A stretch of DNA of 64,000 nucleotides from Hufsiella ginkgonis (GTDB taxonomy: Bacteria > Bacteroidota > Bacteroidia > Sphingobacteriales > Sphingobacteriaceae): NCBI RefSeq assembly GCF_009834915.1, contig NZ_WVHS01000003.1:715988-779987 (forward strand), given 5' to 3'. Positions 1 to 64,000 of this stretch are shown one piece after another; within the stretch, counting starts at the first letter, position 1, and every line of letters starts with the position of its first letter. A model generated the notes under the pieces. It was given only the letters and a program-made list of their open reading frames with translations, had not been told where the DNA came from and searched no databases. Made by a program: the position numbers and the translations under genes.

Positions 1-1
1 G

Positions 2-529
2 GACTTGCTGAATGACGGAACGGATGCCGACATTATCCTGGCCGAGATGAATATGAAACAGCTGCCGGGACCGGAAATCATTAAAAATGCCAGGCTTAAA
101 CATCCGCATATTAAAATAATTTTCCTGAGTACGGTGGATCGGCCGCCCGAGGTGTTACAGATGATAGATGCCGGCGCTTCGGGTTACCTGATTAAAAATA
201 TCAGGAGCGCGGAGCTCTTTTTTGCCATCAGGCAGGTCCATTCAAATTCCCCTTATTACTGTGCTGAAATCGTATCATGGCTCATCCAGAAGCATCTGCA
301 TCCGGAGTCGGCTCCGTTGCTGACCACTGCCGACCCTGGGTTATCCAGGCGTGAAAAGGAAGTTTTGAACCTTCTTGCCGAAGGATACAACAACCAGGAA
401 ATAGCGGATAAGCTATTTTCCAGCAAGCGTACCATCGAGGGCCATAAACAAAATATGCTCGGAAAGATGCAATGCAGGAACACGATTTCTATGGTATCGT
501 TCGCCTTCAAGAATGGTATGATCAAGTAA
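2..529 (+). CDS. LuxR/NarL-type response regulator, 5' end cut by window edge
   Basis: C-terminal part of a NarL/FixJ-type regulator; the frame is open to the left edge, so the true start is outside. The visible receiver half has the end of strand beta-3, a Ser-Thr after beta-4 and the conserved Lys in the GYLIKN motif. The LuxR helix-turn-helix follows (from LSRREKEVLNLL to the end, with the EIADKLFSSKRTIEGH core). The beta-3 motif reads DIILAEMNMK where NarL-type proteins have DxxLLDxxMP, so the phosphoacceptor Asp position appears to be Glu (codon 44-46). This could be a phosphomimetic or unphosphorylated receiver. It ends 6 bp before the Wzi-like gene and may regulate the polysaccharide locus (inference). 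Confidence 0.9.
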   Translation, partial: DLLNDGTDADIILAEMNMKQLPGPEIIKNARLKHPHIKIIFLSTVDRPPEVLQMIDAGASGYLIKNIRSAELFFAIRQVHSNSPYYCAEIVSWLIQKHLHPESAPLLTTADPGLSRREKEVLNLLAEGYNNQEIADKLFSSKRTIEGHKQNMLGKMQCRNTISMVSFAFKNGMIK

Positions 530-535
530 ATCAGG

Positions 536-2206
536 ATGAGGCTGAATAACAAAATAATGCTGGCCGCTGTCCTCGCTATGGTTTCTTTCGATGCCGGGGC
601 GCAATCTGTCCCTGTGGGGAGTATGATCGACGGCTTGTTAAGGCGTGAGCAGCTACTCGGCAAGCTTGACTCGTCGGTATCGCTGTTTATCCGGCCCGTG
701 TTTTATCCAGCGCCTGTTACTGCTTCCGGGAACGCTGACAGCACCCGGACGGGGAGCGAAGTCCGCAATAATATCGGTAAGGTAACATCCCGCGGGAAAG
801 CTTCATTTGGACTACTTCCTGTTGCATGGACCCAGCAATACAACGCAAGAGCGCCCTATGGGTGGAACGATGGTCCGATGATCCCCGCACGCGGCTACCA
901 AACCATGTTAACAGGCGGGTTGTATGCAAGCTATGGTCCGCTGAGCTTACAGTTGAAACCGGAATATGTATTCGCGGAAAATAAAGCGTATGAGGGATTT
1001 CCCATCTATGCTGATGAGTTCAGGTCGGGAGTATACTATGGCATGTATAATCACCTTGACGTGCCCGAGCGGTTCGGCAATGGCAGCTACAGCAAATTGT
1101 CGTGGGGGCAAAGTAGTATTCGTTTTACGGTAAGACCGGTGTCGGTAGCATTATCTAACGAGAACTTATGGTGGGGCCCCGGGCAGCGAAATTCATTGCT
1201 CATGAGCAATAACGCGGCGGGCTTTAAGCATCTTTCACTGAGTACGGTGAAGCCTGTACGTACAATTATCGGCTCATTTGAGGCGCAGGTTATTGCCGGC
1301 CGCCTGGAAGGTTCAGGATTTACACCGCCCGGAACTGACATGACTTACGCGGGAACTTTACTATACAATCCTAAAAATGACGATTGGAGATACTTATCAG
1401 GAATTATAGCCGTCTATACGCCCAAATGGGTACCGGGCCTATTCTTAGGTATTGCGAGGACTTTCATGGTTTATCACGATGAGATTGGAAACGGTGTGGC
1501 GGATTACCTGCCTTTCCTATCCCCGTTACAAAAGAAAAACGTGGGGGAGGAGGATAACAAGGGCCGGGATCAGCAGTCGTCGGTTTATGCCCGTTGGTTT
1601 TTTAAGGAAGTGGGCGCGGAAATGTATGTGGAATACGGGAGAACCGACCATGCTTACAACCTGAGAGACCTGACCGTTCAACCCGCCCATTCCAGCGCTT
1701 ACGTCTTTGGCATCTCGAAAGTGTTAGCCATTAATAACGCCCCGAAACAGCATCTTCTTGTTAACGTCGAGATTACTGAAATGCGCTCTACTAAGTCAAA
1801 CGTGATCAGGGAAGGCGGTATCTGGTATGTACATGACCGTGTGCGGCACGGCTATACCAATCGCGGCGAGATCATTGGCGCAGGCATTGGTACCGGCGGC
1901 GGTCTTGTATCGGCCGGCCTGAACTGGTTCAGCGGGTTAAAAACCATTGGCTTGTCAGTAGAAAGATACGAGCACAATGCAGATTTCTATTACTTTGCAT
2001 TCGATGACCGCATACCCGAGCACAGGTGGATAGACCAAAGTATACAGGCTTTTTCGACATGGGATTACCGCGGCCTGGTATTTAGTGCTAAACTGCAGGC
2101 TATTAAATCTAACAATTACCAGTGGTATGTGGATCCGGCAGATCCGGACCAGGGAAACATTAAATATAACTTCCACAGCGAGGTGGGAATACTTTACCGG
2201 TTCTGA
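536..2206 (+). CDS. Wzi-family capsule assembly outer-membrane protein
   Basis: 556 residues with an N-terminal signal peptide ending near Ala-Gly-Ala-Gln (residues 20-23), then a beta-barrel-like sequence ending in an aromatic residue (YRF). It contains the Wzi-family motif WWGPGQRNSLLMSNN followed by a conserved segment about phosphate- and sugar-binding loops in this family. Wzi helps attach or organise capsule polysaccharide at the outer membrane. It starts 6 bp after the LuxR regulator and lies upstream of the export operon, which fits a role in surface polysaccharide. It may be cotranscribed with the regulator. The family call is from motif and context; the exact ligand is unknown. Confidence 0.85.
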   Translation: MRLNNKIMLAAVLAMVSFDAGAQSVPVGSMIDGLLRREQLLGKLDSSVSLFIRPVFYPAPVTASGNADSTRTGSEVRNNIGKVTSRGKASFGLLPVAWTQQYNARAPYGWNDGPMIPARGYQTMLTGGLYASYGPLSLQLKPEYVFAENKAYEGFPIYADEFRSGVYYGMYNHLDVPERFGNGSYSKLSWGQSSIRFTVRPVSVALSNENLWWGPGQRNSLLMSNNAAGFKHLSLSTVKPVRTIIGSFEAQVIAGRLEGSGFTPPGTDMTYAGTLLYNPKNDDWRYLSGIIAVYTPKWVPGLFLGIARTFMVYHDEIGNGVADYLPFLSPLQKKNVGEEDNKGRDQQSSVYARWFFKEVGAEMYVEYGRTDHAYNLRDLTVQPAHSSAYVFGISKVLAINNAPKQHLLVNVEITEMRSTKSNVIREGGIWYVHDRVRHGYTNRGEIIGAGIGTGGGLVSAGLNWFSGLKTIGLSVERYEHNADFYYFAFDDRIPEHRWIDQSIQAFSTWDYRGLVFSAKLQAIKSNNYQWYVDPADPDQGNIKYNFHSEVGILYRF

Positions 2207-2208
2207 TC

Positions 2209-2254
2209 GGTATTAACCTGTACAAGTATTAATACGTGATATGGGGTTAATACC
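2209..2254. promoter_or_regulatory. Nested inverted repeats downstream of wzi-like gene
   Basis: GGTATTAACC (2209-2218) and its exact reverse complement GGTTAATACC (2245-2254) flank a third palindrome, GTATTAATAC (2226-2235). The gap from the Wzi-like stop to the export operon start is 179 bp. The set could be an operator or the terminator of the upstream gene, since an A-rich run follows. A similar palindrome, CCGGTATTTAACCGG, occurs at 20294-20308 upstream of the first mutase operon. Confidence 0.45.
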
Positions 2255-2385
2255 ATAAAAAATTAAGTAAATCACGCAGCGGATTTTGAGTAGTAACCGG
2301 TAAACCAATACTTAAAATACGATGTCTATTGAGTGAAGATGACCAGGTAAAAGCGACTCTTTACGGCCCCATATAGGATATATCT

Positions 2386-4749
2386 ATGTCAAAACTTTCA
2401 ACTTTATTTCTATTAATTATTTTCATAGGTATTTCAAACCCTTCCTTAAGCCAGGTGATCCGTAACCTTTCGGAGGTTTCGATCGATGCACTGTCTGATA
2501 ACCAGCTCAGGCAGTTGCTCGGCCAGGCGCAGCTTACCGATCTGCCATCGGCGCAAATTCTTAAAACAGCTGCTGATAACGGGCTTCCCCCTGCGGAACA
2601 GGCTAAGCTCGCCAAGCGGCTGGCGGCGATGCGTCGCGTAAGCACAATGCCTGATACCGTTGTATCGAGGCAGGTAAATAACGCCGATACCACCGATACG
2701 CGTTCCGTTCAGGCGCCTGCCACGCTTCCCATATTCGGTGCCAACCTGTTCAACGGTAGTAGCCTCACCTTCGAGCCTAACCTGCGTTTGGCTACGCCGG
2801 CTAATTATGTATTGGGGCCTGATGATCAGCTGAACATAAATATTTCGGGCAAGTCTGTAGCTAATTGGAAGCTAACGGTGAGTCCTGAAGGCACGATCAA
2901 CATTCCGGATGTGGGTATCGCCAGCGTCGCCGGGAAGACGGTGGAAGGCGCCACCTCGCTCATTCGGGCTAAACTCAATGCCTTTAATTACAATCTTGGC
3001 AACGGGTCGGAGCTCAATATCACTTTAGGAAATATCAGGAGTATTAAGATACTGCTGGTTGGCGAGATCGTAAAGCCGGGAACTTACACGCTTCCCTCAC
3101 TCGCTACTATATTTAATGCCCTATATGCGTCCGGCGGACCGGGGCCGAACGGATCACTAAGGGAAATCGAACTGATCAGGAACAACCGGGTGATCAAACA
3201 CCTGGATGTATACGATTTCCTGTTGAACGGCTCGCAGGCAGATAACCTGATGTTAAAAGACCAGGATATCGTAAGGGTGCCCACTTACAAGGTGCGGGTG
3301 GAGATAACCGGTGAGATTAAAACGCCGGCGAAGTTCGAGATATTGCCCGGCGAAACCCTGAAGGACGTGGTGCGGTTTGCCGGCGGATTCACCAATGAGG
3401 CCTATATCGACAAGATTGGCACGATACAGATCATTGGCCAGGAACGGCAGCTGGTGGATGTTACCGAGGCCGATTATGCAAATTATATACCGCTGCGCGG
3501 AGATAAATTCGTAGTAGACCGGATACTCGACCGCTTTAAAAACAGGGTAACCATAAACGGTGCGGTCTTCAGGCCGGGCAGCTACGCACTCGATAAAGGA
3601 TTTACGCTGCGCCAGCTGATCACTAAAGCTTCCGGGTTAAGAGAAGGCGCTTTTGCGAGCAGGGGATTTATTAAAAGATTAAAGCCGGATAATACGGTTG
3701 AACTAGTGCCCTTCAGTCCGCAGGGGATCATAAGCAGAACTACAGCCGACATTGTACTGCAACGCGAAGATGAGGTTACTATTCCCAACATCACCGACCT
3801 CAGGGATGAATACCATGTTACTATTAACGGTCAGGTAAGGAAGCCCGGACAGTTTCTTTACGCAGACAGCATGACGGTAGAAGACCTGATCATTATTGCC
3901 GGTGGATTTACCGAGAGTGCGAGTCCTAACCGGATCGCGGTAGCCCGGCGGATAAATAACGCCGACCCGACCGTTAAGAATAGCGACGTAGCGCAGGTTG
4001 AGATTATAAGCACGGATATAACGCTGGGCATGAGCAACCGGAACTTTGTGCTTAAGCCCTTCGATATCGTTAACGTTTATACCTCGCCCGGCTTTGAGAA
4101 ACAGCGAAGCGTGTCTGTTGAAGGGGAAGTACTATACCCGGGGACTTATATAATCCAAAAAAACAATGAGCGCATCTCCGACCTGGTGAAACGGGCGGGC
4201 GGATTAACAGCTGCAGCCAACGTAGAGGGCGGTGCCCTCCTCAGGCAAAGCTTCGTACTTGCCGGTGATGCTGAGAAAGGCGTCCGTGAGGCTAATATTC
4301 CGGCATCTGGTGAAATCAAAAACGAGTTCGTCGGCATCAGTCTTGGGAAAATCTTGTCGGACCCGGCCTCCGTTACCAACATTATCCTGGAGGACGGAGA
4401 TATCCTGAGAATTCCGAAAGAGCAAAAAGTGGTACATGTAAACGGCGCGGTATTGCAGAACAGCGCGGTGGTGTATGAAGCGTCCAAGAGCTTTAAACAA
4501 TATATATTAAATGCCGGCGGATACTCCTCAAATGCGTTGAAAAAGAAAGCATACGTGGTATATCCAAACGGCACCCTGGAGGGAACGCGTCGTTTCCTGT
4601 TCTTTAACTTTCACCCGGATGTAGACCCTGGCAGCACCATTTTCGTACCCGAAAAGCCCGTTCGCAAAGGTTTGTCGACCACTGAGCTCATCGGTATCGG
4701 CGGAACGCTCATATCTATGGCCGCCATCATCTTAAGCGTATTTAAATAA
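2386..4749 (+). CDS. Wza-like polysaccharide export protein with multiple SLBB domains
   Basis: 787 residues. A signal peptide (residues 1-22) is followed by a low-complexity linker, a Poly_export domain (about 135-215, beginning at the YVLGPDDQLNINISGK motif) and at least five SLBB-type repeats to about residue 750. The protein ends in one predicted transmembrane helix (ELIGIGGTLISMAAIILSV). Wza proteins form the outer-membrane pore for capsule or exopolysaccharide; this long multi-SLBB form is common in Bacteroidota. It opens a tight operon, and its TAA overlaps the ATG of the next gene by one base. Confidence 0.93.
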   Translation: MSKLSTLFLLIIFIGISNPSLSQVIRNLSEVSIDALSDNQLRQLLGQAQLTDLPSAQILKTAADNGLPPAEQAKLAKRLAAMRRVSTMPDTVVSRQVNNADTTDTRSVQAPATLPIFGANLFNGSSLTFEPNLRLATPANYVLGPDDQLNINISGKSVANWKLTVSPEGTINIPDVGIASVAGKTVEGATSLIRAKLNAFNYNLGNGSELNITLGNIRSIKILLVGEIVKPGTYTLPSLATIFNALYASGGPGPNGSLREIELIRNNRVIKHLDVYDFLLNGSQADNLMLKDQDIVRVPTYKVRVEITGEIKTPAKFEILPGETLKDVVRFAGGFTNEAYIDKIGTIQIIGQERQLVDVTEADYANYIPLRGDKFVVDRILDRFKNRVTINGAVFRPGSYALDKGFTLRQLITKASGLREGAFASRGFIKRLKPDNTVELVPFSPQGIISRTTADIVLQREDEVTIPNITDLRDEYHVTINGQVRKPGQFLYADSMTVEDLIIIAGGFTESASPNRIAVARRINNADPTVKNSDVAQVEIISTDITLGMSNRNFVLKPFDIVNVYTSPGFEKQRSVSVEGEVLYPGTYIIQKNNERISDLVKRAGGLTAAANVEGGALLRQSFVLAGDAEKGVREANIPASGEIKNEFVGISLGKILSDPASVTNIILEDGDILRIPKEQKVVHVNGAVLQNSAVVYEASKSFKQYILNAGGYSSNALKKKAYVVYPNGTLEGTRRFLFFNFHPDVDPGSTIFVPEKPVRKGLSTTELIGIGGTLISMAAIILSVFK

Positions 4750-5822
4750 TGACAGCCCCACAGCCTGATGAAGTTTTCATCAAAGACAATTTACAGAGGG
4801 CCAGGAAGCTATGGCGGTATTTACTGACCAGGTGGCTGCTGATTACGATTATTTGCGGGCTCTGTGCCGCGCTCTCCCTGATCTATGCCATCTACCGAAA
4901 ACCGGTCTATACAGCTGAATGCACGTTTGTGCTGGAAGAAAAAGGCAAAAGCGCGGCAGGACTCGGGCAATATTCAGCGCTGGCCTCGCTTGCCGGGCTG
5001 GATGCGGGAAGCAGCGGGCTTTTTGAAGGAGACAACATCTTTGAGCTTTATAAATCACGTTTAATGCTTACCAAAACCCTGCTAAGCCGGGAAGCATATT
5101 CCGGGCAAAACCAGTTGCTTATTGAAAAGTACCTGGAGATCACCCATATCAGGGATTCGTGGAAGAATAACCCGGGGTTGAAAAACATCCGTTTCGATAT
5201 CCCGCGCGAACAATTCACTGTGGTGCACGACAGCGTGATTAAATTCATCGTAAAGGACTTGAACAAAAACCTGCTGACTGTAGATAAACGGGATAAAAAA
5301 CTCGGCCTGATCAGCGTAAAGATGAGGGCGACGGATCAGAAATTCGCTAAGGCTTTTACTGATCAGATCGTACAAAATGTAAATTCCTTTTACATCCAGA
5401 CCAAAAATAAAGGTAATCTGACCAATGTCAGTTTACTGCAGCGGCAAACTGACAGCATCCGCAGGATACTGAACTTCTCATTAGGCGCGGCGGCCGCAGC
5501 AACGGATGCCACACCGAATCCTAACCCGAACCTGCAGGTTCTGCGTGTACCTGCGCAAAAAAAATCGATCGATATCCAGTCGAACTCCGCTATGTATGCT
5601 GAGGTTGTAAAGAACCTGGAAGTGGCAAAAGCGACGCTTCAGCGCGAAACCCCGTTAATACAGGTAATTGACGAGCCGTTATTGCCTCTTGATTCCGACG
5701 CCATCAGCAAACGGAGCGCCGTGGTAACGGGCGCGTTTATCGGTTTCGTTATCAGTATGATCATTGTGGGCATGAGCTTGATTTCGAAGTACTTAAAAAG
5801 AATGTCCTCGCGCCATGATTAA
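4749..5822 (+). CDS. Wzz-like polysaccharide chain-length determinant
   Basis: 357 residues with two transmembrane helices, one near residues 28-50 and one near 325-347, enclosing a periplasmic coiled-coil region. This is the layout of polysaccharide co-polymerases. No C-terminal Walker-type tyrosine kinase domain is present, so it is the kinase-less type. It should set chain length for the Wzy polymerase and contact the Wza-like pore. The start overlaps the previous stop (TAATG), which supports translational coupling. Confidence 0.88.
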   Translation: MTAPQPDEVFIKDNLQRARKLWRYLLTRWLLITIICGLCAALSLIYAIYRKPVYTAECTFVLEEKGKSAAGLGQYSALASLAGLDAGSSGLFEGDNIFELYKSRLMLTKTLLSREAYSGQNQLLIEKYLEITHIRDSWKNNPGLKNIRFDIPREQFTVVHDSVIKFIVKDLNKNLLTVDKRDKKLGLISVKMRATDQKFAKAFTDQIVQNVNSFYIQTKNKGNLTNVSLLQRQTDSIRRILNFSLGAAAAATDATPNPNPNLQVLRVPAQKKSIDIQSNSAMYAEVVKNLEVAKATLQRETPLIQVIDEPLLPLDSDAISKRSAVVTGAFIGFVISMIIVGMSLISKYLKRMSSRHD

Positions 5823-7278
5823 GAATATAGCCTGGGATTTCATTGGAAAAGTTTCCGTGCAGTTTATCGGGCTGGCCATTACTATTGTTCTTACCCGGTT
5901 GCTTTCTCCCGCAGAATTTGGAATTATGGGTATGGCAATGGCGGTTATCCTGGTGGCACATATCTTCCTTGACCTTGGGTTCAACCGGGCGATTATCCAA
6001 TATAAAGAAATTACTGAAACGCAGTATTCCACTATATTCCTGCTAAACGCGGGAGCCGCGCTGCTGCTCACCATCGCATGCTTTTTCGCGGCTGATCCAT
6101 TATCCAGGTTTTATGAGCAGCCACTGATCAAGCCTGTTTTTCGCTTATTATCTGTTAGCTTTCTTTTAAACGGATTGAACCTGGTGCCAGCATCTTTGCT
6201 GTATAAAAAGCTGATGCTTAGATTAAACGGCCTGATCGCATTGATCTCCACGGTAATTTCGGGCATTATCGGCATATGCATGGCGTTTAACGGTTACGGC
6301 GTATGGAGCCTGGTGACGCAATCGTTAATAAACTCCGCTTTACTCCTGGTCTTAAATTTCATTTGCGCTGGCTGGTATCCGTCGTTTTCATTCAGCCTTT
6401 CGTCGATCAGGCCGCTTTGGCAATATGGAAGCAGGCTGTTCGCGTCAGGTTTGCTGGACAACGTGTATATGCGCCTGGATACCTTTATCATCGGCAAGCT
6501 TTTTACAGTAAGTACACTCGGTTATTACAGCCGCGCACAAAGCCTGGATGGTTTTATCCGGCAGTTTTCGGTTAACAGCATCATGAGTGCGCTGTTTCCT
6601 TACATCGCCCGTCACCAGGATGACCGGAATTTTCTAAGCGTCCTGTATATCAAATACCTGCATATTATCTGTTTCGTATCTATCGCCCTCAGCGGAACGC
6701 TCTTCCTCATTTCCAAGTACTTGTTCCTGCTCCTCTTTACCGCTAAATGGCAATATTCCGCAGAATTGTTCCAGCTTATGTGTGTCATAGGCTTTGCATG
6801 GCCGGTAAGCAGCCTCATGTGCAATATTATTGCGGGGGTAGGAAATTCGGCGGCCTTCCTTAAGCTGGAAGTTCTCAAAAAGATCATCGTACTGCCTGTT
6901 TACCTGTTCGGGTTTGTTTTCGGTCTCAAAATCTTCATCTTTTGCTTTATCGGGGCCACGGTAGTGGCGGTAACCCTGAATGCCTTTTTCGTGAGCAGGG
7001 AGATTGCCGTAAAGGTCGTCGACCAGCTTAAGATCGTCATGTCATACCTGGTCGCGGGTGCTTCGGCTGTGGTACTTTCTTTTTATTTATATGCGGCTAC
7101 AGGCTTCACCAACAATGTCCTCAGCCTGGTTTCGTTAAGCCTGCTTTTTAATTCATTGTATCTCCTGGCGGCTTTCCTGTATAAGCTCGAAGCCTTCAAA
7201 AGCCTGGGAGTGCTTCTTAAAACATTCAATACATACCTTCATGATAAACGTTACAAAAACATTCCTGCCGCCCTTTGA
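5815..7278 (+). CDS. Wzx/WzxC-type lipopolysaccharide flippase
   Basis: 487 residues, strongly hydrophobic, with about 12-14 predicted transmembrane helices. It opens with the pattern of the polysaccharide synthase/MATE-like flippase family (IAWDFIGKVSVQF, then VLTRLLSPAEFG). It would move lipid-linked repeat units across the inner membrane. The start overlaps the Wzz-like gene by 8 bp, and the 3' end overlaps the aminotransferase start by 38 bp. Confidence 0.92.
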   Translation: MIKNIAWDFIGKVSVQFIGLAITIVLTRLLSPAEFGIMGMAMAVILVAHIFLDLGFNRAIIQYKEITETQYSTIFLLNAGAALLLTIACFFAADPLSRFYEQPLIKPVFRLLSVSFLLNGLNLVPASLLYKKLMLRLNGLIALISTVISGIIGICMAFNGYGVWSLVTQSLINSALLLVLNFICAGWYPSFSFSLSSIRPLWQYGSRLFASGLLDNVYMRLDTFIIGKLFTVSTLGYYSRAQSLDGFIRQFSVNSIMSALFPYIARHQDDRNFLSVLYIKYLHIICFVSIALSGTLFLISKYLFLLLFTAKWQYSAELFQLMCVIGFAWPVSSLMCNIIAGVGNSAAFLKLEVLKKIIVLPVYLFGFVFGLKIFIFCFIGATVVAVTLNAFFVSREIAVKVVDQLKIVMSYLVAGASAVVLSFYLYAATGFTNNVLSLVSLSLLFNSLYLLAAFLYKLEAFKSLGVLLKTFNTYLHDKRYKNIPAAL

Positions 7279-8332
7279 GCAGTATACCGAAACATTAAAA
7301 CGGGCCTGGGACAAAAGCTGGATCACCAATAATGGAGAGTTGGTTCTCGAGCTTGAACAAAAATTGAAAGATTACCTGGATGCCCGGAATTTTATCTTAT
7401 GCGTTAACGGTACCGTAGTGCTGCAAATGGCCATTAAGGCGCTGAACCTCACGGGCGAAATAATCACCACACCGTTTTCGTACGTGGCCACCACCACTAC
7501 TATTCTATGGGCCAACTGCACACCGGTATTTGTAGATATAGACCCGGGTACCTTTTGTATCGACGCAACAAAGATAGAAGCCGCTATAACTCCCAGAACA
7601 CAGGCGATCATGGCGACACACGTATACGGGTATCCCTGCGACGTGGAGGCTATCGAAGCGCTGGCCAGCAAATATGGGCTTAAAGTGATTTATGACGCGG
7701 CACACGCTTTTGGCACGAAGATCAACGGTACTTCACTCCTGAATTATGGCGATGTGAGCACCTGCAGCTTCCACGCCACCAAGGTTTTCCACATGGGAGA
7801 AGGAGGCTGTATCGTATCCAACGACGATAAGCTGTCGAGACAGATGTATCTATACCGGCAATTCGGACATATAGGCGAAGAGTACTTCACCATCGGTATT
7901 AACGGCAAAGCCTCAGAGTTGCATGCCGCAATGGGGCTTTGTAATCTTGAATACGTCGGCGAAATCCTGGCCAAAAGAAAAGAAAAATGGCTCTTTTATT
8001 ATGAAATGCTAAAAGGATCCGACGTTCAATTGCTGACTATCAGCAGCCACGTAGATTACAATTACGCTTACTTCCCGGTAGTATTTAAAACAGAAGCGGC
8101 GTTGCTGAAAGTGATCGCCGCGTTAAAAGACCAGGAGATTTTTCCGCGGAGATATTTCTACCCGTCGCTGAACCTGCTCGATTATGTCGAATATCAGTCC
8201 TGCCCGGTTGCGGAAAGTATAGCCAGGAACGTATTATGCCTGCCGCTTTACTTCGATCTGCTGGAAACTGAACAGCTGCAAATTACCGGGATCTTATTGC
8301 ACGAGCTCAAAGAACCCGCACTATGCAATTAG
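7241..8332 (+). CDS. DegT/DnrJ/EryC1/StrS-family sugar aminotransferase
   Basis: 363 residues, normal length for the family. Fold-type I PLP motifs are intact: Asp152 and His155 in YDAAHAFG, and the Schiff-base Lys181 in SFHATKVFHMGEGG. These enzymes transaminate nucleotide-linked keto-sugars. No dTDP-glucose synthase or dehydratase lies in the window, so the keto-sugar must come from elsewhere. The ATG lies inside the flippase gene (38-bp overlap), which keeps the full N-terminal helix typical of the family. Downstream genes suggest that the amino group is then acylated (inference). Confidence 0.93.
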   Translation: MINVTKTFLPPFEQYTETLKRAWDKSWITNNGELVLELEQKLKDYLDARNFILCVNGTVVLQMAIKALNLTGEIITTPFSYVATTTTILWANCTPVFVDIDPGTFCIDATKIEAAITPRTQAIMATHVYGYPCDVEAIEALASKYGLKVIYDAAHAFGTKINGTSLLNYGDVSTCSFHATKVFHMGEGGCIVSNDDKLSRQMYLYRQFGHIGEEYFTIGINGKASELHAAMGLCNLEYVGEILAKRKEKWLFYYEMLKGSDVQLLTISSHVDYNYAYFPVVFKTEAALLKVIAALKDQEIFPRRYFYPSLNLLDYVEYQSCPVAESIARNVLCLPLYFDLLETEQLQITGILLHELKEPALCN

Positions 8333-9030
8333 GTATCATGCAACCCTATTTTTTTCCTTACCTGGGATATTATAGCCTGATAAAGCATACCGATGCGTGG
8401 ATCATTTTTGACTCCGTACAATATATACGACATGGGTGGATAGAAAGGAACAGGGTCTTAAAACCTGCCGAAGGGTGGCAATACATTAGCGTACCGCTGG
8501 AGAAACATGGTCGCGATATCCTTATCCGCGATGTGAAAATAAGGGAAGAAGATTGGCGCGACAGGATTACCAGGCAGCTTGCACATTATAAAAAATCACC
8601 TTATTTCGAGCCGGTGATGGCGTTAGTGAAACAATGCTTCGACATAGATACGAACGATATCACCAGTTTAAATGCGCATATCCTCGAGCACACCTGCAGG
8701 TATCTCGGGATCAGCTTCAACTACCAGGTCTTTAGCCGTATGAACCTCAGGATAGGCGAGGTGAACGATGCCGGCGATTGGGCGCTGCAGATTTCCAAAG
8801 CGTTTGGTGCATCAGGTTACGTGAACCCGCCCGGTGGCGCCGGGCTTTTTGACAGCGAAAAGTTTAAAGCGGCGGCGATCGACTTAAAATTCCTCAACAT
8901 CAACTTAAACGACTATTCACAGCGGCGTAAAACGTTCGAGCCGGGGCTTTCCATCATCGATGTGATGATGTTTAACAGCAAAGAGGATATTAACATTATG
9001 CTGGATGATTTCCAAATCACAACAGGATGA
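8323..9030 (+). CDS. WbqC-like family protein
   Basis: 235 residues. The N-terminus (GIMQPYFFPYLGYYSLI, then DSVQYIRHGWIERNR) is the WbqC family signature. WbqC-like proteins are frequent in O-antigen and amino-sugar clusters, but their reaction is not firmly established. The gene overlaps the aminotransferase by 10 bp and the next gene by 4 bp (ATGA), placing it in the modification cassette. Confidence 0.85.
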   Translation: MQLGIMQPYFFPYLGYYSLIKHTDAWIIFDSVQYIRHGWIERNRVLKPAEGWQYISVPLEKHGRDILIRDVKIREEDWRDRITRQLAHYKKSPYFEPVMALVKQCFDIDTNDITSLNAHILEHTCRYLGISFNYQVFSRMNLRIGEVNDAGDWALQISKAFGASGYVNPPGGAGLFDSEKFKAAAIDLKFLNINLNDYSQRRKTFEPGLSIIDVMMFNSKEDINIMLDDFQITTG

Positions 9031-10007
9031 AAGAAATAGGCGGTTATTTTGAACTGGAGCTGGGCAAAACCGGAAACCGCTATCATACCACTCCCTACAG
9101 GCTTAAAAGCGGCCGGGCATCATTGGCGTTCGTATTGGGGATCCTGCGACCGGTAAATGTATATGTGCCTTATTATACCTGCGATGCGCTGCTGGAGCCG
9201 CTCATCGCCGCCGGCATCCCGTATACATTTTATCACATAAACGGCGACCTTGAAATTACCTCTTTGCCGGTATTACAGCCCGGTGAGCTGATCATCTATA
9301 TCAATTACTACGACATCAAAAGAGCGTATGCCGAGGTGCTGTCAGGCATCTACGGCGACAGGCTGATCGTTGATTGTACGCAATCCTATTTTCTTAAGGG
9401 TAACGGCAAAGCATGGTTTTTCAACTCAACCAGGAAATTTTTCGGCGTACCGGACGGTTCCGATCTGTATGTGCCCCGGGGATACGAGTTGGATGAAGCG
9501 TTTGCACGTCTTCCGGTAAATACAAACTATGTAACAGGTCACCTCGTTGCAAGGTTGAAAGGCGACACCCGTACGGGCTACCAGTTTTTCAAGGAGAATG
9601 AGCTACTCTGCGGCATCGGGGTAGGCAGGATGTCCACCCTTACCGAAGGATTATTGTCGTCGGTAGATTTCGTAGCGGCAATAGAAACCCGCAGAAAGAA
9701 CTTTAATTATCTGCATCAGCATTTTGGCGCCACCAACCTGCTTCCGATCGACTTAACCGCAGTATCGTCATTTTATCCCTATCTCCTCGGAAGGCAAATA
9801 GATAAAAAGACGCTTTGGGAAAATAACTTCTATATACCGGTACTCTGGGCCGATTGCTTAAGCCGGCAAACAGGGGATGTATTTGATACCGAGCGAAAAA
9901 TTGCCTCAAACCTGCTCCCGGTGCCGGTAGATCATCGCTATACCGCCGCCGATCTCGAACCCGTTCAACAGTATATTTTAAACAATTGCCTATATGAATC
10001 AAATTAA
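9027..10007 (+). CDS. Divergent DegT-like (fold-type I) protein, function unknown
   Basis: 326 residues without a family I can name confidently. The layout follows fold-type I PLP enzymes: an early YVPYYTCDALLEPL segment, an Asp116-x2-Gln119 pair in VDCTQSYF, and Lys137 in STRKFFGVPDGS about 20 residues later, where DegT enzymes place the PLP Asp and Lys. The GEGG motif is absent. It may be a second aminotransferase, a dehydratase-like relative or a non-catalytic partner. It starts inside an ATGA overlap with the WbqC-like gene and overlaps the GNAT gene by 14 bp. Confidence 0.7.
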   Translation: MKEIGGYFELELGKTGNRYHTTPYRLKSGRASLAFVLGILRPVNVYVPYYTCDALLEPLIAAGIPYTFYHINGDLEITSLPVLQPGELIIYINYYDIKRAYAEVLSGIYGDRLIVDCTQSYFLKGNGKAWFFNSTRKFFGVPDGSDLYVPRGYELDEAFARLPVNTNYVTGHLVARLKGDTRTGYQFFKENELLCGIGVGRMSTLTEGLLSSVDFVAAIETRRKNFNYLHQHFGATNLLPIDLTAVSSFYPYLLGRQIDKKTLWENNFYIPVLWADCLSRQTGDVFDTERKIASNLLPVPVDHRYTAADLEPVQQYILNNCLYESN

Positions 10008-10539
10008 GTTTCGACCGTTACGGATGGAGGATGCGTGGTTTATAAACAACTTACGCCAGCAGGAAGATGTAGAACGAATGATAGGCGGTGTTATACGCCC
10101 GGTATCTTACGAGCGTGACCTGAAATGGGTAGAAGATCTCATTATGAAAGACCACCAGCACATGATTTATTTTGCCATCACGCCGGGCTCCTCAGACGAT
10201 ATAATAGGCTACACGTCTATATCGGAGATCGATTACCGGAACGGGACTTGTTTTTGGAGCGGAATTAAAGTTGATCCCGGCCAGGCCGGCAGAGGCGTTG
10301 GTACGGAAGTAGCGTTAAAAGTGCTGAAATATGTTTTCGAAGAACTGCGAATGGTGCGTTGTAAGGCCGAATGCCTGGAAAATCATCAAGCCGCACTAAA
10401 CATGATGCTGAAAGTAGGTTACCGGCAGGAAGGGTTGATGAGAAAAACGGTCTATAAAAATGGCGCACACAACAACCAATGGCTGCTGAGCGTGATCTCA
10501 AGCGAATATGAAGAGATCAGGAGTAAATTTTCGTTATGA
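9994..10539 (+). CDS. GNAT-family N-acyltransferase (RimJ/RimL-like)
   Basis: 181 residues with the GNAT acyl-CoA-binding loop (VDPGQAGRGVGTEVALKVL, residues about 91-109) and the terminal ENHQAALNMMLKVGY motif. Members acylate amino groups. Next to a sugar aminotransferase, the likely substrate is an amino sugar nucleotide, as with other small GNATs in O-antigen loci. The acyl donor could be unusual because a FabH-like synthase and a reductase follow directly; the TGA overlaps the FabH-like ATG (ATGA). Confidence 0.85.
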   Translation: MNQIKFRPLRMEDAWFINNLRQQEDVERMIGGVIRPVSYERDLKWVEDLIMKDHQHMIYFAITPGSSDDIIGYTSISEIDYRNGTCFWSGIKVDPGQAGRGVGTEVALKVLKYVFEELRMVRCKAECLENHQAALNMMLKVGYRQEGLMRKTVYKNGAHNNQWLLSVISSEYEEIRSKFSL

Positions 10540-11525
10540 AACAACAAATTACCAACGTAAAGATCTCCGGCACCGGCTCATACCTGCCTGAAACTATTTT
10601 AACGAATAAAGATCTCGAAAAAAATGCTTCAACTAACGATGCATGGATCGTGAAGAATATTGGGGTACAGGAGCGAAGAGTGGTAACCAGCGAGGTAACA
10701 AGCGACCTGGCCGCCCGGGCTGCGTTAAACGCCCTCGAATCGGCCTCTTTAACGGCGATGGATATCGACCTGATCATCGTGGCCACGTCCACTCCCGACA
10801 GGCTGGCGCCATCGACAGCGTGTATCGTACAGGATAAGATCGGTGCTTACAACGCAGTGGCGTTCGACCTGGCCGCCGTCTGTTCCGGGTTTCTGTTCGC
10901 TTACTCAACGGCGGCGCAATTCATCTCCAACGGGATTTATCGCCATGTTTTGGTGATCGGGGCCGATACCTTTTCAAAGATCACCGACTGGACGAGGCGG
11001 GATTGTATATTCTTCGGAGACGGTGCCGGTGCAATAGTGCTTTCAAAAAATGATCACGATAACGGCATCCTAAGCTTCCGGTTATATTCAGACGGCCGGG
11101 GAAAGGATAACTTTACGATCCCCGGTGGCGGTTCCGAGTATCCGATGAGCCAGCAAAACCTTGATGAGGGACGACGTTACTTCCAGATGAACGGCCAGGA
11201 AGTGTTCAATACCGCCGTTGACGTTCTTCCAAAAGCCATCAATGAGGTACTTAATGATACCGGTTTCTCCATAAAAGACATCCGTATGCTGGTACCTCAT
11301 CAGCCTAATATCAACATCCTGAAGAAAACCGCCGGGAAACTGGATTTGCCTTTTGAAAAAGTAATGGTCAACCTCCACCGGTATGCCAACACTTCAGGAG
11401 GCACCATACCGATCGTGCTCGACGAAACTTACCGGGCGGGCAAGATCGCTCCCGGCGACCTGATCTTATTTGCGGCGGTAGGTTCGGGCTGGACCTGGGG
11501 CGCTGCCTTATTAAAATGGATTTAA
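10536..11525 (+). CDS. 3-oxoacyl-ACP synthase III (FabH-like)
   Basis: 329 residues, standard KAS III length. The Cys-His-Asn triad is complete: Cys116 in AAVCSGFL, His255 in PHQPN and Asn285 in RYANTSGG. KAS III enzymes condense an acyl-CoA with malonyl-ACP. Its position inside a polysaccharide operon, between an acyltransferase and an SDR reductase, suggests a dedicated short acyl group rather than general fatty-acid synthesis (inference). Confidence 0.92.
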   Translation: MKQQITNVKISGTGSYLPETILTNKDLEKNASTNDAWIVKNIGVQERRVVTSEVTSDLAARAALNALESASLTAMDIDLIIVATSTPDRLAPSTACIVQDKIGAYNAVAFDLAAVCSGFLFAYSTAAQFISNGIYRHVLVIGADTFSKITDWTRRDCIFFGDGAGAIVLSKNDHDNGILSFRLYSDGRGKDNFTIPGGGSEYPMSQQNLDEGRRYFQMNGQEVFNTAVDVLPKAINEVLNDTGFSIKDIRMLVPHQPNINILKKTAGKLDLPFEKVMVNLHRYANTSGGTIPIVLDETYRAGKIAPGDLILFAAVGSGWTWGAALLKWI

Positions 11526-11534
11526 AGTAACACT

Positions 11535-12215
11535 ATGTATATTATCACCGGCGCATCGAGGGGAATAGGAAAGTTCCTGCTGCAGCATTACCTGGGCCAG
11601 GGGGAAGAAGTGATCGGATTCTACAATAACACGCTGCCAGATCAGCATAACGGCTGCTATTATAAGGTAGATATTACACATCCCGCGGAAGTGACCGCCT
11701 TTTTTGCCGGGCACAAGGACCGCCTGAAGAATATCAGGGTGATTAACGCGGCCGGCATTGCATACAGTGCATTTGCACACAAGGCAGATATCACGAAATG
11801 GAAAGAGGTAATAGACACCAACCTGGTAGGCCTGTTTAACGTGATAAGCGGCGTGCTGCCATTTATGCGGGAAGAAAATTACGGACGGATCGTGAATTTT
11901 TCGTCGGTAGTCGCACTCCAGGGAGTGATGGGGACCAGCGCCTATGCGGCGTCTAAGGCCGCTTTATCGGGATTGAGTAAGTCGCTTGCCGTAGAGAACG
12001 GTATGAAGAATATCACTATAAATAATATAAATCTCGGGTATTTCAATATCGGGATGATAGAACAGGTCCCCCAGGATAAATTGTCGCAGATCATTGAAAA
12101 AATTCCCGCAAACCGCTTGGGCGATCCTGTCGATATACTTTCGACCGTCGATTATATGATCAGGACGTCTTACCTGAACGGCTCGTCGATAGACCTGAAC
12201 GGGGGCTTATTTTAA
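11535..12215 (+). CDS. SDR-family oxidoreductase (FabG-like)
   Basis: 226 residues. It has the Rossmann motif TGASRGIG (residues 5-12), the NAAG motif (71-74) and a Ser124-Tyr137-Lys141 catalytic set with SAYAASK. It could reduce the 3-oxoacyl product of the adjacent FabH-like enzyme to a 3-hydroxyacyl group, or reduce a keto-sugar. The gene starts 10 bp after the FabH-like stop. Confidence 0.9.
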   Translation: MYIITGASRGIGKFLLQHYLGQGEEVIGFYNNTLPDQHNGCYYKVDITHPAEVTAFFAGHKDRLKNIRVINAAGIAYSAFAHKADITKWKEVIDTNLVGLFNVISGVLPFMREENYGRIVNFSSVVALQGVMGTSAYAASKAALSGLSKSLAVENGMKNITINNINLGYFNIGMIEQVPQDKLSQIIEKIPANRLGDPVDILSTVDYMIRTSYLNGSSIDLNGGLF

Positions 12216-12226
12216 TACCAACTATC

Positions 12227-13189
12227 ATGTCAAAAACTGGCCAGGTAAAACCGATGGTATCCGTATGGATGGTAACGTATAATCATGCGAAGTTCATCAG
12301 GAAGGCGCTTGAGAGTATCGTAATGCAAAAAACTGATTTTGCGCTGGAAGTAATTATAGGCGATGATTGCTCTACCGACGGCACCCAGGATGTGATCAGG
12401 GAATTCGAGCGTGATTACCCGGATATTTTTAAACCTGTTTATCATCAAAAGAACGTAGGGGCATACCGCAATGCCTATGAATTTTGTTACCCGCTGTTAA
12501 CAGGTAAATACATCGCTTGCCTGGAGGGCGACGATTACTGGGATGATGAAAATAAGCTGCAGATGCAGGTAGATGCATTGGAGGCGGATTTGAATGCCAC
12601 TATCTGCTTCACACAGGTTGCGGAATTCGATGAAAGCCGGCAGAAATATAACATGCATTGGTCCTTTAGTTTTAGGCCCCGCCGGATCTATACCATACTC
12701 GATATATTAGTCACCTTTAATATCGTTACCTGCACGCTGATGTTTAGAAACATCTACCCTGTTTTACCCTATAATCCGAATGATTTTCCGACAGGCGACG
12801 TTTCGTTATGCGCATTCCTGTTGTTGAAAGGCTATGCGATCCGGTTAAAAGAGATAACTGCCGTTTACCGGGTACATAGCGGCGGTACCTTTTCGTCGCA
12901 AACGCTGGAGAAGAAAAATATGGTTTTTCTAAAAATATTTGAGCGGCTATTAACTTACCCGCAATTTAAACTATACTCGCGGGCGCTCAAAAAACTGGCG
13001 TCAGACCGTGCGTACCAGGCGCTTTGTTTCGAGATCAAGAAGAGTGATCCGGATAAAGTAAATATTGAAAAAGCGTATGAATTCGCTTTGAAAAATGCAC
13101 ATTCGGAGAACATCTTCTACCCGCTGAAAACCATTCTCAGGAAGAACCTGTATTATTTAACCGGACAGAGCTTCGGCCGGCGCTTGTAG
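12227..13189 (+). CDS. Glycosyltransferase family 2
   Basis: 320 residues. The GT-A fold shows as VSVWMVTYNHAKFIRKAL at the N-terminus, IGDDCSTDGT for nucleotide binding and the metal-binding EGDDYW near residue 103. It probably adds one sugar of the repeat unit. It is the last gene of the plus-strand operon, 11 bp after the SDR gene. The convergent GT4 gene ends only 15 bp away, and I see no strong terminator between them. Confidence 0.9.
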   Translation: MSKTGQVKPMVSVWMVTYNHAKFIRKALESIVMQKTDFALEVIIGDDCSTDGTQDVIREFERDYPDIFKPVYHQKNVGAYRNAYEFCYPLLTGKYIACLEGDDYWDDENKLQMQVDALEADLNATICFTQVAEFDESRQKYNMHWSFSFRPRRIYTILDILVTFNIVTCTLMFRNIYPVLPYNPNDFPTGDVSLCAFLLLKGYAIRLKEITAVYRVHSGGTFSSQTLEKKNMVFLKIFERLLTYPQFKLYSRALKKLASDRAYQALCFEIKKSDPDKVNIEKAYEFALKNAHSENIFYPLKTILRKNLYYLTGQSFGRRL

Positions 13190-13204
13190 TTATTTATAAA
13201 CGGG

Positions 13205-14302
13205 CTACATTTCGTAGTAGATCGCTTCCAGCTGCTTCAGGTTCGTCTCAAGGTTATGCACCGTCTTAACATACTGGTACCCTGCCTGACCGATGGTTTC
13301 TCTCAGTTCGCAATCATGGATCAGCAGTTCGATCTTTGTACAGAATTCCTCCCTGCTTAAACAGGCGAAGCCATTCTCGTTGTTCTGGATAACATCAGTA
13401 TTGCCGTCGACCTTCGATACCACGCAGGGGATGCCTGACGCCATCGCTTCTAACAACGAAAACGGCAAGCCCTCGAATACGGAGGTGGTTACAAATATGT
13501 CTGTCTCCGTTAAAAAACGTTTGCTGGTAAGCGGGTCGCCCCAGGCTTCTATCCGTACCCTGTCTTCCAGTTTGTGTTCCCTTAAGTATTCGCGGATATC
13601 CTTTTCCTGGTGATCATGAATACCCGCACCCAGGATGGCAAAACGAAGCCAGGCATATTTTTTTGATAAAAAGCTGGCGATCTCCAGGAAAAGGAAGTGG
13701 TTCTTTTGGTGAGTGAGCCGGCCGATCATCCTGATCTCGGTGCAGCTGCTATAGCTTCGCACCAGGTTCCCGGCTGCCGGCGGGATGGCATTTAGAATGA
13801 TGCGGACATTCTCTTTTTTATACCCTAGCTCATAAATGGCGCGGTTAGCTTCGGAATAGGATATGGCCAGGAGCATGGTCGTGTATTTTTTAACGGAAAG
13901 CTCCAGTAAGAAAAATATCGTTCTTTTAATGCCCGAAAAAGGGAGATATGAAAAAGCATGGGGCGTATAAATTACCTTCGAAGAAGTAAATCTCGCAGCC
14001 AGCCGGCCCAGGAATCCGCCTTTTGCACTATGTGTATGAATAATATCCGGTTTTTCTTTTTTTATGATCCCCACGATCCGTGCTAACAGCGATAAATTAG
14101 TGAATACGTTCGTGTCCCGTTCTAAATTAAGCGGGTAATAGGTTATCGCGCGTTCCGCGCAAAATTGCTGGAAAGATCCATCCTGCGGCGCAATAACGAC
14201 AAATTCAAAAGCATGCGGATCGGCATAAGCTAATATGTGAGCGGTATAGGTCTTTACGCCTCCCGTTGCCTGTGTAATATGGAGGATCTTCTTCCTAGTC
14301 AT
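13205..14302 (-). CDS. Glycosyltransferase family 4
   Basis: 365 residues, GT-B fold. The N-terminal domain has the acceptor-side motif ITQATGGVKTYTAHI. The C-terminal nucleotide-sugar domain has MIGRLTHQKNHFLFLE and the E-x7-E region around VFEGLPFSLLEAMASGIPCV. It is the last gene of the minus-strand operon that begins with the first mutase gene, and its start overlaps the upstream GT4 by 8 bp. Donor and acceptor cannot be assigned from sequence. Confidence 0.9.
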   Translation of the reverse strand: MTRKKILHITQATGGVKTYTAHILAYADPHAFEFVVIAPQDGSFQQFCAERAITYYPLNLERDTNVFTNLSLLARIVGIIKKEKPDIIHTHSAKGGFLGRLAARFTSSKVIYTPHAFSYLPFSGIKRTIFFLLELSVKKYTTMLLAISYSEANRAIYELGYKKENVRIILNAIPPAAGNLVRSYSSCTEIRMIGRLTHQKNHFLFLEIASFLSKKYAWLRFAILGAGIHDHQEKDIREYLREHKLEDRVRIEAWGDPLTSKRFLTETDIFVTTSVFEGLPFSLLEAMASGIPCVVSKVDGNTDVIQNNENGFACLSREEFCTKIELLIHDCELRETIGQAGYQYVKTVHNLETNLKQLEAIYYEM

Positions 14303-15413
14303 CGCATTTCCTGATTAGTTCATATAGCCGGGCCGCGCTTTTCTCCCAATTGAACAACGCCGCCCGCTGGTATCCTTTACTTTTTAACTGCGCTCTTTTG
14401 GCTGCGTCGTGCATCGTGGTAAAGATCTTCTCCGCCATATCAGCCGGGTTGGCCGGATCGATATATTCGCAGTTATCGCCTAGTATTTCCGGCATGGACG
14501 AGGTTGCTGAGGCGATTACGGGGCAGCCCATGATCATAGCTTCCAGGGGAGGGATCCCGAAACCTTCGTAAAAAGACGGAAAAATGAATAAGGAGGCATT
14601 GGCGTACAGGTGTTTTATTTCTGCATCACTCATATAACCCAGGTACGTAACGTGGCTATGATCGGTAGCGGAGGCTTTCAGACCGCCCAGGGCTCCGCCT
14701 GCGATCAGCATATGAAAATCTAAAGCGTCGATTTTGCCGATGGCCTTATTTAACCCGGCGAAGTTCTTGTTCGCGCCTAAATTGCTTACCGCAAGACAGT
14801 AAGGCTTTAAGGCGGCAATTTTTTCCCTGAATTTATCGGAAACGTCGCCGAACCGGAGTATGTGCTCCGCACTGTTATAAATAACCTGGATTTTTTGTTT
14901 CCTGATACCTGCATACCTGGTGAGCTCGCTTTTAGAAAACTCTGAAACGGTGACGATCTGCCTGGAGATTTTGCCCAGCACGGGGATCATAACGTTGTAC
15001 CATGCCCTGAATCCAAATGAAAAGAAGCCGGGATTAACCAGGCACGAAGCGTCATGGATCAATACGATCTGCTTTCTCTTTAGCAGCGGAGATGCCGAGC
15101 ATAGGCTAACCAGCAGCTTACCTGCCGTATATAAAGGTAGCTCAAGCTGCTCCCATAAGTTGCCTTTTAGCCATCCTTTTTTCTGAACGATTATATGTTT
15201 CAGGCTGATCGGGCTTACGATTATCCCCGGGTAGATCAGGATAAACGAGAAATCGTTATTGCTGATTATTCCCTGGTCTATCAGGGAATCCAGCGCCTTA
15301 ACCAGTTCATAGGCGCTCCGCTGTACGCCTGTAATGGCATGATTGAGGAATCTCCCGTTTATGAAGACCTTTGTTTTTGTTTTGCCGGTAACAGGAAATG
15401 AAGTGGTGTTCAT
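14295..15413 (-). CDS. Glycosyltransferase family 4
   Basis: 372 residues from the chosen ATG. GT-B architecture with the C-terminal motif FYEGFGIPPLEAMIMGCPVI. The frame also has an ATG at 15437, but the one at 15413 forms a 4-bp ATGA overlap with the stop of the upstream polymerase gene, so I prefer it. It resembles mannosyl- or rhamnosyl-type GT4 enzymes of O-antigen loci; the donor is unknown. Confidence 0.9.
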   Translation of the reverse strand: MNTTSFPVTGKTKTKVFINGRFLNHAITGVQRSAYELVKALDSLIDQGIISNNDFSFILIYPGIIVSPISLKHIIVQKKGWLKGNLWEQLELPLYTAGKLLVSLCSASPLLKRKQIVLIHDASCLVNPGFFSFGFRAWYNVMIPVLGKISRQIVTVSEFSKSELTRYAGIRKQKIQVIYNSAEHILRFGDVSDKFREKIAALKPYCLAVSNLGANKNFAGLNKAIGKIDALDFHMLIAGGALGGLKASATDHSHVTYLGYMSDAEIKHLYANASLFIFPSFYEGFGIPPLEAMIMGCPVIASATSSMPEILGDNCEYIDPANPADMAEKIFTTMHDAAKRAQLKSKGYQRAALFNWEKSAARLYELIRKCDD

Positions 15414-16666
15414 AAGGATTGGGGTTGGTGCTCCCATTTAAACCTGTATAAATAAAGCAGGCTGACTAACGCTGCGGGTAAGGCATACATGCTTAGCTGG
15501 GCAAAGTTTACGAGGATGCCCACCACCGAGCCAAACGCGATAGTCGCTACCGTTCTGACCAGGATAGAGCTGTAGCGGGCAAACATGTCCTTCAGGATAC
15601 GCAGGAAATACCCGCCGAGGAAACCGGTGAGCACACAAAAAGCGATCACACCCGGATAACCGAATGACACATATCCCCAGATAGGCAGGGGAAGACGAAG
15701 CCCCCCGGAGCCGATCTCGTTGATATCTTTACCTGGGTTGACCATAATAAGCGTATAAACGGCCGGGTTCCATTTATAATGCCCTGGCACCAAACCGCCG
15801 TACATGGTCCTGCCATAGGTCCACACGGGGTTCTCAGAAAAAAAGGTTAGAAAGTCAAGATGATCGGGGATGTCGGGAGTACCCGCCGTAATGATCTCCC
15901 AAATGTTCTTTTCGCCGTCGAAGCTCCGCACACCTACCAGGTAATAGAAAAACGAGCTTAATACAAATACGCCAACCAGTACTATCATCAGTATGGTGAA
16001 ATGCAGCCTGCTTTTAAACGACATTACAATGGCGATGGCCACTACTATGCCCATAAAGGCGCCGCTGCGGGCGAGCGATGCCGCCATTAACGCCAGCGAC
16101 GTTAATATCGCAAAAAAGAAGAACGTACTCCGGTATTTGTACCAAATGATACAGCTTATCGGCATGATAGGAGCGAGGATGAAAAAGGAGGTCCGGTAAA
16201 GAAAAGCGATCCTGATATAGGGTGCCTGGTATTGTCCCCTAAACAACTTTGCCGAAATCGGGTCTTCAGCGAACATGGGCACGTACCCCATCACGATGTA
16301 GCTGATAATCAGTCCCATGATCCCGGCAACCATTAAGCGGCCGGTGATCCTGATCACGCGCTGCTCGTAAAGCGCATTGTCCATTACATCAAATGAGAAA
16401 CTGGTTTTAACGCCCCTTCCCACCAGGAAACCTGCGATTAAGCCAATTACATAGGCGGTAGCGCCAACGGTAAGGATAAGTGTATAAAGATTGACGATGC
16501 TGGCCGGGTATTTATCCTGTATCCCGAGGATGAGGGCTGGCACAATAATGGATACAAAGCTGCCGCCGACAGCCAGGTGCTGCATTACATTATAGCGGCT
16601 TGGCCATACGATATATCCGCTTAACGCGAATATGAGCAGTGTAATACAAATTAAAAAACTATTCAA
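15410..16666 (-). CDS. O-antigen polymerase-like membrane protein (Wzy-type)
   Basis: 418 residues with about 10-12 predicted transmembrane helices and a large periplasmic loop around residues 240-320, the usual Wzy pattern. Sequence conservation in this family is low, so the call rests on topology and position among glycosyltransferases, with Wzx, Wzz and Wza encoded in the facing operon. It would join lipid-linked repeat units in the periplasm. Confidence 0.75.
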   Translation of the reverse strand: MNSFLICITLLIFALSGYIVWPSRYNVMQHLAVGGSFVSIIVPALILGIQDKYPASIVNLYTLILTVGATAYVIGLIAGFLVGRGVKTSFSFDVMDNALYEQRVIRITGRLMVAGIMGLIISYIVMGYVPMFAEDPISAKLFRGQYQAPYIRIAFLYRTSFFILAPIMPISCIIWYKYRSTFFFFAILTSLALMAASLARSGAFMGIVVAIAIVMSFKSRLHFTILMIVLVGVFVLSSFFYYLVGVRSFDGEKNIWEIITAGTPDIPDHLDFLTFFSENPVWTYGRTMYGGLVPGHYKWNPAVYTLIMVNPGKDINEIGSGGLRLPLPIWGYVSFGYPGVIAFCVLTGFLGGYFLRILKDMFARYSSILVRTVATIAFGSVVGILVNFAQLSMYALPAALVSLLYLYRFKWEHQPQSL

Positions 16667-16684
16667 AGTATAGGTATTAATTGG

Positions 16685-17896
16685 TCAGGCCGTTTTTCGC
16701 TGTCTTTCTGCATTGAGCGCCCGAGACAGCTCGCGGTATTTGTCAGCCATCTCATGGACGTTGAATTTTTCTAAAACCTTCCGCCTCGCGGCAACCTTCA
16801 CAGGCGATAACTGTACATGATTAGCAATACAAAAGCTTAATTTTTCAAGCAGGTCGTCTTCGCTCTCCGTCTCGAACAGGAACCCGTCCAGCTTATCGGT
16901 AATGATCTCGGGGTTTCCGCCGGTATTGGCGGCGATCACGATCTTTTCGCAGGCCATGGCTTCATATATCGAAGTGCCCAGTGATTCGCTTCTTTCGCGG
17001 TTACTGTTATTGATAATGATGTCGCATCCGTTATAAAAGCCCACGATATCGTCCGAAAAACCAAGATGCCGAACGCCGTCTGTACGGTTAATGGCTTGTT
17101 TTACTTCCGAGCTGTAGGATGGTGTAGCAACGGCATAGTCTCCCGCGATAAGCAACGCCGATGCCGGCAGCGCGGGGTCCAGCCGGTTAAATGCACGTAT
17201 TAATGCAAGCTGTCCTTTGTCCGGGTTGATGCTGGCCGCAATGCCGATCAGTACTTTGCCGTCGTCTACTCCCAGGGTGTTCCGAAACGCAACCCGTGCT
17301 GCTTCATCGCATTTGAACATTTCCGGGTCGAGCCCATTGTAGAGAATTTGTACTTTATCATTAGCCGTGTATTTTCGTTTCACCGCCGCAGATACAACCA
17401 GCGTACGATCATATAACCTGGCACAAACTTGGGAAAGCGCCCGGTCTACCGAGGAATGGTAACCTAGGTCGTGATCGCTCCAGTACCAGCTGATCCGGGG
17501 GAGAAAAAGGCGACAATAAATTACCGCCGGGGCCAGGTATGAAGCGGGTACCAACGTGTTAGCATGCACTTGTTGGATCCCATTTTTCCTGATATACCTG
17601 AACGCCTGTAAGGAGATCCGGAAATAATTACCGATCGCTTTAGCATAAAACTGGATTTTGCTAGTTCCCGGGCGGTTCAGCTTCTTTAAACTGTTTACCA
17701 GGGTAATGTGGTAGGGTTTGCCAGAATTGACCAGGTTGGCGGCAAAAGTTCCGGGTGATATAAATAAATGGGTGTCCGCATTCTCCGCATTTTCATCCAT
17801 TAATCGTTCTATCACAATTTCGGCCCCCTGTGCTTTTTCGCCGCCGAAGACATATAAAATGCGTGGCTTTTCGTTAACCGGGTAAGGCGTAGTCAT
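16685..17896 (-). CDS. Glycosyltransferase family 4
   Basis: 403 residues, GT-B fold. The C-terminal half shows GIAASINPDKGQLALIRAF and the acidic donor-binding stretch ending SLGTSIYEAMACEKIV. The N-terminal domain (RILYVFGGEKAQGAEIVIE) fits acceptor binding. The start overlaps the upstream GT gene by 23 bp. It is part of the minus-strand operon. Confidence 0.88.
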   Translation of the reverse strand: MTTPYPVNEKPRILYVFGGEKAQGAEIVIERLMDENAENADTHLFISPGTFAANLVNSGKPYHITLVNSLKKLNRPGTSKIQFYAKAIGNYFRISLQAFRYIRKNGIQQVHANTLVPASYLAPAVIYCRLFLPRISWYWSDHDLGYHSSVDRALSQVCARLYDRTLVVSAAVKRKYTANDKVQILYNGLDPEMFKCDEAARVAFRNTLGVDDGKVLIGIAASINPDKGQLALIRAFNRLDPALPASALLIAGDYAVATPSYSSEVKQAINRTDGVRHLGFSDDIVGFYNGCDIIINNSNRERSESLGTSIYEAMACEKIVIAANTGGNPEIITDKLDGFLFETESEDDLLEKLSFCIANHVQLSPVKVAARRKVLEKFNVHEMADKYRELSRALNAERQRKTA

Positions 17897-18914
17897 TCTC
17901 GATTGATTTTAATGCATCGCTGAAAAAACCGCCGGTGATCACTTTTGATCTGATTCTCAGCACGTTTCGTTTCATGGTGTGATACCGGTCATCGTCTATG
18001 GTTAAGGATTCGAGCTCATGTAACGAATCAACCAGCACGCCGATGTCCTCCCTTTTGATAAATGATCCTATCGCAGAACTTTTTGGCGCAATGACCGGTA
18101 AGCCTGCCGCAATGTAAAGAGAGCATTTATGGGGGTTATTATACAGCAGGTAGTTCCCCAGTATCTCGTCACACCTGTCTATGTGCGTTCCGTCCCATAT
18201 TAATCCGAAACTTCCCATTAGTTCCTTTTGAATTTGTTCCGGACCGTACAGGCCCTTCCAGGCGAGGTTTTTATTGACTTGGCTGCCATCCGGCAGGAAA
18301 CCCGGGCCATACAAATCGAACTGTTTATTCTTCACTTGCGGTAACGAATAAATAAACCGGCTTTTGGCGAGGTTACCGGCGAATACAATGCTTCCGGCGG
18401 CGTCGGCACGTCCGTTACTTATGAAATCGGCCGACAAGTAATCGAACAGTTTCAACGATATCATCTTTACGGTTACTCCGTGAACGGTTAACCAGTTGAT
18501 CATATGTTCGTTATGTACGATAAGGGTGTCGTAGCAATTGAGATTCCGGACCTCTTCAGCTATCAGCTTATCGTCGGTTCCGCCTGATCTGAGCGATTCA
18601 AGGTCATGAACGATACAAAAGAACCTTACCCTTTTCAGCCTGGTTGCTTTTATAAAGTACTTAAATACCGCGTTAATACTTAACAGGGGATATTGGATAC
18701 TTACGATAGATTTTCTTTTGATCGAGAAAAAGAATACGGAAAGCTGCCTGAGCAGGAAGAGGTAATATTTGAGTTTGCCGGAATTATCGTTAACGGTTAA
18801 TGTGTAGTCCTGGTAGCCGCACTCAGAAAATATCCGGTTACAGTCCAGTACGGCTTTAGAGGCCGCCGAATTTACGTCGATATCCTTAAAGCGGATACAA
18901 AATTGATACTTCAT
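17874..18914 (-). CDS. Galactofuranosyltransferase-like glycosyltransferase (WbbI-type)
   Basis: 346 residues from the ATG at 18914; a TTG at 18938 in the same frame would add eight residues. The sequence resembles beta-1,6-galactofuranosyltransferases of the WbbI kind: an N-terminal Rossmann-like half, then FFCIVHDLESLR, LIWDGTHIDRCD and a YNNPHKCSLYIAAGLPVIAP donor-site segment. It lies directly after the first UDP-galactopyranose mutase gene, which makes its UDP-Galf donor. Family assignment is by recognition without a search. Confidence 0.75.
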   Translation of the reverse strand: MKYQFCIRFKDIDVNSAASKAVLDCNRIFSECGYQDYTLTVNDNSGKLKYYLFLLRQLSVFFFSIKRKSIVSIQYPLLSINAVFKYFIKATRLKRVRFFCIVHDLESLRSGGTDDKLIAEEVRNLNCYDTLIVHNEHMINWLTVHGVTVKMISLKLFDYLSADFISNGRADAAGSIVFAGNLAKSRFIYSLPQVKNKQFDLYGPGFLPDGSQVNKNLAWKGLYGPEQIQKELMGSFGLIWDGTHIDRCDEILGNYLLYNNPHKCSLYIAAGLPVIAPKSSAIGSFIKREDIGVLVDSLHELESLTIDDDRYHTMKRNVLRIRSKVITGGFFSDALKSIENDYALPG

Positions 18915-18945
18915 CACATCGTTATTCTTAAACGGCAATGGTAGG

Positions 18946-20073
18946 TTAAGCGGACGCCATCTGGTTGGCGGTTTCCGCGGCCTTTTTCAAGGCCGAAGCG
19001 ATCACCTGGTGCATATCATAGTATTTATATTCAGCCAGCCGGCCGCCGAAAATCACCCCATGCTCTGCCGCCGCCAGGTCCCGGTACTTCTTGAAAATGT
19101 CGGTGTTCTTAACGTCGTTAATAGGGTAATAGGGCTCGCTGCTGCCGGACCATTCCTGTGGATATTCTTTGGTAATTACCGTTTGCGGTTGTGTGCCAAA
19201 TTCAAAATGTTTGTGCTCGATGATCCGGGTGTAAGGTATTTCGCGGTCTGTGTAGTTAACGATGGCATTACCCTGGTAATTCTCTTTTCCATGAAGCTCG
19301 TGGTGAAACCTGAGGCTCCTGTATTCCAGTTTACCGAATCGGTAATCGAAGTACTGGTCAATTTTGCCCGTGAAAACTACCCGGTCAGCAAGAGAATTCA
19401 AGTGTTCGCGGTCATCGAAATAATCGACGTTCAGGCGTACTTCGGTACCTTCAAGCAATCCGTCAGTCAGCTTGTTATAGCCACCCATGGGAATGCCCTG
19501 GTACTTATCGTTAAAATAGTTATTGTCGAAAGTAAACCTCACCGGAAGACGCTTGATGATAAAAGCAGGCAGTTCTTTCGCCGGCCTGCCCCATTGCTTT
19601 TCCGTATAGCCTTTTATCAGCTTCTCATAAATGTCGGTACCGACCAGCAATAACGCCTGTTCTTCGAGGTTAGCGGGTTCGCCGATATCCAGGTGCTCAA
19701 TCTGCGATTGGATTTTTGCCTTTGCCTCTTCCGGGGTTTTTACCTTCCATAACTTATAAAAGGTATTCATATTAAACGGCAGGTTATACAATTGACCCTG
19801 GTGTATAGCCACCGGGCTGTTAACAAACCTGTTAAACCGAACAAAGGAGTTCACATAATCCCATAGCTTTTTATCGTTGGTATGGAAAATATGTGCGCCA
19901 TATTTATGGACGTTAATCCCTTCTATATTTTCGCAATGGACATTACCGCCGGCATGATCGCGCTTATCGATCACAAGGCATCTTTTCCCTTTTTTTTTCA
20001 TTTCATGAGAAAAAACCGCTCCAAACAAGCCACTACCAACTATCAGGTAGTCATATTCATTTTTACTTTTCAT
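18946..20073 (-). CDS. glf: UDP-galactopyranose mutase, copy 1
   Basis: 375 residues from the ATG at 20073. The frame stays open to 20145, but the extra 24 residues have no counterpart in the second copy. The FAD-binding motif VGSGLFGAVFSH lies at the N-terminus, and NVHKYGAHIFHTND, YTEKQWGRPAKEL and IFGGRLAEYKYYDMHQ are typical mutase segments. It converts UDP-galactopyranose to UDP-galactofuranose with reduced FAD. It heads the minus-strand operon, and its leader is homologous to that of the second mutase gene at 21857. Confidence 0.95.
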   Translation of the reverse strand: MKSKNEYDYLIVGSGLFGAVFSHEMKKKGKRCLVIDKRDHAGGNVHCENIEGINVHKYGAHIFHTNDKKLWDYVNSFVRFNRFVNSPVAIHQGQLYNLPFNMNTFYKLWKVKTPEEAKAKIQSQIEHLDIGEPANLEEQALLLVGTDIYEKLIKGYTEKQWGRPAKELPAFIIKRLPVRFTFDNNYFNDKYQGIPMGGYNKLTDGLLEGTEVRLNVDYFDDREHLNSLADRVVFTGKIDQYFDYRFGKLEYRSLRFHHELHGKENYQGNAIVNYTDREIPYTRIIEHKHFEFGTQPQTVITKEYPQEWSGSSEPYYPINDVKNTDIFKKYRDLAAAEHGVIFGGRLAEYKYYDMHQVIASALKKAAETANQMASA

Positions 20074-20210
20074 CAATTTTAAATAATGGGGGGACGATTT
20101 GCTGCCGGGCTTGAATGGTAATGGTTGTTCATCACCTGTGCGCACTCAAATGTCAGATTGGAAGTACTCTTCACGTATAGTCGATTTACATGGAACAACG
20201 TAGCGATACG

Positions 20211-20234
20211 GGGGAGGTTTGGTGATAAAATACG
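20211..20234 (-). promoter_or_regulatory. Conserved 24-bp leader core upstream of mutase copy 1
   Basis: On the minus strand this reads CGTATTTTATCACC followed by AAACCTCCCC. It is an exact 24/24 match to 21755-21778 upstream of mutase copy 2, in the same orientation relative to each gene. It lies 137 nt before the start codon. Weaker similarity extends on both sides (ACGTTGT, TAAATC and CGTGAAGAG recur downstream in both leaders). The core could be a promoter, an operator, or a leader element for an antiterminator. Confidence 0.6.
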
Positions 20235-20256
20235 GTAAACACCTTTCTTAAATACG

Positions 20257-20308
20257 CGATTTTTAGACTATAAAATCGTATTTATACTTTAATCCGGTAT
20301 TTAACCGG
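20257..20308. promoter_or_regulatory. Palindrome-rich stretch in the mutase copy 1 upstream region
   Basis: Two perfect-arm inverted repeats lie close together: CGATTTT (20257-20263) with AAAATCG (20272-20278), and CCGGT (20294-20298) with ACCGG (20304-20308). They sit in the 560-bp gap between mutase copy 1 and the GT2 gene, upstream of the conserved leader core. Regulatory function is inferred. The remainder of this gap shows no convincing gene. Confidence 0.35.
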
Positions 20309-20633
20309 TAGATCGCATATGTGTGAGGTATAAGTATATAAACTGAGAACAGGAAAGAATGTAAAACACGTAGTTATTCCTTAAACATCAGGTAATTAAC
20401 TTGAAACCGGCGGGCTTTTACGGCTGTTTTGGAAATATGGCAAGCATCATTATCATTATTGTCGGAGCACTGTTTATTGTAGTTCATTGCTGCTACCTGG
20501 TTGTGGTCGTTAATAAATACAGCACCAGGCACAGCCGTAAAAAGTCTTCACAAGTTGATGCAAGCAGCCGCAGCAGTGACGCAAATATACCGGTCGGCCC
20601 CTGTCACAAGACCGGGAACACAACCAAGTTACT

Positions 20634-21527
20634 TCACGGCTTGCCCTTGAGCCATTTGAACACCGGCTTGGTCGACCAAAAATTCGACGCATAAAAATTC
20701 TGTACTTGTTTCGATACCGGGGTATAGTTTAAAGTTTTTCTCATTTTAAAAAACAGGAGCGCTCCCTGCATGACATACAGGCCCGTAGTTAGCCCTTCTC
20801 TTTTTATGAATTTAAGATTGTTAACTAAAACCCTGAACAGGTACTTAGCCCTGTTACTTTCGAAATATTTATACACGATAGCCATTTCGTTACGGGTGGT
20901 GAACATGCGTAACCGTTTACTGGTCCTGTTAAGGTTACTAGCCCGGTGGATCACATTTACGGATTCGAACCAGATAATTTTATAGCCGGCATTTAAGCAA
21001 CGAATGGAGTATTCGAATTCATGCGTATAAATAAAGAGCCAGGGCGCAAAGCCGCCGATCGTGTGGTACACCTCTTTCCTGATGATAGCGCCGCAGCCGA
21101 TAAATCCGACCACTTCCTGCAGGTTTTTCCAGGCATCCTCAGGGTGAAGCAGCGGATCGCCTTTAAGGTGCTGATCAACCACATGAAAGCCAATAATGCC
21201 CACTTCCGGGTGCTGCTCTAAGAACGAAACCGCTCTTAACAAGCCGCTCTCAATATGGCTGTCATCATCAAGTACCAGTAAATATTTGTACTTCGCTATG
21301 GCGAAGCCGTCGTTCCAGCCTGCGATACCGTTGTTCTCAGATCTGGTGATCAAGGTTACCTCCGGAAGCATTTCGGATACCATTTTTGACGTATCATCAA
21401 GAGAGGCGTTGTCAACCACGATGATCTCCAGGTCAAATGTTAATTCTGCTTGAAGCTCCCTGAGCTTTCGTACGGTTATTAAAACCTCGGCCGACCTGTT
21501 ATAGGCTAAAATGATCGCTGAAACCAT
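20634..21527 (-). CDS. Glycosyltransferase family 2
   Basis: 297 residues, GT-A fold. The N-terminus reads VSAIILAYNRSAEVLI, followed by VDNASLDDTSKM and a DDDSH metal-binding motif near residue 80. The ending (residues 240-297) is basic and hydrophobic, like GT2 enzymes of the rhamnosyl or galactofuranosyl type. It stands alone between the two divergent mutase operons, so the segment bounded by the two 24-bp inverted cores contains just this gene. Confidence 0.88.
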   Translation of the reverse strand: MVSAIILAYNRSAEVLITVRKLRELQAELTFDLEIIVVDNASLDDTSKMVSEMLPEVTLITRSENNGIAGWNDGFAIAKYKYLLVLDDDSHIESGLLRAVSFLEQHPEVGIIGFHVVDQHLKGDPLLHPEDAWKNLQEVVGFIGCGAIIRKEVYHTIGGFAPWLFIYTHEFEYSIRCLNAGYKIIWFESVNVIHRASNLNRTSKRLRMFTTRNEMAIVYKYFESNRAKYLFRVLVNNLKFIKREGLTTGLYVMQGALLFFKMRKTLNYTPVSKQVQNFYASNFWSTKPVFKWLKGKP

Positions 21528-21706
21528 AAAACTTTATCAATGTAAACGCCTCAATCGAAGCTGTTATTCGCACCGGATAACAAAATCATCAAATGAATGT
21601 TACGGCGGCTGCAATATTATCGTTAATTATTTATCCGGGTGATTTAGTTGTTTATTTTTTAATTATAATTAAATTTTATAGCCGCCTAATGTAGTATTTA
21701 GGTAGA

Positions 21707-21725
21707 TATACGCCGTTTATACGCC
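21707..21725 (+). promoter_or_regulatory. Direct repeat TATACGCC, 11-bp period
   Basis: TATACGCC occurs at 21707-21714 and 21718-21725, spaced by GTT. The 11-bp period places both on one DNA face, as in sites for tandem-binding response regulators. It lies 30 bp upstream of the conserved 24-bp core and about 130 bp before mutase copy 2. The equivalent part of the other leader keeps only degenerate traces. The surrounding 21528-21856 gap has no gene. Confidence 0.4.
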
Positions 21726-21754
21726 AAAGTCAGGTATATTTATACCACGTTTTG

Positions 21755-21778
21755 CGTATTTTATCACCAAACCTCCCC
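21755..21778 (+). promoter_or_regulatory. Conserved 24-bp leader core upstream of mutase copy 2
   Basis: Exact copy, in inverted orientation on the chromosome, of 20211-20234. It lies 78 nt before the mutase copy 2 start codon. Together the two cores form a 24-bp perfect inverted repeat around a 1.5-kb segment. Confidence 0.6.
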
Positions 21779-21856
21779 TGAATAGCCACGTTGTGTCAAT
21801 AAATCAATAACGCGTGAAGAGCATCCCGATTCGACGCCCGGCCATTAATTGAAAAT

Positions 21857-22972
21857 ATGACAAGTAATAAGGAATATGACTACCTGATAGTCGGTAGTGG
21901 ATTATTTGGTTCGGTGTTTGCGCACGAAGCGAATAAACGGGGAAAGAAATGTTTAGTGATCGATAAACGTGAGCATGCCGGCGGGAACGTATATTGCGAA
22001 AAAACGGAGGGGATAAACGTTCACAAATATGGTCCCCACGTATTTCATACCAACGACGAAAACATATGGAATTATGTAAATTCTTTTGTCTCATTCAACC
22101 ACTTTACCTGTAATACGCTGGCCAATTATAAGGGCGATCTGTACAATTTGCCCTTTAATATGAATACGTTCTACCAGCTTTGGGAATCTATTACTCCCGA
22201 CGAGGCCAAAGAGAAAATAAGGTCGCAAATTGCGGAACTGGATCTAAAGACGCCTGCTAACCTCGAAGAACAAGCGATATCACTGGTGGGTACAGATGTT
22301 TACGAGAAGCTGATTAAAGGCTATACCGAAAAGCAGTGGGGCCGACCGGCCACCGAACTGCCTGCCTTCATTATTAAAAGACTGCCCGTCCGGTTTAATT
22401 TCGATAATAATTATTTTAATGATAAATACCAGGGAATCCCGGTAGGAGGGTATAACAAATTAATAGAAGGCCTGCTTGGTACGATAGAAACCAGGCTGAA
22501 TATCGATTATTTTGAAAATAGGGAGGAGTTAAATGCCCTGGCCGACCAAATCGTATTTACGGGCAAGATCGACCAGTTTTATAATTATCAATTCGGGCAG
22601 CTTGAATACCGCAGCTTACGTTTTGAACAGGAAACCTTAAATACGGATAACTACCAGGGCAACGCCATTATAAATTATACGGAAAGAGAAGTACCCTATA
22701 CCCGTGTTATCGAACATAAGCATTTCGAGTTTGGCACCCAGCCGAACACCGTAATAACCAGGGAATATCCCCAGGAATGGACGCAGGAGAAAGAACCTTA
22801 TTATCCCATTAACAACACGCAAAACAACCAGGTTTTTCAAAAGTACCAGGATCTGGCGGTAAAGGAAACCGGTGTGATCTTCGGAGGACGCCTGGCCGAA
22901 TATCGTTATTATGATATGCACCAGATCATCGGGTCAGCGCTGGCAAAAGTGGCCGCTCATTTCAACGATTAA
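21857..22972 (+). CDS. glf: UDP-galactopyranose mutase, copy 2
   Basis: 371 residues, clearly paralogous to copy 1 (by eye roughly 70% identical). It keeps the FAD motif VGSGLFGSVFAHEA, the NVHKYGPHVFHTND segment, the KQWGRPATELPAF region and the C-terminal FGGRLAEYRYYDMHQ. It makes UDP-galactofuranose. It leads a short plus-strand operon with a GT2 and a GT14-like gene. Two mutases in one locus may allow separate regulation of two galactofuranose-containing structures (inference). Confidence 0.95.
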   Translation: MTSNKEYDYLIVGSGLFGSVFAHEANKRGKKCLVIDKREHAGGNVYCEKTEGINVHKYGPHVFHTNDENIWNYVNSFVSFNHFTCNTLANYKGDLYNLPFNMNTFYQLWESITPDEAKEKIRSQIAELDLKTPANLEEQAISLVGTDVYEKLIKGYTEKQWGRPATELPAFIIKRLPVRFNFDNNYFNDKYQGIPVGGYNKLIEGLLGTIETRLNIDYFENREELNALADQIVFTGKIDQFYNYQFGQLEYRSLRFEQETLNTDNYQGNAIINYTEREVPYTRVIEHKHFEFGTQPNTVITREYPQEWTQEKEPYYPINNTQNNQVFQKYQDLAVKETGVIFGGRLAEYRYYDMHQIIGSALAKVAAHFND

Positions 22973-22999
22973 ATGAGCCGGATAATTTAATACTGATTT

Positions 23000-23896
23000 A
23001 TGACAAATAACATTGTTGCCGCTGTAGTGACGTACAATCGGCTCGACTTATTAAAAGAAGTTGTTCACGCCCTTAAAAGTCAGACCCATCCGCTAAGAGA
23101 AATTATAATAATCAATAACTCCAGCACTGACGGAACCAGGGATTGGTTATTGCAACAAGACGGGATAACCATAGTAGACCAGCCCAATACCGGGATCTCG
23201 GGCGGGGTGTATACCGGGCTAAAAAAAGCGTCGGCTATGGACGCAGAATGGGTGTGGGTAATGGACGACGATTCTATACCCACCGCTACCGCGTTAGAGA
23301 AAATGGTTAACAAATTTGGGGCAATCCCGAAGCCGATAGGCTTTGCAGGCCCAAAATGCCTGTGGACTGATGGAAGCGTGCATTGGATGAATTTGCCGTT
23401 TATGACGAGCTATGTGAACGGTATTCCATTTAATACTTACGATGAGTACGGTGTGTGTCTCACCGAGAACGGTTCATTCGCTTCCCTGTTAATTAACATA
23501 GCGGTAGCCAAAGAAGTAGGCTTACCGTACGAGGATTTCTTTATTTGGGGCGATGACCAGGAGTACACGAAAAGAATAACAGACGCAGGATACCTGGGAC
23601 TATATTGCAGCGATAGCCTTGTGTTGCATAAAACCCCTTCAAACTACTTTGCGGACGTAACGGCCGACACCGTAAAAAATATCTGGAAACATAAATATGG
23701 CTTCCGGAACGAATTTTATATGGTTAAGAAACGAAAGGGCTTTCTTTTCTTCATGCCCTGGCTTGCCGCCAAAGTTGCTTACACCTCTTTTAAGATCATT
23801 AAAAAAAGGAAAGATAACCGTTTCAGGTTCGTCGGTGCGTTAATGAACTCGGCGTGGAAAGCGGTGGTATTTAATCCTCAAATAGACAGGATATAG
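23000..23896 (+). CDS. Glycosyltransferase family 2, candidate galactofuranosyltransferase
   Basis: 298 residues. GT-A motifs are VAAVVTYNRLDLLKEV, NNSSTDGT and VMDDDSIP, followed by ENGSFASLLIN and FFIWGDDQEYTKR with the acidic catalytic-site residues seen in GlfT/rhamnosyltransferase-like GT2 enzymes. It follows mutase copy 2 by 27 bp, so UDP-galactofuranose is the most likely donor (inference from context). Confidence 0.85.
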   Translation: MTNNIVAAVVTYNRLDLLKEVVHALKSQTHPLREIIIINNSSTDGTRDWLLQQDGITIVDQPNTGISGGVYTGLKKASAMDAEWVWVMDDDSIPTATALEKMVNKFGAIPKPIGFAGPKCLWTDGSVHWMNLPFMTSYVNGIPFNTYDEYGVCLTENGSFASLLINIAVAKEVGLPYEDFFIWGDDQEYTKRITDAGYLGLYCSDSLVLHKTPSNYFADVTADTVKNIWKHKYGFRNEFYMVKKRKGFLFFMPWLAAKVAYTSFKIIKKRKDNRFRFVGALMNSAWKAVVFNPQIDRI

Positions 23897-23931
23897 TTTA
23901 AGTGGCTTGAGGAAGCAGCGGTGCCGGCAAA

Positions 23932-24804
23932 ATGAGAAAAGCTTATATCATATTGGTCCATAAAAACCCCGAACAGGTATATAAACTGGTAAAACAGCTG
24001 GATGATGACAGGTCGGAGTTCTTTATCCACATCGATATAAAGGTGAACGCCGGGGCGTTCCGAAATCTCCGGGAGTTCGGCACCAAACTATACTTTACAG
24101 AAAGGGAAGACGGCAGGTGGGGCGGTCCCGGGATCGTGAAAGCGACCGTTAACGCGTTGGAAAAGGTCAGGGAAGCAGGGAAGTTATACGATCGTGTGAT
24201 CCTGCTAAGCGGGCAGGATTATCCGCTGAAGACAAATCGGTATATCGATGATTTTCTCAGCAACGCAGCACACTCAGTTTTTATGACTACGTTTAGCGCG
24301 TTACCGGTAGCGGGCTGGGATAATGGCGGACTTAACAGGATCTACGATTACTACCTTGGGCTTAAATGGCACCATCTTTACCTCAATAAGGGCATTAACC
24401 TGTTAAAAAAGGTCCTTCCCTTCCTGAGGAAGAAAGTGCCTTATGATTTAAAAGTTTACGCCGGCTCGCAGTGGTGGATAATTGATATGTATGCACTTAA
24501 TTATATCCTGGATTATCTCAGGGATAACAAGCGCTTCAGCCGCTTTTTCAGGTATTCTTTACTCGCCGACGAAATGTTTTTTCAAACCATCCTGTTAAAT
24601 GCCGCAGATGACCGGTTGTTGAACAGCATCGAGAATGATAATAAAAGGCTCATCGTTATCCCAACCGGCGATATGCACCCTACGACCTGGAAAAAAGAGG
24701 ATATTCAACTGCTGTTAGCGAGTAATGCGCTTTTCGCGCGAAAGTTTGATACGGAAGTTGACCCGGAAATATTGAGGCTGCTGGACCACCATATAGCGGG
24801 TTAG
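23932..24804 (+). CDS. Core-2/I-branching-type glycosyltransferase (GT14-like)
   Basis: 290 residues. The opening KAYIILVHKNPEQVYKLVKQL, the FIHIDIK motif, the LLSGQDYPLK motif and GSQWWIIDMYALNYIL match the beta-1,6-N-acetylglucosaminyltransferase family (GT14). Bacterial members decorate surface glycans; the sugar cannot be inferred. It ends the third operon and converges with the methyltransferase gene 30 bp away. Confidence 0.88.
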   Translation: MRKAYIILVHKNPEQVYKLVKQLDDDRSEFFIHIDIKVNAGAFRNLREFGTKLYFTEREDGRWGGPGIVKATVNALEKVREAGKLYDRVILLSGQDYPLKTNRYIDDFLSNAAHSVFMTTFSALPVAGWDNGGLNRIYDYYLGLKWHHLYLNKGINLLKKVLPFLRKKVPYDLKVYAGSQWWIIDMYALNYILDYLRDNKRFSRFFRYSLLADEMFFQTILLNAADDRLLNSIENDNKRLIVIPTGDMHPTTWKKEDIQLLLASNALFARKFDTEVDPEILRLLDHHIAG

Positions 24805-24834
24805 CCAGCTCTCATCCCTGACAGGGTGATCAGG

Positions 24835-25584
24835 TCACTTCCTGGTAAGGCGGCTTTTAAAAAATTCCTTATATTCTTGTATGCTGCCCTGGCCTTTAAC
24901 TAATTTTCTGAAGGTGTGTAGATGCCTGGTTTCCGAAATCGTTCTTTGAAGCTGAAGCGGGTGAACCAATGATGGGACGACGTTTTTTTTGTCCCTCAGG
25001 AACGGGAAATCCGACAATAGCTTGTCCACGATCGCTGCGTTGGAAGAACGAACCGCTATAAACATGTTTTGCGCATACCAGTAATGGACATTGGGATTGC
25101 TCCATAATATAGGCCGAAGCAGGTCGTAGCAATCGTAACCAAATGTATTAAAGATCTTCACCCAGTAATCCGGCCATTGCTCATTCACATGATCTTGTCC
25201 GCCCTGGTTGGGGATCGCCGCGGAAAATACGATCAAATCCGAAAACCCGGTAAGGTCGTTTATTATCTTGCTTGCGTATTTGCCCTCCAGGTGCTCCCCA
25301 ACTTCCAGGCTCATCGCCAGGTCGAACTTATCGTTGATGTGAAGCTCATCGGAGATGTTTTTTAGTAACAAATCTTCCGGTTGTAGCATTTGCATCTCGT
25401 TATCGCTCCATGCTCCGTCAATTCCAAGCACCTTTTTCACGCCAAGCTCTTTAAACTTACTCAGGAAGTTCCCGATACCGCATCCCAGATCTATCACAGA
25501 AGAAGGATTAAAATATTTATTTAACAGGGGAACTATTTCGTTCGGGTCGTCCTGGTTATGAACGATAGCGTCGTGTAAATACAT
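24835..25584 (-). CDS. Class I SAM-dependent methyltransferase
   Basis: 249 residues with the SAM-binding motif VIDLGCGIGNFLSKF (residues about 31-45), the acidic end of beta-2 in LGIDG, and a post-motif DLAMSLEVGEHL. The C-terminal part has no recognised substrate domain. At the edge of a glycan region it probably methylates a sugar or lipid-linked intermediate, but a small-molecule role cannot be excluded. Confidence 0.85.
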   Translation of the reverse strand: MYLHDAIVHNQDDPNEIVPLLNKYFNPSSVIDLGCGIGNFLSKFKELGVKKVLGIDGAWSDNEMQMLQPEDLLLKNISDELHINDKFDLAMSLEVGEHLEGKYASKIINDLTGFSDLIVFSAAIPNQGGQDHVNEQWPDYWVKIFNTFGYDCYDLLRPILWSNPNVHYWYAQNMFIAVRSSNAAIVDKLLSDFPFLRDKKNVVPSLVHPLQLQRTISETRHLHTFRKLVKGQGSIQEYKEFFKSRLTRK

Positions 25585-25907
25585 ATTGGCTAATAATTTT
25601 GGCGAAGATTTTTAAGTTGAACAACATTAGTAAAGAAATGTTTATCAAAACCGTAAGGCGCGCGTATGTTTTGGTTGGCCGGCAACGAACGCAGGGCGAT
25701 AACTGAATAAGGAGAGCGGCAACTGGGAAATTCACCAGCTAAATCCTGTCTTTATTGGCTATTGTGAACATAAGTATTATAATCAAATACAAATCTGCTA
25801 TCTGTTTGACCTGGGGCGGACGACCTTTATCGTCACTTAACCATTAATAAAGAAGCGAAAAGGATTATTTCTCTTTCACAGATGTAAACCAGCCACTAAG
25901 ATTAGCT
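25585..25907. other. Intergenic region between glycan and xylan loci
   Basis: About 320 bp between the divergent methyltransferase and GH43 genes, expected to hold both promoters. I see no open frame worth calling and no clear TAnnTTTG box; the region is AT-rich with no strong palindrome. Confidence 0.6.
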
Positions 25908-26993
25908 ATGAATTCATTTTGTAAGACCTTGCCGTGTATGGTTGTTGCGGCTATATCCCTCGGCGCCTGCGCACAAAAAACCAAACCAGTACAAGATCCG
26001 TTTAAAGGTGCGATCTCCCAGCCCTTAGTACGTGGTATGTACACGGCAGACCCTTCTGCGCACGTGTTTAACGGAAGGATCTATATCTACCCTTCACACG
26101 ATATCGATGTGAAGGTGGCCGAAAACGACAATGGCGATCATTTCGCCATGCGCGACTATCATATCTTTTCAATGGATAGTATCGGGGGGGAAGTAACGGA
26201 TCATGGGGTAGCGCTCGATATAAAGGATATCCCCTGGGCAGGCCGCCAGCTTTGGGCGCCCGATGTGGCATATAAAGATGGTACCTATTACCTGTATTTC
26301 CCGTTGAAAGATAAACAAGACGTGTTCCGGATCGGGGTGGCTACCAGTAAAAAGCCCGAAGGGCCGTTCAAGGCAGAACCACAACCTATTGAAGGTAGTT
26401 TTAGTATCGACCCCGCCGTATTTACTGATAGTGACGGGATTAGTTATATGTATTTTGGCGGCATCTGGGGCGGGCAGTTGCAACGATGGCATACAGGAGC
26501 TTTTGAGGCAAATGGTTCCGCAAGCGATTTGAAGCAGGATGATGCACCGGCGCTGGCTCCGAAAGTTGCCAGGTTGAGCACGTCCATGCTGCAGTTTGCC
26601 GAAAAGCCCAAAGATGTACAGATAGTCGACAGCCAGGGAAAACCTTTTAAGGGCGGTAACCATGATCAGCGCTTCTTCGAGGCTTCCTGGATGCACAAAT
26701 ACAACGGGAAATACTATTTTTCGTACTCAACCGGCGATACGCACTTTATCTGCTATGCCATCGGCGATAATCCCTATGGCCCCTTTACCTACCAGGGCGT
26801 AGTACTGAAACCGGTGATCGGCTGGACCAATCACCATTCTATTATCGAGATAAAAGGTAAATGGTACCTGTTTTATCACGATACGCAGATCTCAAAGGGA
26901 AAAACGCACCTGCGGAACATTAAGGTGACAGAACTGCGTTATGATCGATCTGGGAAGATCATTTCCATAGATGCATACGCCGGAGCTAAATAA
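25908..26993 (+). CDS. Glycoside hydrolase family 43 lipoprotein
   Basis: 361 residues. A lipoprotein signal ends in the lipobox LGAC (Cys21). The five-bladed GH43 propeller shows its three acids: Asp48 (base, TADPSAHVF), Asp168 (pKa modulator, SIDPAVF) and Glu258 (acid, FFEASW). Expected activity is beta-xylosidase or alpha-L-arabinofuranosidase. It opens the xylan operon and is likely anchored in the outer or inner membrane facing the periplasm. Confidence 0.92.
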   Translation: MNSFCKTLPCMVVAAISLGACAQKTKPVQDPFKGAISQPLVRGMYTADPSAHVFNGRIYIYPSHDIDVKVAENDNGDHFAMRDYHIFSMDSIGGEVTDHGVALDIKDIPWAGRQLWAPDVAYKDGTYYLYFPLKDKQDVFRIGVATSKKPEGPFKAEPQPIEGSFSIDPAVFTDSDGISYMYFGGIWGGQLQRWHTGAFEANGSASDLKQDDAPALAPKVARLSTSMLQFAEKPKDVQIVDSQGKPFKGGNHDQRFFEASWMHKYNGKYYFSYSTGDTHFICYAIGDNPYGPFTYQGVVLKPVIGWTNHHSIIEIKGKWYLFYHDTQISKGKTHLRNIKVTELRYDRSGKIISIDAYAGAK

Positions 26994-27006
26994 TTACCAG
27001 GAACAG

Positions 27007-28068
27007 ATGCTGAAGTATTGTTGTGTATTCGTCGCTGCATTTACCCTTGCGGGCTTTGAAACCGCAGATCAGGGGCTGAAAGACTATTATAAATCGTATT
27101 TCCCGGTTGGCGTGGCTGTTTCGCAGCGAATTTTAACAGGCGACGAAGCCCGGCTCATAAAAAAAGAGTTCAGCAGCGTCACGCCGGAGAATGCCATGAA
27201 GATGGGGCCGATCCACCCGCTGCCCGACGTGTACAATTTCCGGGAACCGGATAGTATCGTGGCTTTCGCCCGGCGAAACGGGATCAGGGTGAGGGGACAT
27301 GCACTTTGCTGGCACGAGCAAACACCCGCCTGGCTGTTTAAAAACGCCGATGGCTCGCAGGTATCTAAAGAAGAGTTGCTCAACCGCCTGCGTTCGCACA
27401 TTACCACGGTAGTAAATCGTTACAGGGGAAAGGTGTATGCCTGGGACGTTGTAAATGAAGCTATCGACGATAATCCTGCTAATTTTCTTCGTGAATCACT
27501 TTGGTATAAGATCTGCGGCGAAGAGTTTATCGCAAAAGCTTTCGAATATGCCCATGCCGCGGATCCGGCGGCACAGCTGTTTTATAATGATTACAATACC
27601 GAGAGACCGGAAAAGCGCGAACGTGTTTACCGGCTGCTGAAGAAGTTGGTGGATGCGGGTGTTCCCATCAACGGGGTGGGCTTGCAGGCACACTGGTCGT
27701 TATATGAACCAGGTGCCGGTGAGTTAAAAACGGCCCTGGAGAAATATAGCTCATTAGGGTTGCAAATCCAGATCACGGAATTGGATATCTCGGTATATCC
27801 CTGGGAAAAGGAGAAACGGGCGCTGCAGCCGGGAGAAAACAAAGGTTTTACCCGGGAGATGGACTTGAAACAGGCCGCCAGGTACCGCGAAGTTTTTAAG
27901 ATCTTCAGGCAATACAAACAACATATCACCGGCGTAACATTCTGGAACTTATCCGACGGTTATACCTGGCTCGACACCTATCCTGTGCCCGGCCGCAAAA
28001 ACTATCCGCTATTATTTGACAAAGATTTGAAACGTAAGACAGCCTACAAAGCCGTTACGAAATTTTAG
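27007..28068 (+). CDS. Endo-1,4-beta-xylanase, GH10
   Basis: 353 residues. The frame extends 12 codons upstream into GH43, but the ATG at 27007 places a hydrophobic signal segment (MLKYCCVFVAAFTLAGF) at the N-terminus, so it is preferred. GH10 catalytic residues are Glu151 (acid/base, WDVVNEA) and Glu258 (nucleophile, ITELDIS); substrate motifs GHALCWHEQTP and the late FWNLSDGYTW are present. It cleaves the xylan backbone. It starts 13 bp after the GH43 stop. Confidence 0.96.
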   Translation: MLKYCCVFVAAFTLAGFETADQGLKDYYKSYFPVGVAVSQRILTGDEARLIKKEFSSVTPENAMKMGPIHPLPDVYNFREPDSIVAFARRNGIRVRGHALCWHEQTPAWLFKNADGSQVSKEELLNRLRSHITTVVNRYRGKVYAWDVVNEAIDDNPANFLRESLWYKICGEEFIAKAFEYAHAADPAAQLFYNDYNTERPEKRERVYRLLKKLVDAGVPINGVGLQAHWSLYEPGAGELKTALEKYSSLGLQIQITELDISVYPWEKEKRALQPGENKGFTREMDLKQAARYREVFKIFRQYKQHITGVTFWNLSDGYTWLDTYPVPGRKNYPLLFDKDLKRKTAYKAVTKF

Positions 28069-28072
28069 CTAC

Positions 28073-30934
28073 ATGATCCTACGACGGTTAATTAAAACAG
28101 CAGTTAGCTGCCTTGTTCTCCCGGCGGCAATTGTGTTGCCCTCAATCGCCCGGCCGGGCACGATAGGGGTAAGCGGTCAACCCTCTGCAGGGGCATTTCC
28201 TATCGCCGGGAAAGGGCTGTCTGCCAGTATTTATGTTGATGCCGGCGACTTCGACGGCGTTAAGCGGGCAGCAGCGGATTTCGCTGCGGATATCAAAAAA
28301 GTGAGCGGCGGCGAGGCGACAATGATCTCCGTTCCGAAAGGGAAGACGTTGATCCTGGCGGGGACCCTAGGCAAAAACCGGATGATCGATTCGCTGATCG
28401 CGGCGGGAAAAATATCCGTAAAAGATATCGCCGGAACCTGGGAAAACTGCCTGGTGCAGGTGGTGAGCAATCCTTTTCCCGGGACGGAAAAAGCGTTAGT
28501 GATCGCCGGAAGCGATAAACGCGGGACCATCTATGGCCTTTACACCCTTTCTGAACAAATTGGCGTATCTCCCTGGAACTGGTGGGCCGATGTGCCGGTG
28601 AAAAAACAACCCGGTATTTTCGTAAACGCCCGGCGGTGGATCCTCGGAAGCCCGGCGGTTAAATACCGGGGCATTTTTCTTAATGACGAAGCGCCCGCAC
28701 TTTCGGGTTGGACGAAAGATAACTTCGGTGGTTTTAAACATGAGTTTTACGGGAAACTTTTCGAGCTGATCTTGCGCCTTAAAGGTAATTACCTCTGGCC
28801 GGCCATGTGGGGAAACGCTTTCTACGACGATGATCCGGAAAATGCCCGCCTGGCGGACCTGTATGGTGTGGTGATCGGGACCTCGCACCACGAACCGCTG
28901 ATGCGCGCGCACGTCGAATGGAAACGCTATGGCAGCGGCGCCTGGAACTACGACGATAACGCCGCAGGCCTGGCCAAATTCTGGACCGGGGGCGTAAAAC
29001 GGATGGGAAATAACGAAAGCATAGTAACCATCGGGATGCGCGGCGACGGCGATGAGCCCATGAGCAAAAACGCTAACCTGCAATTATTAGAGCGAATCGT
29101 GGACGACCAGCGTAAGATCATTGCCGACGTTACCGGCAAACCAGCTTCCGCACAACCACAGGCCTGGGCGCTCTACAAAGAAGTACAAGAGTATTATGAT
29201 AAAGGCATGCGCGTGCCCGACGATGTGACCCTGTTATTGTGCGACGATAATTGGGGCGCTATCCGTAAGCTGCCGGCACTGGATGCCAAACCCAGGGGTG
29301 GCGGATATGGTATTTACTATCATTTCGACTATGTGGGCGGTCCGCGAAACTATAAATGGATCAATACCAACCCCTTGCCGCGCATCTGGGAGCAGATGAA
29401 CCTGGCTTACCGGTATAATGCACGCCAGATCTGGATCGTAAACGTGGGCGATTTGAAACCCATGGAGTTCCCGGTCAGTTTCTTCCTGGATTATGCCTGG
29501 AACCCTGAAAGCATTAACCGGGATCAACTGCGGCAGTATACCCGCAGTTGGGCCGCTAAACAATTCGGTGGCAAATACGCTGAAGATATCGCAGATCTGT
29601 TAACAAGATATGCGAAATACAATAGCCGCCGCAAGCCGGAATTGCTGAATGAAAGAACCTACAGCCTCGTGCAGTCCCGCGAGTTTGAACAGGTAGCAGG
29701 GGATTATCGATCACTTTATAATAAAGCGGTTTCCTTAAAGAAGCAATTGCCTAAAGAATACCACGATGCTTATTACCAACTGGTACTGCACCCCGTAGCG
29801 GCTTCGTTCAACCTCAATGCCTTATACCTCGCTACGGCCAGGAACCAGTTATACGCATCACAAAAACGTGCATCGGCAAATGAACAGGCACTGCTGGCAA
29901 GGAAGCTTTTCGCGCGCGATGCGGAAATCAGTAAATTTTATAACGATACGCTGGCAAACGGAAAGTGGCGGCATATGATGGATCAAACACATATCGGCTA
30001 CTTTACCTGGCAGGAACCGAAGATGAATACCATCCCACGGTTAGCGGAGATCACTCCCGGCGATACGCCTGAATTAGGTGTCAGCATCGAAGGTTCGGCC
30101 AAGACATGGCCCGCCGGGGAGGCGGCTGTGCTGCCGGGGTTTAACCGGTTTTCTCAACGATCTTATTACCTGGAATTATTTAACCGGGGACGGGGTGCCT
30201 TGTCATTTACAGCTAATGCGTCCTCACCCTGGGTGAAAATTGATAAAAAGAGCGGAACCCTGGGCCGCGACCAGCGGATCATGGTGAGCATCGACTGGAA
30301 GAAGGTGCCTTCGGGCGACCAGCAGGCAAAGATTTTAGTAAAAGGAAGCGATAACACTGCCCTGGAGATAGCCGTCCGTGTGGAAGACTTCGGGAAAAAT
30401 GTAAAAGGCTTCGTACCTGATAACGGCTTGATCTCGATCGATGCCGGCAGCTTTTCTACCCGATCCAGGGGGATGATACAATGGGAATTGCTCCCTGATC
30501 ACGGTCGTACCGGGTCAGCGGTCTGCCCGCTTCCTGCCGCCGTAAAAACCCAGGATCCGCTCCGGGCTGATTGCCCTTACCTGGAATATTCGTTTTTTAG
30601 CGGAAAGGGTGATTCCATCCAGGTAAATTGGTATTTATCTCCTTCATTAGACTTTAGAAATGCCGGTGGGTTACGTTTTGCAGTGTCGGTAGACGGGGAA
30701 CCGCCACACACCGTTAACATCAATAAAAATGAAACTGAGGGTACCTGGGAAAAGCATGCAGGAGACAATATTAATATCCAGCAATCGCGGCATTGGCTAA
30801 AAGCTCCGGGCAACCACAAGGTGAAGGTGTTTATGGTTGATCCGGGAATCGTTCTTCAAAAGCTGGTCATCCTGGAAAGCAAGGCGATAGATGCGACCTA
30901 TCTCGGGGCTCCGCAAAGTGTACAGATCAACTAA
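28073..30934 (+). CDS. Xylan alpha-1,2-glucuronidase, GH115
   Basis: 953 residues, full length for GH115. A signal peptide is followed by the family's N-terminal domain (ISVKDIAGTWENCLVQVV, SDKRGTIYGLYTLSEQIG) and the catalytic barrel (YRGIFLNDEAP, LKGNYLWPAMWGNAF, GTSHHEPL, IGMRGDGDEPM). A C-terminal beta-sandwich domain begins near residue 660. GH115 removes 4-O-methylglucuronic acid from internal xylan positions, which complements the GH67 encoded downstream. It lies 4 bp after the GH10 stop. Confidence 0.94.
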   Translation: MILRRLIKTAVSCLVLPAAIVLPSIARPGTIGVSGQPSAGAFPIAGKGLSASIYVDAGDFDGVKRAAADFAADIKKVSGGEATMISVPKGKTLILAGTLGKNRMIDSLIAAGKISVKDIAGTWENCLVQVVSNPFPGTEKALVIAGSDKRGTIYGLYTLSEQIGVSPWNWWADVPVKKQPGIFVNARRWILGSPAVKYRGIFLNDEAPALSGWTKDNFGGFKHEFYGKLFELILRLKGNYLWPAMWGNAFYDDDPENARLADLYGVVIGTSHHEPLMRAHVEWKRYGSGAWNYDDNAAGLAKFWTGGVKRMGNNESIVTIGMRGDGDEPMSKNANLQLLERIVDDQRKIIADVTGKPASAQPQAWALYKEVQEYYDKGMRVPDDVTLLLCDDNWGAIRKLPALDAKPRGGGYGIYYHFDYVGGPRNYKWINTNPLPRIWEQMNLAYRYNARQIWIVNVGDLKPMEFPVSFFLDYAWNPESINRDQLRQYTRSWAAKQFGGKYAEDIADLLTRYAKYNSRRKPELLNERTYSLVQSREFEQVAGDYRSLYNKAVSLKKQLPKEYHDAYYQLVLHPVAASFNLNALYLATARNQLYASQKRASANEQALLARKLFARDAEISKFYNDTLANGKWRHMMDQTHIGYFTWQEPKMNTIPRLAEITPGDTPELGVSIEGSAKTWPAGEAAVLPGFNRFSQRSYYLELFNRGRGALSFTANASSPWVKIDKKSGTLGRDQRIMVSIDWKKVPSGDQQAKILVKGSDNTALEIAVRVEDFGKNVKGFVPDNGLISIDAGSFSTRSRGMIQWELLPDHGRTGSAVCPLPAAVKTQDPLRADCPYLEYSFFSGKGDSIQVNWYLSPSLDFRNAGGLRFAVSVDGEPPHTVNINKNETEGTWEKHAGDNINIQQSRHWLKAPGNHKVKVFMVDPGIVLQKLVILESKAIDATYLGAPQSVQIN

Positions 30935-30969
30935 CTTAATTAATGTAATTTATAGATCGTATATATGTT

Positions 30970-32916
30970 ATGACTAACCTCACCTGCAGGCGATTTTTCT
31001 TCACCTTAACGCTTGTTACCATATGTTTAAGCGCCCGCGCTGCGGTGAAGCTTCCCCGGCTTTTTAGTAATGGGATGGTGCTGCAACGGGATATTAAACT
31101 AAACGTATGGGGGTGGGCCAATCCCGGCGAAAAAGTGACAGTACGCTTTAACAAAAACAAGGCTTCGACTATCACTTCGCCCGAGGGGAAATGGAAAGTA
31201 ATACTCCCGGCAACTGCGGCAGGGGGACCATTCAGCATGATCGTTTCCGGCAGTAACACCATCCGGATCGATGATGTGTGGATGGGCGACGTATGGTTCT
31301 GCTCGGGCCAGTCGAACATGGTGACGCCCATGGAGCGTGTGAAAGAAAAATACCCCGACGAGATCGCGAATGCAAACTACCCGCAGATCCGGAACTTTTT
31401 TATCCCGGCGGTATCGGATGTGGACAGCTTGCATCCCGATCTTCCCTCTTCGAAATGGCTGCCGGCGAACCCGGCCAACGTAATGAGTTTCGGTGCGGTT
31501 TCCTATTTCTTCGCAAAGCGACTTTTCGGGAAGTATCATGTACCCATTGGCATCATCAACTCAAGCGTAGGAGGGACCCCGATCCAGGCATGGATCAGCG
31601 GAGAGGGAATTGCATCGGTACCCGCTTACGCGAACAGGCTTGCCGCGCTGCGCGATACCGCTTATAGAAACGACCTGGCCAGGCGCCGTCCTGCGGCGCC
31701 GACAAGCCCGGTGACCTTGCAATATGATGAGCCGAACGGGACCGTCCAGTGGACGGAACTGGCTTATAAACCTTACCAATGGAAAACCTTTTGGCTTCCC
31801 GGGTACTGGGCAGACCAGGGCGTAAAAGGATTGAACGGCGTTGTTTATTTCCGCAAAGAGATCACCCTGACCGAAAAAGAGGCAGGGCAACCCGCAAAAT
31901 TATTCCTCGGCCGGATCGTTGATGCCGACGAAGCTTTTGTGAATGGAAAACAGGTGGGTAATATCACTTACCAATATCCGCCGCGACGCTACACCGTTCC
32001 GGCAGGTTTGTTAAAGGCGGGGAAAAATGTGGTCGCTGTAAAAGTGACCAATACTTCGGGCAAAGGCGGTTTTGTGCCGGACAAGAATTATTCGCTTGAA
32101 GTGGGCGACGAGGTCGTCGACCTCCGTGGGGAGTGGCAGTACCGCGTACACCAGGTATTTCCGCCGGTCGGGGGATCCGGCGGTTTAGAGGGCGGCATTA
32201 CGGCGCAAAACGAGCCGACCGGCTTATACAATACCATGGTGGCACCGGCGATAGGTTATAATCTTAAAGGCTTTGTCTGGTACCAGGGGGAAGCTAATTC
32301 AGGCAGGCCGCAGGAATATAGCGCCCTGCTTAAGACACTGATCGGCGATTGGCGCGGCAAATGGCGGCAGGGCGATCTCCCGTTCCTGGTCATACAGTTG
32401 CCGAATTTCATGGAGGTACAGTACCTGCCTTCGGAGAGCCAGTGGGCCGAGATGCGCGAAGCCCAGCTCAAGGCGTTGTCGCTCCCGAATACCGGGCTGG
32501 CGGTTGCGATCGACGCCGGCGAATGGAATGACATTCATCCGCTGTCGAAAAAGCCGGTAGGCGAGCGGGCGGCGCTGCTTGCGGAGCGTCTGGCATATAA
32601 AGAAAATTTAGTCGCGATGGGGCCGCTTTACCGGTCATCAAAAATAGATGGAAATAAGATCGAGCTCACGTTCGCCGAAACAGGCGGCGGGTTAGAAGCA
32701 AAAGGTGGCGGCATGCTTAACCAGTTTGCCATTGCAGGCGCCGACAAAAAATTTGTATGGGCCAGGGCGACTATCTCAGGAGATAAAGTGATAGTTTGGA
32801 GCGAGGCGGTCACTCAGCCTAAGTATGTTCGCTATGCGTGGGCCGACAACCCGGAAGGTGCCAATTTAGTGAATAAGGAAGGCTTGCCGGCATCACCGTT
32901 TAGGACAGACCAATAA
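30970..32916 (+). CDS. Sialate O-acetylesterase-type carbohydrate esterase
   Basis: 648 residues with a signal peptide (cleavage near Ala-Arg-Ala-Ala). The SGNH/SASA fold has the nucleophile motif WFCSGQSNM, the block-III-like GFVWYQGEANSG and the late AGEWNDIHPLSK with the catalytic Asp/His. An inserted beta-sandwich (about 250-390, with GYWADQGVKGLNGVVYFRK) resembles a carbohydrate-binding or GH2-like domain. In this operon the likely task is deacetylating xylan rather than sialic acid (inference). Confidence 0.88.
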   Translation: MTNLTCRRFFFTLTLVTICLSARAAVKLPRLFSNGMVLQRDIKLNVWGWANPGEKVTVRFNKNKASTITSPEGKWKVILPATAAGGPFSMIVSGSNTIRIDDVWMGDVWFCSGQSNMVTPMERVKEKYPDEIANANYPQIRNFFIPAVSDVDSLHPDLPSSKWLPANPANVMSFGAVSYFFAKRLFGKYHVPIGIINSSVGGTPIQAWISGEGIASVPAYANRLAALRDTAYRNDLARRRPAAPTSPVTLQYDEPNGTVQWTELAYKPYQWKTFWLPGYWADQGVKGLNGVVYFRKEITLTEKEAGQPAKLFLGRIVDADEAFVNGKQVGNITYQYPPRRYTVPAGLLKAGKNVVAVKVTNTSGKGGFVPDKNYSLEVGDEVVDLRGEWQYRVHQVFPPVGGSGGLEGGITAQNEPTGLYNTMVAPAIGYNLKGFVWYQGEANSGRPQEYSALLKTLIGDWRGKWRQGDLPFLVIQLPNFMEVQYLPSESQWAEMREAQLKALSLPNTGLAVAIDAGEWNDIHPLSKKPVGERAALLAERLAYKENLVAMGPLYRSSKIDGNKIELTFAETGGGLEAKGGGMLNQFAIAGADKKFVWARATISGDKVIVWSEAVTQPKYVRYAWADNPEGANLVNKEGLPASPFRTDQ

Positions 32917-32943
32917 CCTGAAAGATCGATTACGAATTATACG

Positions 32944-35091
32944 ATGAAAAAATTACTTGTTGTGTGGATATTCCTGGCTGGCCTTTCCGGTTCCTGGTGC
33001 CGCGCGGAATCTGGGTATGACCTGTGGCTTCGCTATGTGCCGGTTACGAACAAATCGCTGTTAGCAACGTATAAGCAACATACGGTGCAATTGGTTTTTC
33101 CCGCCGGGAATGAGACGTTAAACGCCGCAAAGCAGGAATTAGCAATGGGTATGAAGGGCTTGCTTGGCGGCCCCTTACCGGAGAGTGCCGTTGCAAATAA
33201 AGATGGGACATTGATCGTAGGCACGCCAGCCTCCTGCCGGGAGATCACGGCTCAGCCGTTAATAGGGCAGCTGCTGGTCCCTGCCGGCGAGGAAGGTTAC
33301 CTTATCCGTAGCGTGTTGGTTAATGGGAAGAAATGCACCGTTATCGCCGCGAATTTCAACACGGGTGTTTTGTATGGCGTCTTCCATTTTCTTCGCCTGC
33401 TGCAAACGAACGCCCCGATAGCCAGGCTGTCGATCTCCGAGTCACCAAAAGTAAAGATCCGCACGCTGAACCACTGGGATAACCTCGATCGTACGGTTGA
33501 ACGCGGTTACGCCGGCCAATCGATCTGGAAATGGGACGAATTGCCGGCTACGATCGATCCCCGCTACCGCGATTATGCGCGTGCCAACGCCTCCATCGGG
33601 GTTAACGCAACCGTGCTCACCAACGTGAATGCCAATTCAAAAATACTTACGGCTGCTTATCTCGCCAAAGTGGCGGCAATCGCCAATGTTTTCCGCGCTT
33701 ATGGGATTAAAGTTTACCTCACTGCGCGGTTTAGTTCGCCCATCGAGATCGGTGGCCTAAAAACCGCTGATCCGCTCGATCCGCAGGTTCGGCAATGGTG
33801 GACGGATAAGGTGGCGGAAATTTACAAATTGATCCCGGATTTCGGTGGTTTCCTGGTAAAGGCCAATTCCGAAGGCCAGCCGGGGCCGCAGAGCTATGGA
33901 CGAAATCATGCCGATGGCGCGAACATGCTGGCGGCGGCAGTGGCGCCCTATCATGGCACCATTACATGGCGGGCCTTTGTGTACAGCAATGAAGTGCCCG
34001 AAGATCGCCATAAGCAAGCTAATCTCGAGTTTGAACCGCTGGACGGTAAATTCAACCCGAATGTGCTTGTACAGGTAAAGAACGGCGCGATCGATTTTCA
34101 GCCCCGGGAGCCCTTTCACCCGCTTTTCGGTGCGCTTAAAAAGACGCCGGAGGCGATGGAGTTCCAGCTTACTAAAGAGTATCTCGGTCAGGGCACCCAC
34201 CTGGTATACCTTGGAACATCGTTCGAAGAAACGCTGGAGGCAGACACTTATAGTTACGGGAAAAACTCGCAGGTCCGTAAGATAATTACCGGCGAGATCA
34301 CCAAACAACCCCTTTCGGAAATGGCCGGGGTGAGCAATATCGGTGCAGACAGCAACTGGTGTGGCCATCCTTTTAGCCAGGCGAACTGGTACGCGTTCGG
34401 ACGATTGGCCTGGAACCCGTCTTTGTCGGCAGCCGCTATCGCTGAGGAATGGGTGCGGATGACTTTCAGCAATGACCCCGCATTAGTTAAACCGGTCAGG
34501 GAGATGATGATGGGATCGCGGGAAGCGACCGTAAATTACATGACCCCGCTCGGGCTGCACCACATTATGGCGGCCAACTCCCATTACGGCCCCGGTCCCT
34601 GGGACAATGCCTTGCCGCGCGAGGACTGGAAACCCAAGTACTACCACCGCGCGGATTCTGCAGGCATCGGGTTTAACCGGACGTCGACGGGCAGCAATGC
34701 CGTATCGCAATATTTCCCGGAAGTGCGTACCCGGTTCGAGAATGTACATACTACACCCGATCGTTTCCTGCTTTGGTTTCATCACCTGCCGTGGACGTTC
34801 AAAACCAGGGCGAACAAAACGCTTTGGAACGATCTCGTGGATCATTATTACCTCGGCGTGACCCAGGTGCGCGACATGCAGAAAACCTGGGACGATATGG
34901 AAGGAAAAGTTGATCGCGACCGGTTCGCAGAGGTAAAGAAATTGCTGGTGATCCAGGAGAATGAGGCGCGGTGGTGGAGAGATTCCTGTTTGCTGTATTT
35001 TCAGACGTTTTCCGGGATGCCGATACCAGGAGGCTACGAAAAGCCGTCGTACACATTGGCGGAATTTATGAAACGGGGATTTAAGCCGTAG
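32944..35091 (+). CDS. Alpha-glucuronidase, GH67
   Basis: 715 residues with a signal peptide. The N-terminal domain is followed by the GH67 barrel: LNHWDNLDRTVERGYAG, then Glu310 in KANSEGQPGP (acid), Asp384 in IDFQPREPFHP and Glu412 in KEYLGQGTHL, with spacing that matches the known acid and base residues of the family. It releases 4-O-methylglucuronic acid from the ends of xylo-oligosaccharides, typically in the periplasm. It lies 27 bp after the esterase. Confidence 0.95.
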   Translation: MKKLLVVWIFLAGLSGSWCRAESGYDLWLRYVPVTNKSLLATYKQHTVQLVFPAGNETLNAAKQELAMGMKGLLGGPLPESAVANKDGTLIVGTPASCREITAQPLIGQLLVPAGEEGYLIRSVLVNGKKCTVIAANFNTGVLYGVFHFLRLLQTNAPIARLSISESPKVKIRTLNHWDNLDRTVERGYAGQSIWKWDELPATIDPRYRDYARANASIGVNATVLTNVNANSKILTAAYLAKVAAIANVFRAYGIKVYLTARFSSPIEIGGLKTADPLDPQVRQWWTDKVAEIYKLIPDFGGFLVKANSEGQPGPQSYGRNHADGANMLAAAVAPYHGTITWRAFVYSNEVPEDRHKQANLEFEPLDGKFNPNVLVQVKNGAIDFQPREPFHPLFGALKKTPEAMEFQLTKEYLGQGTHLVYLGTSFEETLEADTYSYGKNSQVRKIITGEITKQPLSEMAGVSNIGADSNWCGHPFSQANWYAFGRLAWNPSLSAAAIAEEWVRMTFSNDPALVKPVREMMMGSREATVNYMTPLGLHHIMAANSHYGPGPWDNALPREDWKPKYYHRADSAGIGFNRTSTGSNAVSQYFPEVRTRFENVHTTPDRFLLWFHHLPWTFKTRANKTLWNDLVDHYYLGVTQVRDMQKTWDDMEGKVDRDRFAEVKKLLVIQENEARWWRDSCLLYFQTFSGMPIPGGYEKPSYTLAEFMKRGFKP

Positions 35092-35097
35092 CAGCAC

Positions 35098-35112
35098 CTC
35101 CTCCGTGAGGAG
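35098..35112 (+). other. Short perfect hairpin after GH67 gene
   Basis: CTCCTC, loop CGT, GAGGAG lies 7 bp after the GH67 stop and before the last esterase gene. There is no T-run, so it is more likely an mRNA-processing or stability hairpin than a full terminator. Confidence 0.35.
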
Positions 35113-35127
35113 ATACATGCTAAATAA

Positions 35128-35997
<870 letters not shown>

Positions 35998-36001
35998 GTT
36001 A

Positions 36002-36133
36002 CTATGCCACTTTCTGCGACTGCGCGCGAACCGTCCGGAATACTTTAAGGTCACGTTTTAAAAGCATGAGTAATTGCTTGTCAAAGCTGGACATCATTTT
36101 GCCGGCGGCGGTTTTTGCGGTTGAGATTTTCAT
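36002..36133 (-). CDS. Small basic hypothetical protein (43 residues)
   Basis: A 43-codon ORF, rich in Lys and Arg and without a transmembrane segment (starts MKISTAKTAAGK, ends AQSQKVA). It is supported by a good Bacteroidota promoter 53 bp upstream. No family is recognised. A role in binding nucleic acid or another protein is possible from its charge, but this is speculation. Confidence 0.55.
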   Translation of the reverse strand: MKISTAKTAAGKMMSSFDKQLLMLLKRDLKVFRTVRAQSQKVA

Positions 36134-36185
36134 GGCAGTTGTTTTGGTTGTTTAACAGGTAGCCAAAACGATGCCATCACTACTT

Positions 36186-36215
36186 CAAAGGTAAATCGAG
36201 GTAGAAATGCTCAAA
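36186..36215 (-). promoter_or_regulatory. Bacteroidota promoter for the 43-residue ORF
   Basis: On the minus strand, a TTTG -33 element (36212-36215) and TACCTTTG, an exact TAnnTTTG -7 element (36186-36193), are separated by 18 bp. This matches the primary sigma-factor consensus of Bacteroidota. Confidence 0.65.
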
Positions 36216-36282
36216 TCGCTATACAGTTCGCGCAGGAAGATGTTGCGGATTTAGGTCGGGTTTTAAAGTATAAAGGATTTTA

Positions 36283-36891
36283 TCAGCCATTTAATAACCC
36301 GTGAGCCAATCGTTCCCATTGTACGCCCGAAGCGCCTTCCCGCGCAAAAAGTGCGATCAGCGTATTCCTGAATTTATCAACGACGCCGGCATTTTGGTTA
36401 GGTTGTTCGTTACGGCCGTGTATTTCGGCGGTAACCCGCAACGCCCGCCTGGCTATCACGAAAGTACTTGTTGCCGTTTCCGCAAAAAAATGTGCTGTAT
36501 CGGCAGAGCTGTTTCGCGGATCGGGGCAGGGCCGCACCTGCATAACGATAAATTCTTCAGCGGCCCCGGCAGCTCCGCCGGTAAGGAGCTGCTCAATATG
36601 TACCCACTCTACGCCGTTGCCGGCGAGAGGCCCGGGGCCGGGCAGGTCTATAGAAAAATAATCTCCTTCCTGTGCTTCCCTTTGCAGCTTGTTCCCTGTC
36701 GCATCTGTCAACCCGAATGTCGCGGAGCCGGCACCGGTATACTCGTGCCATTTGGAGATGGTTCTTAGTCGCAGTGCCGAGGCTTCATAACATGAGCGGG
36801 CGGCGGTAAGGCTATCGAATGACCTGGAGTCCGCGAAATCAGTTTGCTTTCCGGTGTACTGAGGGGGGATAAACGGTTCGGTGTTTTTCAT
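36283..36891 (-). CDS. Conserved-looking hypothetical protein
   Basis: 202 residues, soluble, no signal peptide, no domain I recognise. The middle (about residues 75-145) is Gly/Pro-rich with FSIDLPGPGP and VEWVHIEQLL; the C-terminus is helical and ends AHGLLNG. It overlaps the upstream membrane-protein gene by 4 bp (ATGA), so the two are probably cotranscribed and act together. Confidence 0.75.
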   Translation of the reverse strand: MKNTEPFIPPQYTGKQTDFADSRSFDSLTAARSCYEASALRLRTISKWHEYTGAGSATFGLTDATGNKLQREAQEGDYFSIDLPGPGPLAGNGVEWVHIEQLLTGGAAGAAEEFIVMQVRPCPDPRNSSADTAHFFAETATSTFVIARRALRVTAEIHGRNEQPNQNAGVVDKFRNTLIALFAREGASGVQWERLAHGLLNG

Positions 36892-37262
36892 GGCTTACTG
36901 CTGCTAAGGGTTGTAGTACGGCCATCCCAATCGGTGAGCAGAACGGTCAATCCTGCAAGCGCGGTGAAGGCGACGTTAAAAACCAGTTCCGTTTTCGTTT
37001 TTCTAAAGGGCTTGAAAAAGGTTTGTAAAGCAAATTGCGCTATGTTGAAAGGGTCGATTTTGCCATGTGTTTTAAAAGGGATAAGACCTTTTACTGCGGC
37101 AGGCTGCCTGGTAAATGCGACGTAGGGAAGCAGCAGAAGTGCTTCTGCCGCATAAATCTTCCTGGCGTTTTTGTTCATCCTGAGCAAAGAAGGTAAAGTA
37201 AGCAAGCTTCCTACAAGCATGTAGTCTATCAAAGCATGGCTTTTGGGTGAAATAGGCTTCAT
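36888..37262 (-). CDS. Hypothetical small membrane protein
   Basis: 124 residues with about three to four hydrophobic segments (residues 12-30, 38-52 and 94-110), and a conserved-looking start KPISPKSHALIDYMLVGSLL. Similar small membrane proteins occur widely in Sphingobacteriaceae; function is unknown. It lies divergent to the pyrophosphatase gene and coupled by ATGA overlap to the hypothetical gene after it. A GTAAA-TG-TTTAC inverted repeat sits just upstream at 37267-37278. Confidence 0.75.
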   Translation of the reverse strand: MKPISPKSHALIDYMLVGSLLTLPSLLRMNKNARKIYAAEALLLLPYVAFTRQPAAVKGLIPFKTHGKIDPFNIAQFALQTFFKPFRKTKTELVFNVAFTALAGLTVLLTDWDGRTTTLSSSKP

Positions 37263-37354
37263 ATCAGTAAATGTTTACAGTAGCTAAACAATTATCGTTC
37301 CTTATCTGTCGAAATATAGGAATCGCCGGTTGGCAGATTGGTTCTCCATAACTT

Positions 37355-38191
37355 ATGAAACAGCAGATCACCGGTAAGGCGCTAGGTGCGATGGAATCAC
37401 GAACGGTAATTATCGAAACTCCTAAAGGATCGGGTGAGAAGTACGACTTCAATCCGTTTTCGGGATATTTTGAATTAAATAAAGTAATGCCGGCAGGTAT
37501 CGTGTTCCCTTTCGATTTCGGTTTCCTGCCCGGGACCACAGGCCAGGATGGAGATCCGTTGGATGCGCTGGTAGTTTCTGAAATACATACGTTTACGGGA
37601 TGCGCCATTACTTGCCGTATTATAGGCGTAATCCAGGCGGAACAACAGGAACGTGACGGCACAAAAATGCGTAACGACCGGTTTATCGCCGTGCCGGAAG
37701 TGTCTGTTTTGTACAGGGAGGTTAGTGATCTCAGCCAATTTCCCGCAACGCTCCTGGGTGAGATAGAGGCATTCTTCATCAACTACAACGAGCAGGCCGG
37801 TAAGGAATTTAAAGTTATAAAACGATCAGGGGCTGCAGCTGCAGGTAAACTCCTGGAGAAGGGTAAAGTGAACGGTAAACCCCGAAAACTGATCCAGCTA
37901 TTTCTGCCGCTGTATAACGGCCACGGGAATGCGTTCCCGCAGAAATTATTTACTGCCGTGAAAAATCAGCTGATGAAAAAGTTCGGGGGCTTAACCGTCT
38001 ACAACCGCTCACCTGCAACGGGACTATGGAAGGATGATTCTGGCAAGACGCAACCCGACGACATTATCGTTTTTGAAGTTATGGCAACTAAAGTAGACAA
38101 AGATTTCTGGCATGGATATAAAGAGAAGCTTGCAAAACAGTTTGAGCAGGACGAATTGGTTATCCGTTGTTCGGAAATAAATACACTATAA
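37355..38191 (+). CDS. Inorganic pyrophosphatase, family I, with C-terminal extension
   Basis: 278 residues. The family I signature Asp65-x-Asp67-Pro-x-Asp70 (DGDPLD) and the metal-binding DGTKMRNDRFIAV at 101-113 are present. Family I enzymes are usually about 175-200 residues; here about 90-100 extra residues follow, rich in Lys and charged, including KPRKLIQLFLPLYNGHG and a Lys/Glu-rich end. The extension has no recognised fold. Hydrolyses PPi to drive biosynthesis. Confidence 0.88.
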   Translation: MKQQITGKALGAMESRTVIIETPKGSGEKYDFNPFSGYFELNKVMPAGIVFPFDFGFLPGTTGQDGDPLDALVVSEIHTFTGCAITCRIIGVIQAEQQERDGTKMRNDRFIAVPEVSVLYREVSDLSQFPATLLGEIEAFFINYNEQAGKEFKVIKRSGAAAAGKLLEKGKVNGKPRKLIQLFLPLYNGHGNAFPQKLFTAVKNQLMKKFGGLTVYNRSPATGLWKDDSGKTQPDDIIVFEVMATKVDKDFWHGYKEKLAKQFEQDELVIRCSEINTL

Positions 38192-38223
38192 CTGCATTTG
38201 GTATTCACTCTATTATAATTATC

Positions 38224-38445
38224 ATGAGCTCAGCATTTATTCGCGAAAGCGAAGGACAAAACCTGAACGAGGTAGAGCCTACCTTACCGGCCCTGCTATT
38301 CTTTCTCCGCAGAGAAAACGGTGGTACTACCATTAGCGAAATACGTTCTTATTTTAGTGAAAAATATCAGGCCGAAGTGCATGAGATGACCGACGGACTC
38401 GGCTATCGCATAAAGGAATACCGGTGGACGGTGGTATTCGATTAG
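38224..38445 (+). CDS. Hypothetical protein (73 residues)
   Basis: Starts at the ATG at 38224; an upstream in-frame ATG at 38167 would overlap the pyrophosphatase end. Acidic N-terminal half (ESEGQNLNEVEPTLPALLFFLRRENGG) followed by a compact ending (DGLGYRIKEYRWTVVFD). No domain recognised. Positioned 32 bp after the pyrophosphatase stop. Confidence 0.6.
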   Translation: MSSAFIRESEGQNLNEVEPTLPALLFFLRRENGGTTISEIRSYFSEKYQAEVHEMTDGLGYRIKEYRWTVVFD

Positions 38446-38945
38446 TTATTATTGATGCATCCTCCTACGTAAATTACACCGTCCGAGGTTATTTGTACCT
38501 GTAAACAAAGCGATACGCAAAAACGAAAGTTGTATGATTAAAAAGACAACTATTAGTTGAGCCCGCGGTCGTTCCTGTGTAAACCTGGTGAAAAAGGCAA
38601 ATGGCACGTAGTTGGTTTATAAATAAGCATGATAGTAGTCCACAACTCCACACAAGAGAACCAGGGTTCGATAAAAAAAGGGATCAAAACGCTAAAGATC
38701 GTCTATACCTCTTTTAACATCGGAATTCGCGTGCTTCCGTTTATAGGAACGGCTCCCGGAATCGCATAATTGACCGCAATACATTCTGGCAGAGACGGAA
38801 TAAGGCTTTTTACTAAGCACGGGAGAGCTTATTATTGCGGGGGGATCGGTTTTTCGTAATGTAAATACATAAATCAAAACCGGAACCCCGTCATATTTCT
38901 GCCTTAACGCGCCGCACGTGGAAACTTGTAAGTAAAATTATCATT
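38446..38945. other. Intergenic region, possible short ORF
   Basis: 500 bp with little support for a gene. A 46-codon ORF (38629-38769, MIVVHNSTQENQ...) is open, but I find no good promoter or ribosome site for it. An inverted repeat AGTTGT/ACAACT lies near 38528-38551. Confidence 0.35.
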
Positions 38946-39437
38946 ATGCCATCTGCTATCGTTGTGTCCTGCAGCAAGCTCCTTGCGAAGATGGGGCTTA
39001 CCATCGTTTTCGTAGAGAGTGCCACCGCCGGAAGGCTGTGCAGCGAGTTCGCGCTCACCGCGGAATCGGGAAAAATCCTTAAAGGCGGGCTGGTTTGCTA
39101 TGACGCCTGCCTAAAGGAAGATATCCTTAAGGTCCCGGAAAAGCTTATAAAAAAGTATACGCCTGAATCGGCGGAGGTTACCGCTGAGCTCGCCAAACGG
39201 CTGAAGAAGTTTATTCCCGCAGATATTCATGCCGCGATTACCGGGTTGACCACCCCGGGCGGAAGCGAAACGCCCGAGAAGCCTGTAGGTACGATATTTA
39301 TTCATGTCCTGTTCAAGGATACCTCCCTGGCAATCGCCGAAGTGTACAAGGGAACACCCGAGGAGATCATGCTGCAGGCGATAGACCGCGTAGCGCTTAC
39401 CATTATTTCGGAGATCGAATTCTCAGGCAGCCATTGA
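38946..39437 (+). CDS. CinA C-terminal-domain protein (PncC-like nicotinamide-nucleotide amidohydrolase)
   Basis: 163 residues, the size of stand-alone CinA C-terminal domains. Family motifs VFVESATAGRLCSEF, GGLVCYD and AAITGLTTPGG are present. PncC deamidates nicotinamide mononucleotide in NAD salvage. The canonical ESxTGG loop reads ESATAG here, so activity is likely but not certain. Confidence 0.85.
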   Translation: MPSAIVVSCSKLLAKMGLTIVFVESATAGRLCSEFALTAESGKILKGGLVCYDACLKEDILKVPEKLIKKYTPESAEVTAELAKRLKKFIPADIHAAITGLTTPGGSETPEKPVGTIFIHVLFKDTSLAIAEVYKGTPEEIMLQAIDRVALTIISEIEFSGSH

Positions 39438-39584
39438 TGAAACTTTACCGGTAAGCATTGGAAGTCATTAATAAGCGAGATGAATTGAGAAAAAATTCGG
39501 CCGGGGAGAAAACAATTCGAAAAGCATCTTCATTATAGAGGGGAATCGGGGACCGGTAAACCGGTTTCAAAATACTTAACCCTT

Positions 39585-39803
39585 ATGATGATTATAACAG
39601 CAACAAGAGTTTCAGCCGGGGACTATGTAAGGCATATCGATCCCAGGGTAAATGGCGGACTGGAAATGTTTGTAAACGAAGTAAGCGGCAGGGCAGCCAA
39701 TTGCGATCATTTTTCGGACGATCCCGACCCCGTACTCAGGCAGGACTGGTTCCCGGTTAAGGACCTGGTATTGGTGAGGGAGGCAGAACCGGGACTGGTT
39801 TGA
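39585..39803 (+). CDS. Hypothetical protein (72 residues)
   Basis: Small soluble protein without a recognised domain. A predicted beta-rich start (ATRVSAGDYVRHIDPRVNGGLEM) resembles short DUF-type proteins with a phage- or ribosome-associated fold, but I cannot assign one. It precedes the ankyrin gene by 26 bp and may share its transcript. Confidence 0.6.
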   Translation: MMIITATRVSAGDYVRHIDPRVNGGLEMFVNEVSGRAANCDHFSDDPDPVLRQDWFPVKDLVLVREAEPGLV

Positions 39804-39829
39804 AAGCGAATCTTTGAATATTTACGCAA

Positions 39830-40318
39830 ATGGAAATTACTCCCGAGATCATTATCAGCGCAGCACGCCAGGGGCGGGCAGATGTGCTAAAAGAAATTGC
39901 CGGAAACGGCGCCAGTTTAGACGTGCGCGATGAAAAAGGGTATACCCCGCTCATCATCGCCTGCTATAATAACCGGTATGATGCCGCACAATTCCTGCTG
40001 GAGGCGGGGGCCGACGTAAACTCACAGGACGGAGGGGGGAACACGGCCCTGATGGGTGCTGCTTTTAAAGGGTACACCGACCTGGCTGAACTATTGATCA
40101 ACGCCGGCGCAAATCCTGATCTGCAGCATGGCAATGGCGGTACCGCCCTGATGTTCGCCGCCATGTTTGGCCGGAACGACGTGTTGAAGTTGCTACTTGC
40201 CAGCGGTGCTGACCCGGCTATACTTGATAATCGCGGGCTTACCGCGTTTGACCTGGCTGCTCAACAAGGAAATGCAGACGGTATGCAGCTCCTGGAGGGC
40301 GTTAAACGGGCGATTTAA
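39830..40318 (+). CDS. Ankyrin-repeat protein
   Basis: 162 residues, four to five ankyrin repeats with typical units such as GYTPLIIACYNNRYDAAQFL and GNTALMGAAFKGYTDLAELL. No signal peptide is seen. In Pseudomonas, ankyrin proteins adjacent to catalase genes support catalase activity; here the facing gene is a large catalase, so a similar partnership is plausible (inference). It shares a bidirectional terminator with that catalase gene. Confidence 0.85.
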   Translation: MEITPEIIISAARQGRADVLKEIAGNGASLDVRDEKGYTPLIIACYNNRYDAAQFLLEAGADVNSQDGGGNTALMGAAFKGYTDLAELLINAGANPDLQHGNGGTALMFAAMFGRNDVLKLLLASGADPAILDNRGLTAFDLAAQQGNADGMQLLEGVKRAI

Positions 40319-40322
40319 AAGA

Positions 40323-40353
40323 AAAATGGCCGGTCTTTATTGCCGGCCATTTT
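40323..40353. terminator. Bidirectional terminator between ankyrin gene and katE
   Basis: Perfect 11-bp stem AAAATGGCCGG (40323-40333) with CCGGCCATTTT (40343-40353), loop of 9 nt. A T-rich stretch follows on each side, fitting intrinsic termination of both convergent genes. Confidence 0.85.
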
Positions 40354-40381
40354 AATATAAAATGTATTGATCTTCAGGCTG

Positions 40382-42640
40382 TTACGCAGGTACCTTCATC
40401 GGCTTTTCACGCTCCCAAAAACGATGCAGGGCGATCATTTTTGAGAAAATGGCTGCCAGTTCAGCGGCATCGCCTCCAATGTACACCCCTTCTGTAAGGG
40501 CCGTCTCGTTCGTAAACTCTGAGGGGATCTTCTTTGCAAAGTAAGTGGCGTCGATCACCTGTATGGCCGATTCGTCTGCAGCTATCGCTTTACAATGCCG
40601 GAACGCTTCATTCAGGAAATGAACGGCATCGGCGTCCGCTTCTAACGTCGCCGAGCTATTAATGCCTCCCGGTACATATACCGCGTCATAAAGTACGGAA
40701 GCTGCTGTAAGAAACGACTGATCTACGGTAATGGCTGCACCATCTTCAGGTTCGATCACGCCGAGCCTGGGCGCAATAATTTCTACTACGGCGCCCTCTG
40801 CTTCCAGTGCGTTTTTAACGGTCGTCAGCGATCCTGCATTCACCCCATCTGCGGTCAGGAACGCGATCTTCCTTGTTTTAATGCTGTCTTTAATCGTGCC
40901 TGCCATGCTCAGGGCGGTGGAGACACTTACCGCGCTTTCTTCGTTTACCGATGCATAATCGGCCGGGTCGGCGTCTGCCGGTACGCTGTGATTTAGTTGT
41001 ACAGGAGTTTCAGGCAGAGAAAGGCCCAGCCCGAGCGCTACTGGTGTGGCGAGATCTTTATCCACCTGCGCCAGTATTCCCAGCATCCTTTCGCGGATAG
41101 CCACCGTTTTTACTTTCCCGAGCTCAAAGCGGAAGGCGTCTATGATGTGCGCTTTTTCAGCATCCGATTGGCTTTGGAAGAACAGGCGCGCCTGGCTGAA
41201 ATGCTCCAGGAAGCTCTTGCTGCGGGCGCGGATCTTTCTGGCATCGACGCGTTCGGCATAACTGGTGAACCCTCCGTCTGCCGCTTTTACCTGCAAAGGG
41301 GCATTGTCCGAAAGCGAGTTAGGCCCGTAACTGGTTTTGCCGCGGTTGATGGTTTGCCGCATAAAGCCGTCGCGTTGGTTGTTATGCACCGGGACAACAG
41401 GCCGGTTGATCGGGATTTCGTGGAAGTTAGGCCCTCCCAGCCGTATAAGCTGCGTGTCTGTATACGAAAATAACCGTCCCTGCATAAGCGGATCGTTACT
41501 AAAGTCGATACCCGGAACTACGTGGCCAACGTGAAAAGCTACTTGCTCCGTTTCGGCGAAGAAGTTATCGGGGTTGCGGTTGAGTGTCAGTTTCCCGATG
41601 CGTTGTACGGGAACCAATTCCTCGGGGATAAGCTTGGTAGGATCGAGGAGGTCGAAATCAAATTTAAATTCATCTTCTTCAGGCACGATCTGTACACCAA
41701 ATTCCCATTCGGGGAAGGCCCCGCTTTCGATGGCGTCCCAAAGGTCGCGGCGATGGAAATCAGGGTCTTTGCCCGAGATCTTCTGCGCTTCGTCCCAGGC
41801 TACTGAATGGACGCCAAGCAATGGTTTCCAATGAAATTTCACAAAGCTCGCTTTTCCTTCGGCATTTACGAACCGGAAGGTATGCACGCCGAATCCTTCC
41901 ATCATCCGGTAGCTGCGGGGGATGGCGCGGTCGCTCATCGCCCATAAGATCATGTGCGTCGACTCCGGCATCAGCGAAATGAAATCCCAGAAGGTATCGT
42001 GCGCCGAGGCTGCCTGGGGGATCTCGTTATCGGGCTCGGGTTTCACCGCGTGGATAAGGTCGGGAAATTTCATGGCATCCTGGATAAAGAAAACAGGCAT
42101 GTTGTTGCCAACCAGGTCGAAATTTCCTTCCTGTGTGTAGAACTTAACCGCAAAACCGCGAACGTCCCGCGCCAGGTCTGAAGAACCTCTCGAGCCGGCC
42201 ACCGTGGAAAAGCGGACGAAAACCGGTGTTTCAACCGATGTATCGTTGAGAAACTGCGCCCGTGTTACCGCCGACATCGGTTCGTAAACCTTAAAAACCC
42301 CGTGCGCCCCGGCGCCCCGTGCATGTACGATCCGCTCCGGGATCCGTTCATGATCGAAATGGGTGATCTTTTCCCGAAGGATAAAGTCTTCCAGTAACGT
42401 AGCGCCGCGATCGCCGGCTTTAAGCGAGTTCTGGTCGTCGTTAATGCCGACGCCATGATTGGTTGTCATTCGTTCCCCCGCCCCGGATTCGGTGTTGCCG
42501 GCGAGATCGTCCGTTTTGTCATTCGTCAATTCGGGAGCCGACTTTTTAAGGTCGGTCGATTTTTTCGGCGGAGCGGGTTTACCACTGGCAGATTCCGCAG
42601 CTTTCGCCGATTTAATGGGTTGTTTTTTCATATTTGGCAA
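40382..42640 (-). CDS. katE: Large-subunit catalase (clade 2, HPII-type)
   Basis: 752 residues, the length of HPII-type catalases. The catalytic His106 lies in [15 protein letters not shown], and the haem-ligand Tyr in RLFSYTDTQ. The C-terminal part (about 590-750, starting [14 protein letters not shown]) is the amidotransferase/DJ-1-like domain that marks this clade. The first 60 residues are a Lys/Ala-rich extension. Cytosolic; degrades hydrogen peroxide. Confidence 0.95.
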
Positions 42641-42669
42641 TGGTATAATAAGGAGTTAAAATGTGTCGA

Positions 42670-42930
42670 TTATTTTTTGCGATACCTGAATTTTAAAATC
42701 AGCATCGCAACGTCCATTATAATGGAGAAGGAGTTGGTGGCTATGATCGGGATGTCTTTGAGCAGAATGCCGTAATACATCCATAAACCATTTCCGGCTA
42801 ACAAAACGATGAAAAGAAACGGGGTAACGCCATCGACTTTTTTCTCCTTTAATGATTTTATGAATTGGGGAACCAGCGACGAGGCCGTTAATATCCCGGC
42901 GCATACGCCAATTAATTCCTTTGCTAACAT
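42670..42930 (-). CDS. SemiSWEET-type sugar transporter
   Basis: 86 residues with three transmembrane helices and the Pro21-Gln22 motif (SSLVPQFIKSLK), the single triple-helix bundle that dimerises in bacterial SemiSWEETs. Transports small sugars such as sucrose or glucose. Starts from the ATG at 42930; the frame opens upstream of it but not convincingly. Confidence 0.88.
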   Translation of the reverse strand: MLAKELIGVCAGILTASSLVPQFIKSLKEKKVDGVTPFLFIVLLAGNGLWMYYGILLKDIPIIATNSFSIIMDVAMLILKFRYRKK

Positions 42931-42982
42931 GTTGGTGGTTAAAAACCGGGGCAGCCACTCGCTCCCCGGTTCACGCGATCAT

Positions 42983-43777
42983 CTAACGATCTACGGGTTC
43001 TTGTTTTTTATACATCTGGTCGGCAACCATGCTATCGGGCGTGAGATTGCTCATGCCGATCTGAACTTTATTCTTCATGCCTGAAATTACTTTATCAGTG
43101 CCGCTCATCAGCGCTTCGTAGCCATCTTTCGCTACGTCTGCAGGATCAGAAAGTGCGTCTTTGTCCTGCACGGCTTTGCTCTCCGTCATATCCGCTTTAT
43201 TGAAAAAGTCTGTATCGGTAGCACCGGGCATCAGCGCGGTAATAGTAATTCCGCGATCCTTATTTTCGGCGCGGATAGCTTCTGTAAAGGAAAGCACGAA
43301 TGCTTTGGTGGCATGGTAAACGGATTGCCAGGGCCCCGGCACCTTACTGGCGATCGAAGCCAGGTTCAGGATCTTTCCTTCACCGCGTTCGAGCATGTCC
43401 CCCAGGAAGCGCTTGGTCAGGATCACGAGCGAAGCGATATTCAGATCGATGATCGCCAGTTCGCGCTGGATGTCGGTATCTTTAAACTCACCGTAAACGC
43501 CTTGTCCGGCATCGTTCACCAGGACGTCGATGGCGAGCCCCCTGGCTTTTACTTCATCGTATACCGAGAAGGCGGCATCCCGGTCAAACAGGTCTTTTAC
43601 AAGGGTGGTCACTCCGGCGCCGAGCGCGCGAAACTCATCGGCTTTAGCATCCAGGGTGGCTTGTTCACGTCCCACAAGAACCAGGTTATACCCGTCATTT
43701 ACAAACAGTTTGGCAAGCTCATAGCCGATCCCGCTGGTTGCGCCGGTGATCAGCACGGTTTTGTTATTCGAATTCAT
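42983..43777 (-). CDS. SDR-family oxidoreductase
   Basis: 264 residues from the ATG at 43777. The Rossmann motif VLITGATSGIGYELAK at the N-terminus, NDAGQG, the serine in ASIASKVPGP and YHATKAFVLS complete an SDR active site. The longer frame to 43828 lacks support. It resembles classical short-chain reductases of the DltE/YdfG kind; substrate unknown. It follows the zinc alcohol dehydrogenase gene by 23 bp. Confidence 0.85.
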   Translation of the reverse strand: MNSNNKTVLITGATSGIGYELAKLFVNDGYNLVLVGREQATLDAKADEFRALGAGVTTLVKDLFDRDAAFSVYDEVKARGLAIDVLVNDAGQGVYGEFKDTDIQRELAIIDLNIASLVILTKRFLGDMLERGEGKILNLASIASKVPGPWQSVYHATKAFVLSFTEAIRAENKDRGITITALMPGATDTDFFNKADMTESKAVQDKDALSDPADVAKDGYEALMSGTDKVISGMKNKVQIGMSNLTPDSMVADQMYKKQEPVDR

Positions 43778-43800
43778 CAGGTAGCAATTATTGATAAGTA

Positions 43801-44958
43801 TTATGGTTTCAGTACGACTTTCACGCAATCGTCCTCTTTTTTATCGAAGATCTCGTAGCCTTTTGCAGCGTCTGCAAGTGGCAGGCGATGTGTAATGATG
43901 TCGTCGAGCGTTACTTTTTCTTCCTTTACCAGGTCGATAAGTTTGTCGATATAATTCAGTACCGGCGCCTGGCCCATGCGGAGCGTAATGCCTTTGTCGA
44001 AGATCCGGCCCATCGGGAAGTTATCGAACGGCGTGCCGTAAACGCCCATAATGGTCACGGTTCCGCTCCTGCGTACCGCCTGGAAAGCGGTTTCGAGCAC
44101 TTTGATCGATCCTTTCTCGAAGTTGACGGTTGCTTTCACTTTATCGAGGAAGCTCCGTTCAGGTTCGAAGCCCACGGCGTCCACACATACATCGGCTCCC
44201 CGGCCGCTGGTCATCGAGCGGATCGCATCAACGATATCCACTTCGTGCGGGTTAAGGGTTTCTACTTTATTTACCAGTCTCGCTTTTTCCAGCCGGTAGT
44301 TCAGCGGGTCGATCGCGATCACGCGGGAAGCCCCGTTTATCCAGGCGGCTTTTTGCGCCATTAACCCAACTGGCCCCGATCCGAAGATAGCCACTACCTC
44401 GCCACCCTTCAGCTGCGCCCAGTCGATGGCGGACCAGCCAGTAGGGAAGATGTCGGTGAGGAACAATACTTGTTCGTCGGTCAGGTTGTCGGGAACGATT
44501 CGCGGACTAATATCGGCATACGGTACCCTTACATATTCTGCCTGCCCACCAGAGTAACCGCCATACAAATCGGTATAACCAAAAAGAGCGGCGCCTTTTT
44601 GGTCCAGCACGTCGCCATTCGGCCCATAATGTTTGTAATTGGAATTTTCGCAGGCCGGCGACGCATCATGCTGGCAAAAGAAGCAATGACCGCAAGCGAT
44701 GGGAAAAGGTACGACCACCCGGTCGCCTTTCTTTAATTTTGTGACGCCAGGCCCTACTTCTTCCACGATACCCATGAATTCGTGTCCCATGATCATCGGT
44801 TTTGTTTGAGGAACGCCACCGCTTAAAATATGCAGGTCAGACCCGCATATGGCCGTGGCCGTGACCTTTAGAATAACATCGCCCGGCTCTTCTATCCGGG
44901 GATCGTCGACGGTATCCACACGGATATCGCCGGGTTTGTGAAATACGACTGCTTTCAT
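43801..44958 (-). CDS. Zinc-dependent alcohol dehydrogenase (MDR superfamily)
   Basis: 385 residues. The catalytic zinc site has Cys38 (AICGSDLH), His59-Glu60 (GHEFMG); the structural zinc site has Cys89, Cys92, Cys95 and Cys103. The NAD motif VVAIFGSGPVGLMA begins near residue 190. The sequence resembles glutathione-independent formaldehyde dehydrogenases. A perfect FNR box sits 70 bp upstream, so low-oxygen regulation is possible. Confidence 0.9.
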   Translation of the reverse strand: MKAVVFHKPGDIRVDTVDDPRIEEPGDVILKVTATAICGSDLHILSGGVPQTKPMIMGHEFMGIVEEVGPGVTKLKKGDRVVVPFPIACGHCFFCQHDASPACENSNYKHYGPNGDVLDQKGAALFGYTDLYGGYSGGQAEYVRVPYADISPRIVPDNLTDEQVLFLTDIFPTGWSAIDWAQLKGGEVVAIFGSGPVGLMAQKAAWINGASRVIAIDPLNYRLEKARLVNKVETLNPHEVDIVDAIRSMTSGRGADVCVDAVGFEPERSFLDKVKATVNFEKGSIKVLETAFQAVRRSGTVTIMGVYGTPFDNFPMGRIFDKGITLRMGQAPVLNYIDKLIDLVKEEKVTLDDIITHRLPLADAAKGYEIFDKKEDDCVKVVLKP

Positions 44959-45029
44959 AACGGTATGAGATGTGTTGATTGATGGTAGTAAGTTCCTGCT
45001 AAATAGTACAATCCGATTGCAAGCCAGTT

Positions 45030-45043
45030 TTGATTAATATCAA
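45030..45043. promoter_or_regulatory. Perfect FNR/FixK box TTGAT-N4-ATCAA
   Basis: TTGATTAATATCAA matches the FNR consensus without a mismatch, and the outer bases keep symmetry (TTTTGAT/ATCAAAA, 45028-45045). It lies between the divergent alcohol dehydrogenase and DUF1801 genes, about 70 bp and 90 bp from their starts. The FNR-like regulator encoded at 57810 has the matching recognition helix. Confidence 0.7.
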
Positions 45044-45133
45044 AAACACGTAGAACTCGCAAGAATAAACGCAAGATTACTGCCGATTATCTGAATTTGG
45101 TTATTTTAGCAGGTGCCCACCAAAATAAATGCT

Positions 45134-45574
45134 ATGGCTACGAAAAATAAAACGACCCAAACCGGGGTCGATGCTACAGATTTCATTAATTCATACGTGG
45201 AGAGCGACCAGAAGAAATCAGATAGTTTCCGGCTGATCGGGCTCATGAAGGAATGGTCAGGATTTGAGCCTAAAATGTGGGGGCCTACTATTATCGGGTT
45301 CGGCAGTTATCATTATAAATATGCCAGTGGTCACGAAGGCGATGCGCCCATGCTCGGTTTTTCACCCCGCAAGGCCGAATTCTCGTTATATGTGTACTCA
45401 CCAACGGAAGAAAACAAGCACTTGCTTAACGACCTGGGTAAATTCAAAATGGGTAAGGCCTGCATTTACATAAAGAAATTATCCGATATCAGTATCCCGG
45501 CCCTGCAAAAAATCTGTGAAGCGTCGATCGATTACCTCGATAAGCACCACGAGTGTGCGTGCAGAACAAATTAA
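45134..45574 (+). CDS. DUF1801-type (YdhG-like) protein
   Basis: 146 residues from the ATG at 45134; a GTG at 45113 is possible but lengthens a disordered end. Family features are MKEWSGFEPKMWGPTIIGFGSYHYKY and SPRKAEFSLYVY. Biochemical function unknown, although members are common in Bacteroidota and near stress genes. Potentially under the FNR box immediately upstream. Confidence 0.8.
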   Translation: MATKNKTTQTGVDATDFINSYVESDQKKSDSFRLIGLMKEWSGFEPKMWGPTIIGFGSYHYKYASGHEGDAPMLGFSPRKAEFSLYVYSPTEENKHLLNDLGKFKMGKACIYIKKLSDISIPALQKICEASIDYLDKHHECACRTN

Positions 45575-45635
45575 CGCGCTAAATGAAAGACGCCATAAAC
45601 CGGTAGCTTGGCGGTGTTTTTACCTGGCAAAAGTA

Positions 45636-46085
45636 TCACGCATCGGGAATTTCCGGCTCAACTAATTTTGCCAGTTTTTCTAACGAATCCTGCCATCCTA
45701 AGTAACACATTTCGGCAGGTATCTGTAAGGGAATATTCTCCTGCGTGATTTTGATATCGGTACCCACGGATACTTGTTTAAGCCAAACCGTGGTCGGCAT
45801 TTCCCCGGGCATATTTGGGTCGTCAAAACTGTCGGTGTATTTAATGAATTCACCGGGCTTGAGCGCCAGGTATTTCCCGCCAAAAGAGTGACTGTTGCCG
45901 GTTGTAAAATTGGTAAAAGACATTTTAAAGGTTCCCTCCACCCGTACATCCATCTGGTGAACGGTACATACAAATCCGTAAGGAGGAAGCCAGGAAGCGA
46001 TCGCAGCGGCTTCGGTAAATGCGCGATAAATTTTCCCGGGGCTTGCTTTCAAGACCCTGTGTAAGGTGACGCTGTTATTTGACAT
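45636..46085 (-). CDS. SRPBCC-family (AHSA1-like) protein
   Basis: 149 residues with the START/SRPBCC fold pattern: the opening HRVLKASPGKIYRAFTEAAAIASWLPP and the later closing helix LGWQDSLEKLAKLVEPEIP. The family binds hydrophobic ligands or helps Hsp90-like chaperones. No catalytic residues can be assigned. Confidence 0.85.
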   Translation of the reverse strand: MSNNSVTLHRVLKASPGKIYRAFTEAAAIASWLPPYGFVCTVHQMDVRVEGTFKMSFTNFTTGNSHSFGGKYLALKPGEFIKYTDSFDDPNMPGEMPTTVWLKQVSVGTDIKITQENIPLQIPAEMCYLGWQDSLEKLAKLVEPEIPDA

Positions 46086-46438
46086 AGTGTTTGTTTTGAA
46101 ATACCTGCCAGGTTTTAAGTAACAATTATTATTCCTAAGGGTTTGATCCTGATTCCGTGTAAAGTAATCCCGGGTACCGGGTCATCCATCCGGTTACGAT
46201 AGGGATCGATCCTGGTTATGGGATGGTGACCCTGGGCAGGTCATTGAACCCGATACAATTTACCTCGTTCAGCTTAATCTCTACAGGCTGGTTTTCTTTA
46301 TAGATTACAAGTCGGTGTTGTTTTATCCTCGTCGAAGCCGAAATGCGATAGTAACATGATAAAACGATGAGATTTCGTCGCTGAAATTATCCATTTTCAA
46401 AAATCAAACGATAGGATCATTAAACGACTGTTGTTTGT
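46086..46438. other. Intergenic region with coding-like minus-strand fragment
   Basis: 353 bp between the SRPBCC and LLM genes. A minus-strand stretch ending near 46220 reads like the end of a protein (LVIYKENQPVEIKLNEVNC, later LPRVTIP and a stop), but no start or family was found. It may be a gene remnant. Confidence 0.3.
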
Positions 46439-47449
46439 TTACACCTGTCTCATCGCTTCCGCCATTAGCTGGTATGACCGCATCCGCGCTGCGTGGTCAT
46501 AAATATGCGAAGTGATCATCAATTCGTCTGCCTGCGTTTGACCTATAAAATCGCGGAGATCCTGGGTAACGGTTTGTGGCCCGCCGATGAACGAATATTT
46601 AAGCATTTGTTCTACGGTGGCCTGCTCGTAGGTACTCCATATCCCTTCCATGCTTTTTACCGGTGGTGGCAATAGCTGGCGTTTGCCCGTAACTACACCG
46701 ATAAAAAGTTGTTTTACCGAGGTTGCCAGGTATTGGGCTTCCGTATCGGTATCTGCCGCTACGGCATTCACACAGGCCAATACGTAAGGCGACTTCAGCA
46801 CTGCCGAAGGGCGGAAATGCTCGCGGTATAGTTTAATGGCTTCCAGGAAATATGTCGGCGCAAAGTGGCTGGCGAAGGCGTAGGGCAAGCCCTTGGCTGC
46901 GGCCAGCCGTGCGCTGTCTGTACTCGATCCGAGGATCCATATCGGGATGTTCAACCCTTCGCCAGGATTAGCGCGGACTTCACCGTCCCAGTTATCGGCC
47001 GAGAACAGCGTTTGCAGGCGCTCCACATCCCTGGGGAAATTATTGGCGGCATTCATGTTATTTCCCCGTATGGCGTAGGCGGTAGTTTGGTCGGTGCCCG
47101 GAGCCCGGCCTAGGCCCAGGTCTATCCTGCCGGGATAGAGTGTTGCCAGTGTGCCAAACTGTTCGGCTACGATTAAAGGGGAGTGGTTGGGGAGCATCAC
47201 GCCGCCGGAGCCGACCCGGATAGTACTGGTTCCACCGGCAATATACCCGATCAATACTGGCGGGGCGGAACTGGCTACGCTCGGCATGTTATGATGCTCG
47301 GCAAACCAATAGCGGGTATAGCCGAGTTGTTCGGCGTGCCGGGCCAGCGCCAGGCTGTTGCTGAAGGTATCGGCCGCCGTTTTGCCTTGCACTACGGTAG
47401 CCAGGTCGAGTACCGAATATTTAATGCCTGTTAACTGTTTTGAAGTCAT
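46439..47449 (-). CDS. LLM-class flavin-dependent oxidoreductase
   Basis: 336 residues of the luciferase-like monooxygenase family. Typical motifs: YSVLDLATVVQG at the start, RYWFAEHHNMP, GSGGVMLPNHSPL and GRIDLGLGRAPGTD. It uses reduced FMN; the substrate is unknown. Its upstream region (47450-48210) holds degenerate coding remnants. Confidence 0.92.
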   Translation of the reverse strand: MTSKQLTGIKYSVLDLATVVQGKTAADTFSNSLALARHAEQLGYTRYWFAEHHNMPSVASSAPPVLIGYIAGGTSTIRVGSGGVMLPNHSPLIVAEQFGTLATLYPGRIDLGLGRAPGTDQTTAYAIRGNNMNAANNFPRDVERLQTLFSADNWDGEVRANPGEGLNIPIWILGSSTDSARLAAAKGLPYAFASHFAPTYFLEAIKLYREHFRPSAVLKSPYVLACVNAVAADTDTEAQYLATSVKQLFIGVVTGKRQLLPPPVKSMEGIWSTYEQATVEQMLKYSFIGGPQTVTQDLRDFIGQTQADELMITSHIYDHAARMRSYQLMAEAMRQV

Positions 47450-47464
47450 GTTGCTTTCGGATTA

Positions 47465-47830
47465 TTGCATTACCAGTTCATCCATGGCGGTCCTGGTAAA
47501 CCCTTTCAAATTCATTGGTCCGCCAGCCGGAACGATGACCGTCCATAATGCCCTGTCATAGTTGCGAGCCATGCTGCCACCCGGCGCTGTGCACACCATC
47601 GATCACACGCCGCCACCGGCCAAAAGCCTGCGCTCCATAAAAATGCGGGACACTACGTCGTTAGACGAGGAGGCGCGGCCGATCACCCTGCCACTGAAGG
47701 ATCAGGCCTGCATCGCCCCGGGGCGCCTTCGCTGTAGTAAGCCGCTATATGTGCAGCCTTGTTGTGGTGGAAAGCGCCATGAAGATCTCTGCCCGGTCCA
47801 TGGCGCAAAGATATACCGGGTTTTCACGAT
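47465..47830 (-). pseudogene. Decayed Old Yellow Enzyme (NADH:flavin oxidoreductase) fragment
   Basis: On the minus strand, broken frames recall the N-terminal third of OYE-family enzymes in the expected order: EIFMALSTTTR (like FMAPLTR), AAYYSEGA, GLILQ, then RRVIDGVHSAG with a QL that runs into a stop where QLW is expected, then ALWTVIVPAGG. At least two frameshifts, internal deletions and several stops interrupt it, and the C-terminal two-thirds is absent. Recognition is by eye and uncertain in detail. Confidence 0.5.
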
Positions 47831-47931
47831 ATGCCAGTAAAGTAAATTAGATGACTTTGGGGTGATTTAAGCCGCGCAGTCCGGTAATAGGTTACCGGGA
47901 GCTCAATTCGTTTTTTACTGTATCACGAAGA

Positions 47932-48170
47932 CTACGGATTGTCACTTTGTTCAAGCTGCTGATGGTCCTGTTGTTTGATCCTGTAAGTTTTATACCGGTA
48001 GAGCAGTGAAGTTTCCCGGAAATTAAGCTGGAAACACGGGATGCTTCGTGTCTGTTCCCCGGGAAAGTTCCGCCATCTCCTTATCCATGAAAGTGAAACC
48101 CTTCTGCATGTCGAATACCTCATCCGCATCGGCATAAAAAAAGCGAAGGAAGTCAATTGATAGTATTAAG
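47932..48170 (-). pseudogene. Decayed Rpn/PD-(D/E)XK-type transposase fragment
   Basis: One minus-strand frame gives IDFLRFFYADADEVFDMQKG then FTFMDKEMAEL, the usual N-terminus of Rpn/DUF4351-type proteins. A shift of frame continues into YRYKTYRIKQQDHQQLEQSD and NP, like the family's later (YKxxDxxELExSxNPFA) block, followed by a stop. The conserved nuclease core between them is missing, so this is an internally deleted, frameshifted remnant. It lies just downstream of the K+ channel gene. Confidence 0.55.
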
Positions 48171-48210
48171 CGTTTAATATTATGTGTAATTATTTTCCTG
48201 GGAATAGGCA

Positions 48211-49029
48211 TTATCCCGCTCTCAACTCTTTTCCGCAATTCGAACAGAACCGCGCGCCGCGCGGGTAAACCGGCGTTTGGCATGCCGGGCACTTCTCCTT
48301 CGCCTCATCAGTGGCACGTGCCAGCTCCACGGATACAATGCCTGTCGGCACGGCGATGATCCCGTAACCGATCACCATTAAGATGCTTGCAAGGATTCTT
48401 CCGAGTGGCGTTTGCGGAGAGACGTCGCCATAACCCACGGTAGTGATCGTTACGATCGCCCAGTAAATAGACATCGGGATGCTGGTGAAGCCACTTTCAT
48501 CGCCCTCGATAATGTACATCAGCGCGCCAATGATAGTTACTAACGTGATCACCGTAGTGAGGAAGACGATGATCTTATACCTTGAGGCTTTCAGTGCGCT
48601 CTTGAGGATATTTCCCTCGTTAGAGAACCGTGTGAGCTTCAATATCCGGAACACACGGAGCAACCTGAACGCGCGGATCACCACCAGGTATTGTGCGCCC
48701 GCGAAGAGAATACTGAGGTAGGCGGGAATAAAGGCCAGCAGGTCGATCAACCCGTAGAAGCTGAATACGTACCGCCAGGGCCGGTGGCTGCTGTACACGC
48801 GCAAGCCATACTCAAGGGTAAAAGCGGTGGTAAAAATCCACTCAGCCACGCGAATGTAAGGAAGGTAACCGGCCCGGAAGCTGGCCACACTTTCGAGTAC
48901 GACCGAAAGAATGCTGAGGATAATAAGCCATAGCAGTACCAGGTCGAATAATCGTCCTGCCCGGGTATCCGAACGGAATACGATCACATAGATCCGGGTA
49001 CGTAACCGGTGCCGGCTGGTTTTTTTCAT
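48211..49029 (-). CDS. Voltage-gated potassium channel with C-terminal zinc ribbon
   Basis: 272 residues, six transmembrane segments. The S4 sensor carries Arg119, Arg122, Arg125 and Arg128, and the selectivity filter TVGYGD lies at 197-202. After S6 a short linker leads to a zinc ribbon with Cys247, Cys250, Cys262 and Cys265 (CPACQ ... CSNCGK). The zinc ribbon replaces the usual regulatory domain and might sense metal or bind partners. The start overlaps a small upstream ORF by 4 bp. Confidence 0.92.
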   Translation of the reverse strand: MKKTSRHRLRTRIYVIVFRSDTRAGRLFDLVLLWLIILSILSVVLESVASFRAGYLPYIRVAEWIFTTAFTLEYGLRVYSSHRPWRYVFSFYGLIDLLAFIPAYLSILFAGAQYLVVIRAFRLLRVFRILKLTRFSNEGNILKSALKASRYKIIVFLTTVITLVTIIGALMYIIEGDESGFTSIPMSIYWAIVTITTVGYGDVSPQTPLGRILASILMVIGYGIIAVPTGIVSVELARATDEAKEKCPACQTPVYPRGARFCSNCGKELRAG

Positions 49030-49220
49030 GGAGTCGGGTGCGCCTGTTTGTTCAGTGGTTTATTCATTAACGTTACTTTCATAAAATACGATTTCAATTC
49101 CGGTTCCCTTGGCCACCGGAATTCCTCTTCACTTACCAGTTCAAGCCGGGCAAATTTAACAGATGAAGCGCCTTTGGGGAAGTATTCGTTTTTTCCGTTC
49201 CGGGTTATTGCCACGATCAT
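49026..49220 (-). CDS. Small hypothetical protein coupled to the K+ channel
   Basis: 64 residues, no domain recognised. The body (FARLELVSEEEFRWPREPEL, then KSYFMKVTLMNK) looks coding, and its stop overlaps the channel's ATG as ATGA, suggesting a two-gene transcript. An overlapping frame continues upstream to 49370 (GYSTANDQEEEQESRPAIWY and further) without a start codon, so the gene may be a frameshifted version of a longer ORF. Confidence 0.45.
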   Translation of the reverse strand: MIVAITRNGKNEYFPKGASSVKFARLELVSEEEFRWPREPELKSYFMKVTLMNKPLNKQAHPTP

Positions 49221-49383
49221 TCAGGTCGTCGTTTGTCAGCGTTAGCTCCCCGGGCTTCCCGGTATCGCCTTTGTTTACGTACCATATCGCGGGCCTGGAT
49301 TCCTGTTCTTCTTCCTGGTCGTTGGCCGTGCTATAACCCGGGTTATTGGCCGCAGAATTTCATCGCGGGGAAAAGATAGTGAA

Positions 49384-50748
49384 TTATTTGCTTTGCGCCT
49401 TTTGGTGCTGCAGATTCGGCAGGAAAGCGGTAATAATGCCGATCAGCGGCAGGAAAGCGCAGATCTTAAATACGTGATCGATGCTGGTCCGGTCGGCGAG
49501 CCATCCTAACACGGCAGAGCCTATGCCGCCCATGCCAAAGGCGAACCCGAAGAACAGCCCGGCTATCATACCCACCTTGCCTGGAACGAGGTCCGTGGCA
49601 TACACTAATATGGCCGAAAAGGCCGAAGCGATGACCACCCCGATAAGCACCGCCAGCACCACGGTCCATCCAAGGCTTGCATAAGGCAGTAGCATGGTAA
49701 AAGGCGCCGCACCGAGAATGGAGCCCCAGATGACGTATTTCCGGCCGAAGCGATCGCCCAGGGGGCCGCCGATAACGGTACCTGCCGCCACGGCCGCAAG
49801 AAAGGCGAAAAGATACAGCTGTGATTGCTGTACGGAAAGGTGAAACTTATCGATGAGGAAGAAGGTGAAATAGCTCGTCATGCCGGCCATATAGAAATAC
49901 TTCGAAAAGATGAGCACCAGCAGAATAGAAATTGCAGCCGCCACCTTCCGGGTGGAAAGCGCCTGGCCATTCAGCGGACCGGTCTTCGCCGAAGCTTTTT
50001 TCAAGTGCAAATGTCCGCCGTACCATTTACCTACCTGTACCAGGATCAGGATGCCGGCGATTGCAGCCAGGGCGAACCATGCGATAGAAAACTGCCCGAA
50101 GGGGACGATGATCAGCGCCGCCAGCAACGGCCCGATCGCGCTGCCTGCGTTGCCGCCCAGCTGGAAGATGGATTGCGCCAATCCCTTCTTTCCGCCGGAT
50201 GCGAGATGCGCCACCCGGGACGACTCAGGATGGAACACCGACGAGCCGGCACCGATCAGCGCAACGGCCAGCAAGATGAACGGGAAGCCGGAGGCCATGG
50301 AAAGTGCCAGCAAACCCAGCAAGGTGAACGTCATTCCCACCGCCAGCGAATATGGCTTCGGCTTAATGTCTGTATAAAAGCCGACAAATGGCTGCAATAA
50401 CGAAGCCGTAAGCTGGAACGTGAAAGTGATCATGCCGATCTGCGTGAACGAAAAATGATAGTTGCGCTTTAGCAGCGGGTAGATGGCCGGGATTACCGAC
50501 TGCATCATGTCATTTAGTAAATGAGTAAAACTGATCGTAAATAAAATGGCATAAACGGTGCTTTGGGCAGCGTTTTTCGCATCAGGACCAATAGTAGTAG
50601 CTGGAGTTTTCAATGCGCGGATATGTATGGACCGGACGACAGGCTTGTTGAGAAACAATCCCTGACCCCTAAATAATGGCGTAACCGCCGATGCCTTCAA
50701 AGGTAGCGTATTTGGTGGTTGCCCGCCAGAAAAAGTGTTCAAGATCAT
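49384..50748 (-). CDS. MFS exporter, fosmidomycin-resistance (Fsr)-like
   Basis: 454 residues, 12 predicted transmembrane helices. The first helix region FTISFTHLLNDMMQSVIPAIYPLLK and the loop VGFYTDIKPKPYSLAVGM are typical for Fsr proteins. The first about 55 residues are an atypical basic extension; a later start is possible, but no ATG is well placed. Proton-driven drug efflux is the family role. Confidence 0.88.
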   Translation of the reverse strand: MILNTFSGGQPPNTLPLKASAVTPLFRGQGLFLNKPVVRSIHIRALKTPATTIGPDAKNAAQSTVYAILFTISFTHLLNDMMQSVIPAIYPLLKRNYHFSFTQIGMITFTFQLTASLLQPFVGFYTDIKPKPYSLAVGMTFTLLGLLALSMASGFPFILLAVALIGAGSSVFHPESSRVAHLASGGKKGLAQSIFQLGGNAGSAIGPLLAALIIVPFGQFSIAWFALAAIAGILILVQVGKWYGGHLHLKKASAKTGPLNGQALSTRKVAAAISILLVLIFSKYFYMAGMTSYFTFFLIDKFHLSVQQSQLYLFAFLAAVAAGTVIGGPLGDRFGRKYVIWGSILGAAPFTMLLPYASLGWTVVLAVLIGVVIASAFSAILVYATDLVPGKVGMIAGLFFGFAFGMGGIGSAVLGWLADRTSIDHVFKICAFLPLIGIITAFLPNLQHQKAQSK

Positions 50749-50792
50749 ATTTATTGCGGCGCTGCGTCACGTTACGGCCGGCAAAGCACCGG

Positions 50793-50800
50793 TATTTTTG
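50793..50800 (+). promoter_or_regulatory. Bacteroidota -7 box upstream of YceI gene
   Basis: TATTTTTG matches TAnnTTTG exactly, 34 bp before the start codon at 50835; the -33 element is weak. Confidence 0.45.
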
Positions 50801-50834
50801 AATCGTAAATTATTCACAACTAAAACTTTACGAT

Positions 50835-51470
50835 ATGAATACGCTTCACTACCGCCCTGTAAACCCGGTTAAACGCGCTGCATGGCTGCTTATCGCTCTT
50901 ATGGCAGGACTCATTGCTTCTACACAACAGGCCGCTGCGCAAACCGCTTATGTGGCTGCAGGCGGCTCGCAGATCACGGTATCGGGCACGTCGACACTGC
51001 ACGACTGGAGCATGCAGGCGACCAGCTTTGATGTGCAGGGTAATTTCCTCCTGAAGAACGGGCAGGTTGCCGATTTGAATTCCCTGGCATTCACCCTCCC
51101 GGTGTCCAATCTTAAAAGTAAGGAAAGCTCGATGGACTCCCGCGCTTACAAAGCGCTAAACGAAAAGGAATTCCCCAAAATGACCTTCAAGTTGAAAGAC
51201 GCCACCGTATCCGCCCAGCTGCATTCGATTAAAGCCACCGGCACCTTAACAATTGCGGGTGTAAGTAAAGAAGTAATACTGGAGGCTTCGTACACGGTGA
51301 ACGGCGATGAAACCATTACCTGCAAGCTTACCGAGCCCATAAAAATGAGCGACTATGGTGTAAAAGCGCCTACCATGATGATGGGCACCATCAAAACCGG
51401 CGATGCCTTAACCATCGACATCGTGCTCAAGCTTAAAAAATCGACCTCTATCGCACAATCCAATCAATAG
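50835..51470 (+). CDS. YceI-family periplasmic protein
   Basis: 211 residues. A signal peptide ends near Ala-Ala-Ala-Gln (residue 35), followed by the YceI lipocalin-like barrel: ITVSGTSTLHDWSM, KSKESSMDSRAYKALNEKEF and MKMSDYGVKAP-like ending (KMSDYGVKAPTMMMG). YceI proteins bind isoprenoid or other lipids in the periplasm. It is followed by an outer-membrane barrel and a second YceI-like gene. Confidence 0.92.
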   Translation: MNTLHYRPVNPVKRAAWLLIALMAGLIASTQQAAAQTAYVAAGGSQITVSGTSTLHDWSMQATSFDVQGNFLLKNGQVADLNSLAFTLPVSNLKSKESSMDSRAYKALNEKEFPKMTFKLKDATVSAQLHSIKATGTLTIAGVSKEVILEASYTVNGDETITCKLTEPIKMSDYGVKAPTMMMGTIKTGDALTIDIVLKLKKSTSIAQSNQ

Positions 51471-51487
51471 TTTAATCAATCGATATC

Positions 51488-52819
51488 ATGAAAACTCTAC
51501 GTCCAGCCCTGCGGGCATCAATATTCCTGCTGGCCTGTTTTGCCGCCGGTAACGTGTACGCACAAACCACAGTGGCCAACCTTCGTCCTTATGACCAGTC
51601 AGGTATTAATGTGTTCGAAGCCCCTAAAGAAAACGATGCCAGGTTCACCGGCCTCAAAGTAGCCTTCGGAGCAGGATTTACGCAATCGTTCCAGGGACTG
51701 AAACACGAAAACGTTTCAGGCGGCCTGTACAAGATCTCCCCGGGATTTAACACTGCCAATGCCAACCTGTTTATGGATGTGCAGCTGGCCGACGGCATCC
51801 GGTTAAACCTTACCAGCTACCTGTCTTCCCGTCACCACAACGAAACCTGGGTGAAAGGCGGCTATATCCAGTTCGACAAGCTTCCGTTTAACGGGCAGTT
51901 TTGGGAAGACCTGATGAAGGTGGTGACCCTGAAAGTAGGCCATATGGAAATCAACTACGGCGACCAGCACTTCCGCAGGTCAGACGGCGGCCAGACCATC
52001 TACAACCCGTTTATCGAGAATTATGTGCTCGACGGTTATACCACCGAGATCGGCGGAGAGGTACTGCTGCGCAAGAATGCGGCGTTCGGGATGATCGGAA
52101 TATCCAACGGGATGATCAAAGGCAATATCGACAGCCTGGTGGCCACTCCGCAGGATGATAATATCCATAAATCACCTGCCATTTACTTCAAAGGCGGTTT
52201 TGACAAGCAGGTAAACGAGGTGGTGCGGGTACGCCTGGCCGCCTCTTACTACACCAACAAAAGTTCCGGCGGGCAGACCCTCTACGGCGGCGACCGCACC
52301 GGCTCCAACTACTTTATGGTGATGGAAAAGACAGGCAGTACTTACACCACCAATGCATTCTCCGGCAGGCTGAACCCTGGCTTCAGTAAAAAAGTAGACG
52401 CCTTCCAGTTAAATGGCTTTTTAAAAGCCCGTGGCCTCGAGCTCTTCGGTACTTTCGAAGCCGCCCAGGGCAGGACAAAAACAGAGGTGGACGATCGCAA
52501 AGCAACACAATACGCCATTGATGCCGTGTATCGCTTCTGCAAAGACGAGCGGTTGTTTGTAGGCGTCCGTTACAATGCCGTAACTGCGCGGTTAGCAAAC
52601 GTACCCGCGGTAACTACTGCGCCAGCCAGCCCGGCAATCGTGTACACGCAGGACATGAAAGTGAACCGTGTGGAGCTCGGCGCAGGCTGGTTCTTAACCA
52701 GGAACATCCTGCTTAAAGGGGAATACGTGGACCAGCAATACAAAGACCTTCCTGCAACCGACTACCGCAACGGCGGGGCGTTCAAGGGCTATGTGGTGCA
52801 GGCAGTGGTTGGATTTTAA
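51488..52819 (+). CDS. Outer-membrane beta-barrel protein, hypothetical
   Basis: 443 residues. Signal peptide (to about Tyr-Ala-Gln, residue 26), then alternating strands (FGAGFTQSFQGL, LKVGHMEINYGDQHF, KGEYVDQQY) and a terminal Phe (VQAVVGF), as in outer-membrane barrels. No channel family can be named. The 17-bp gap to the YceI gene suggests a joint operon. Confidence 0.75.
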   Translation: MKTLRPALRASIFLLACFAAGNVYAQTTVANLRPYDQSGINVFEAPKENDARFTGLKVAFGAGFTQSFQGLKHENVSGGLYKISPGFNTANANLFMDVQLADGIRLNLTSYLSSRHHNETWVKGGYIQFDKLPFNGQFWEDLMKVVTLKVGHMEINYGDQHFRRSDGGQTIYNPFIENYVLDGYTTEIGGEVLLRKNAAFGMIGISNGMIKGNIDSLVATPQDDNIHKSPAIYFKGGFDKQVNEVVRVRLAASYYTNKSSGGQTLYGGDRTGSNYFMVMEKTGSTYTTNAFSGRLNPGFSKKVDAFQLNGFLKARGLELFGTFEAAQGRTKTEVDDRKATQYAIDAVYRFCKDERLFVGVRYNAVTARLANVPAVTTAPASPAIVYTQDMKVNRVELGAGWFLTRNILLKGEYVDQQYKDLPATDYRNGGAFKGYVVQAVVGF

Positions 52820-52887
52820 CCGAAACGCGTGTTTGGAGCCGGTCGATGATAGTCGGCCGGCTTCCTGCTACGCTATTAATCAAAGTT

Positions 52888-53490
52888 ATGCACCTGCTAA
52901 GCCACCTTGCTGTTTGCCTGCTGATTTTCTTGCCGGTGTGCAAAGCCCGGTTGCCTGTTAACACCAGCATAAAATGGGTAGTGACCGAAGGCTGTTTCCT
53001 GAAAGTTGGCGGAAGTACCAACATCAATAAGTTCACTTGCGAGATCGTTGGAAATTACCAATCAGATACCCTAATACTATATAAAAACAACAATACAGGC
53101 CCGCTAAAACTTTCCGGGAAAATCAGCCTCGATGTGCAGGCGTTTAACTGCCATAACCCCATGATGTCTGCGGATCTGCGTAAAACGCTCAAAGCGAACG
53201 AATATCCTCAGCTGGTTATCCGGTTTGTCAGCCTTGAAAGATACCCCAGGTTCGACCAGCCCGAGGAGTTAAGGGGAACGGTGGCCATTGAGCTTGCCGG
53301 AACCACCAGGCTGCTGGATATCGACTATAAATTTAATCCCGGCGGCACCGGCATATTAAACCTTACCGGGTCCAGGCAGGTGAACTTTTCAGACTTCGGC
53401 CTGGTGCCTCCCCGCAAAATGGGCGGTATGATCAAGACCAACGAAGCATTATTTGTTCAATTCAATCTCGCCATAAAAGTAGCCCGTTAA
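52888..53490 (+). CDS. YceI-like periplasmic protein, second copy
   Basis: 200 residues from the ATG at 52888, which puts a clear signal segment (MHLLSHLAVCLLIFLPVCKA) at the N-terminus; an ATG at 52846 would add 14 residues ahead of it. The later blocks (GGSTNINKFTCEIVGNY, MMSADLRKTLKANEYPQ, VNFSDFGLVPPRKMGG) follow the YceI layout but are divergent from the first copy. Confidence 0.82.
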   Translation: MHLLSHLAVCLLIFLPVCKARLPVNTSIKWVVTEGCFLKVGGSTNINKFTCEIVGNYQSDTLILYKNNNTGPLKLSGKISLDVQAFNCHNPMMSADLRKTLKANEYPQLVIRFVSLERYPRFDQPEELRGTVAIELAGTTRLLDIDYKFNPGGTGILNLTGSRQVNFSDFGLVPPRKMGGMIKTNEALFVQFNLAIKVAR

Positions 53491-53515
53491 ATCATTATTT
53501 ATTTCCTGTTCCCTT

Positions 53516-53923
53516 ATGAAAAAAGTCGTCTTTCCCGGATCCATCGCAGGCGTCATCCTGTTCGTAATAAGCTACGGCGGGCTTTATCTTGGCGTCAGGC
53601 TCTTTCCGTACCTGTTCGTGGAGTACAATAACCCGCTGTTTAATTCGGATGGGAGCAGGGATATGCTTTTCTATTCGCACGCCTTTCTCATCAGCATGGC
53701 GCTTTCCTGGTTTTGGGAACGGTTTAAAACGCTGTTTCACGGCTCGTTCATTACGCGTGGCGTGGAATTCGGGCTGGTGTATTCGCTGGTGGCGCTGCTG
53801 CCGGTGATGTGGATTACCTTCAGCGCGTTGGATATCACCGTGGTGATGGTGGCCGGCTGGTTTGTGTACGGGCTCGTGCAGGCGGTGATAGCAGGGCTGG
53901 TATTCGCCAGGATCAACCCGTGA
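53516..53923 (+). CDS. Hypothetical four-helix membrane protein
   Basis: 135 residues, four predicted transmembrane helices (about 8-28, 52-70, 90-108 and 112-132). No family recognised. It may be part of the same transcript as the preceding YceI-like gene (25-bp gap). Confidence 0.75.
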   Translation: MKKVVFPGSIAGVILFVISYGGLYLGVRLFPYLFVEYNNPLFNSDGSRDMLFYSHAFLISMALSWFWERFKTLFHGSFITRGVEFGLVYSLVALLPVMWITFSALDITVVMVAGWFVYGLVQAVIAGLVFARINP

Positions 53924-53997
53924 TCTTTATTTCACGAACTATGCCTATGAAAAACGTACCTGGTTCACCTGCAAATGATGCGAATCAACCGCAATGA

Positions 53998-54009
53998 TGA
54001 CCACCGTCA
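53998..54009. promoter_or_regulatory. FNR-like palindrome TGAC-N4-GTCA upstream of usp
   Basis: TGACCACCGTCA, centre about 57 bp before the first universal stress protein gene. The same half-site layout occurs at 58879-58890 at almost the same distance from the next low-oxygen gene. Confidence 0.45.
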
Positions 54010-54060
54010 CCAATTTATCTTCCTGTACTATCGAAATTTATAACAATAAACAACAAGATC

Positions 54061-54960
54061 ATGAAAACGATACTGGTGCTCACAGACTTCTCGGAGAGAG
54101 CGGAACATGCCGCCGCTTATGCCTGGCAACTGGCTGCCCGTGCAGGGGCAAAGCTGGTCTTTTATCACTCTTTTTATGTACCCCATACGCTATCGGCAGA
54201 CTCAGGCCTGTACCCGGTATACTACGACGAGATCACGCAGTTTAAAAACGAAAGCCTGGATAAGTTAAACGCCCTTGCCGCAAACCTGGCCTGGCAGTAT
54301 CACCCGGTAGCCGATAATTCGCGCCCGGAGTACGAATGCCGTAACGGCATGGGCAGCCTGGATACGGTACTGCCCGGGCTGCTGCAGTCGTACCGGCCAT
54401 GGCTGATCGTAATGGGCAACAAACGGGCCGATGACCATTTAACGCACCTGGTAATGGGCAGCGACAGCAACGAGGTGATTGGCAATGCAGACTGCCCGGT
54501 AATGCTGGTTCCCGAATGCGCCGATTTCCACGAGCTTAAACGGATCGAGTTCGCGTTAGCCGCTTTTTGCCCGCAGGAGATAAAAGGACTCGCTTTTACA
54601 GCCGGTATCGCAAAGCTGTTCGATGCCGGGATAGTGATCACACATGTATCGCCGGAAGCAAATGAAGGCGAAGACGTACATGATTTTGTAGAAGAAATGG
54701 CTTCGTTAGTCCGCGACATCAGTTATGAGAACGTGTCTTTTAACGACATCCGCGAGGATAATATTCCGCGAGCACTGGCCGGGCATGCACAGGTTGCACA
54801 GCTGGAGATGATCGCCGTTGTCCATAAACGGTATCCCTTCCTCAGGAAGATCTTTCACAAAAGCGTTACCAAAGAATTAATGAAGCATCATACGGTGCCC
54901 TTGCTGGTGTTCCCGGCGAAATTTGTGGAAGAAGAATGGGTTTATGCACCGGTATTTTAA
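54061..54960 (+). CDS. Universal stress protein (tandem UspA domains)
   Basis: 299 residues made of two UspA-like halves. The first half begins KTILVLTDFSERAEHAAAYA; the ATP-binding loop-type motif is WLIVMGNKRADDHLTHLVMGS. The second half is more divergent. Usp proteins bind ATP and support survival under stress; in bacteria with FixK- or FNR-type regulons they are commonly induced by low oxygen. Forms a pair with the next gene. Confidence 0.9.
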   Translation: MKTILVLTDFSERAEHAAAYAWQLAARAGAKLVFYHSFYVPHTLSADSGLYPVYYDEITQFKNESLDKLNALAANLAWQYHPVADNSRPEYECRNGMGSLDTVLPGLLQSYRPWLIVMGNKRADDHLTHLVMGSDSNEVIGNADCPVMLVPECADFHELKRIEFALAAFCPQEIKGLAFTAGIAKLFDAGIVITHVSPEANEGEDVHDFVEEMASLVRDISYENVSFNDIREDNIPRALAGHAQVAQLEMIAVVHKRYPFLRKIFHKSVTKELMKHHTVPLLVFPAKFVEEEWVYAPVF

Positions 54961-54970
54961 AACAAACGGC

Positions 54971-55852
54971 ATGAAAACGCTCCTGGTATTGATCGATTTT
55001 TCGGCAGCTTCGGTAAATGCCGCGCGTTACGCGGTATCGCTGGCCGGTCAGCTGCCTGCCTGCAGGGTCATCCTGTATCATCCGTTTGTGTTCGAGCCGT
55101 TGTGCGAAGACGAAGAGTTCCCGGTAACGCTGCAGGTGGAGGACTTTTATGAAGAAAGTATCGGCCGCCTGCTGGAGCTGCGGTGCTCGCTGAAACCGTT
55201 GCTGGCAGAGGGGAGGGTGATCGACTGCCGCACCGGCCAGTCGCCGCTGGCGGATGCCTTACCGGCAATTGCCAGGCAGGAACAAGTCGACCTTGTAATA
55301 GCGGGCGGAAGAGGCGGGGAGGTGAGCGACCGACGTGTTACCGGCACAGCGATGGCAGATTCCCTGCTCGATCTTCCTTTCCCGCTGCTGGTCGTCCCTC
55401 CCGGCTGCACGTACAAGCCGGTAAGCCACGCAGTATTTGCCTGCGAGCTTAAAGGTGCGGAAAAGATCCCGGTAGATCAGGTGAGGGCTGCCATGGAAAG
55501 CTTCCGCTCAAAGCTGCACCTGCTTCATGTGGAAAATGTTCCGCCGCAGGCTGATACCGGCAGGAACCTGCTGCAGCAACAGCTCAGGCTTGCCTTGAAG
55601 GACCTTGATCCGGAGTTTCATTTTGTATACCATCGTAATGTACAGGACGGCATTTTACAGTTCATCGATACGGAACATACGGGGCTGCTGATCATGATCC
55701 GCAAGAAACATGGTTTCTTTTATAACCTGGTGCAGGGGAGTGTAACGAGAAAGCTGTCTATGCATCTTTCTGCCCCGCTGCTGGTGCTCAGGGAGAAAGA
55801 ACCTGTGCCGGAGGTAAGGGTTGATGCGGCCGTTTTACCTGGTCTCTGTTAG
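54971..55852 (+). CDS. Universal stress protein (tandem UspA domains), second copy
   Basis: 293 residues from the ATG at 54971, where KTLLVLIDFSAASVNAARYA aligns with the start of the first copy; the upstream 16 codons overlap the previous gene and lack support. Two UspA halves, with LVIAGGRGGEVSDRRVTGT near the middle. It starts 10 bp after the first usp gene, so the two are likely cotranscribed. Confidence 0.88.
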   Translation: MKTLLVLIDFSAASVNAARYAVSLAGQLPACRVILYHPFVFEPLCEDEEFPVTLQVEDFYEESIGRLLELRCSLKPLLAEGRVIDCRTGQSPLADALPAIARQEQVDLVIAGGRGGEVSDRRVTGTAMADSLLDLPFPLLVVPPGCTYKPVSHAVFACELKGAEKIPVDQVRAAMESFRSKLHLLHVENVPPQADTGRNLLQQQLRLALKDLDPEFHFVYHRNVQDGILQFIDTEHTGLLIMIRKKHGFFYNLVQGSVTRKLSMHLSAPLLVLREKEPVPEVRVDAAVLPGLC

Positions 55853-56013
55853 CATGATCGCCGGGCCGTCCCAATCTCCGGTTCGTTGTGGCCTTTAGCA
55901 GGCATGGAGTTAAAATTAATAATAAATGATTTTGGACATATTATTAAAATAAAGTTGACGTAACTTTCAGGCTTAAGCAATAGATGATCGGTACATTGCT
56001 TTGACCCTGAATA

Positions 56014-56319
56014 ATGGCAAAATTATCTTACCGCCACTTAAGAGGCTATACCCTTGATCCCGGGTTTTCGGTGAAACCCGAAACGATGACGATCAATGAA
56101 ACGATCTACCGGATCCGCCGGGAGGAATTGAAGGACGAAAAGACTAAGGGTGCCAGCATCTGTGATACACGATCTCTACATCGAATACACCATTTCCGGC
56201 AGCTAAAATGCGATTGCAATGAGGCCGGTTGTTTTTTTCCTTTTACTTGGTTCCCGAATCTGGCGGATTACCTGAAAATGAACCTCACCGTAGGATATGT
56301 TGATTTAACCCGATCCTGA
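56014..56319 (+). CDS. Hypothetical protein, possibly frameshifted
   Basis: 101 residues with no recognised domain. The first 45 residues (SYRHLRGYTLDPGFSVKPET and on) look coding; the Cys-rich second half less so. A neighbouring frame gives VPASVIHDLYIEYTISGS then a stop, so a frameshift near 56150 is possible. A perfect AAAGTT/AACTTT inverted repeat lies upstream at about 55952-55968. Its last base overlaps the next ATG (TGATG). Confidence 0.4.
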   Translation: MAKLSYRHLRGYTLDPGFSVKPETMTINETIYRIRREELKDEKTKGASICDTRSLHRIHHFRQLKCDCNEAGCFFPFTWFPNLADYLKMNLTVGYVDLTRS

Positions 56320-56564
56320 TGCATTACCACTTTACAGAACTTGCAACACCTTTTTACCAGATCGAACTGGTCCCTGTCAGCACCGAAGAATGGCTCTTTT
56401 TATATACTTTTAACGGGGAAGACGGAGCGCACAAAGAAAAACTGGAGCATTATTACCAGCAAAGCGTAACACGCCATCTTGGAAAGAATGCATTCCTGCT
56501 GTCGCTTCGCCCTGCGGATAATTTCCCGTTTTGCTCGGTAGGGAAGGTGAAAGTGGAAATTTAA
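56319..56564 (+). CDS. Hypothetical protein (81 residues)
   Basis: Small soluble protein with alternating aromatic and acidic residues (FYQIELVPVSTEEWLFLY, then KEKLEHYYQQSV). No family recognised. Upstream of the FixL-like kinase gene by 42 bp; TGACG (56565-56569) and CGTCA (56579-56583) form an inverted repeat in that gap. Confidence 0.55.
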   Translation: MHYHFTELATPFYQIELVPVSTEEWLFLYTFNGEDGAHKEKLEHYYQQSVTRHLGKNAFLLSLRPADNFPFCSVGKVKVEI

Positions 56565-56606
56565 TGACGGGCCCGGTACGTCAGAATTTCGTATTTTTAA
56601 CCGGAT

Positions 56607-57791
56607 ATGGACAAAGCCGCCCTTTTAGACGCCGTCATACAAAATGCCATCGACGGCATCCTGACCATTAATCAGCAAGGTGTAGTGGAGTCGATCAATC
56701 CCTCGGGCTGCAGGCTGTTCGGCTATACGCCGGAAGAAGTGATCGGCAACAACATCTCGATGCTGATGCCCCCTCCCGACAAGGAGAAGCACGACGGCTA
56801 CCTGCAGCGCTACCAGCGCACCCACGAACCACATATCATCGGCATCGGTCGCGAGGTAAGGGGCTTACGCAAAGACGGGTCTACCTTTCCCTTTCGTCTC
56901 GCGGTAAGCGAAGTAAAGCTGGTGGACAGGGTCATATACGCCGGCTTTATCCACGACATTACCCGCGAAAAGGAATCGGAAGAGCGCATCCTGAACTATA
57001 CACAGGAACTCGAAGAACTGGTGAATGAGCGCACCCGCTCGCTGAAAGAGACCGTATCGGCCCTGGAGGAGGCTAAGGAGGAGGTGAGCCAGTCCCTCGA
57101 AAAAGAAAAAGAGCTGAACCAGTTAAAAAGCAGGTTCGTTTCCATGGCCTCGCATGAATTTCGTACGCCGTTAAGCTCGATCCAGCTTTCGGCTTCGCTG
57201 ATCGATAAATATGCCACGCCGCTGGAAAATGCCAATATTCCCAAACACATCGGCAAGATAAAAAACGCGGTGGGCAACCTCACCAACATCCTGAACGATT
57301 TTCTCTCGCTCGAACGTCTAGAAGCAGGCAGGGTAGAAGCGGCCTTCACGCCGTTCGACCTGGTAAAGCTTTCGGAAGAGATCACCGAAGAGATGCAGGT
57401 GCTGGCCAAGGCCGATCAGCACATCATTTACCAGCATACCGGCACGGAAAAAATGATCTCGCTCGACCAAAACCTGCTGAAGAACTGCATTGTTAACCTG
57501 GTGGCTAATTCAATTAAGTACTCGGGCGAAAAAACCTTTATCGAATTTAGCACGGAGATCGGGCCGGGCAGCTGCACCATCACCGTCAGCGATAATGGCA
57601 TCGGCATCCCGGAGGCGGACCAGAAACACTTGTTCCAGCCTTTTTTCAGGGCACATAATACCGGCAATATTCCCGGTACAGGCCTTGGGTTGAATATTGT
57701 ACAACGATACGCCGGGTTGATGAACGGTACTGTTGAGTTTAAATCCGCCATTAACGAAGGCACAAAATTTACCCTGACATTTGCATTGTAA
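56607..57791 (+). CDS. FixL-type haem-PAS oxygen-sensing histidine kinase
   Basis: 394 residues, no transmembrane segment, so cytosolic. A PAS domain (about 5-118) is followed by a coiled coil, a HisKA domain with His183 in MASHEFRTPLS, and an HATPase domain with NGIGIPEA and GTGLGLNIV. In the PAS, His62-x5-Arg68-x7-His76-x5-Arg82 reproduces the spacing of Bradyrhizobium FixL His200, Arg206, His214 and Arg220, i.e. the haem ligand, two propionate contacts and the distal arginine. The kinase should be active at low oxygen and phosphorylate the next gene's receiver. Confidence 0.88.
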   Translation: MDKAALLDAVIQNAIDGILTINQQGVVESINPSGCRLFGYTPEEVIGNNISMLMPPPDKEKHDGYLQRYQRTHEPHIIGIGREVRGLRKDGSTFPFRLAVSEVKLVDRVIYAGFIHDITREKESEERILNYTQELEELVNERTRSLKETVSALEEAKEEVSQSLEKEKELNQLKSRFVSMASHEFRTPLSSIQLSASLIDKYATPLENANIPKHIGKIKNAVGNLTNILNDFLSLERLEAGRVEAAFTPFDLVKLSEEITEEMQVLAKADQHIIYQHTGTEKMISLDQNLLKNCIVNLVANSIKYSGEKTFIEFSTEIGPGSCTITVSDNGIGIPEADQKHLFQPFFRAHNTGNIPGTGLGLNIVQRYAGLMNGTVEFKSAINEGTKFTLTFAL

Positions 57792-57809
57792 TACCGATCA
57801 GCAAACCTC

Positions 57810-58859
57810 ATGAAACCAACCCGGATCCTGATTATAGAAGACAATACCGACATTCGCGAAAGCACGGCGGAAATACTCGAGCTCGCCGGTTACCAGGTGG
57901 CGCAGGCCGACAATGGGAAGAAAGGAGTAGACCTGGCCCTGGCCGAATTGCCCGACCTGGTGTTATGCGACATTATGATGCCCGAACTCGACGGCTACGG
58001 TGTACTTTACCTGCTGAGCAAGCATCCCGCAACCGCTGCCATACCATTCATTTTTTTAACCGCAAAGGCGGAAAGGGTCGACCTGCGCAAAGGGATGGAA
58101 ATGGGCGCCGATGACTACCTCACCAAGCCTTTCGACGACATGGAGCTGCTGAACGCGGTGGAGGTCCGTCTCCAGAAAAAAGAGAAGCAGCAGACCTTTT
58201 ACAGCCAGGCGCTCGAGAGCCTGGGTAATGTGACCGGTCGCGCCGATGGGGTGGCCGAGCTGCGCAGGATGATTGCGGAACGTAAGGTGCGCACTGTGAA
58301 GAAGAAGCAGGTGATCTATTACGAAGGCGATCATCCCGGCGGGATCTACCTGGTGCTGAGCGGTAACGTGAAAACCTACAAGCTGAACCCTGACGGGCGG
58401 GAGTTGTTAACCAACTTTTACGGACCGGAGGAGTATTTCGGTATCCAGTCGCTATTGCTAAGAGAGGAATACTACGAAACAGCGGAAGCGCAGGAGGATA
58501 CCTCGCTTTGCCTGTTGCCAAAAGAGCAGGTTGAGCAGGTACTGTTGAAGTATCCTGATATTTCGCGGCAGTTTATCTGCCTGCTGGCCAATAACCTGAA
58601 GGAGAAAGAAGAACAGCTGATGCAGCTGGCCTACAACTCTGTTCGTAAACGGATCGCGGAGGTGCTGGTGCGGCTGGCGAACCGCGGACCAGGACAACCG
58701 ATCCGCATCTCGCGCGACGACCTGGCCGCCATGGCCGGCATCGCTACGGAAACCGTAAGCCGCACCCTGAGCGACTTTAAAGACGAGGGCCTGATCGAAA
58801 AGAAAGGGAGCCAGATCGATATCGCCGACCTGAAACGCCTGCAGCGGATGAAAAACTGA
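57810..58859 (+). CDS. FixJ-like receiver fused to FNR/FixK-type regulator
   Basis: 349 residues. The receiver (1-125) has Glu10-Asp11, phosphoacceptor Asp54, Thr84 and Lys106. A cyclic-nucleotide-type beta-barrel (about 150-250) and dimer helix follow, then a Crp/FNR HTH with the recognition helix ATETVSRTLSDF (about 312-323). The E-x-x-S-R signature in that helix is what FNR and FixK use to read TTGAT. No N-terminal FNR cysteine cluster is present, so oxygen sensing likely rests with the FixL-like kinase, 19 bp upstream. Confidence 0.92.
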   Translation: MKPTRILIIEDNTDIRESTAEILELAGYQVAQADNGKKGVDLALAELPDLVLCDIMMPELDGYGVLYLLSKHPATAAIPFIFLTAKAERVDLRKGMEMGADDYLTKPFDDMELLNAVEVRLQKKEKQQTFYSQALESLGNVTGRADGVAELRRMIAERKVRTVKKKQVIYYEGDHPGGIYLVLSGNVKTYKLNPDGRELLTNFYGPEEYFGIQSLLLREEYYETAEAQEDTSLCLLPKEQVEQVLLKYPDISRQFICLLANNLKEKEEQLMQLAYNSVRKRIAEVLVRLANRGPGQPIRISRDDLAAMAGIATETVSRTLSDFKDEGLIEKKGSQIDIADLKRLQRMKN

Positions 58860-58878
58860 TAACGATCACTTTTCATCC

Positions 58879-58890
58879 TGACGCAGGTCA
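58879..58890. promoter_or_regulatory. FNR-like palindrome TGAC-N4-GTCA upstream of hemN operon
   Basis: TGACGCAGGTCA, flanked by near-symmetric CATCC and GGATG. Its centre is about 33 bp upstream of the -7 box at 58914, which would put it near -41, the class II activator position. Confidence 0.55.
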
Positions 58891-58913
58891 TGGATGCCAT
58901 TTTCTTCACCCGG

Positions 58914-58921
58914 TAATTTTG
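58914..58921 (+). promoter_or_regulatory. -7 box for the LDH-like/hemN transcript
   Basis: TAATTTTG matches TAnnTTTG exactly and lies 18 bp before the ATG at 58940. The -33 region is weak, as expected for an activated promoter. Confidence 0.5.
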
Positions 58922-58939
58922 TAAATAAACCCATACCGG

Positions 58940-59341
58940 ATGAGAGTAGTAGCTTATAGTGTAAAGCCTTTCGAAAAGGAGCCTCTTTCCAGGGCGAACC
59001 AGAAAAAACATGATATCACGCTGATCTCCAATTCGCTTGGCGCGGAAACGGCCGAATTCGCCCGTGGTAAAGATGCCGTAGTGGTGGCGGCCAGCGACGA
59101 TCTCTCGGCGCCGGTGGTGATCCGGCTGGCCGGCCTGGGGGTGAAATACATCGCCGCACGCGCTGCCTCGGTAAGCCATATCAACAGGGATACCGCGTTA
59201 AAGTGGGGCATTAAGATCTCTGTCGTGCCGGAAGATAATATCGCAGAAGTGATTGCCAACCTGGATAAATGGCAGGAAAATAAATGCGTTGGCAAAGCGT
59301 GCGCTTGCGCGGCGGTGTGTGCAGCAAAGGAACAAAGATGA
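58940..59341 (+). CDS. Truncated D-lactate-dehydrogenase-like protein with Cys-rich tail
   Basis: 133 residues. The sequence follows the N-terminal catalytic domain of LdhA-type 2-hydroxyacid dehydrogenases (VVAYSVKPFEKEPLSRANQK, GLGVKYIAARAA), then stops before the NAD domain. The tail KCVGKACACAAVCAAKEQR adds four cysteines. It cannot be a dehydrogenase alone; it may have become a regulatory or scaffold protein, with the tail as a metal-binding site. It shares an ATGA overlap with hemN. Confidence 0.75.
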   Translation: MRVVAYSVKPFEKEPLSRANQKKHDITLISNSLGAETAEFARGKDAVVVAASDDLSAPVVIRLAGLGVKYIAARAASVSHINRDTALKWGIKISVVPEDNIAEVIANLDKWQENKCVGKACACAAVCAAKEQR

Positions 59342-60690
59342 AAGAGCTGATCAACAAATACAATGTGCCTGCGCCGCGGTACACGAGCTACCCCACGGTG
59401 CCCTGCTGGGATGCGGTGAAGCCGGGAACGGAAACATGGATGACCTCTGTAAAAACAGCCTACAACGCCGCTGATGGCCTGAGCCTGTACATCCACCTGC
59501 CTTTTTGCGAAAGCTTGTGTACGTATTGCGGCTGTAATACCCGCATCACCAAAAATCATGGGGTGGAAATGCCCTATATCGAAGCGCTTTTGAAAGAATG
59601 GCGGATTTACCGCGATATCATCGGGCCGGCGCCGAATATCAAAGAGATTCACCTCGGCGGAGGTACGCCTACCTTTTTTAAACCCGGCAACCTGCGGTTC
59701 CTGTTAACAGGGATCCTGAACGGTTGCGGGGTATTACCCGGCGCTTCCTTCAGCTTTGAAGCACACCCCGTAAACACTACGTACGAACATTTACAAGCAC
59801 TGGCCGACATCGGGTTTACCCGCCTGAGCCTCGGTATCCAGGACTTTGACCCGCGCGTGCAGGAAATCATTAACCGCGTACAAACAGTTAAACAGGTAGA
59901 AACTGTGACTTCACAGGCACGTGCCCTGGGCTATCAATCCATCAATTACGACCTCGTTTATGGCTTGCCGCTGCAAACTACCGGCGGCTTACAACGCACT
60001 TTATGGAAAACCATGGAGCTGCGGCCGGACCGCATCGCCTTCTACAGCTATGCACACGTGCCCTGGATAAAACCCGGCCAGCGTATGTTTACCGAAAAAG
60101 ACTTGCCTTCTGTTTCCCAAAAACAGGAACTGCACGAACTTGGCCGCAGCCTGCTTATGAATGCCGGCTACCGCGAAGTGGGCATGGACCATTTCGCGCT
60201 CCCTTCTGATGGGTTGTTCCTCGCCGAGGCTGCCGGTGCGCTGCACCGTAACTTTATGGGATATACCGAGCACCGCACTTCGTTACTGCTTGCATTGGGT
60301 GTTTCGTCCATCGGCGACGCCGGTACCGCATTCGCCCAGAATGAGAAGAAGCTGGAAGATTACCTGGCTACGATCGGTAAGGGGGAGCTGCCCATCATGA
60401 AAGGGCACGTGCTCTCCAGCGACGACCGGATCATCCGCCGGCAGATCCTTAACCTGATGTGTAAGGGTGAAACGATATGGAATGTGTCTGATCCCGACGA
60501 GCTAAGGTTGTGCAGTCAGGCCAGGTCCCGCCTGGCGCCGCTGGTTGAAGACGGCCTGGTAACCTGCACCGGGAACGTGATCCATGTGACCGCTGACGGG
60601 AAACGTTTCCTGAGAAATATCTGTATGATGCTGGATGAAAGGTTATGGAACGGTGCGGCGGCGGAGCAGAAATTTAGCAGGGCTGGCTGA
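59338..60690 (+). CDS. hemN: Oxygen-independent coproporphyrinogen III oxidase
   Basis: 450 residues from the ATG at 59338; the frame opens 18 codons earlier inside the LDH-like gene, but the ATGA overlap supports this start. The radical-SAM motif is Cys57-x3-Cys61-x2-Cys64-x-Cys66 (HLPFCESLCTYCGCN), followed by IHLGGGTPTF and the GIQDFDPRVQ motif. Anaerobic haem synthesis; supplies haem for cbb3 oxidase, and a typical FNR target. Confidence 0.96.
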   Translation: MKELINKYNVPAPRYTSYPTVPCWDAVKPGTETWMTSVKTAYNAADGLSLYIHLPFCESLCTYCGCNTRITKNHGVEMPYIEALLKEWRIYRDIIGPAPNIKEIHLGGGTPTFFKPGNLRFLLTGILNGCGVLPGASFSFEAHPVNTTYEHLQALADIGFTRLSLGIQDFDPRVQEIINRVQTVKQVETVTSQARALGYQSINYDLVYGLPLQTTGGLQRTLWKTMELRPDRIAFYSYAHVPWIKPGQRMFTEKDLPSVSQKQELHELGRSLLMNAGYREVGMDHFALPSDGLFLAEAAGALHRNFMGYTEHRTSLLLALGVSSIGDAGTAFAQNEKKLEDYLATIGKGELPIMKGHVLSSDDRIIRRQILNLMCKGETIWNVSDPDELRLCSQARSRLAPLVEDGLVTCTGNVIHVTADGKRFLRNICMMLDERLWNGAAAEQKFSRAG

Positions 60691-60706
60691 TCGCATAATC
60701 GCGTAC

Positions 60707-61390
60707 TCACCTGCAAACCGCTACTCCGGGCTTCGCAGCTTCTTTCCCCGGGACCAGGTACGGCACTGACAATGTTAATCCCCTCAGCACGAACCACGCC
60801 CCCAGGCACAACATAAACCATGGGACCACTTTATTGATCTTTTTTCGGAATAGGGGCGTGATCCAACCGGCGCCGAGCGTGGCCACCAGCATCAGCGGCA
60901 TAGTTCCGGCGCCGAAGCAGGTCATGTAAACGGCGGCGCCGGCGACGGTTCCGGTATTGATGGCTCCCGCCAACGCGAGCGATACAAACCCGCAGGGCAG
61001 CATTCCGTTCAGCATGCCGATAACCAGGTGGTTATAGCGGTGCTTCAGCGCCAACGAAAGCAGCCTGGTAAACGGGAACGTGAGCGAATGTTTTGGCCCC
61101 GTCCATTTAAGCAGGAGGGAGCAGGCGGCGGTCACGATCAGTAGTCCGCTTACAATGCTTACCACTTGCTGCAGGCCCGCCATCCAGAGCTGTTTACCGA
61201 TAAAGCCGGTCAGCACGCCCAGTAAAGTGTAGGAAACGACTCTCCCCAGCTGGTAAATCAGCTTGTCGAATACCAGCATCCAGCTTCCCGCGTGAGCGGA
61301 AGGTACCGAGAACGCCAGCGGCCCGCACATGCCCAGGCAATGGATGCTGCCAAACAAGCCGGTGAAAAAGGCCAATGTATTGTCGCTCAT
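60707..61390 (-). CDS. SafE/DsbD-like membrane protein next to cbb3 genes
   Basis: 227 residues, six predicted transmembrane helices. The start FFTGLFGSIHCLGMCGPLAF and the mid-region NGMLPCGFVSLALAGA match the DsbD_2-type sulfite exporter-like proteins that accompany ccoG and ccoH in Bacteroidota. It likely helps cbb3 maturation, for example by copper or thiol handling. The start overlaps ccoH by 4 bp. Confidence 0.85.
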   Translation of the reverse strand: MSDNTLAFFTGLFGSIHCLGMCGPLAFSVPSAHAGSWMLVFDKLIYQLGRVVSYTLLGVLTGFIGKQLWMAGLQQVVSIVSGLLIVTAACSLLLKWTGPKHSLTFPFTRLLSLALKHRYNHLVIGMLNGMLPCGFVSLALAGAINTGTVAGAAVYMTCFGAGTMPLMLVATLGAGWITPLFRKKINKVVPWFMLCLGAWFVLRGLTLSVPYLVPGKEAAKPGVAVCR

Positions 61391-61812
61391 TTGATGGTCA
61401 TCTGTTGTTTTAATTTTTGGGCGATGCCGTGGTCGGTCCAGCGGATCTCCAGGTTCCAGTTGCCGGGCGCCAGGCGATGAGCGGGGATCGTGACGGGTAT
61501 GCCGGCTTCGGCAACGTTTGCCAGTGTAAAGTCGCGGGCCGAGTTAAAGGGGTGCCTGCATATAAGGGTGTAGGGTACCGTTTCCGTGAATGTAACCCGG
61601 ATCCCTTTTGCGCCGGATGTAACCGCGGGCAGCTTCGCCTGGTCGAGTGCGTTTTGTTGTTCCCGGTAGTCGGAATCATAGGATTGGCCCTTTTCATAGT
61701 AATCCTTTTCTACCAGGTCGTCTTTCCCGCCTACGAGCATCCGTGTGCCCATGGACAGGATGAAGACGATAAACACGGTAAGCCCGATGGCTAATTTTGT
61801 TCCCCAGCTCAT
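61387..61812 (-). CDS. ccoH: CcoH/FixH cbb3 oxidase accessory protein
   Basis: 141 residues with a single N-terminal transmembrane helix (ALTV-like LAIGLTVFIVFILSMGTRM), the motif LVEKDYYEKGQSYD and a periplasmic beta-rich domain ending WTDHGIAQKLKQQM. FixH assists cbb3 oxidase assembly. The start is 3 bp after the ccoG stop. Confidence 0.92.
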   Translation of the reverse strand: MSWGTKLAIGLTVFIVFILSMGTRMLVGGKDDLVEKDYYEKGQSYDSDYREQQNALDQAKLPAVTSGAKGIRVTFTETVPYTLICRHPFNSARDFTLANVAEAGIPVTIPAHRLAPGNWNLEIRWTDHGIAQKLKQQMTIK

Positions 61813-61814
61813 AA

Positions 61815-63209
61815 CTAATAGGTTTTATATGGTGCGATAAAGGTGGTGCGTACCTGGTCGATACGCTTGCCATTTGAAAATATATTGAGCCGAATTTCTG
61901 ATTTATAGTCTTGCAGCTCGTTTTGCCTGCGCACGAGGAAGAAGGTCAGCTTCACTGATCCGTCGCGCGCAATGGCGGTTTGCTTGTTAACGTACCTGAT
62001 GGATACCGCCGGGTCGTCGGCCGCAATATTAAACCTCACGGCATGCGTGGTTTTGTTCACCAGCTCGGCGGTGTAAAGGTTGCTGATCATGCTGCCGGGC
62101 AGTTCCTGGTAGAGGGTGCCGCTGGCGCGATATACGGAAGTTTCGATGTCGCTGCGGCGGATGATGAGGAAGGCGGTACTGATCAACAATACACCCAGTA
62201 CCGCCGAGTAGGCATAGACCCGTTTACTGATGCGGAGAGGTTTGCGGCCGGTCACCTGTTCCTCTGTTTTGAAACCGATGAGCCGGGGCTGCCGGTCGAG
62301 TTTTTTCATCACCATGTCGCAGGCGTCGATACAGGCGGTGCAGTTGATACATTCGGGTTGGGAGCCGTTGCGGATGTCGATGCCCGTGGGACAAACATCT
62401 ACGCAGAGGCCGCAGTTTATACAGTCGCCGGTTGGAGTTTCGCTGTTGCGTTTTCGTTTTCCGCGGGGCTCGCCGCGCACGTCGTCGTACATCACCTGGA
62501 TGCTTTTGTTATCGAGCAGCACACTTTGCAGGCGTCCGTAAGGGCAGATCACGGTGCAGACCAATTCGCGCAGCCGCGCGAAAACGAGGTGGAAAACGAG
62601 CGTGAACAGGAGTAGGAAGCTAAGTCCGGCGATATGGGCGGTTACCGGTTCGCGGATAATTTTGATTAAAGACCCGGCGCCAATAATATAGGCCAGGAAA
62701 ATGTTTGCGATGAGGAAAGATACAAGGAGAAAGATCCCGTGCCTGGCTGCTTTTTTAGCTACTTTGGTAAAGGACAGGGGTGCAGCATCCAGCTTTTTTT
62801 GTTGCAGGTGGTCGCCTTCTATCCAATATTCGATGGGCCGGAAAATGATCTCCATGAAGATGGTTTGCGGGCAAGCCCACCCGCACCATATTCGTCCCAG
62901 CACCACGGTGAACAGCGCGATAAACACCATGAAGGTGAGCATCCCGACCACGAAAATGTAGAAGTCCTGGGGAAGGAATACCAGGCCGAAGAAGACGAAT
63001 TTGCGTTCGGGGATGTTGAAAAGGAACAGTTGTTCGCCATTTATGCGGATGAACGGGCCGGTAAACAACAAACCGAGAAGCGTATAACCCACCAGCACGC
63101 GGTAATGGTATAATTTTCCTTTGATGACTTTGGGGTATATCCATCGGCGTTTCTTGCCATGGGTAGTTACTTCGGCGGTATGACCTGGGGGAATTTGGGC
63201 GATGTTCAT
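61815..63209 (-). CDS. ccoG: CcoG/FixG cbb3 oxidase accessory ferredoxin-like protein
   Basis: 464 residues, about five transmembrane helices with two [4Fe-4S] clusters in the middle: CINCGLCVDVCPTGIDI and CINCTACIDACDMVM. A C-terminal Ig-like domain follows. It acts in copper reduction or cofactor delivery for the oxidase. The N-terminus carries the motif WIYPKVIKGKLYHYR. Confidence 0.95.
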   Translation of the reverse strand: MNIAQIPPGHTAEVTTHGKKRRWIYPKVIKGKLYHYRVLVGYTLLGLLFTGPFIRINGEQLFLFNIPERKFVFFGLVFLPQDFYIFVVGMLTFMVFIALFTVVLGRIWCGWACPQTIFMEIIFRPIEYWIEGDHLQQKKLDAAPLSFTKVAKKAARHGIFLLVSFLIANIFLAYIIGAGSLIKIIREPVTAHIAGLSFLLLFTLVFHLVFARLRELVCTVICPYGRLQSVLLDNKSIQVMYDDVRGEPRGKRKRNSETPTGDCINCGLCVDVCPTGIDIRNGSQPECINCTACIDACDMVMKKLDRQPRLIGFKTEEQVTGRKPLRISKRVYAYSAVLGVLLISTAFLIIRRSDIETSVYRASGTLYQELPGSMISNLYTAELVNKTTHAVRFNIAADDPAVSIRYVNKQTAIARDGSVKLTFFLVRRQNELQDYKSEIRLNIFSNGKRIDQVRTTFIAPYKTY

Positions 63210-63215
63210 GCTTTT

Positions 63216-63260
63216 GGGTTTATCCTCCCCCGCCTCTGGTATTCCTTCGGAGGGGGATAA
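63216..63260. repeat. Imperfect hairpin between ccoP and ccoG
   Basis: TTATCCTCCCCC near 63219 faces GGAGGGGGATAA near 63250 with one mismatch. The 171-bp gap 63210-63380 contains no gene. The element may be a short palindromic repeat or mRNA structure between the two cco genes. Confidence 0.4.
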
Positions 63261-63380
63261 GATCTGTGCGCTTCACGTGAGCGCTTTTGATACGAGTTGT
63301 TCCTTGCACAGACACGGCAGCTTTTCTTCTTTTGGAGAAGGTGGGGGCAGGACGGATGAGCAAAAGTTAGCCGCCATTTG

Positions 63381-64000
63381 CTATTCCTTTTCCCCCTGCG
63401 GCGCCTTCGCATTCACCGGGTTCGTTCCCTTCAACGAAAGGATATAGTTGGCAACTCCCGCGATCTGTTTCGGCGTGAGCTTTTTTTCCCAGGAGATCAT
63501 TCCCTTTTCGGGGATGCCGTACTTGATCGTTTTAAAGATGCTGTTTACAGCGCCGCCGTGCAGCCAGTATGCGTCGGTAAGGTTAGGTCCTACTACACCT
63601 TGTGCATGGTCGCCGTGGCAGGGCACGCAATTGGTGGCAAAAACGGCTTTTCCTTCGGCTATTTCCCCGGCGTCGGCGGATACCCTTACAGACGATTCGT
63701 CTACTGCGTTGGCGGCGCTTGCCAGGAAGGCGGCCTGTTCCGTTTTTGCTTTTGCCATTTCATCGGCGTACTCCTGGTCCTGCAGTTTGCCCCAGCTGAA
63801 GACGTGGTAAATAAGCAGGTAGCCTGCGGCGAACACAATGGTGCCATAAAAGAGCCCCATGAACCATGCGGGGGTGGGGTTATTCAGCTCCACGATGCCA
63901 TCGTAGTCATCGTCTGCCTGCATGGCGGTTTCGTCGGCGAGGGGTTTCAGGCCCAGGAACTTGTTCCATACCGATGGCCGGGCTTTACGCAAAGCAAGCC
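63381..64000 (-). CDS. ccoP: cbb3 oxidase subunit III (CcoP), 5' end cut by window edge
   Basis: The frame stays open to the right edge, so the N-terminus, probably one more transmembrane helix, is missing. Visible: PTPAWFMGLFYGTIVFAAGY transmembrane helix and a periplasmic cytochrome c domain with the haem motif CVPCH at residues 122-126 of the visible reading from 63992, and GIPEKGMISW with a likely Met ligand. Only one haem c site is present, as is usual in Bacteroidota; proteobacterial CcoP has two. Confidence 0.95.
   Translation of the reverse strand, partial: LALRKARPSVWNKFLGLKPLADETAMQADDDYDGIVELNNPTPAWFMGLFYGTIVFAAGYLLIYHVFSWGKLQDQEYADEMAKAKTEQAAFLASAANAVDESSVRVSADAGEIAEGKAVFATNCVPCHGDHAQGVVGPNLTDAYWLHGGAVNSIFKTIKYGIPEKGMISWEKKLTPKQIAGVANYILSLKGTNPVNAKAPQGEKE

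Follow-up and report, generated by a model that had tools for sequence, protein, structure and literature searches.

A FixL-type PAS kinase, an adjacent receiver-CRP/FNR fusion regulator and candidate paired operators: a putative hypoxia switch in Hufsiella ginkgonis and other Bacteroidota

Hufsiella ginkgonis (Bacteroidota) encodes a histidine kinase with a FixL-type PAS domain directly upstream of a response regulator in which a complete receiver is joined to an FNR-type CRP module, and a palindromic motif recurs around the two genes as pairs of boxes 22 bp apart. The explanation we favor, and consider reasonably probable as a whole, is a two-component hypoxia switch in which the kinase would signal to the fusion regulator and the regulator would act at the paired operators. 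The DNA analyzed, referred to here as the window, is a stretch of 64,000 nt (NCBI RefSeq assembly GCF_009834915.1, contig NZ_WVHS01000003.1, positions 715,988 to 779,987 of the forward strand).

The kinase and regulator genes are both on the + strand, with 18 bp between them (Table 1). Two universal stress protein genes lie upstream; on the other side, the DsbD_2-domain gene, ccoH, ccoG, and ccoP are convergent to the D-lactate-dehydrogenase-like gene and hemN. Domain searches place ccoS and a ccoI-like P-type ATPase gene beyond the window end, together with ccoN and ccoO, which are a single gene here (L087:1439-3562), encoding one 707-aa protein with COX1 and FixO domains. At 53 loci, the D-lactate-dehydrogenase-like protein encoded ahead of hemN is either short, with 107–162 aa (29), or long, with 324–360 aa (24); judged by eye, the short form, as at 58940-59341, is without the middle part and keeps a cysteine-rich tail.

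Table 1. Features of the kinase-regulator locus and its surroundings. Positions are those of the window unless prefixed.
Feature	Position	Strand	Remarks
Candidate operator box TGATGCGAATCA before usp1	53976..53987	.	motif scan
Candidate operator box TGACCACCGTCA before usp1	53998..54009	.	22 bp beyond TGATGCGAATCA
Universal stress protein 1 (usp1)	54061..54960	+	domain search
Universal stress protein 2	54971..55852	+	domain search
Sensor histidine kinase	56607..57791	+	394 aa; one FixL-type PAS, long helix, HisKA (H183), HATPase_c
FixL-type PAS domain, residues 6-118	56622..56960	+	His62, Arg68, His76, Arg82; I77, L98, V100
Receiver-CRP/FNR fusion response regulator	57810..58859	+	349 aa
Receiver domain of fusion, residues 6-118	57825..58163	+	D54, T84, K106
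CRP-type beta-roll of fusion, residues 161-247	58290..58550	+	domain match and alignment to T. thermophilus CRP
HTH_Crp_2 DNA-binding domain of fusion, residues 280-347	58647..58850	+	recognition helix E314..S317-R318
Distal candidate operator box TGATAACGATCA	58857..58868	.	first TGA is the regulator stop codon
Proximal candidate operator box TGACGCAGGTCA	58879..58890	.	22 bp beyond distal box
-7-like element TAATTTTG (Bacteroidota type)	58914..58921	+	29 and 51 bp from the two box centres
Short D-lactate-dehydrogenase-like protein	58940..59341	+	133 aa; first gene of presumed hemN operon
hemN, oxygen-independent coproporphyrinogen III oxidase	59338..60690	+	TIGR00538, 405.8 bits, cut-off 324.95
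DsbD_2-domain protein (SulE)	60707-61390		after ccoH; domain search
ccoH	61387-61812		after ccoG; domain search
ccoG (FixG)	61815..63209	-	domain search
ccoP	63381..64000	-	runs beyond window end
Fused ccoN-ccoO gene	L087:1439-3562		beyond window end; COX1 and FixO domains
ccoNO paired box	L087:3619-3652 = C19:782618-782651		within end of ccoS frame

An earlier note, made from the sequence alone, recognized the PAS domain by His62, Arg68, His76, and Arg82. All four are present, in the frame and at the coordinates it gave, and their spacing is that of Bradyrhizobium japonicum FixL (ungapped alignment to 1dp6, E 2.6e-29), whose chains are the best solved relatives of the domain. The match is not due to chance, since the equivalent residues are conserved across 71 aligned family kinases (70 homologues plus that of the window): the His62 equivalent is kept in 69 and that of Arg82, the FG-loop arginine, in all 71, with the distal-pocket residues I77, L98, and V100 in 70, 70, and 59. 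Arg68 (57/71) and His76 (44/71) are less constant; the latter is not diagnostic of FixL, because Sinorhizobium meliloti FixL has an arginine there. The marks of a FixL PAS domain, a proximal histidine, the FG-loop arginine (IIGxGR), and a distal I/L/V-I pocket, are all found here. The combination of His62, IIGxGR, and Arg82 occurs in none of the 24 other PAS matches of the genome, several of which are short or partial and do not reach all positions. By its residues the domain is of FixL type, and it is probably oxygen-sensing.

A domain that is FixL-like in sequence could conceivably respond to some other ligand or to redox state, with no haem-based oxygen switch. Arg68 and His76 do vary, the histidine is missing from two of the 71 kinases, and a tree of 42 of the 52 PAS rows collected (omitting eight own-genome domains, mostly short, and the kinases of relatives L051 and L061) contains no clade of the family and FixL only. 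Its 11 family rows form one clade (99/99), inside a 31-row group (95/85) that also takes in three FixL, 12 plasmid PAS, and five ordinary own-genome PAS domains; one weakly supported branch (77/73) splits all 16 own-genome rows used from the family plus FixL. The tree is compatible with a FixL-type PAS but is no proof of it. The near invariance of the histidine, the equivalent of FixL Arg220, and the distal I/L/V positions nevertheless speaks for haem and oxygen, as does the presence of the low-oxygen genes hemN and cbb3 among the candidate targets, and we think another ligand distinctly unlikely.

The name FixL does not extend to the whole kinase, as the earlier note had it. The PAS domain is followed by a predicted long helix (residues 119-206) and a core in which H183 is invariant in 35 aligned kinases, but this core is not of FixL type: it reads SHEFRTPLSS against AHELNQPLSA, the core alignment is gapped, and the kinase scores 153.6 bits with the NCBIfam equivalog model for rhizobial FixL, below the cut-off of 850.

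The regulator, for its part, has the architecture that had been proposed: a complete receiver (Response_reg), with Asp54, Thr84, and Lys106 in place, joined to an FNR-type CRP module (cNMP_binding and HTH_Crp_2) whose recognition helix carries E-x-x-S-R as E314-T-V-S317-R318. Among 30 aligned regulators, E10, D11, D54, and K106 are invariant, and T84 is at least 90% conserved. The receiver is not FixJ-like, contrary to its first description. It has 25% identity to FixJ over 113 aa; PleD and RpaA are its best solved matches, and models of the CseB, PhoB, RpaB, and MtrA families score best. The LuxR-type output of FixJ is likewise not present in the fusion, whose output is HTH_Crp_2.

For the CRP part, the best solved match is Thermus thermophilus CRP, with FNR and FixK2 lower in the list. 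The beta-roll and helix-turn-helix with E-x-x-S-R are features of FixK and FNR, which are stand-alone proteins, whereas here a receiver is attached at the N terminus. The glutamate, arginine, and serine that we take to be the cAMP-binding ligand motif of CRPs, including that of T. thermophilus, align with Ile, Tyr, and Tyr in the fusion. Its only cysteines are at positions 53, 234, and 257, so that, as the earlier note had seen, those of the N-terminal FNR iron-sulfur cluster are absent. With both kinds of ligand residue gone, the receiver would be the obvious input to the DNA-binding module. Cys53 and Cys234 are invariant in the 30 aligned members, and Cys234, in the beta-roll, might be a second redox input. 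Fold searches with whole models returned CRP/FNR folds and histidine kinases, and none of the 50 matches listed for each has the fused architecture.

The gene pair is not peculiar to H. ginkgonis, to which the earlier note had confined it; that possibility was rejected by a scan of loci and a survey of 395 genomes. In the best 80 of 575 stretches encoding any relative of the query, all from Bacteroidota by their record titles, the kinase gene is directly upstream of the fusion in 68; of the remainder, at least one (L005) is without it at a contig edge. A full-length fusion is encoded in 56 of the 395 sampled genomes of the phylum: 58, this one included, have a match at 1e-40, of which two are to the receiver only.

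When 4-mer inverted repeats with spacers of 3–11 were counted without bias, in the 80 loci together with 14 kb from the window and L087, TGAC-N4-GTCA ranked first, with 63 occurrences against 6.5 expected. The more general TGAY-N4-RTCA has 275 intergenic and 67 coding sites in these best 80 of 575 loci, where coding DNA is seven times longer, for a 30-fold higher density between genes than within them; gene calls followed a simple longest-ORF scheme, making "intergenic" approximate. Ten other spacers gave 5–23 intergenic sites and permuted half-sites 0–13, apart from YGAT (107), which overlaps the TGAY motif. The geometry, TGA(C/T)-N4-(A/G)TCA, is that of the FixK/FNR site TTGAT-N4-ATCAA, but the outer base is usually A or G and rarely T (8%).

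In the best 80 of 575 loci, boxes occupy the 200 bp upstream of 50 of 53 hemN-operon genes, 49 of 71 kinase genes, 24 of 35 Usp1-like genes, and 14 of 18 genes for the 604-aa type of protein, compared with 106 of 470 other genes. They are rare before the regulator (7/78), hemN itself (3/41), SulE, the DsbD_2 protein (2/28), ccoG (2/19), ccoP (1/13), ccoH (0/24), and ccoI (0/4); the count took in no ccoNO-labelled gene with a full upstream stretch. At 56 of 79 family loci, a perfect box takes its first TGA from the regulator's stop codon, so that the end of the coding sequence and the candidate operator are locked together; among 810 other genes, this is the case for 7.

Many of these boxes have a partner. 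Counting as a distinct pair one perfect intergenic box plus a second with at most one mismatch, there are 121 pairs at exactly 22 bp in the best 80 of 575 loci, against a mean of 2.3 at 67 other spacings between 13 and 80. Among box-bearing promoters, the 22-bp pair is found at 41 of 50 hemN-operon genes, 22 of 49 kinase genes, 13 of 24 Usp1-like genes, 11 of 14 genes of the 604-aa type, and 54 of 106 others. One example of each kind was scanned from the 54 others; in these relatives, genes behind pairs encode a YkuD transpeptidase and BON-domain, pyridoxamine-oxidase-like, PPDK_N, beta-CASP, zinc alcohol dehydrogenase, flavodoxin, and lysine-decarboxylase-like proteins. The set may resemble hypoxia and dormancy islands elsewhere.

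The 5.2-Mb genome of H. ginkgonis itself has four pairs, allowing at most one mismatch in all, and none for a reversed-pattern control. A scan of the window plus L087 finds all four, at C19:769963, 774844, 782618, and 785619; they span 15,690 bp, or 0.3% of the genome, around the fusion gene. One pair each stands before usp1, the hemN operon, and ccoNO, and the fourth lies in a divergent promoter shared by the gene for a 604-aa protein and a small unnamed gene located upstream of ccoI; the ccoNO and divergent pairs have one mismatch each. This 604-aa protein (L087:6677-8491), encoded beside ccoI, has no Pfam match. No box is found in the 126 bp upstream of the kinase gene. Elsewhere in the window, a one-mismatch box at 50736-50747 lies 51 bp before TATTTTTG, upstream of a YceI-domain gene at 50835, with no partner box.

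The position of the boxes relative to promoters bears on the direction of control. Taking TAnnTTTG to be the Bacteroidota -7 element, 83 of these were found near 363 sites, 51 of them at 51 bp and 11 at 29 bp after the box center. With the looser TAnnTTT[GCT], the orthologous promoter of the hemN operon accounts for 34 of the 51-bp cases, but other genes contribute 24 at 51 or 29 bp, none of them directly behind the regulator. These peaks are not seen at kinase and usp promoters of the 80-locus set. In H. ginkgonis, the hemN and ccoNO promoters have a -7-like element 51 and 29 bp from their two boxes; at the usp and divergent promoters there is no TAnnTTT at the expected place. The predicted transcription start of the hemN operon is about 11 bp beyond the TA of TAATTTTG. 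Class II activators bind at about -41.5, and activation from about -41 would fit the box geometry of the hemN operon and ccoNO. Sequence does not reveal the direction of control, and the fusion might instead repress its targets, or bind DNA constitutively and be tuned by dephosphorylation. A box centered 29 bp before the -7 element is where a class II activator would sit, however, and we think these possibilities very unlikely; activation is the reading retained here.

Which protein reads the boxes is a separate matter. Single boxes do not test a link to the fusion, and their genome-wide counts were dropped for this purpose: strict boxes number 105 in 18 genomes with the fusion and 102 in 18 without, and the stricter RTGACNNNNGTCAY has 10 sites in the H. 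ginkgonis genome against 8 for the reversed pattern. A single-box search there with RTGAYNNNNRTCAY gave 108 sites, about half of them with known places, against 24 for its reversed pattern. Pairs were therefore used. They number 127 in 19 fusion-bearing and 29 in 18 fusion-less genomes (reversed controls 2 and 9), a fusion-less genome being one with no match at E 1e-40 in a search that scored the five best candidates per genome and that a divergent fusion could escape. The pairs are commoner with the fusion (Mann-Whitney P 0.0013), and also within a single genus, six genomes with it against eight without (P 0.0039); the genomes being kin, both P values are indicative.

The idea that paired boxes mark the fusion alone was nevertheless rejected. 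Two fusion-less genomes, G150 and G017, have them in their cco clusters, where those of G150 adjoin a stand-alone FNR-like gene with N-terminal cysteines; two others, G111 and G076, have five and three pairs, with no labelled gene nearby in the two stretches examined for G111. A single box precedes hemN in 11 of the 14 fusion-less genomes that have this gene. The 15 fusion-bearing genomes with hemN fall into three groups: in six, hemN is unlinked and has a single box before it; in five, a box precedes a linked hemN operon, four of these with a degenerate partner at 22 bp; and in four (G210, G312, G088, and G033), the 900 bp next to hemN contain no box. G312 has no pairs at all. Since fusion-less genomes carry them, the boxes are of FNR type and not private to the fusion; in our reading they come from an older FNR-type regulon, shared or here taken over by the fusion, a history that fits better than a collapse of FixJ and FixK into one protein.

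It follows that the gene pair could be real and yet the boxes be read by another CRP/FNR protein, the fusion controlling something else. The boxes persist in fusion-less relatives, which have FNR-like proteins of the stand-alone kind; in one genus, such a protein with a CxxC start is found in all eight fusion-less and all six fusion-bearing genomes examined, where it thus coexists with the fusion. H. ginkgonis has four further cNMP-binding (CRP-family) proteins, all above the Pfam cut-off. These, however, are encoded on other contigs, and the three examined (all except L092) carry E-x-x-S-R without a CxxC start; the fusion is the only protein of the genome above the HTH_Crp_2 cut-off. All four pairs of the genome surround the fusion gene, and it is the fusion's own stop codon that so often opens a box in the family. 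On balance another reader seems unlikely, and we infer that the fusion reads the boxes.

The proposed switch would then work as follows. By analogy with FixL, the PAS domain would bind haem through His62 and bound oxygen would hold the kinase off, loss of oxygen switching on autophosphorylation at H183. The phosphoryl group would presumably pass to Asp54 of the adjacent regulator, and the phosphorylated receiver, rather than cAMP or an iron-sulfur cluster, would make the FNR-type dimer competent for TGAY-N4-RTCA. Bound at about -41 and -63, to sites paired at a distance of 22 bp, the regulator would activate usp, ccoNO, and the hemN operon as well as the divergent promoter next to ccoI; in relatives it may also activate its own kinase-regulator operon. 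A tentative and rather doubtful extension is that of a phospho-gated FNR: two CRP-type dimers, seated on the same face of the DNA at a distance of 22 bp, might grip each other by their receivers, so that loss of oxygen leads to cooperative binding at paired operators; the fusion might have displaced iron-sulfur FNR as main reader of the hemN/cco island in some Bacteroidota, with an operator built into its stop codon. The candidate operators, promoters, and genes are defined closely enough to be tested directly.

Rhizobia offer the well-known case of oxygen control over cbb3 oxidase and anaerobic haem synthesis, with three proteins in series: FixL phosphorylates FixJ, which turns on a separate fixK gene, with hemN and cco as low-oxygen targets of the cascade. 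The H. ginkgonis system has in common with FixL-FixJ-FixK of S. meliloti and B. japonicum the haem-ligand histidine of the PAS domain and the kinase-regulator gene pair; the neighborhood is also alike, fixLJ having USP and Crp/Fnr genes as neighbors in one S. meliloti plasmid and hemN in one Rhizobium plasmid. It differs in having a single PAS domain, another kinase core, and a receiver that is not FixJ-like, and its FNR-type output is fused to this receiver, leaving no separate fixK step. The earlier suggestion that a two-protein circuit drives hemN and the cbb3 genes directly, FixJ and FixK having collapsed into one protein, can accordingly be divided. Candidate operators before the hemN operon and ccoNO make direct control without a separate fixK plausible, and this part is strengthened by an operator that came from an unbiased count; the collapse, with a receiver 25% identical to FixJ and a kinase core that is not FixL's, is rejected as ancestry and apt as a description of function.

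FixK is without the iron-sulfur cysteines of FNR, and so is the fusion, which differs from FNR in this. With FNR and FixK2 (5e44, 4i2o) it shares the CRP fold, E-x-x-S-R, and, for its candidate operator, a TGA(T/C) palindrome with four unspecified bases between; its N-terminal receiver and an outer half-site base that is rarely T (8%) set it apart. If the proposal is right, an FNR-type DNA-binding module is controlled by phosphorylation, not by ligand or cluster.

As far as the parts of the sources consulted go, the hFixL-FxkR-FixK system of R. etli and R. leguminosarum is similar in that a haem kinase and a response regulator other than FixJ act ahead of an FNR-type step, but hFixL there belongs to the hybrid kinases, FxkR is a protein apart from FixK, and the FxkR site, GTTACA-N4-GTTACA, differs from TGAY-N4-RTCA (PMC7888657, PMC4999443). 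Within Bacteroidota, Chitinophaga sp. MD30 was predicted to have a haem-PAS kinase, announced as FixL-FixJ by annotation, the parts consulted giving no fusion, operator, or regulon (PMC5646412), and CRP/FNR homologues of Flavobacteriales have been interpreted, in the parts consulted, as MalR-like carbon sensors (PMC8510549). Literature searches of open-licence PMC papers, judged by title and abstract opening, yielded no receiver-CRP fusion beside a haem-PAS kinase in this phylum. Should the switch operate as proposed, many environmental Bacteroidota would run with two proteins the oxygen control for which rhizobia use three.
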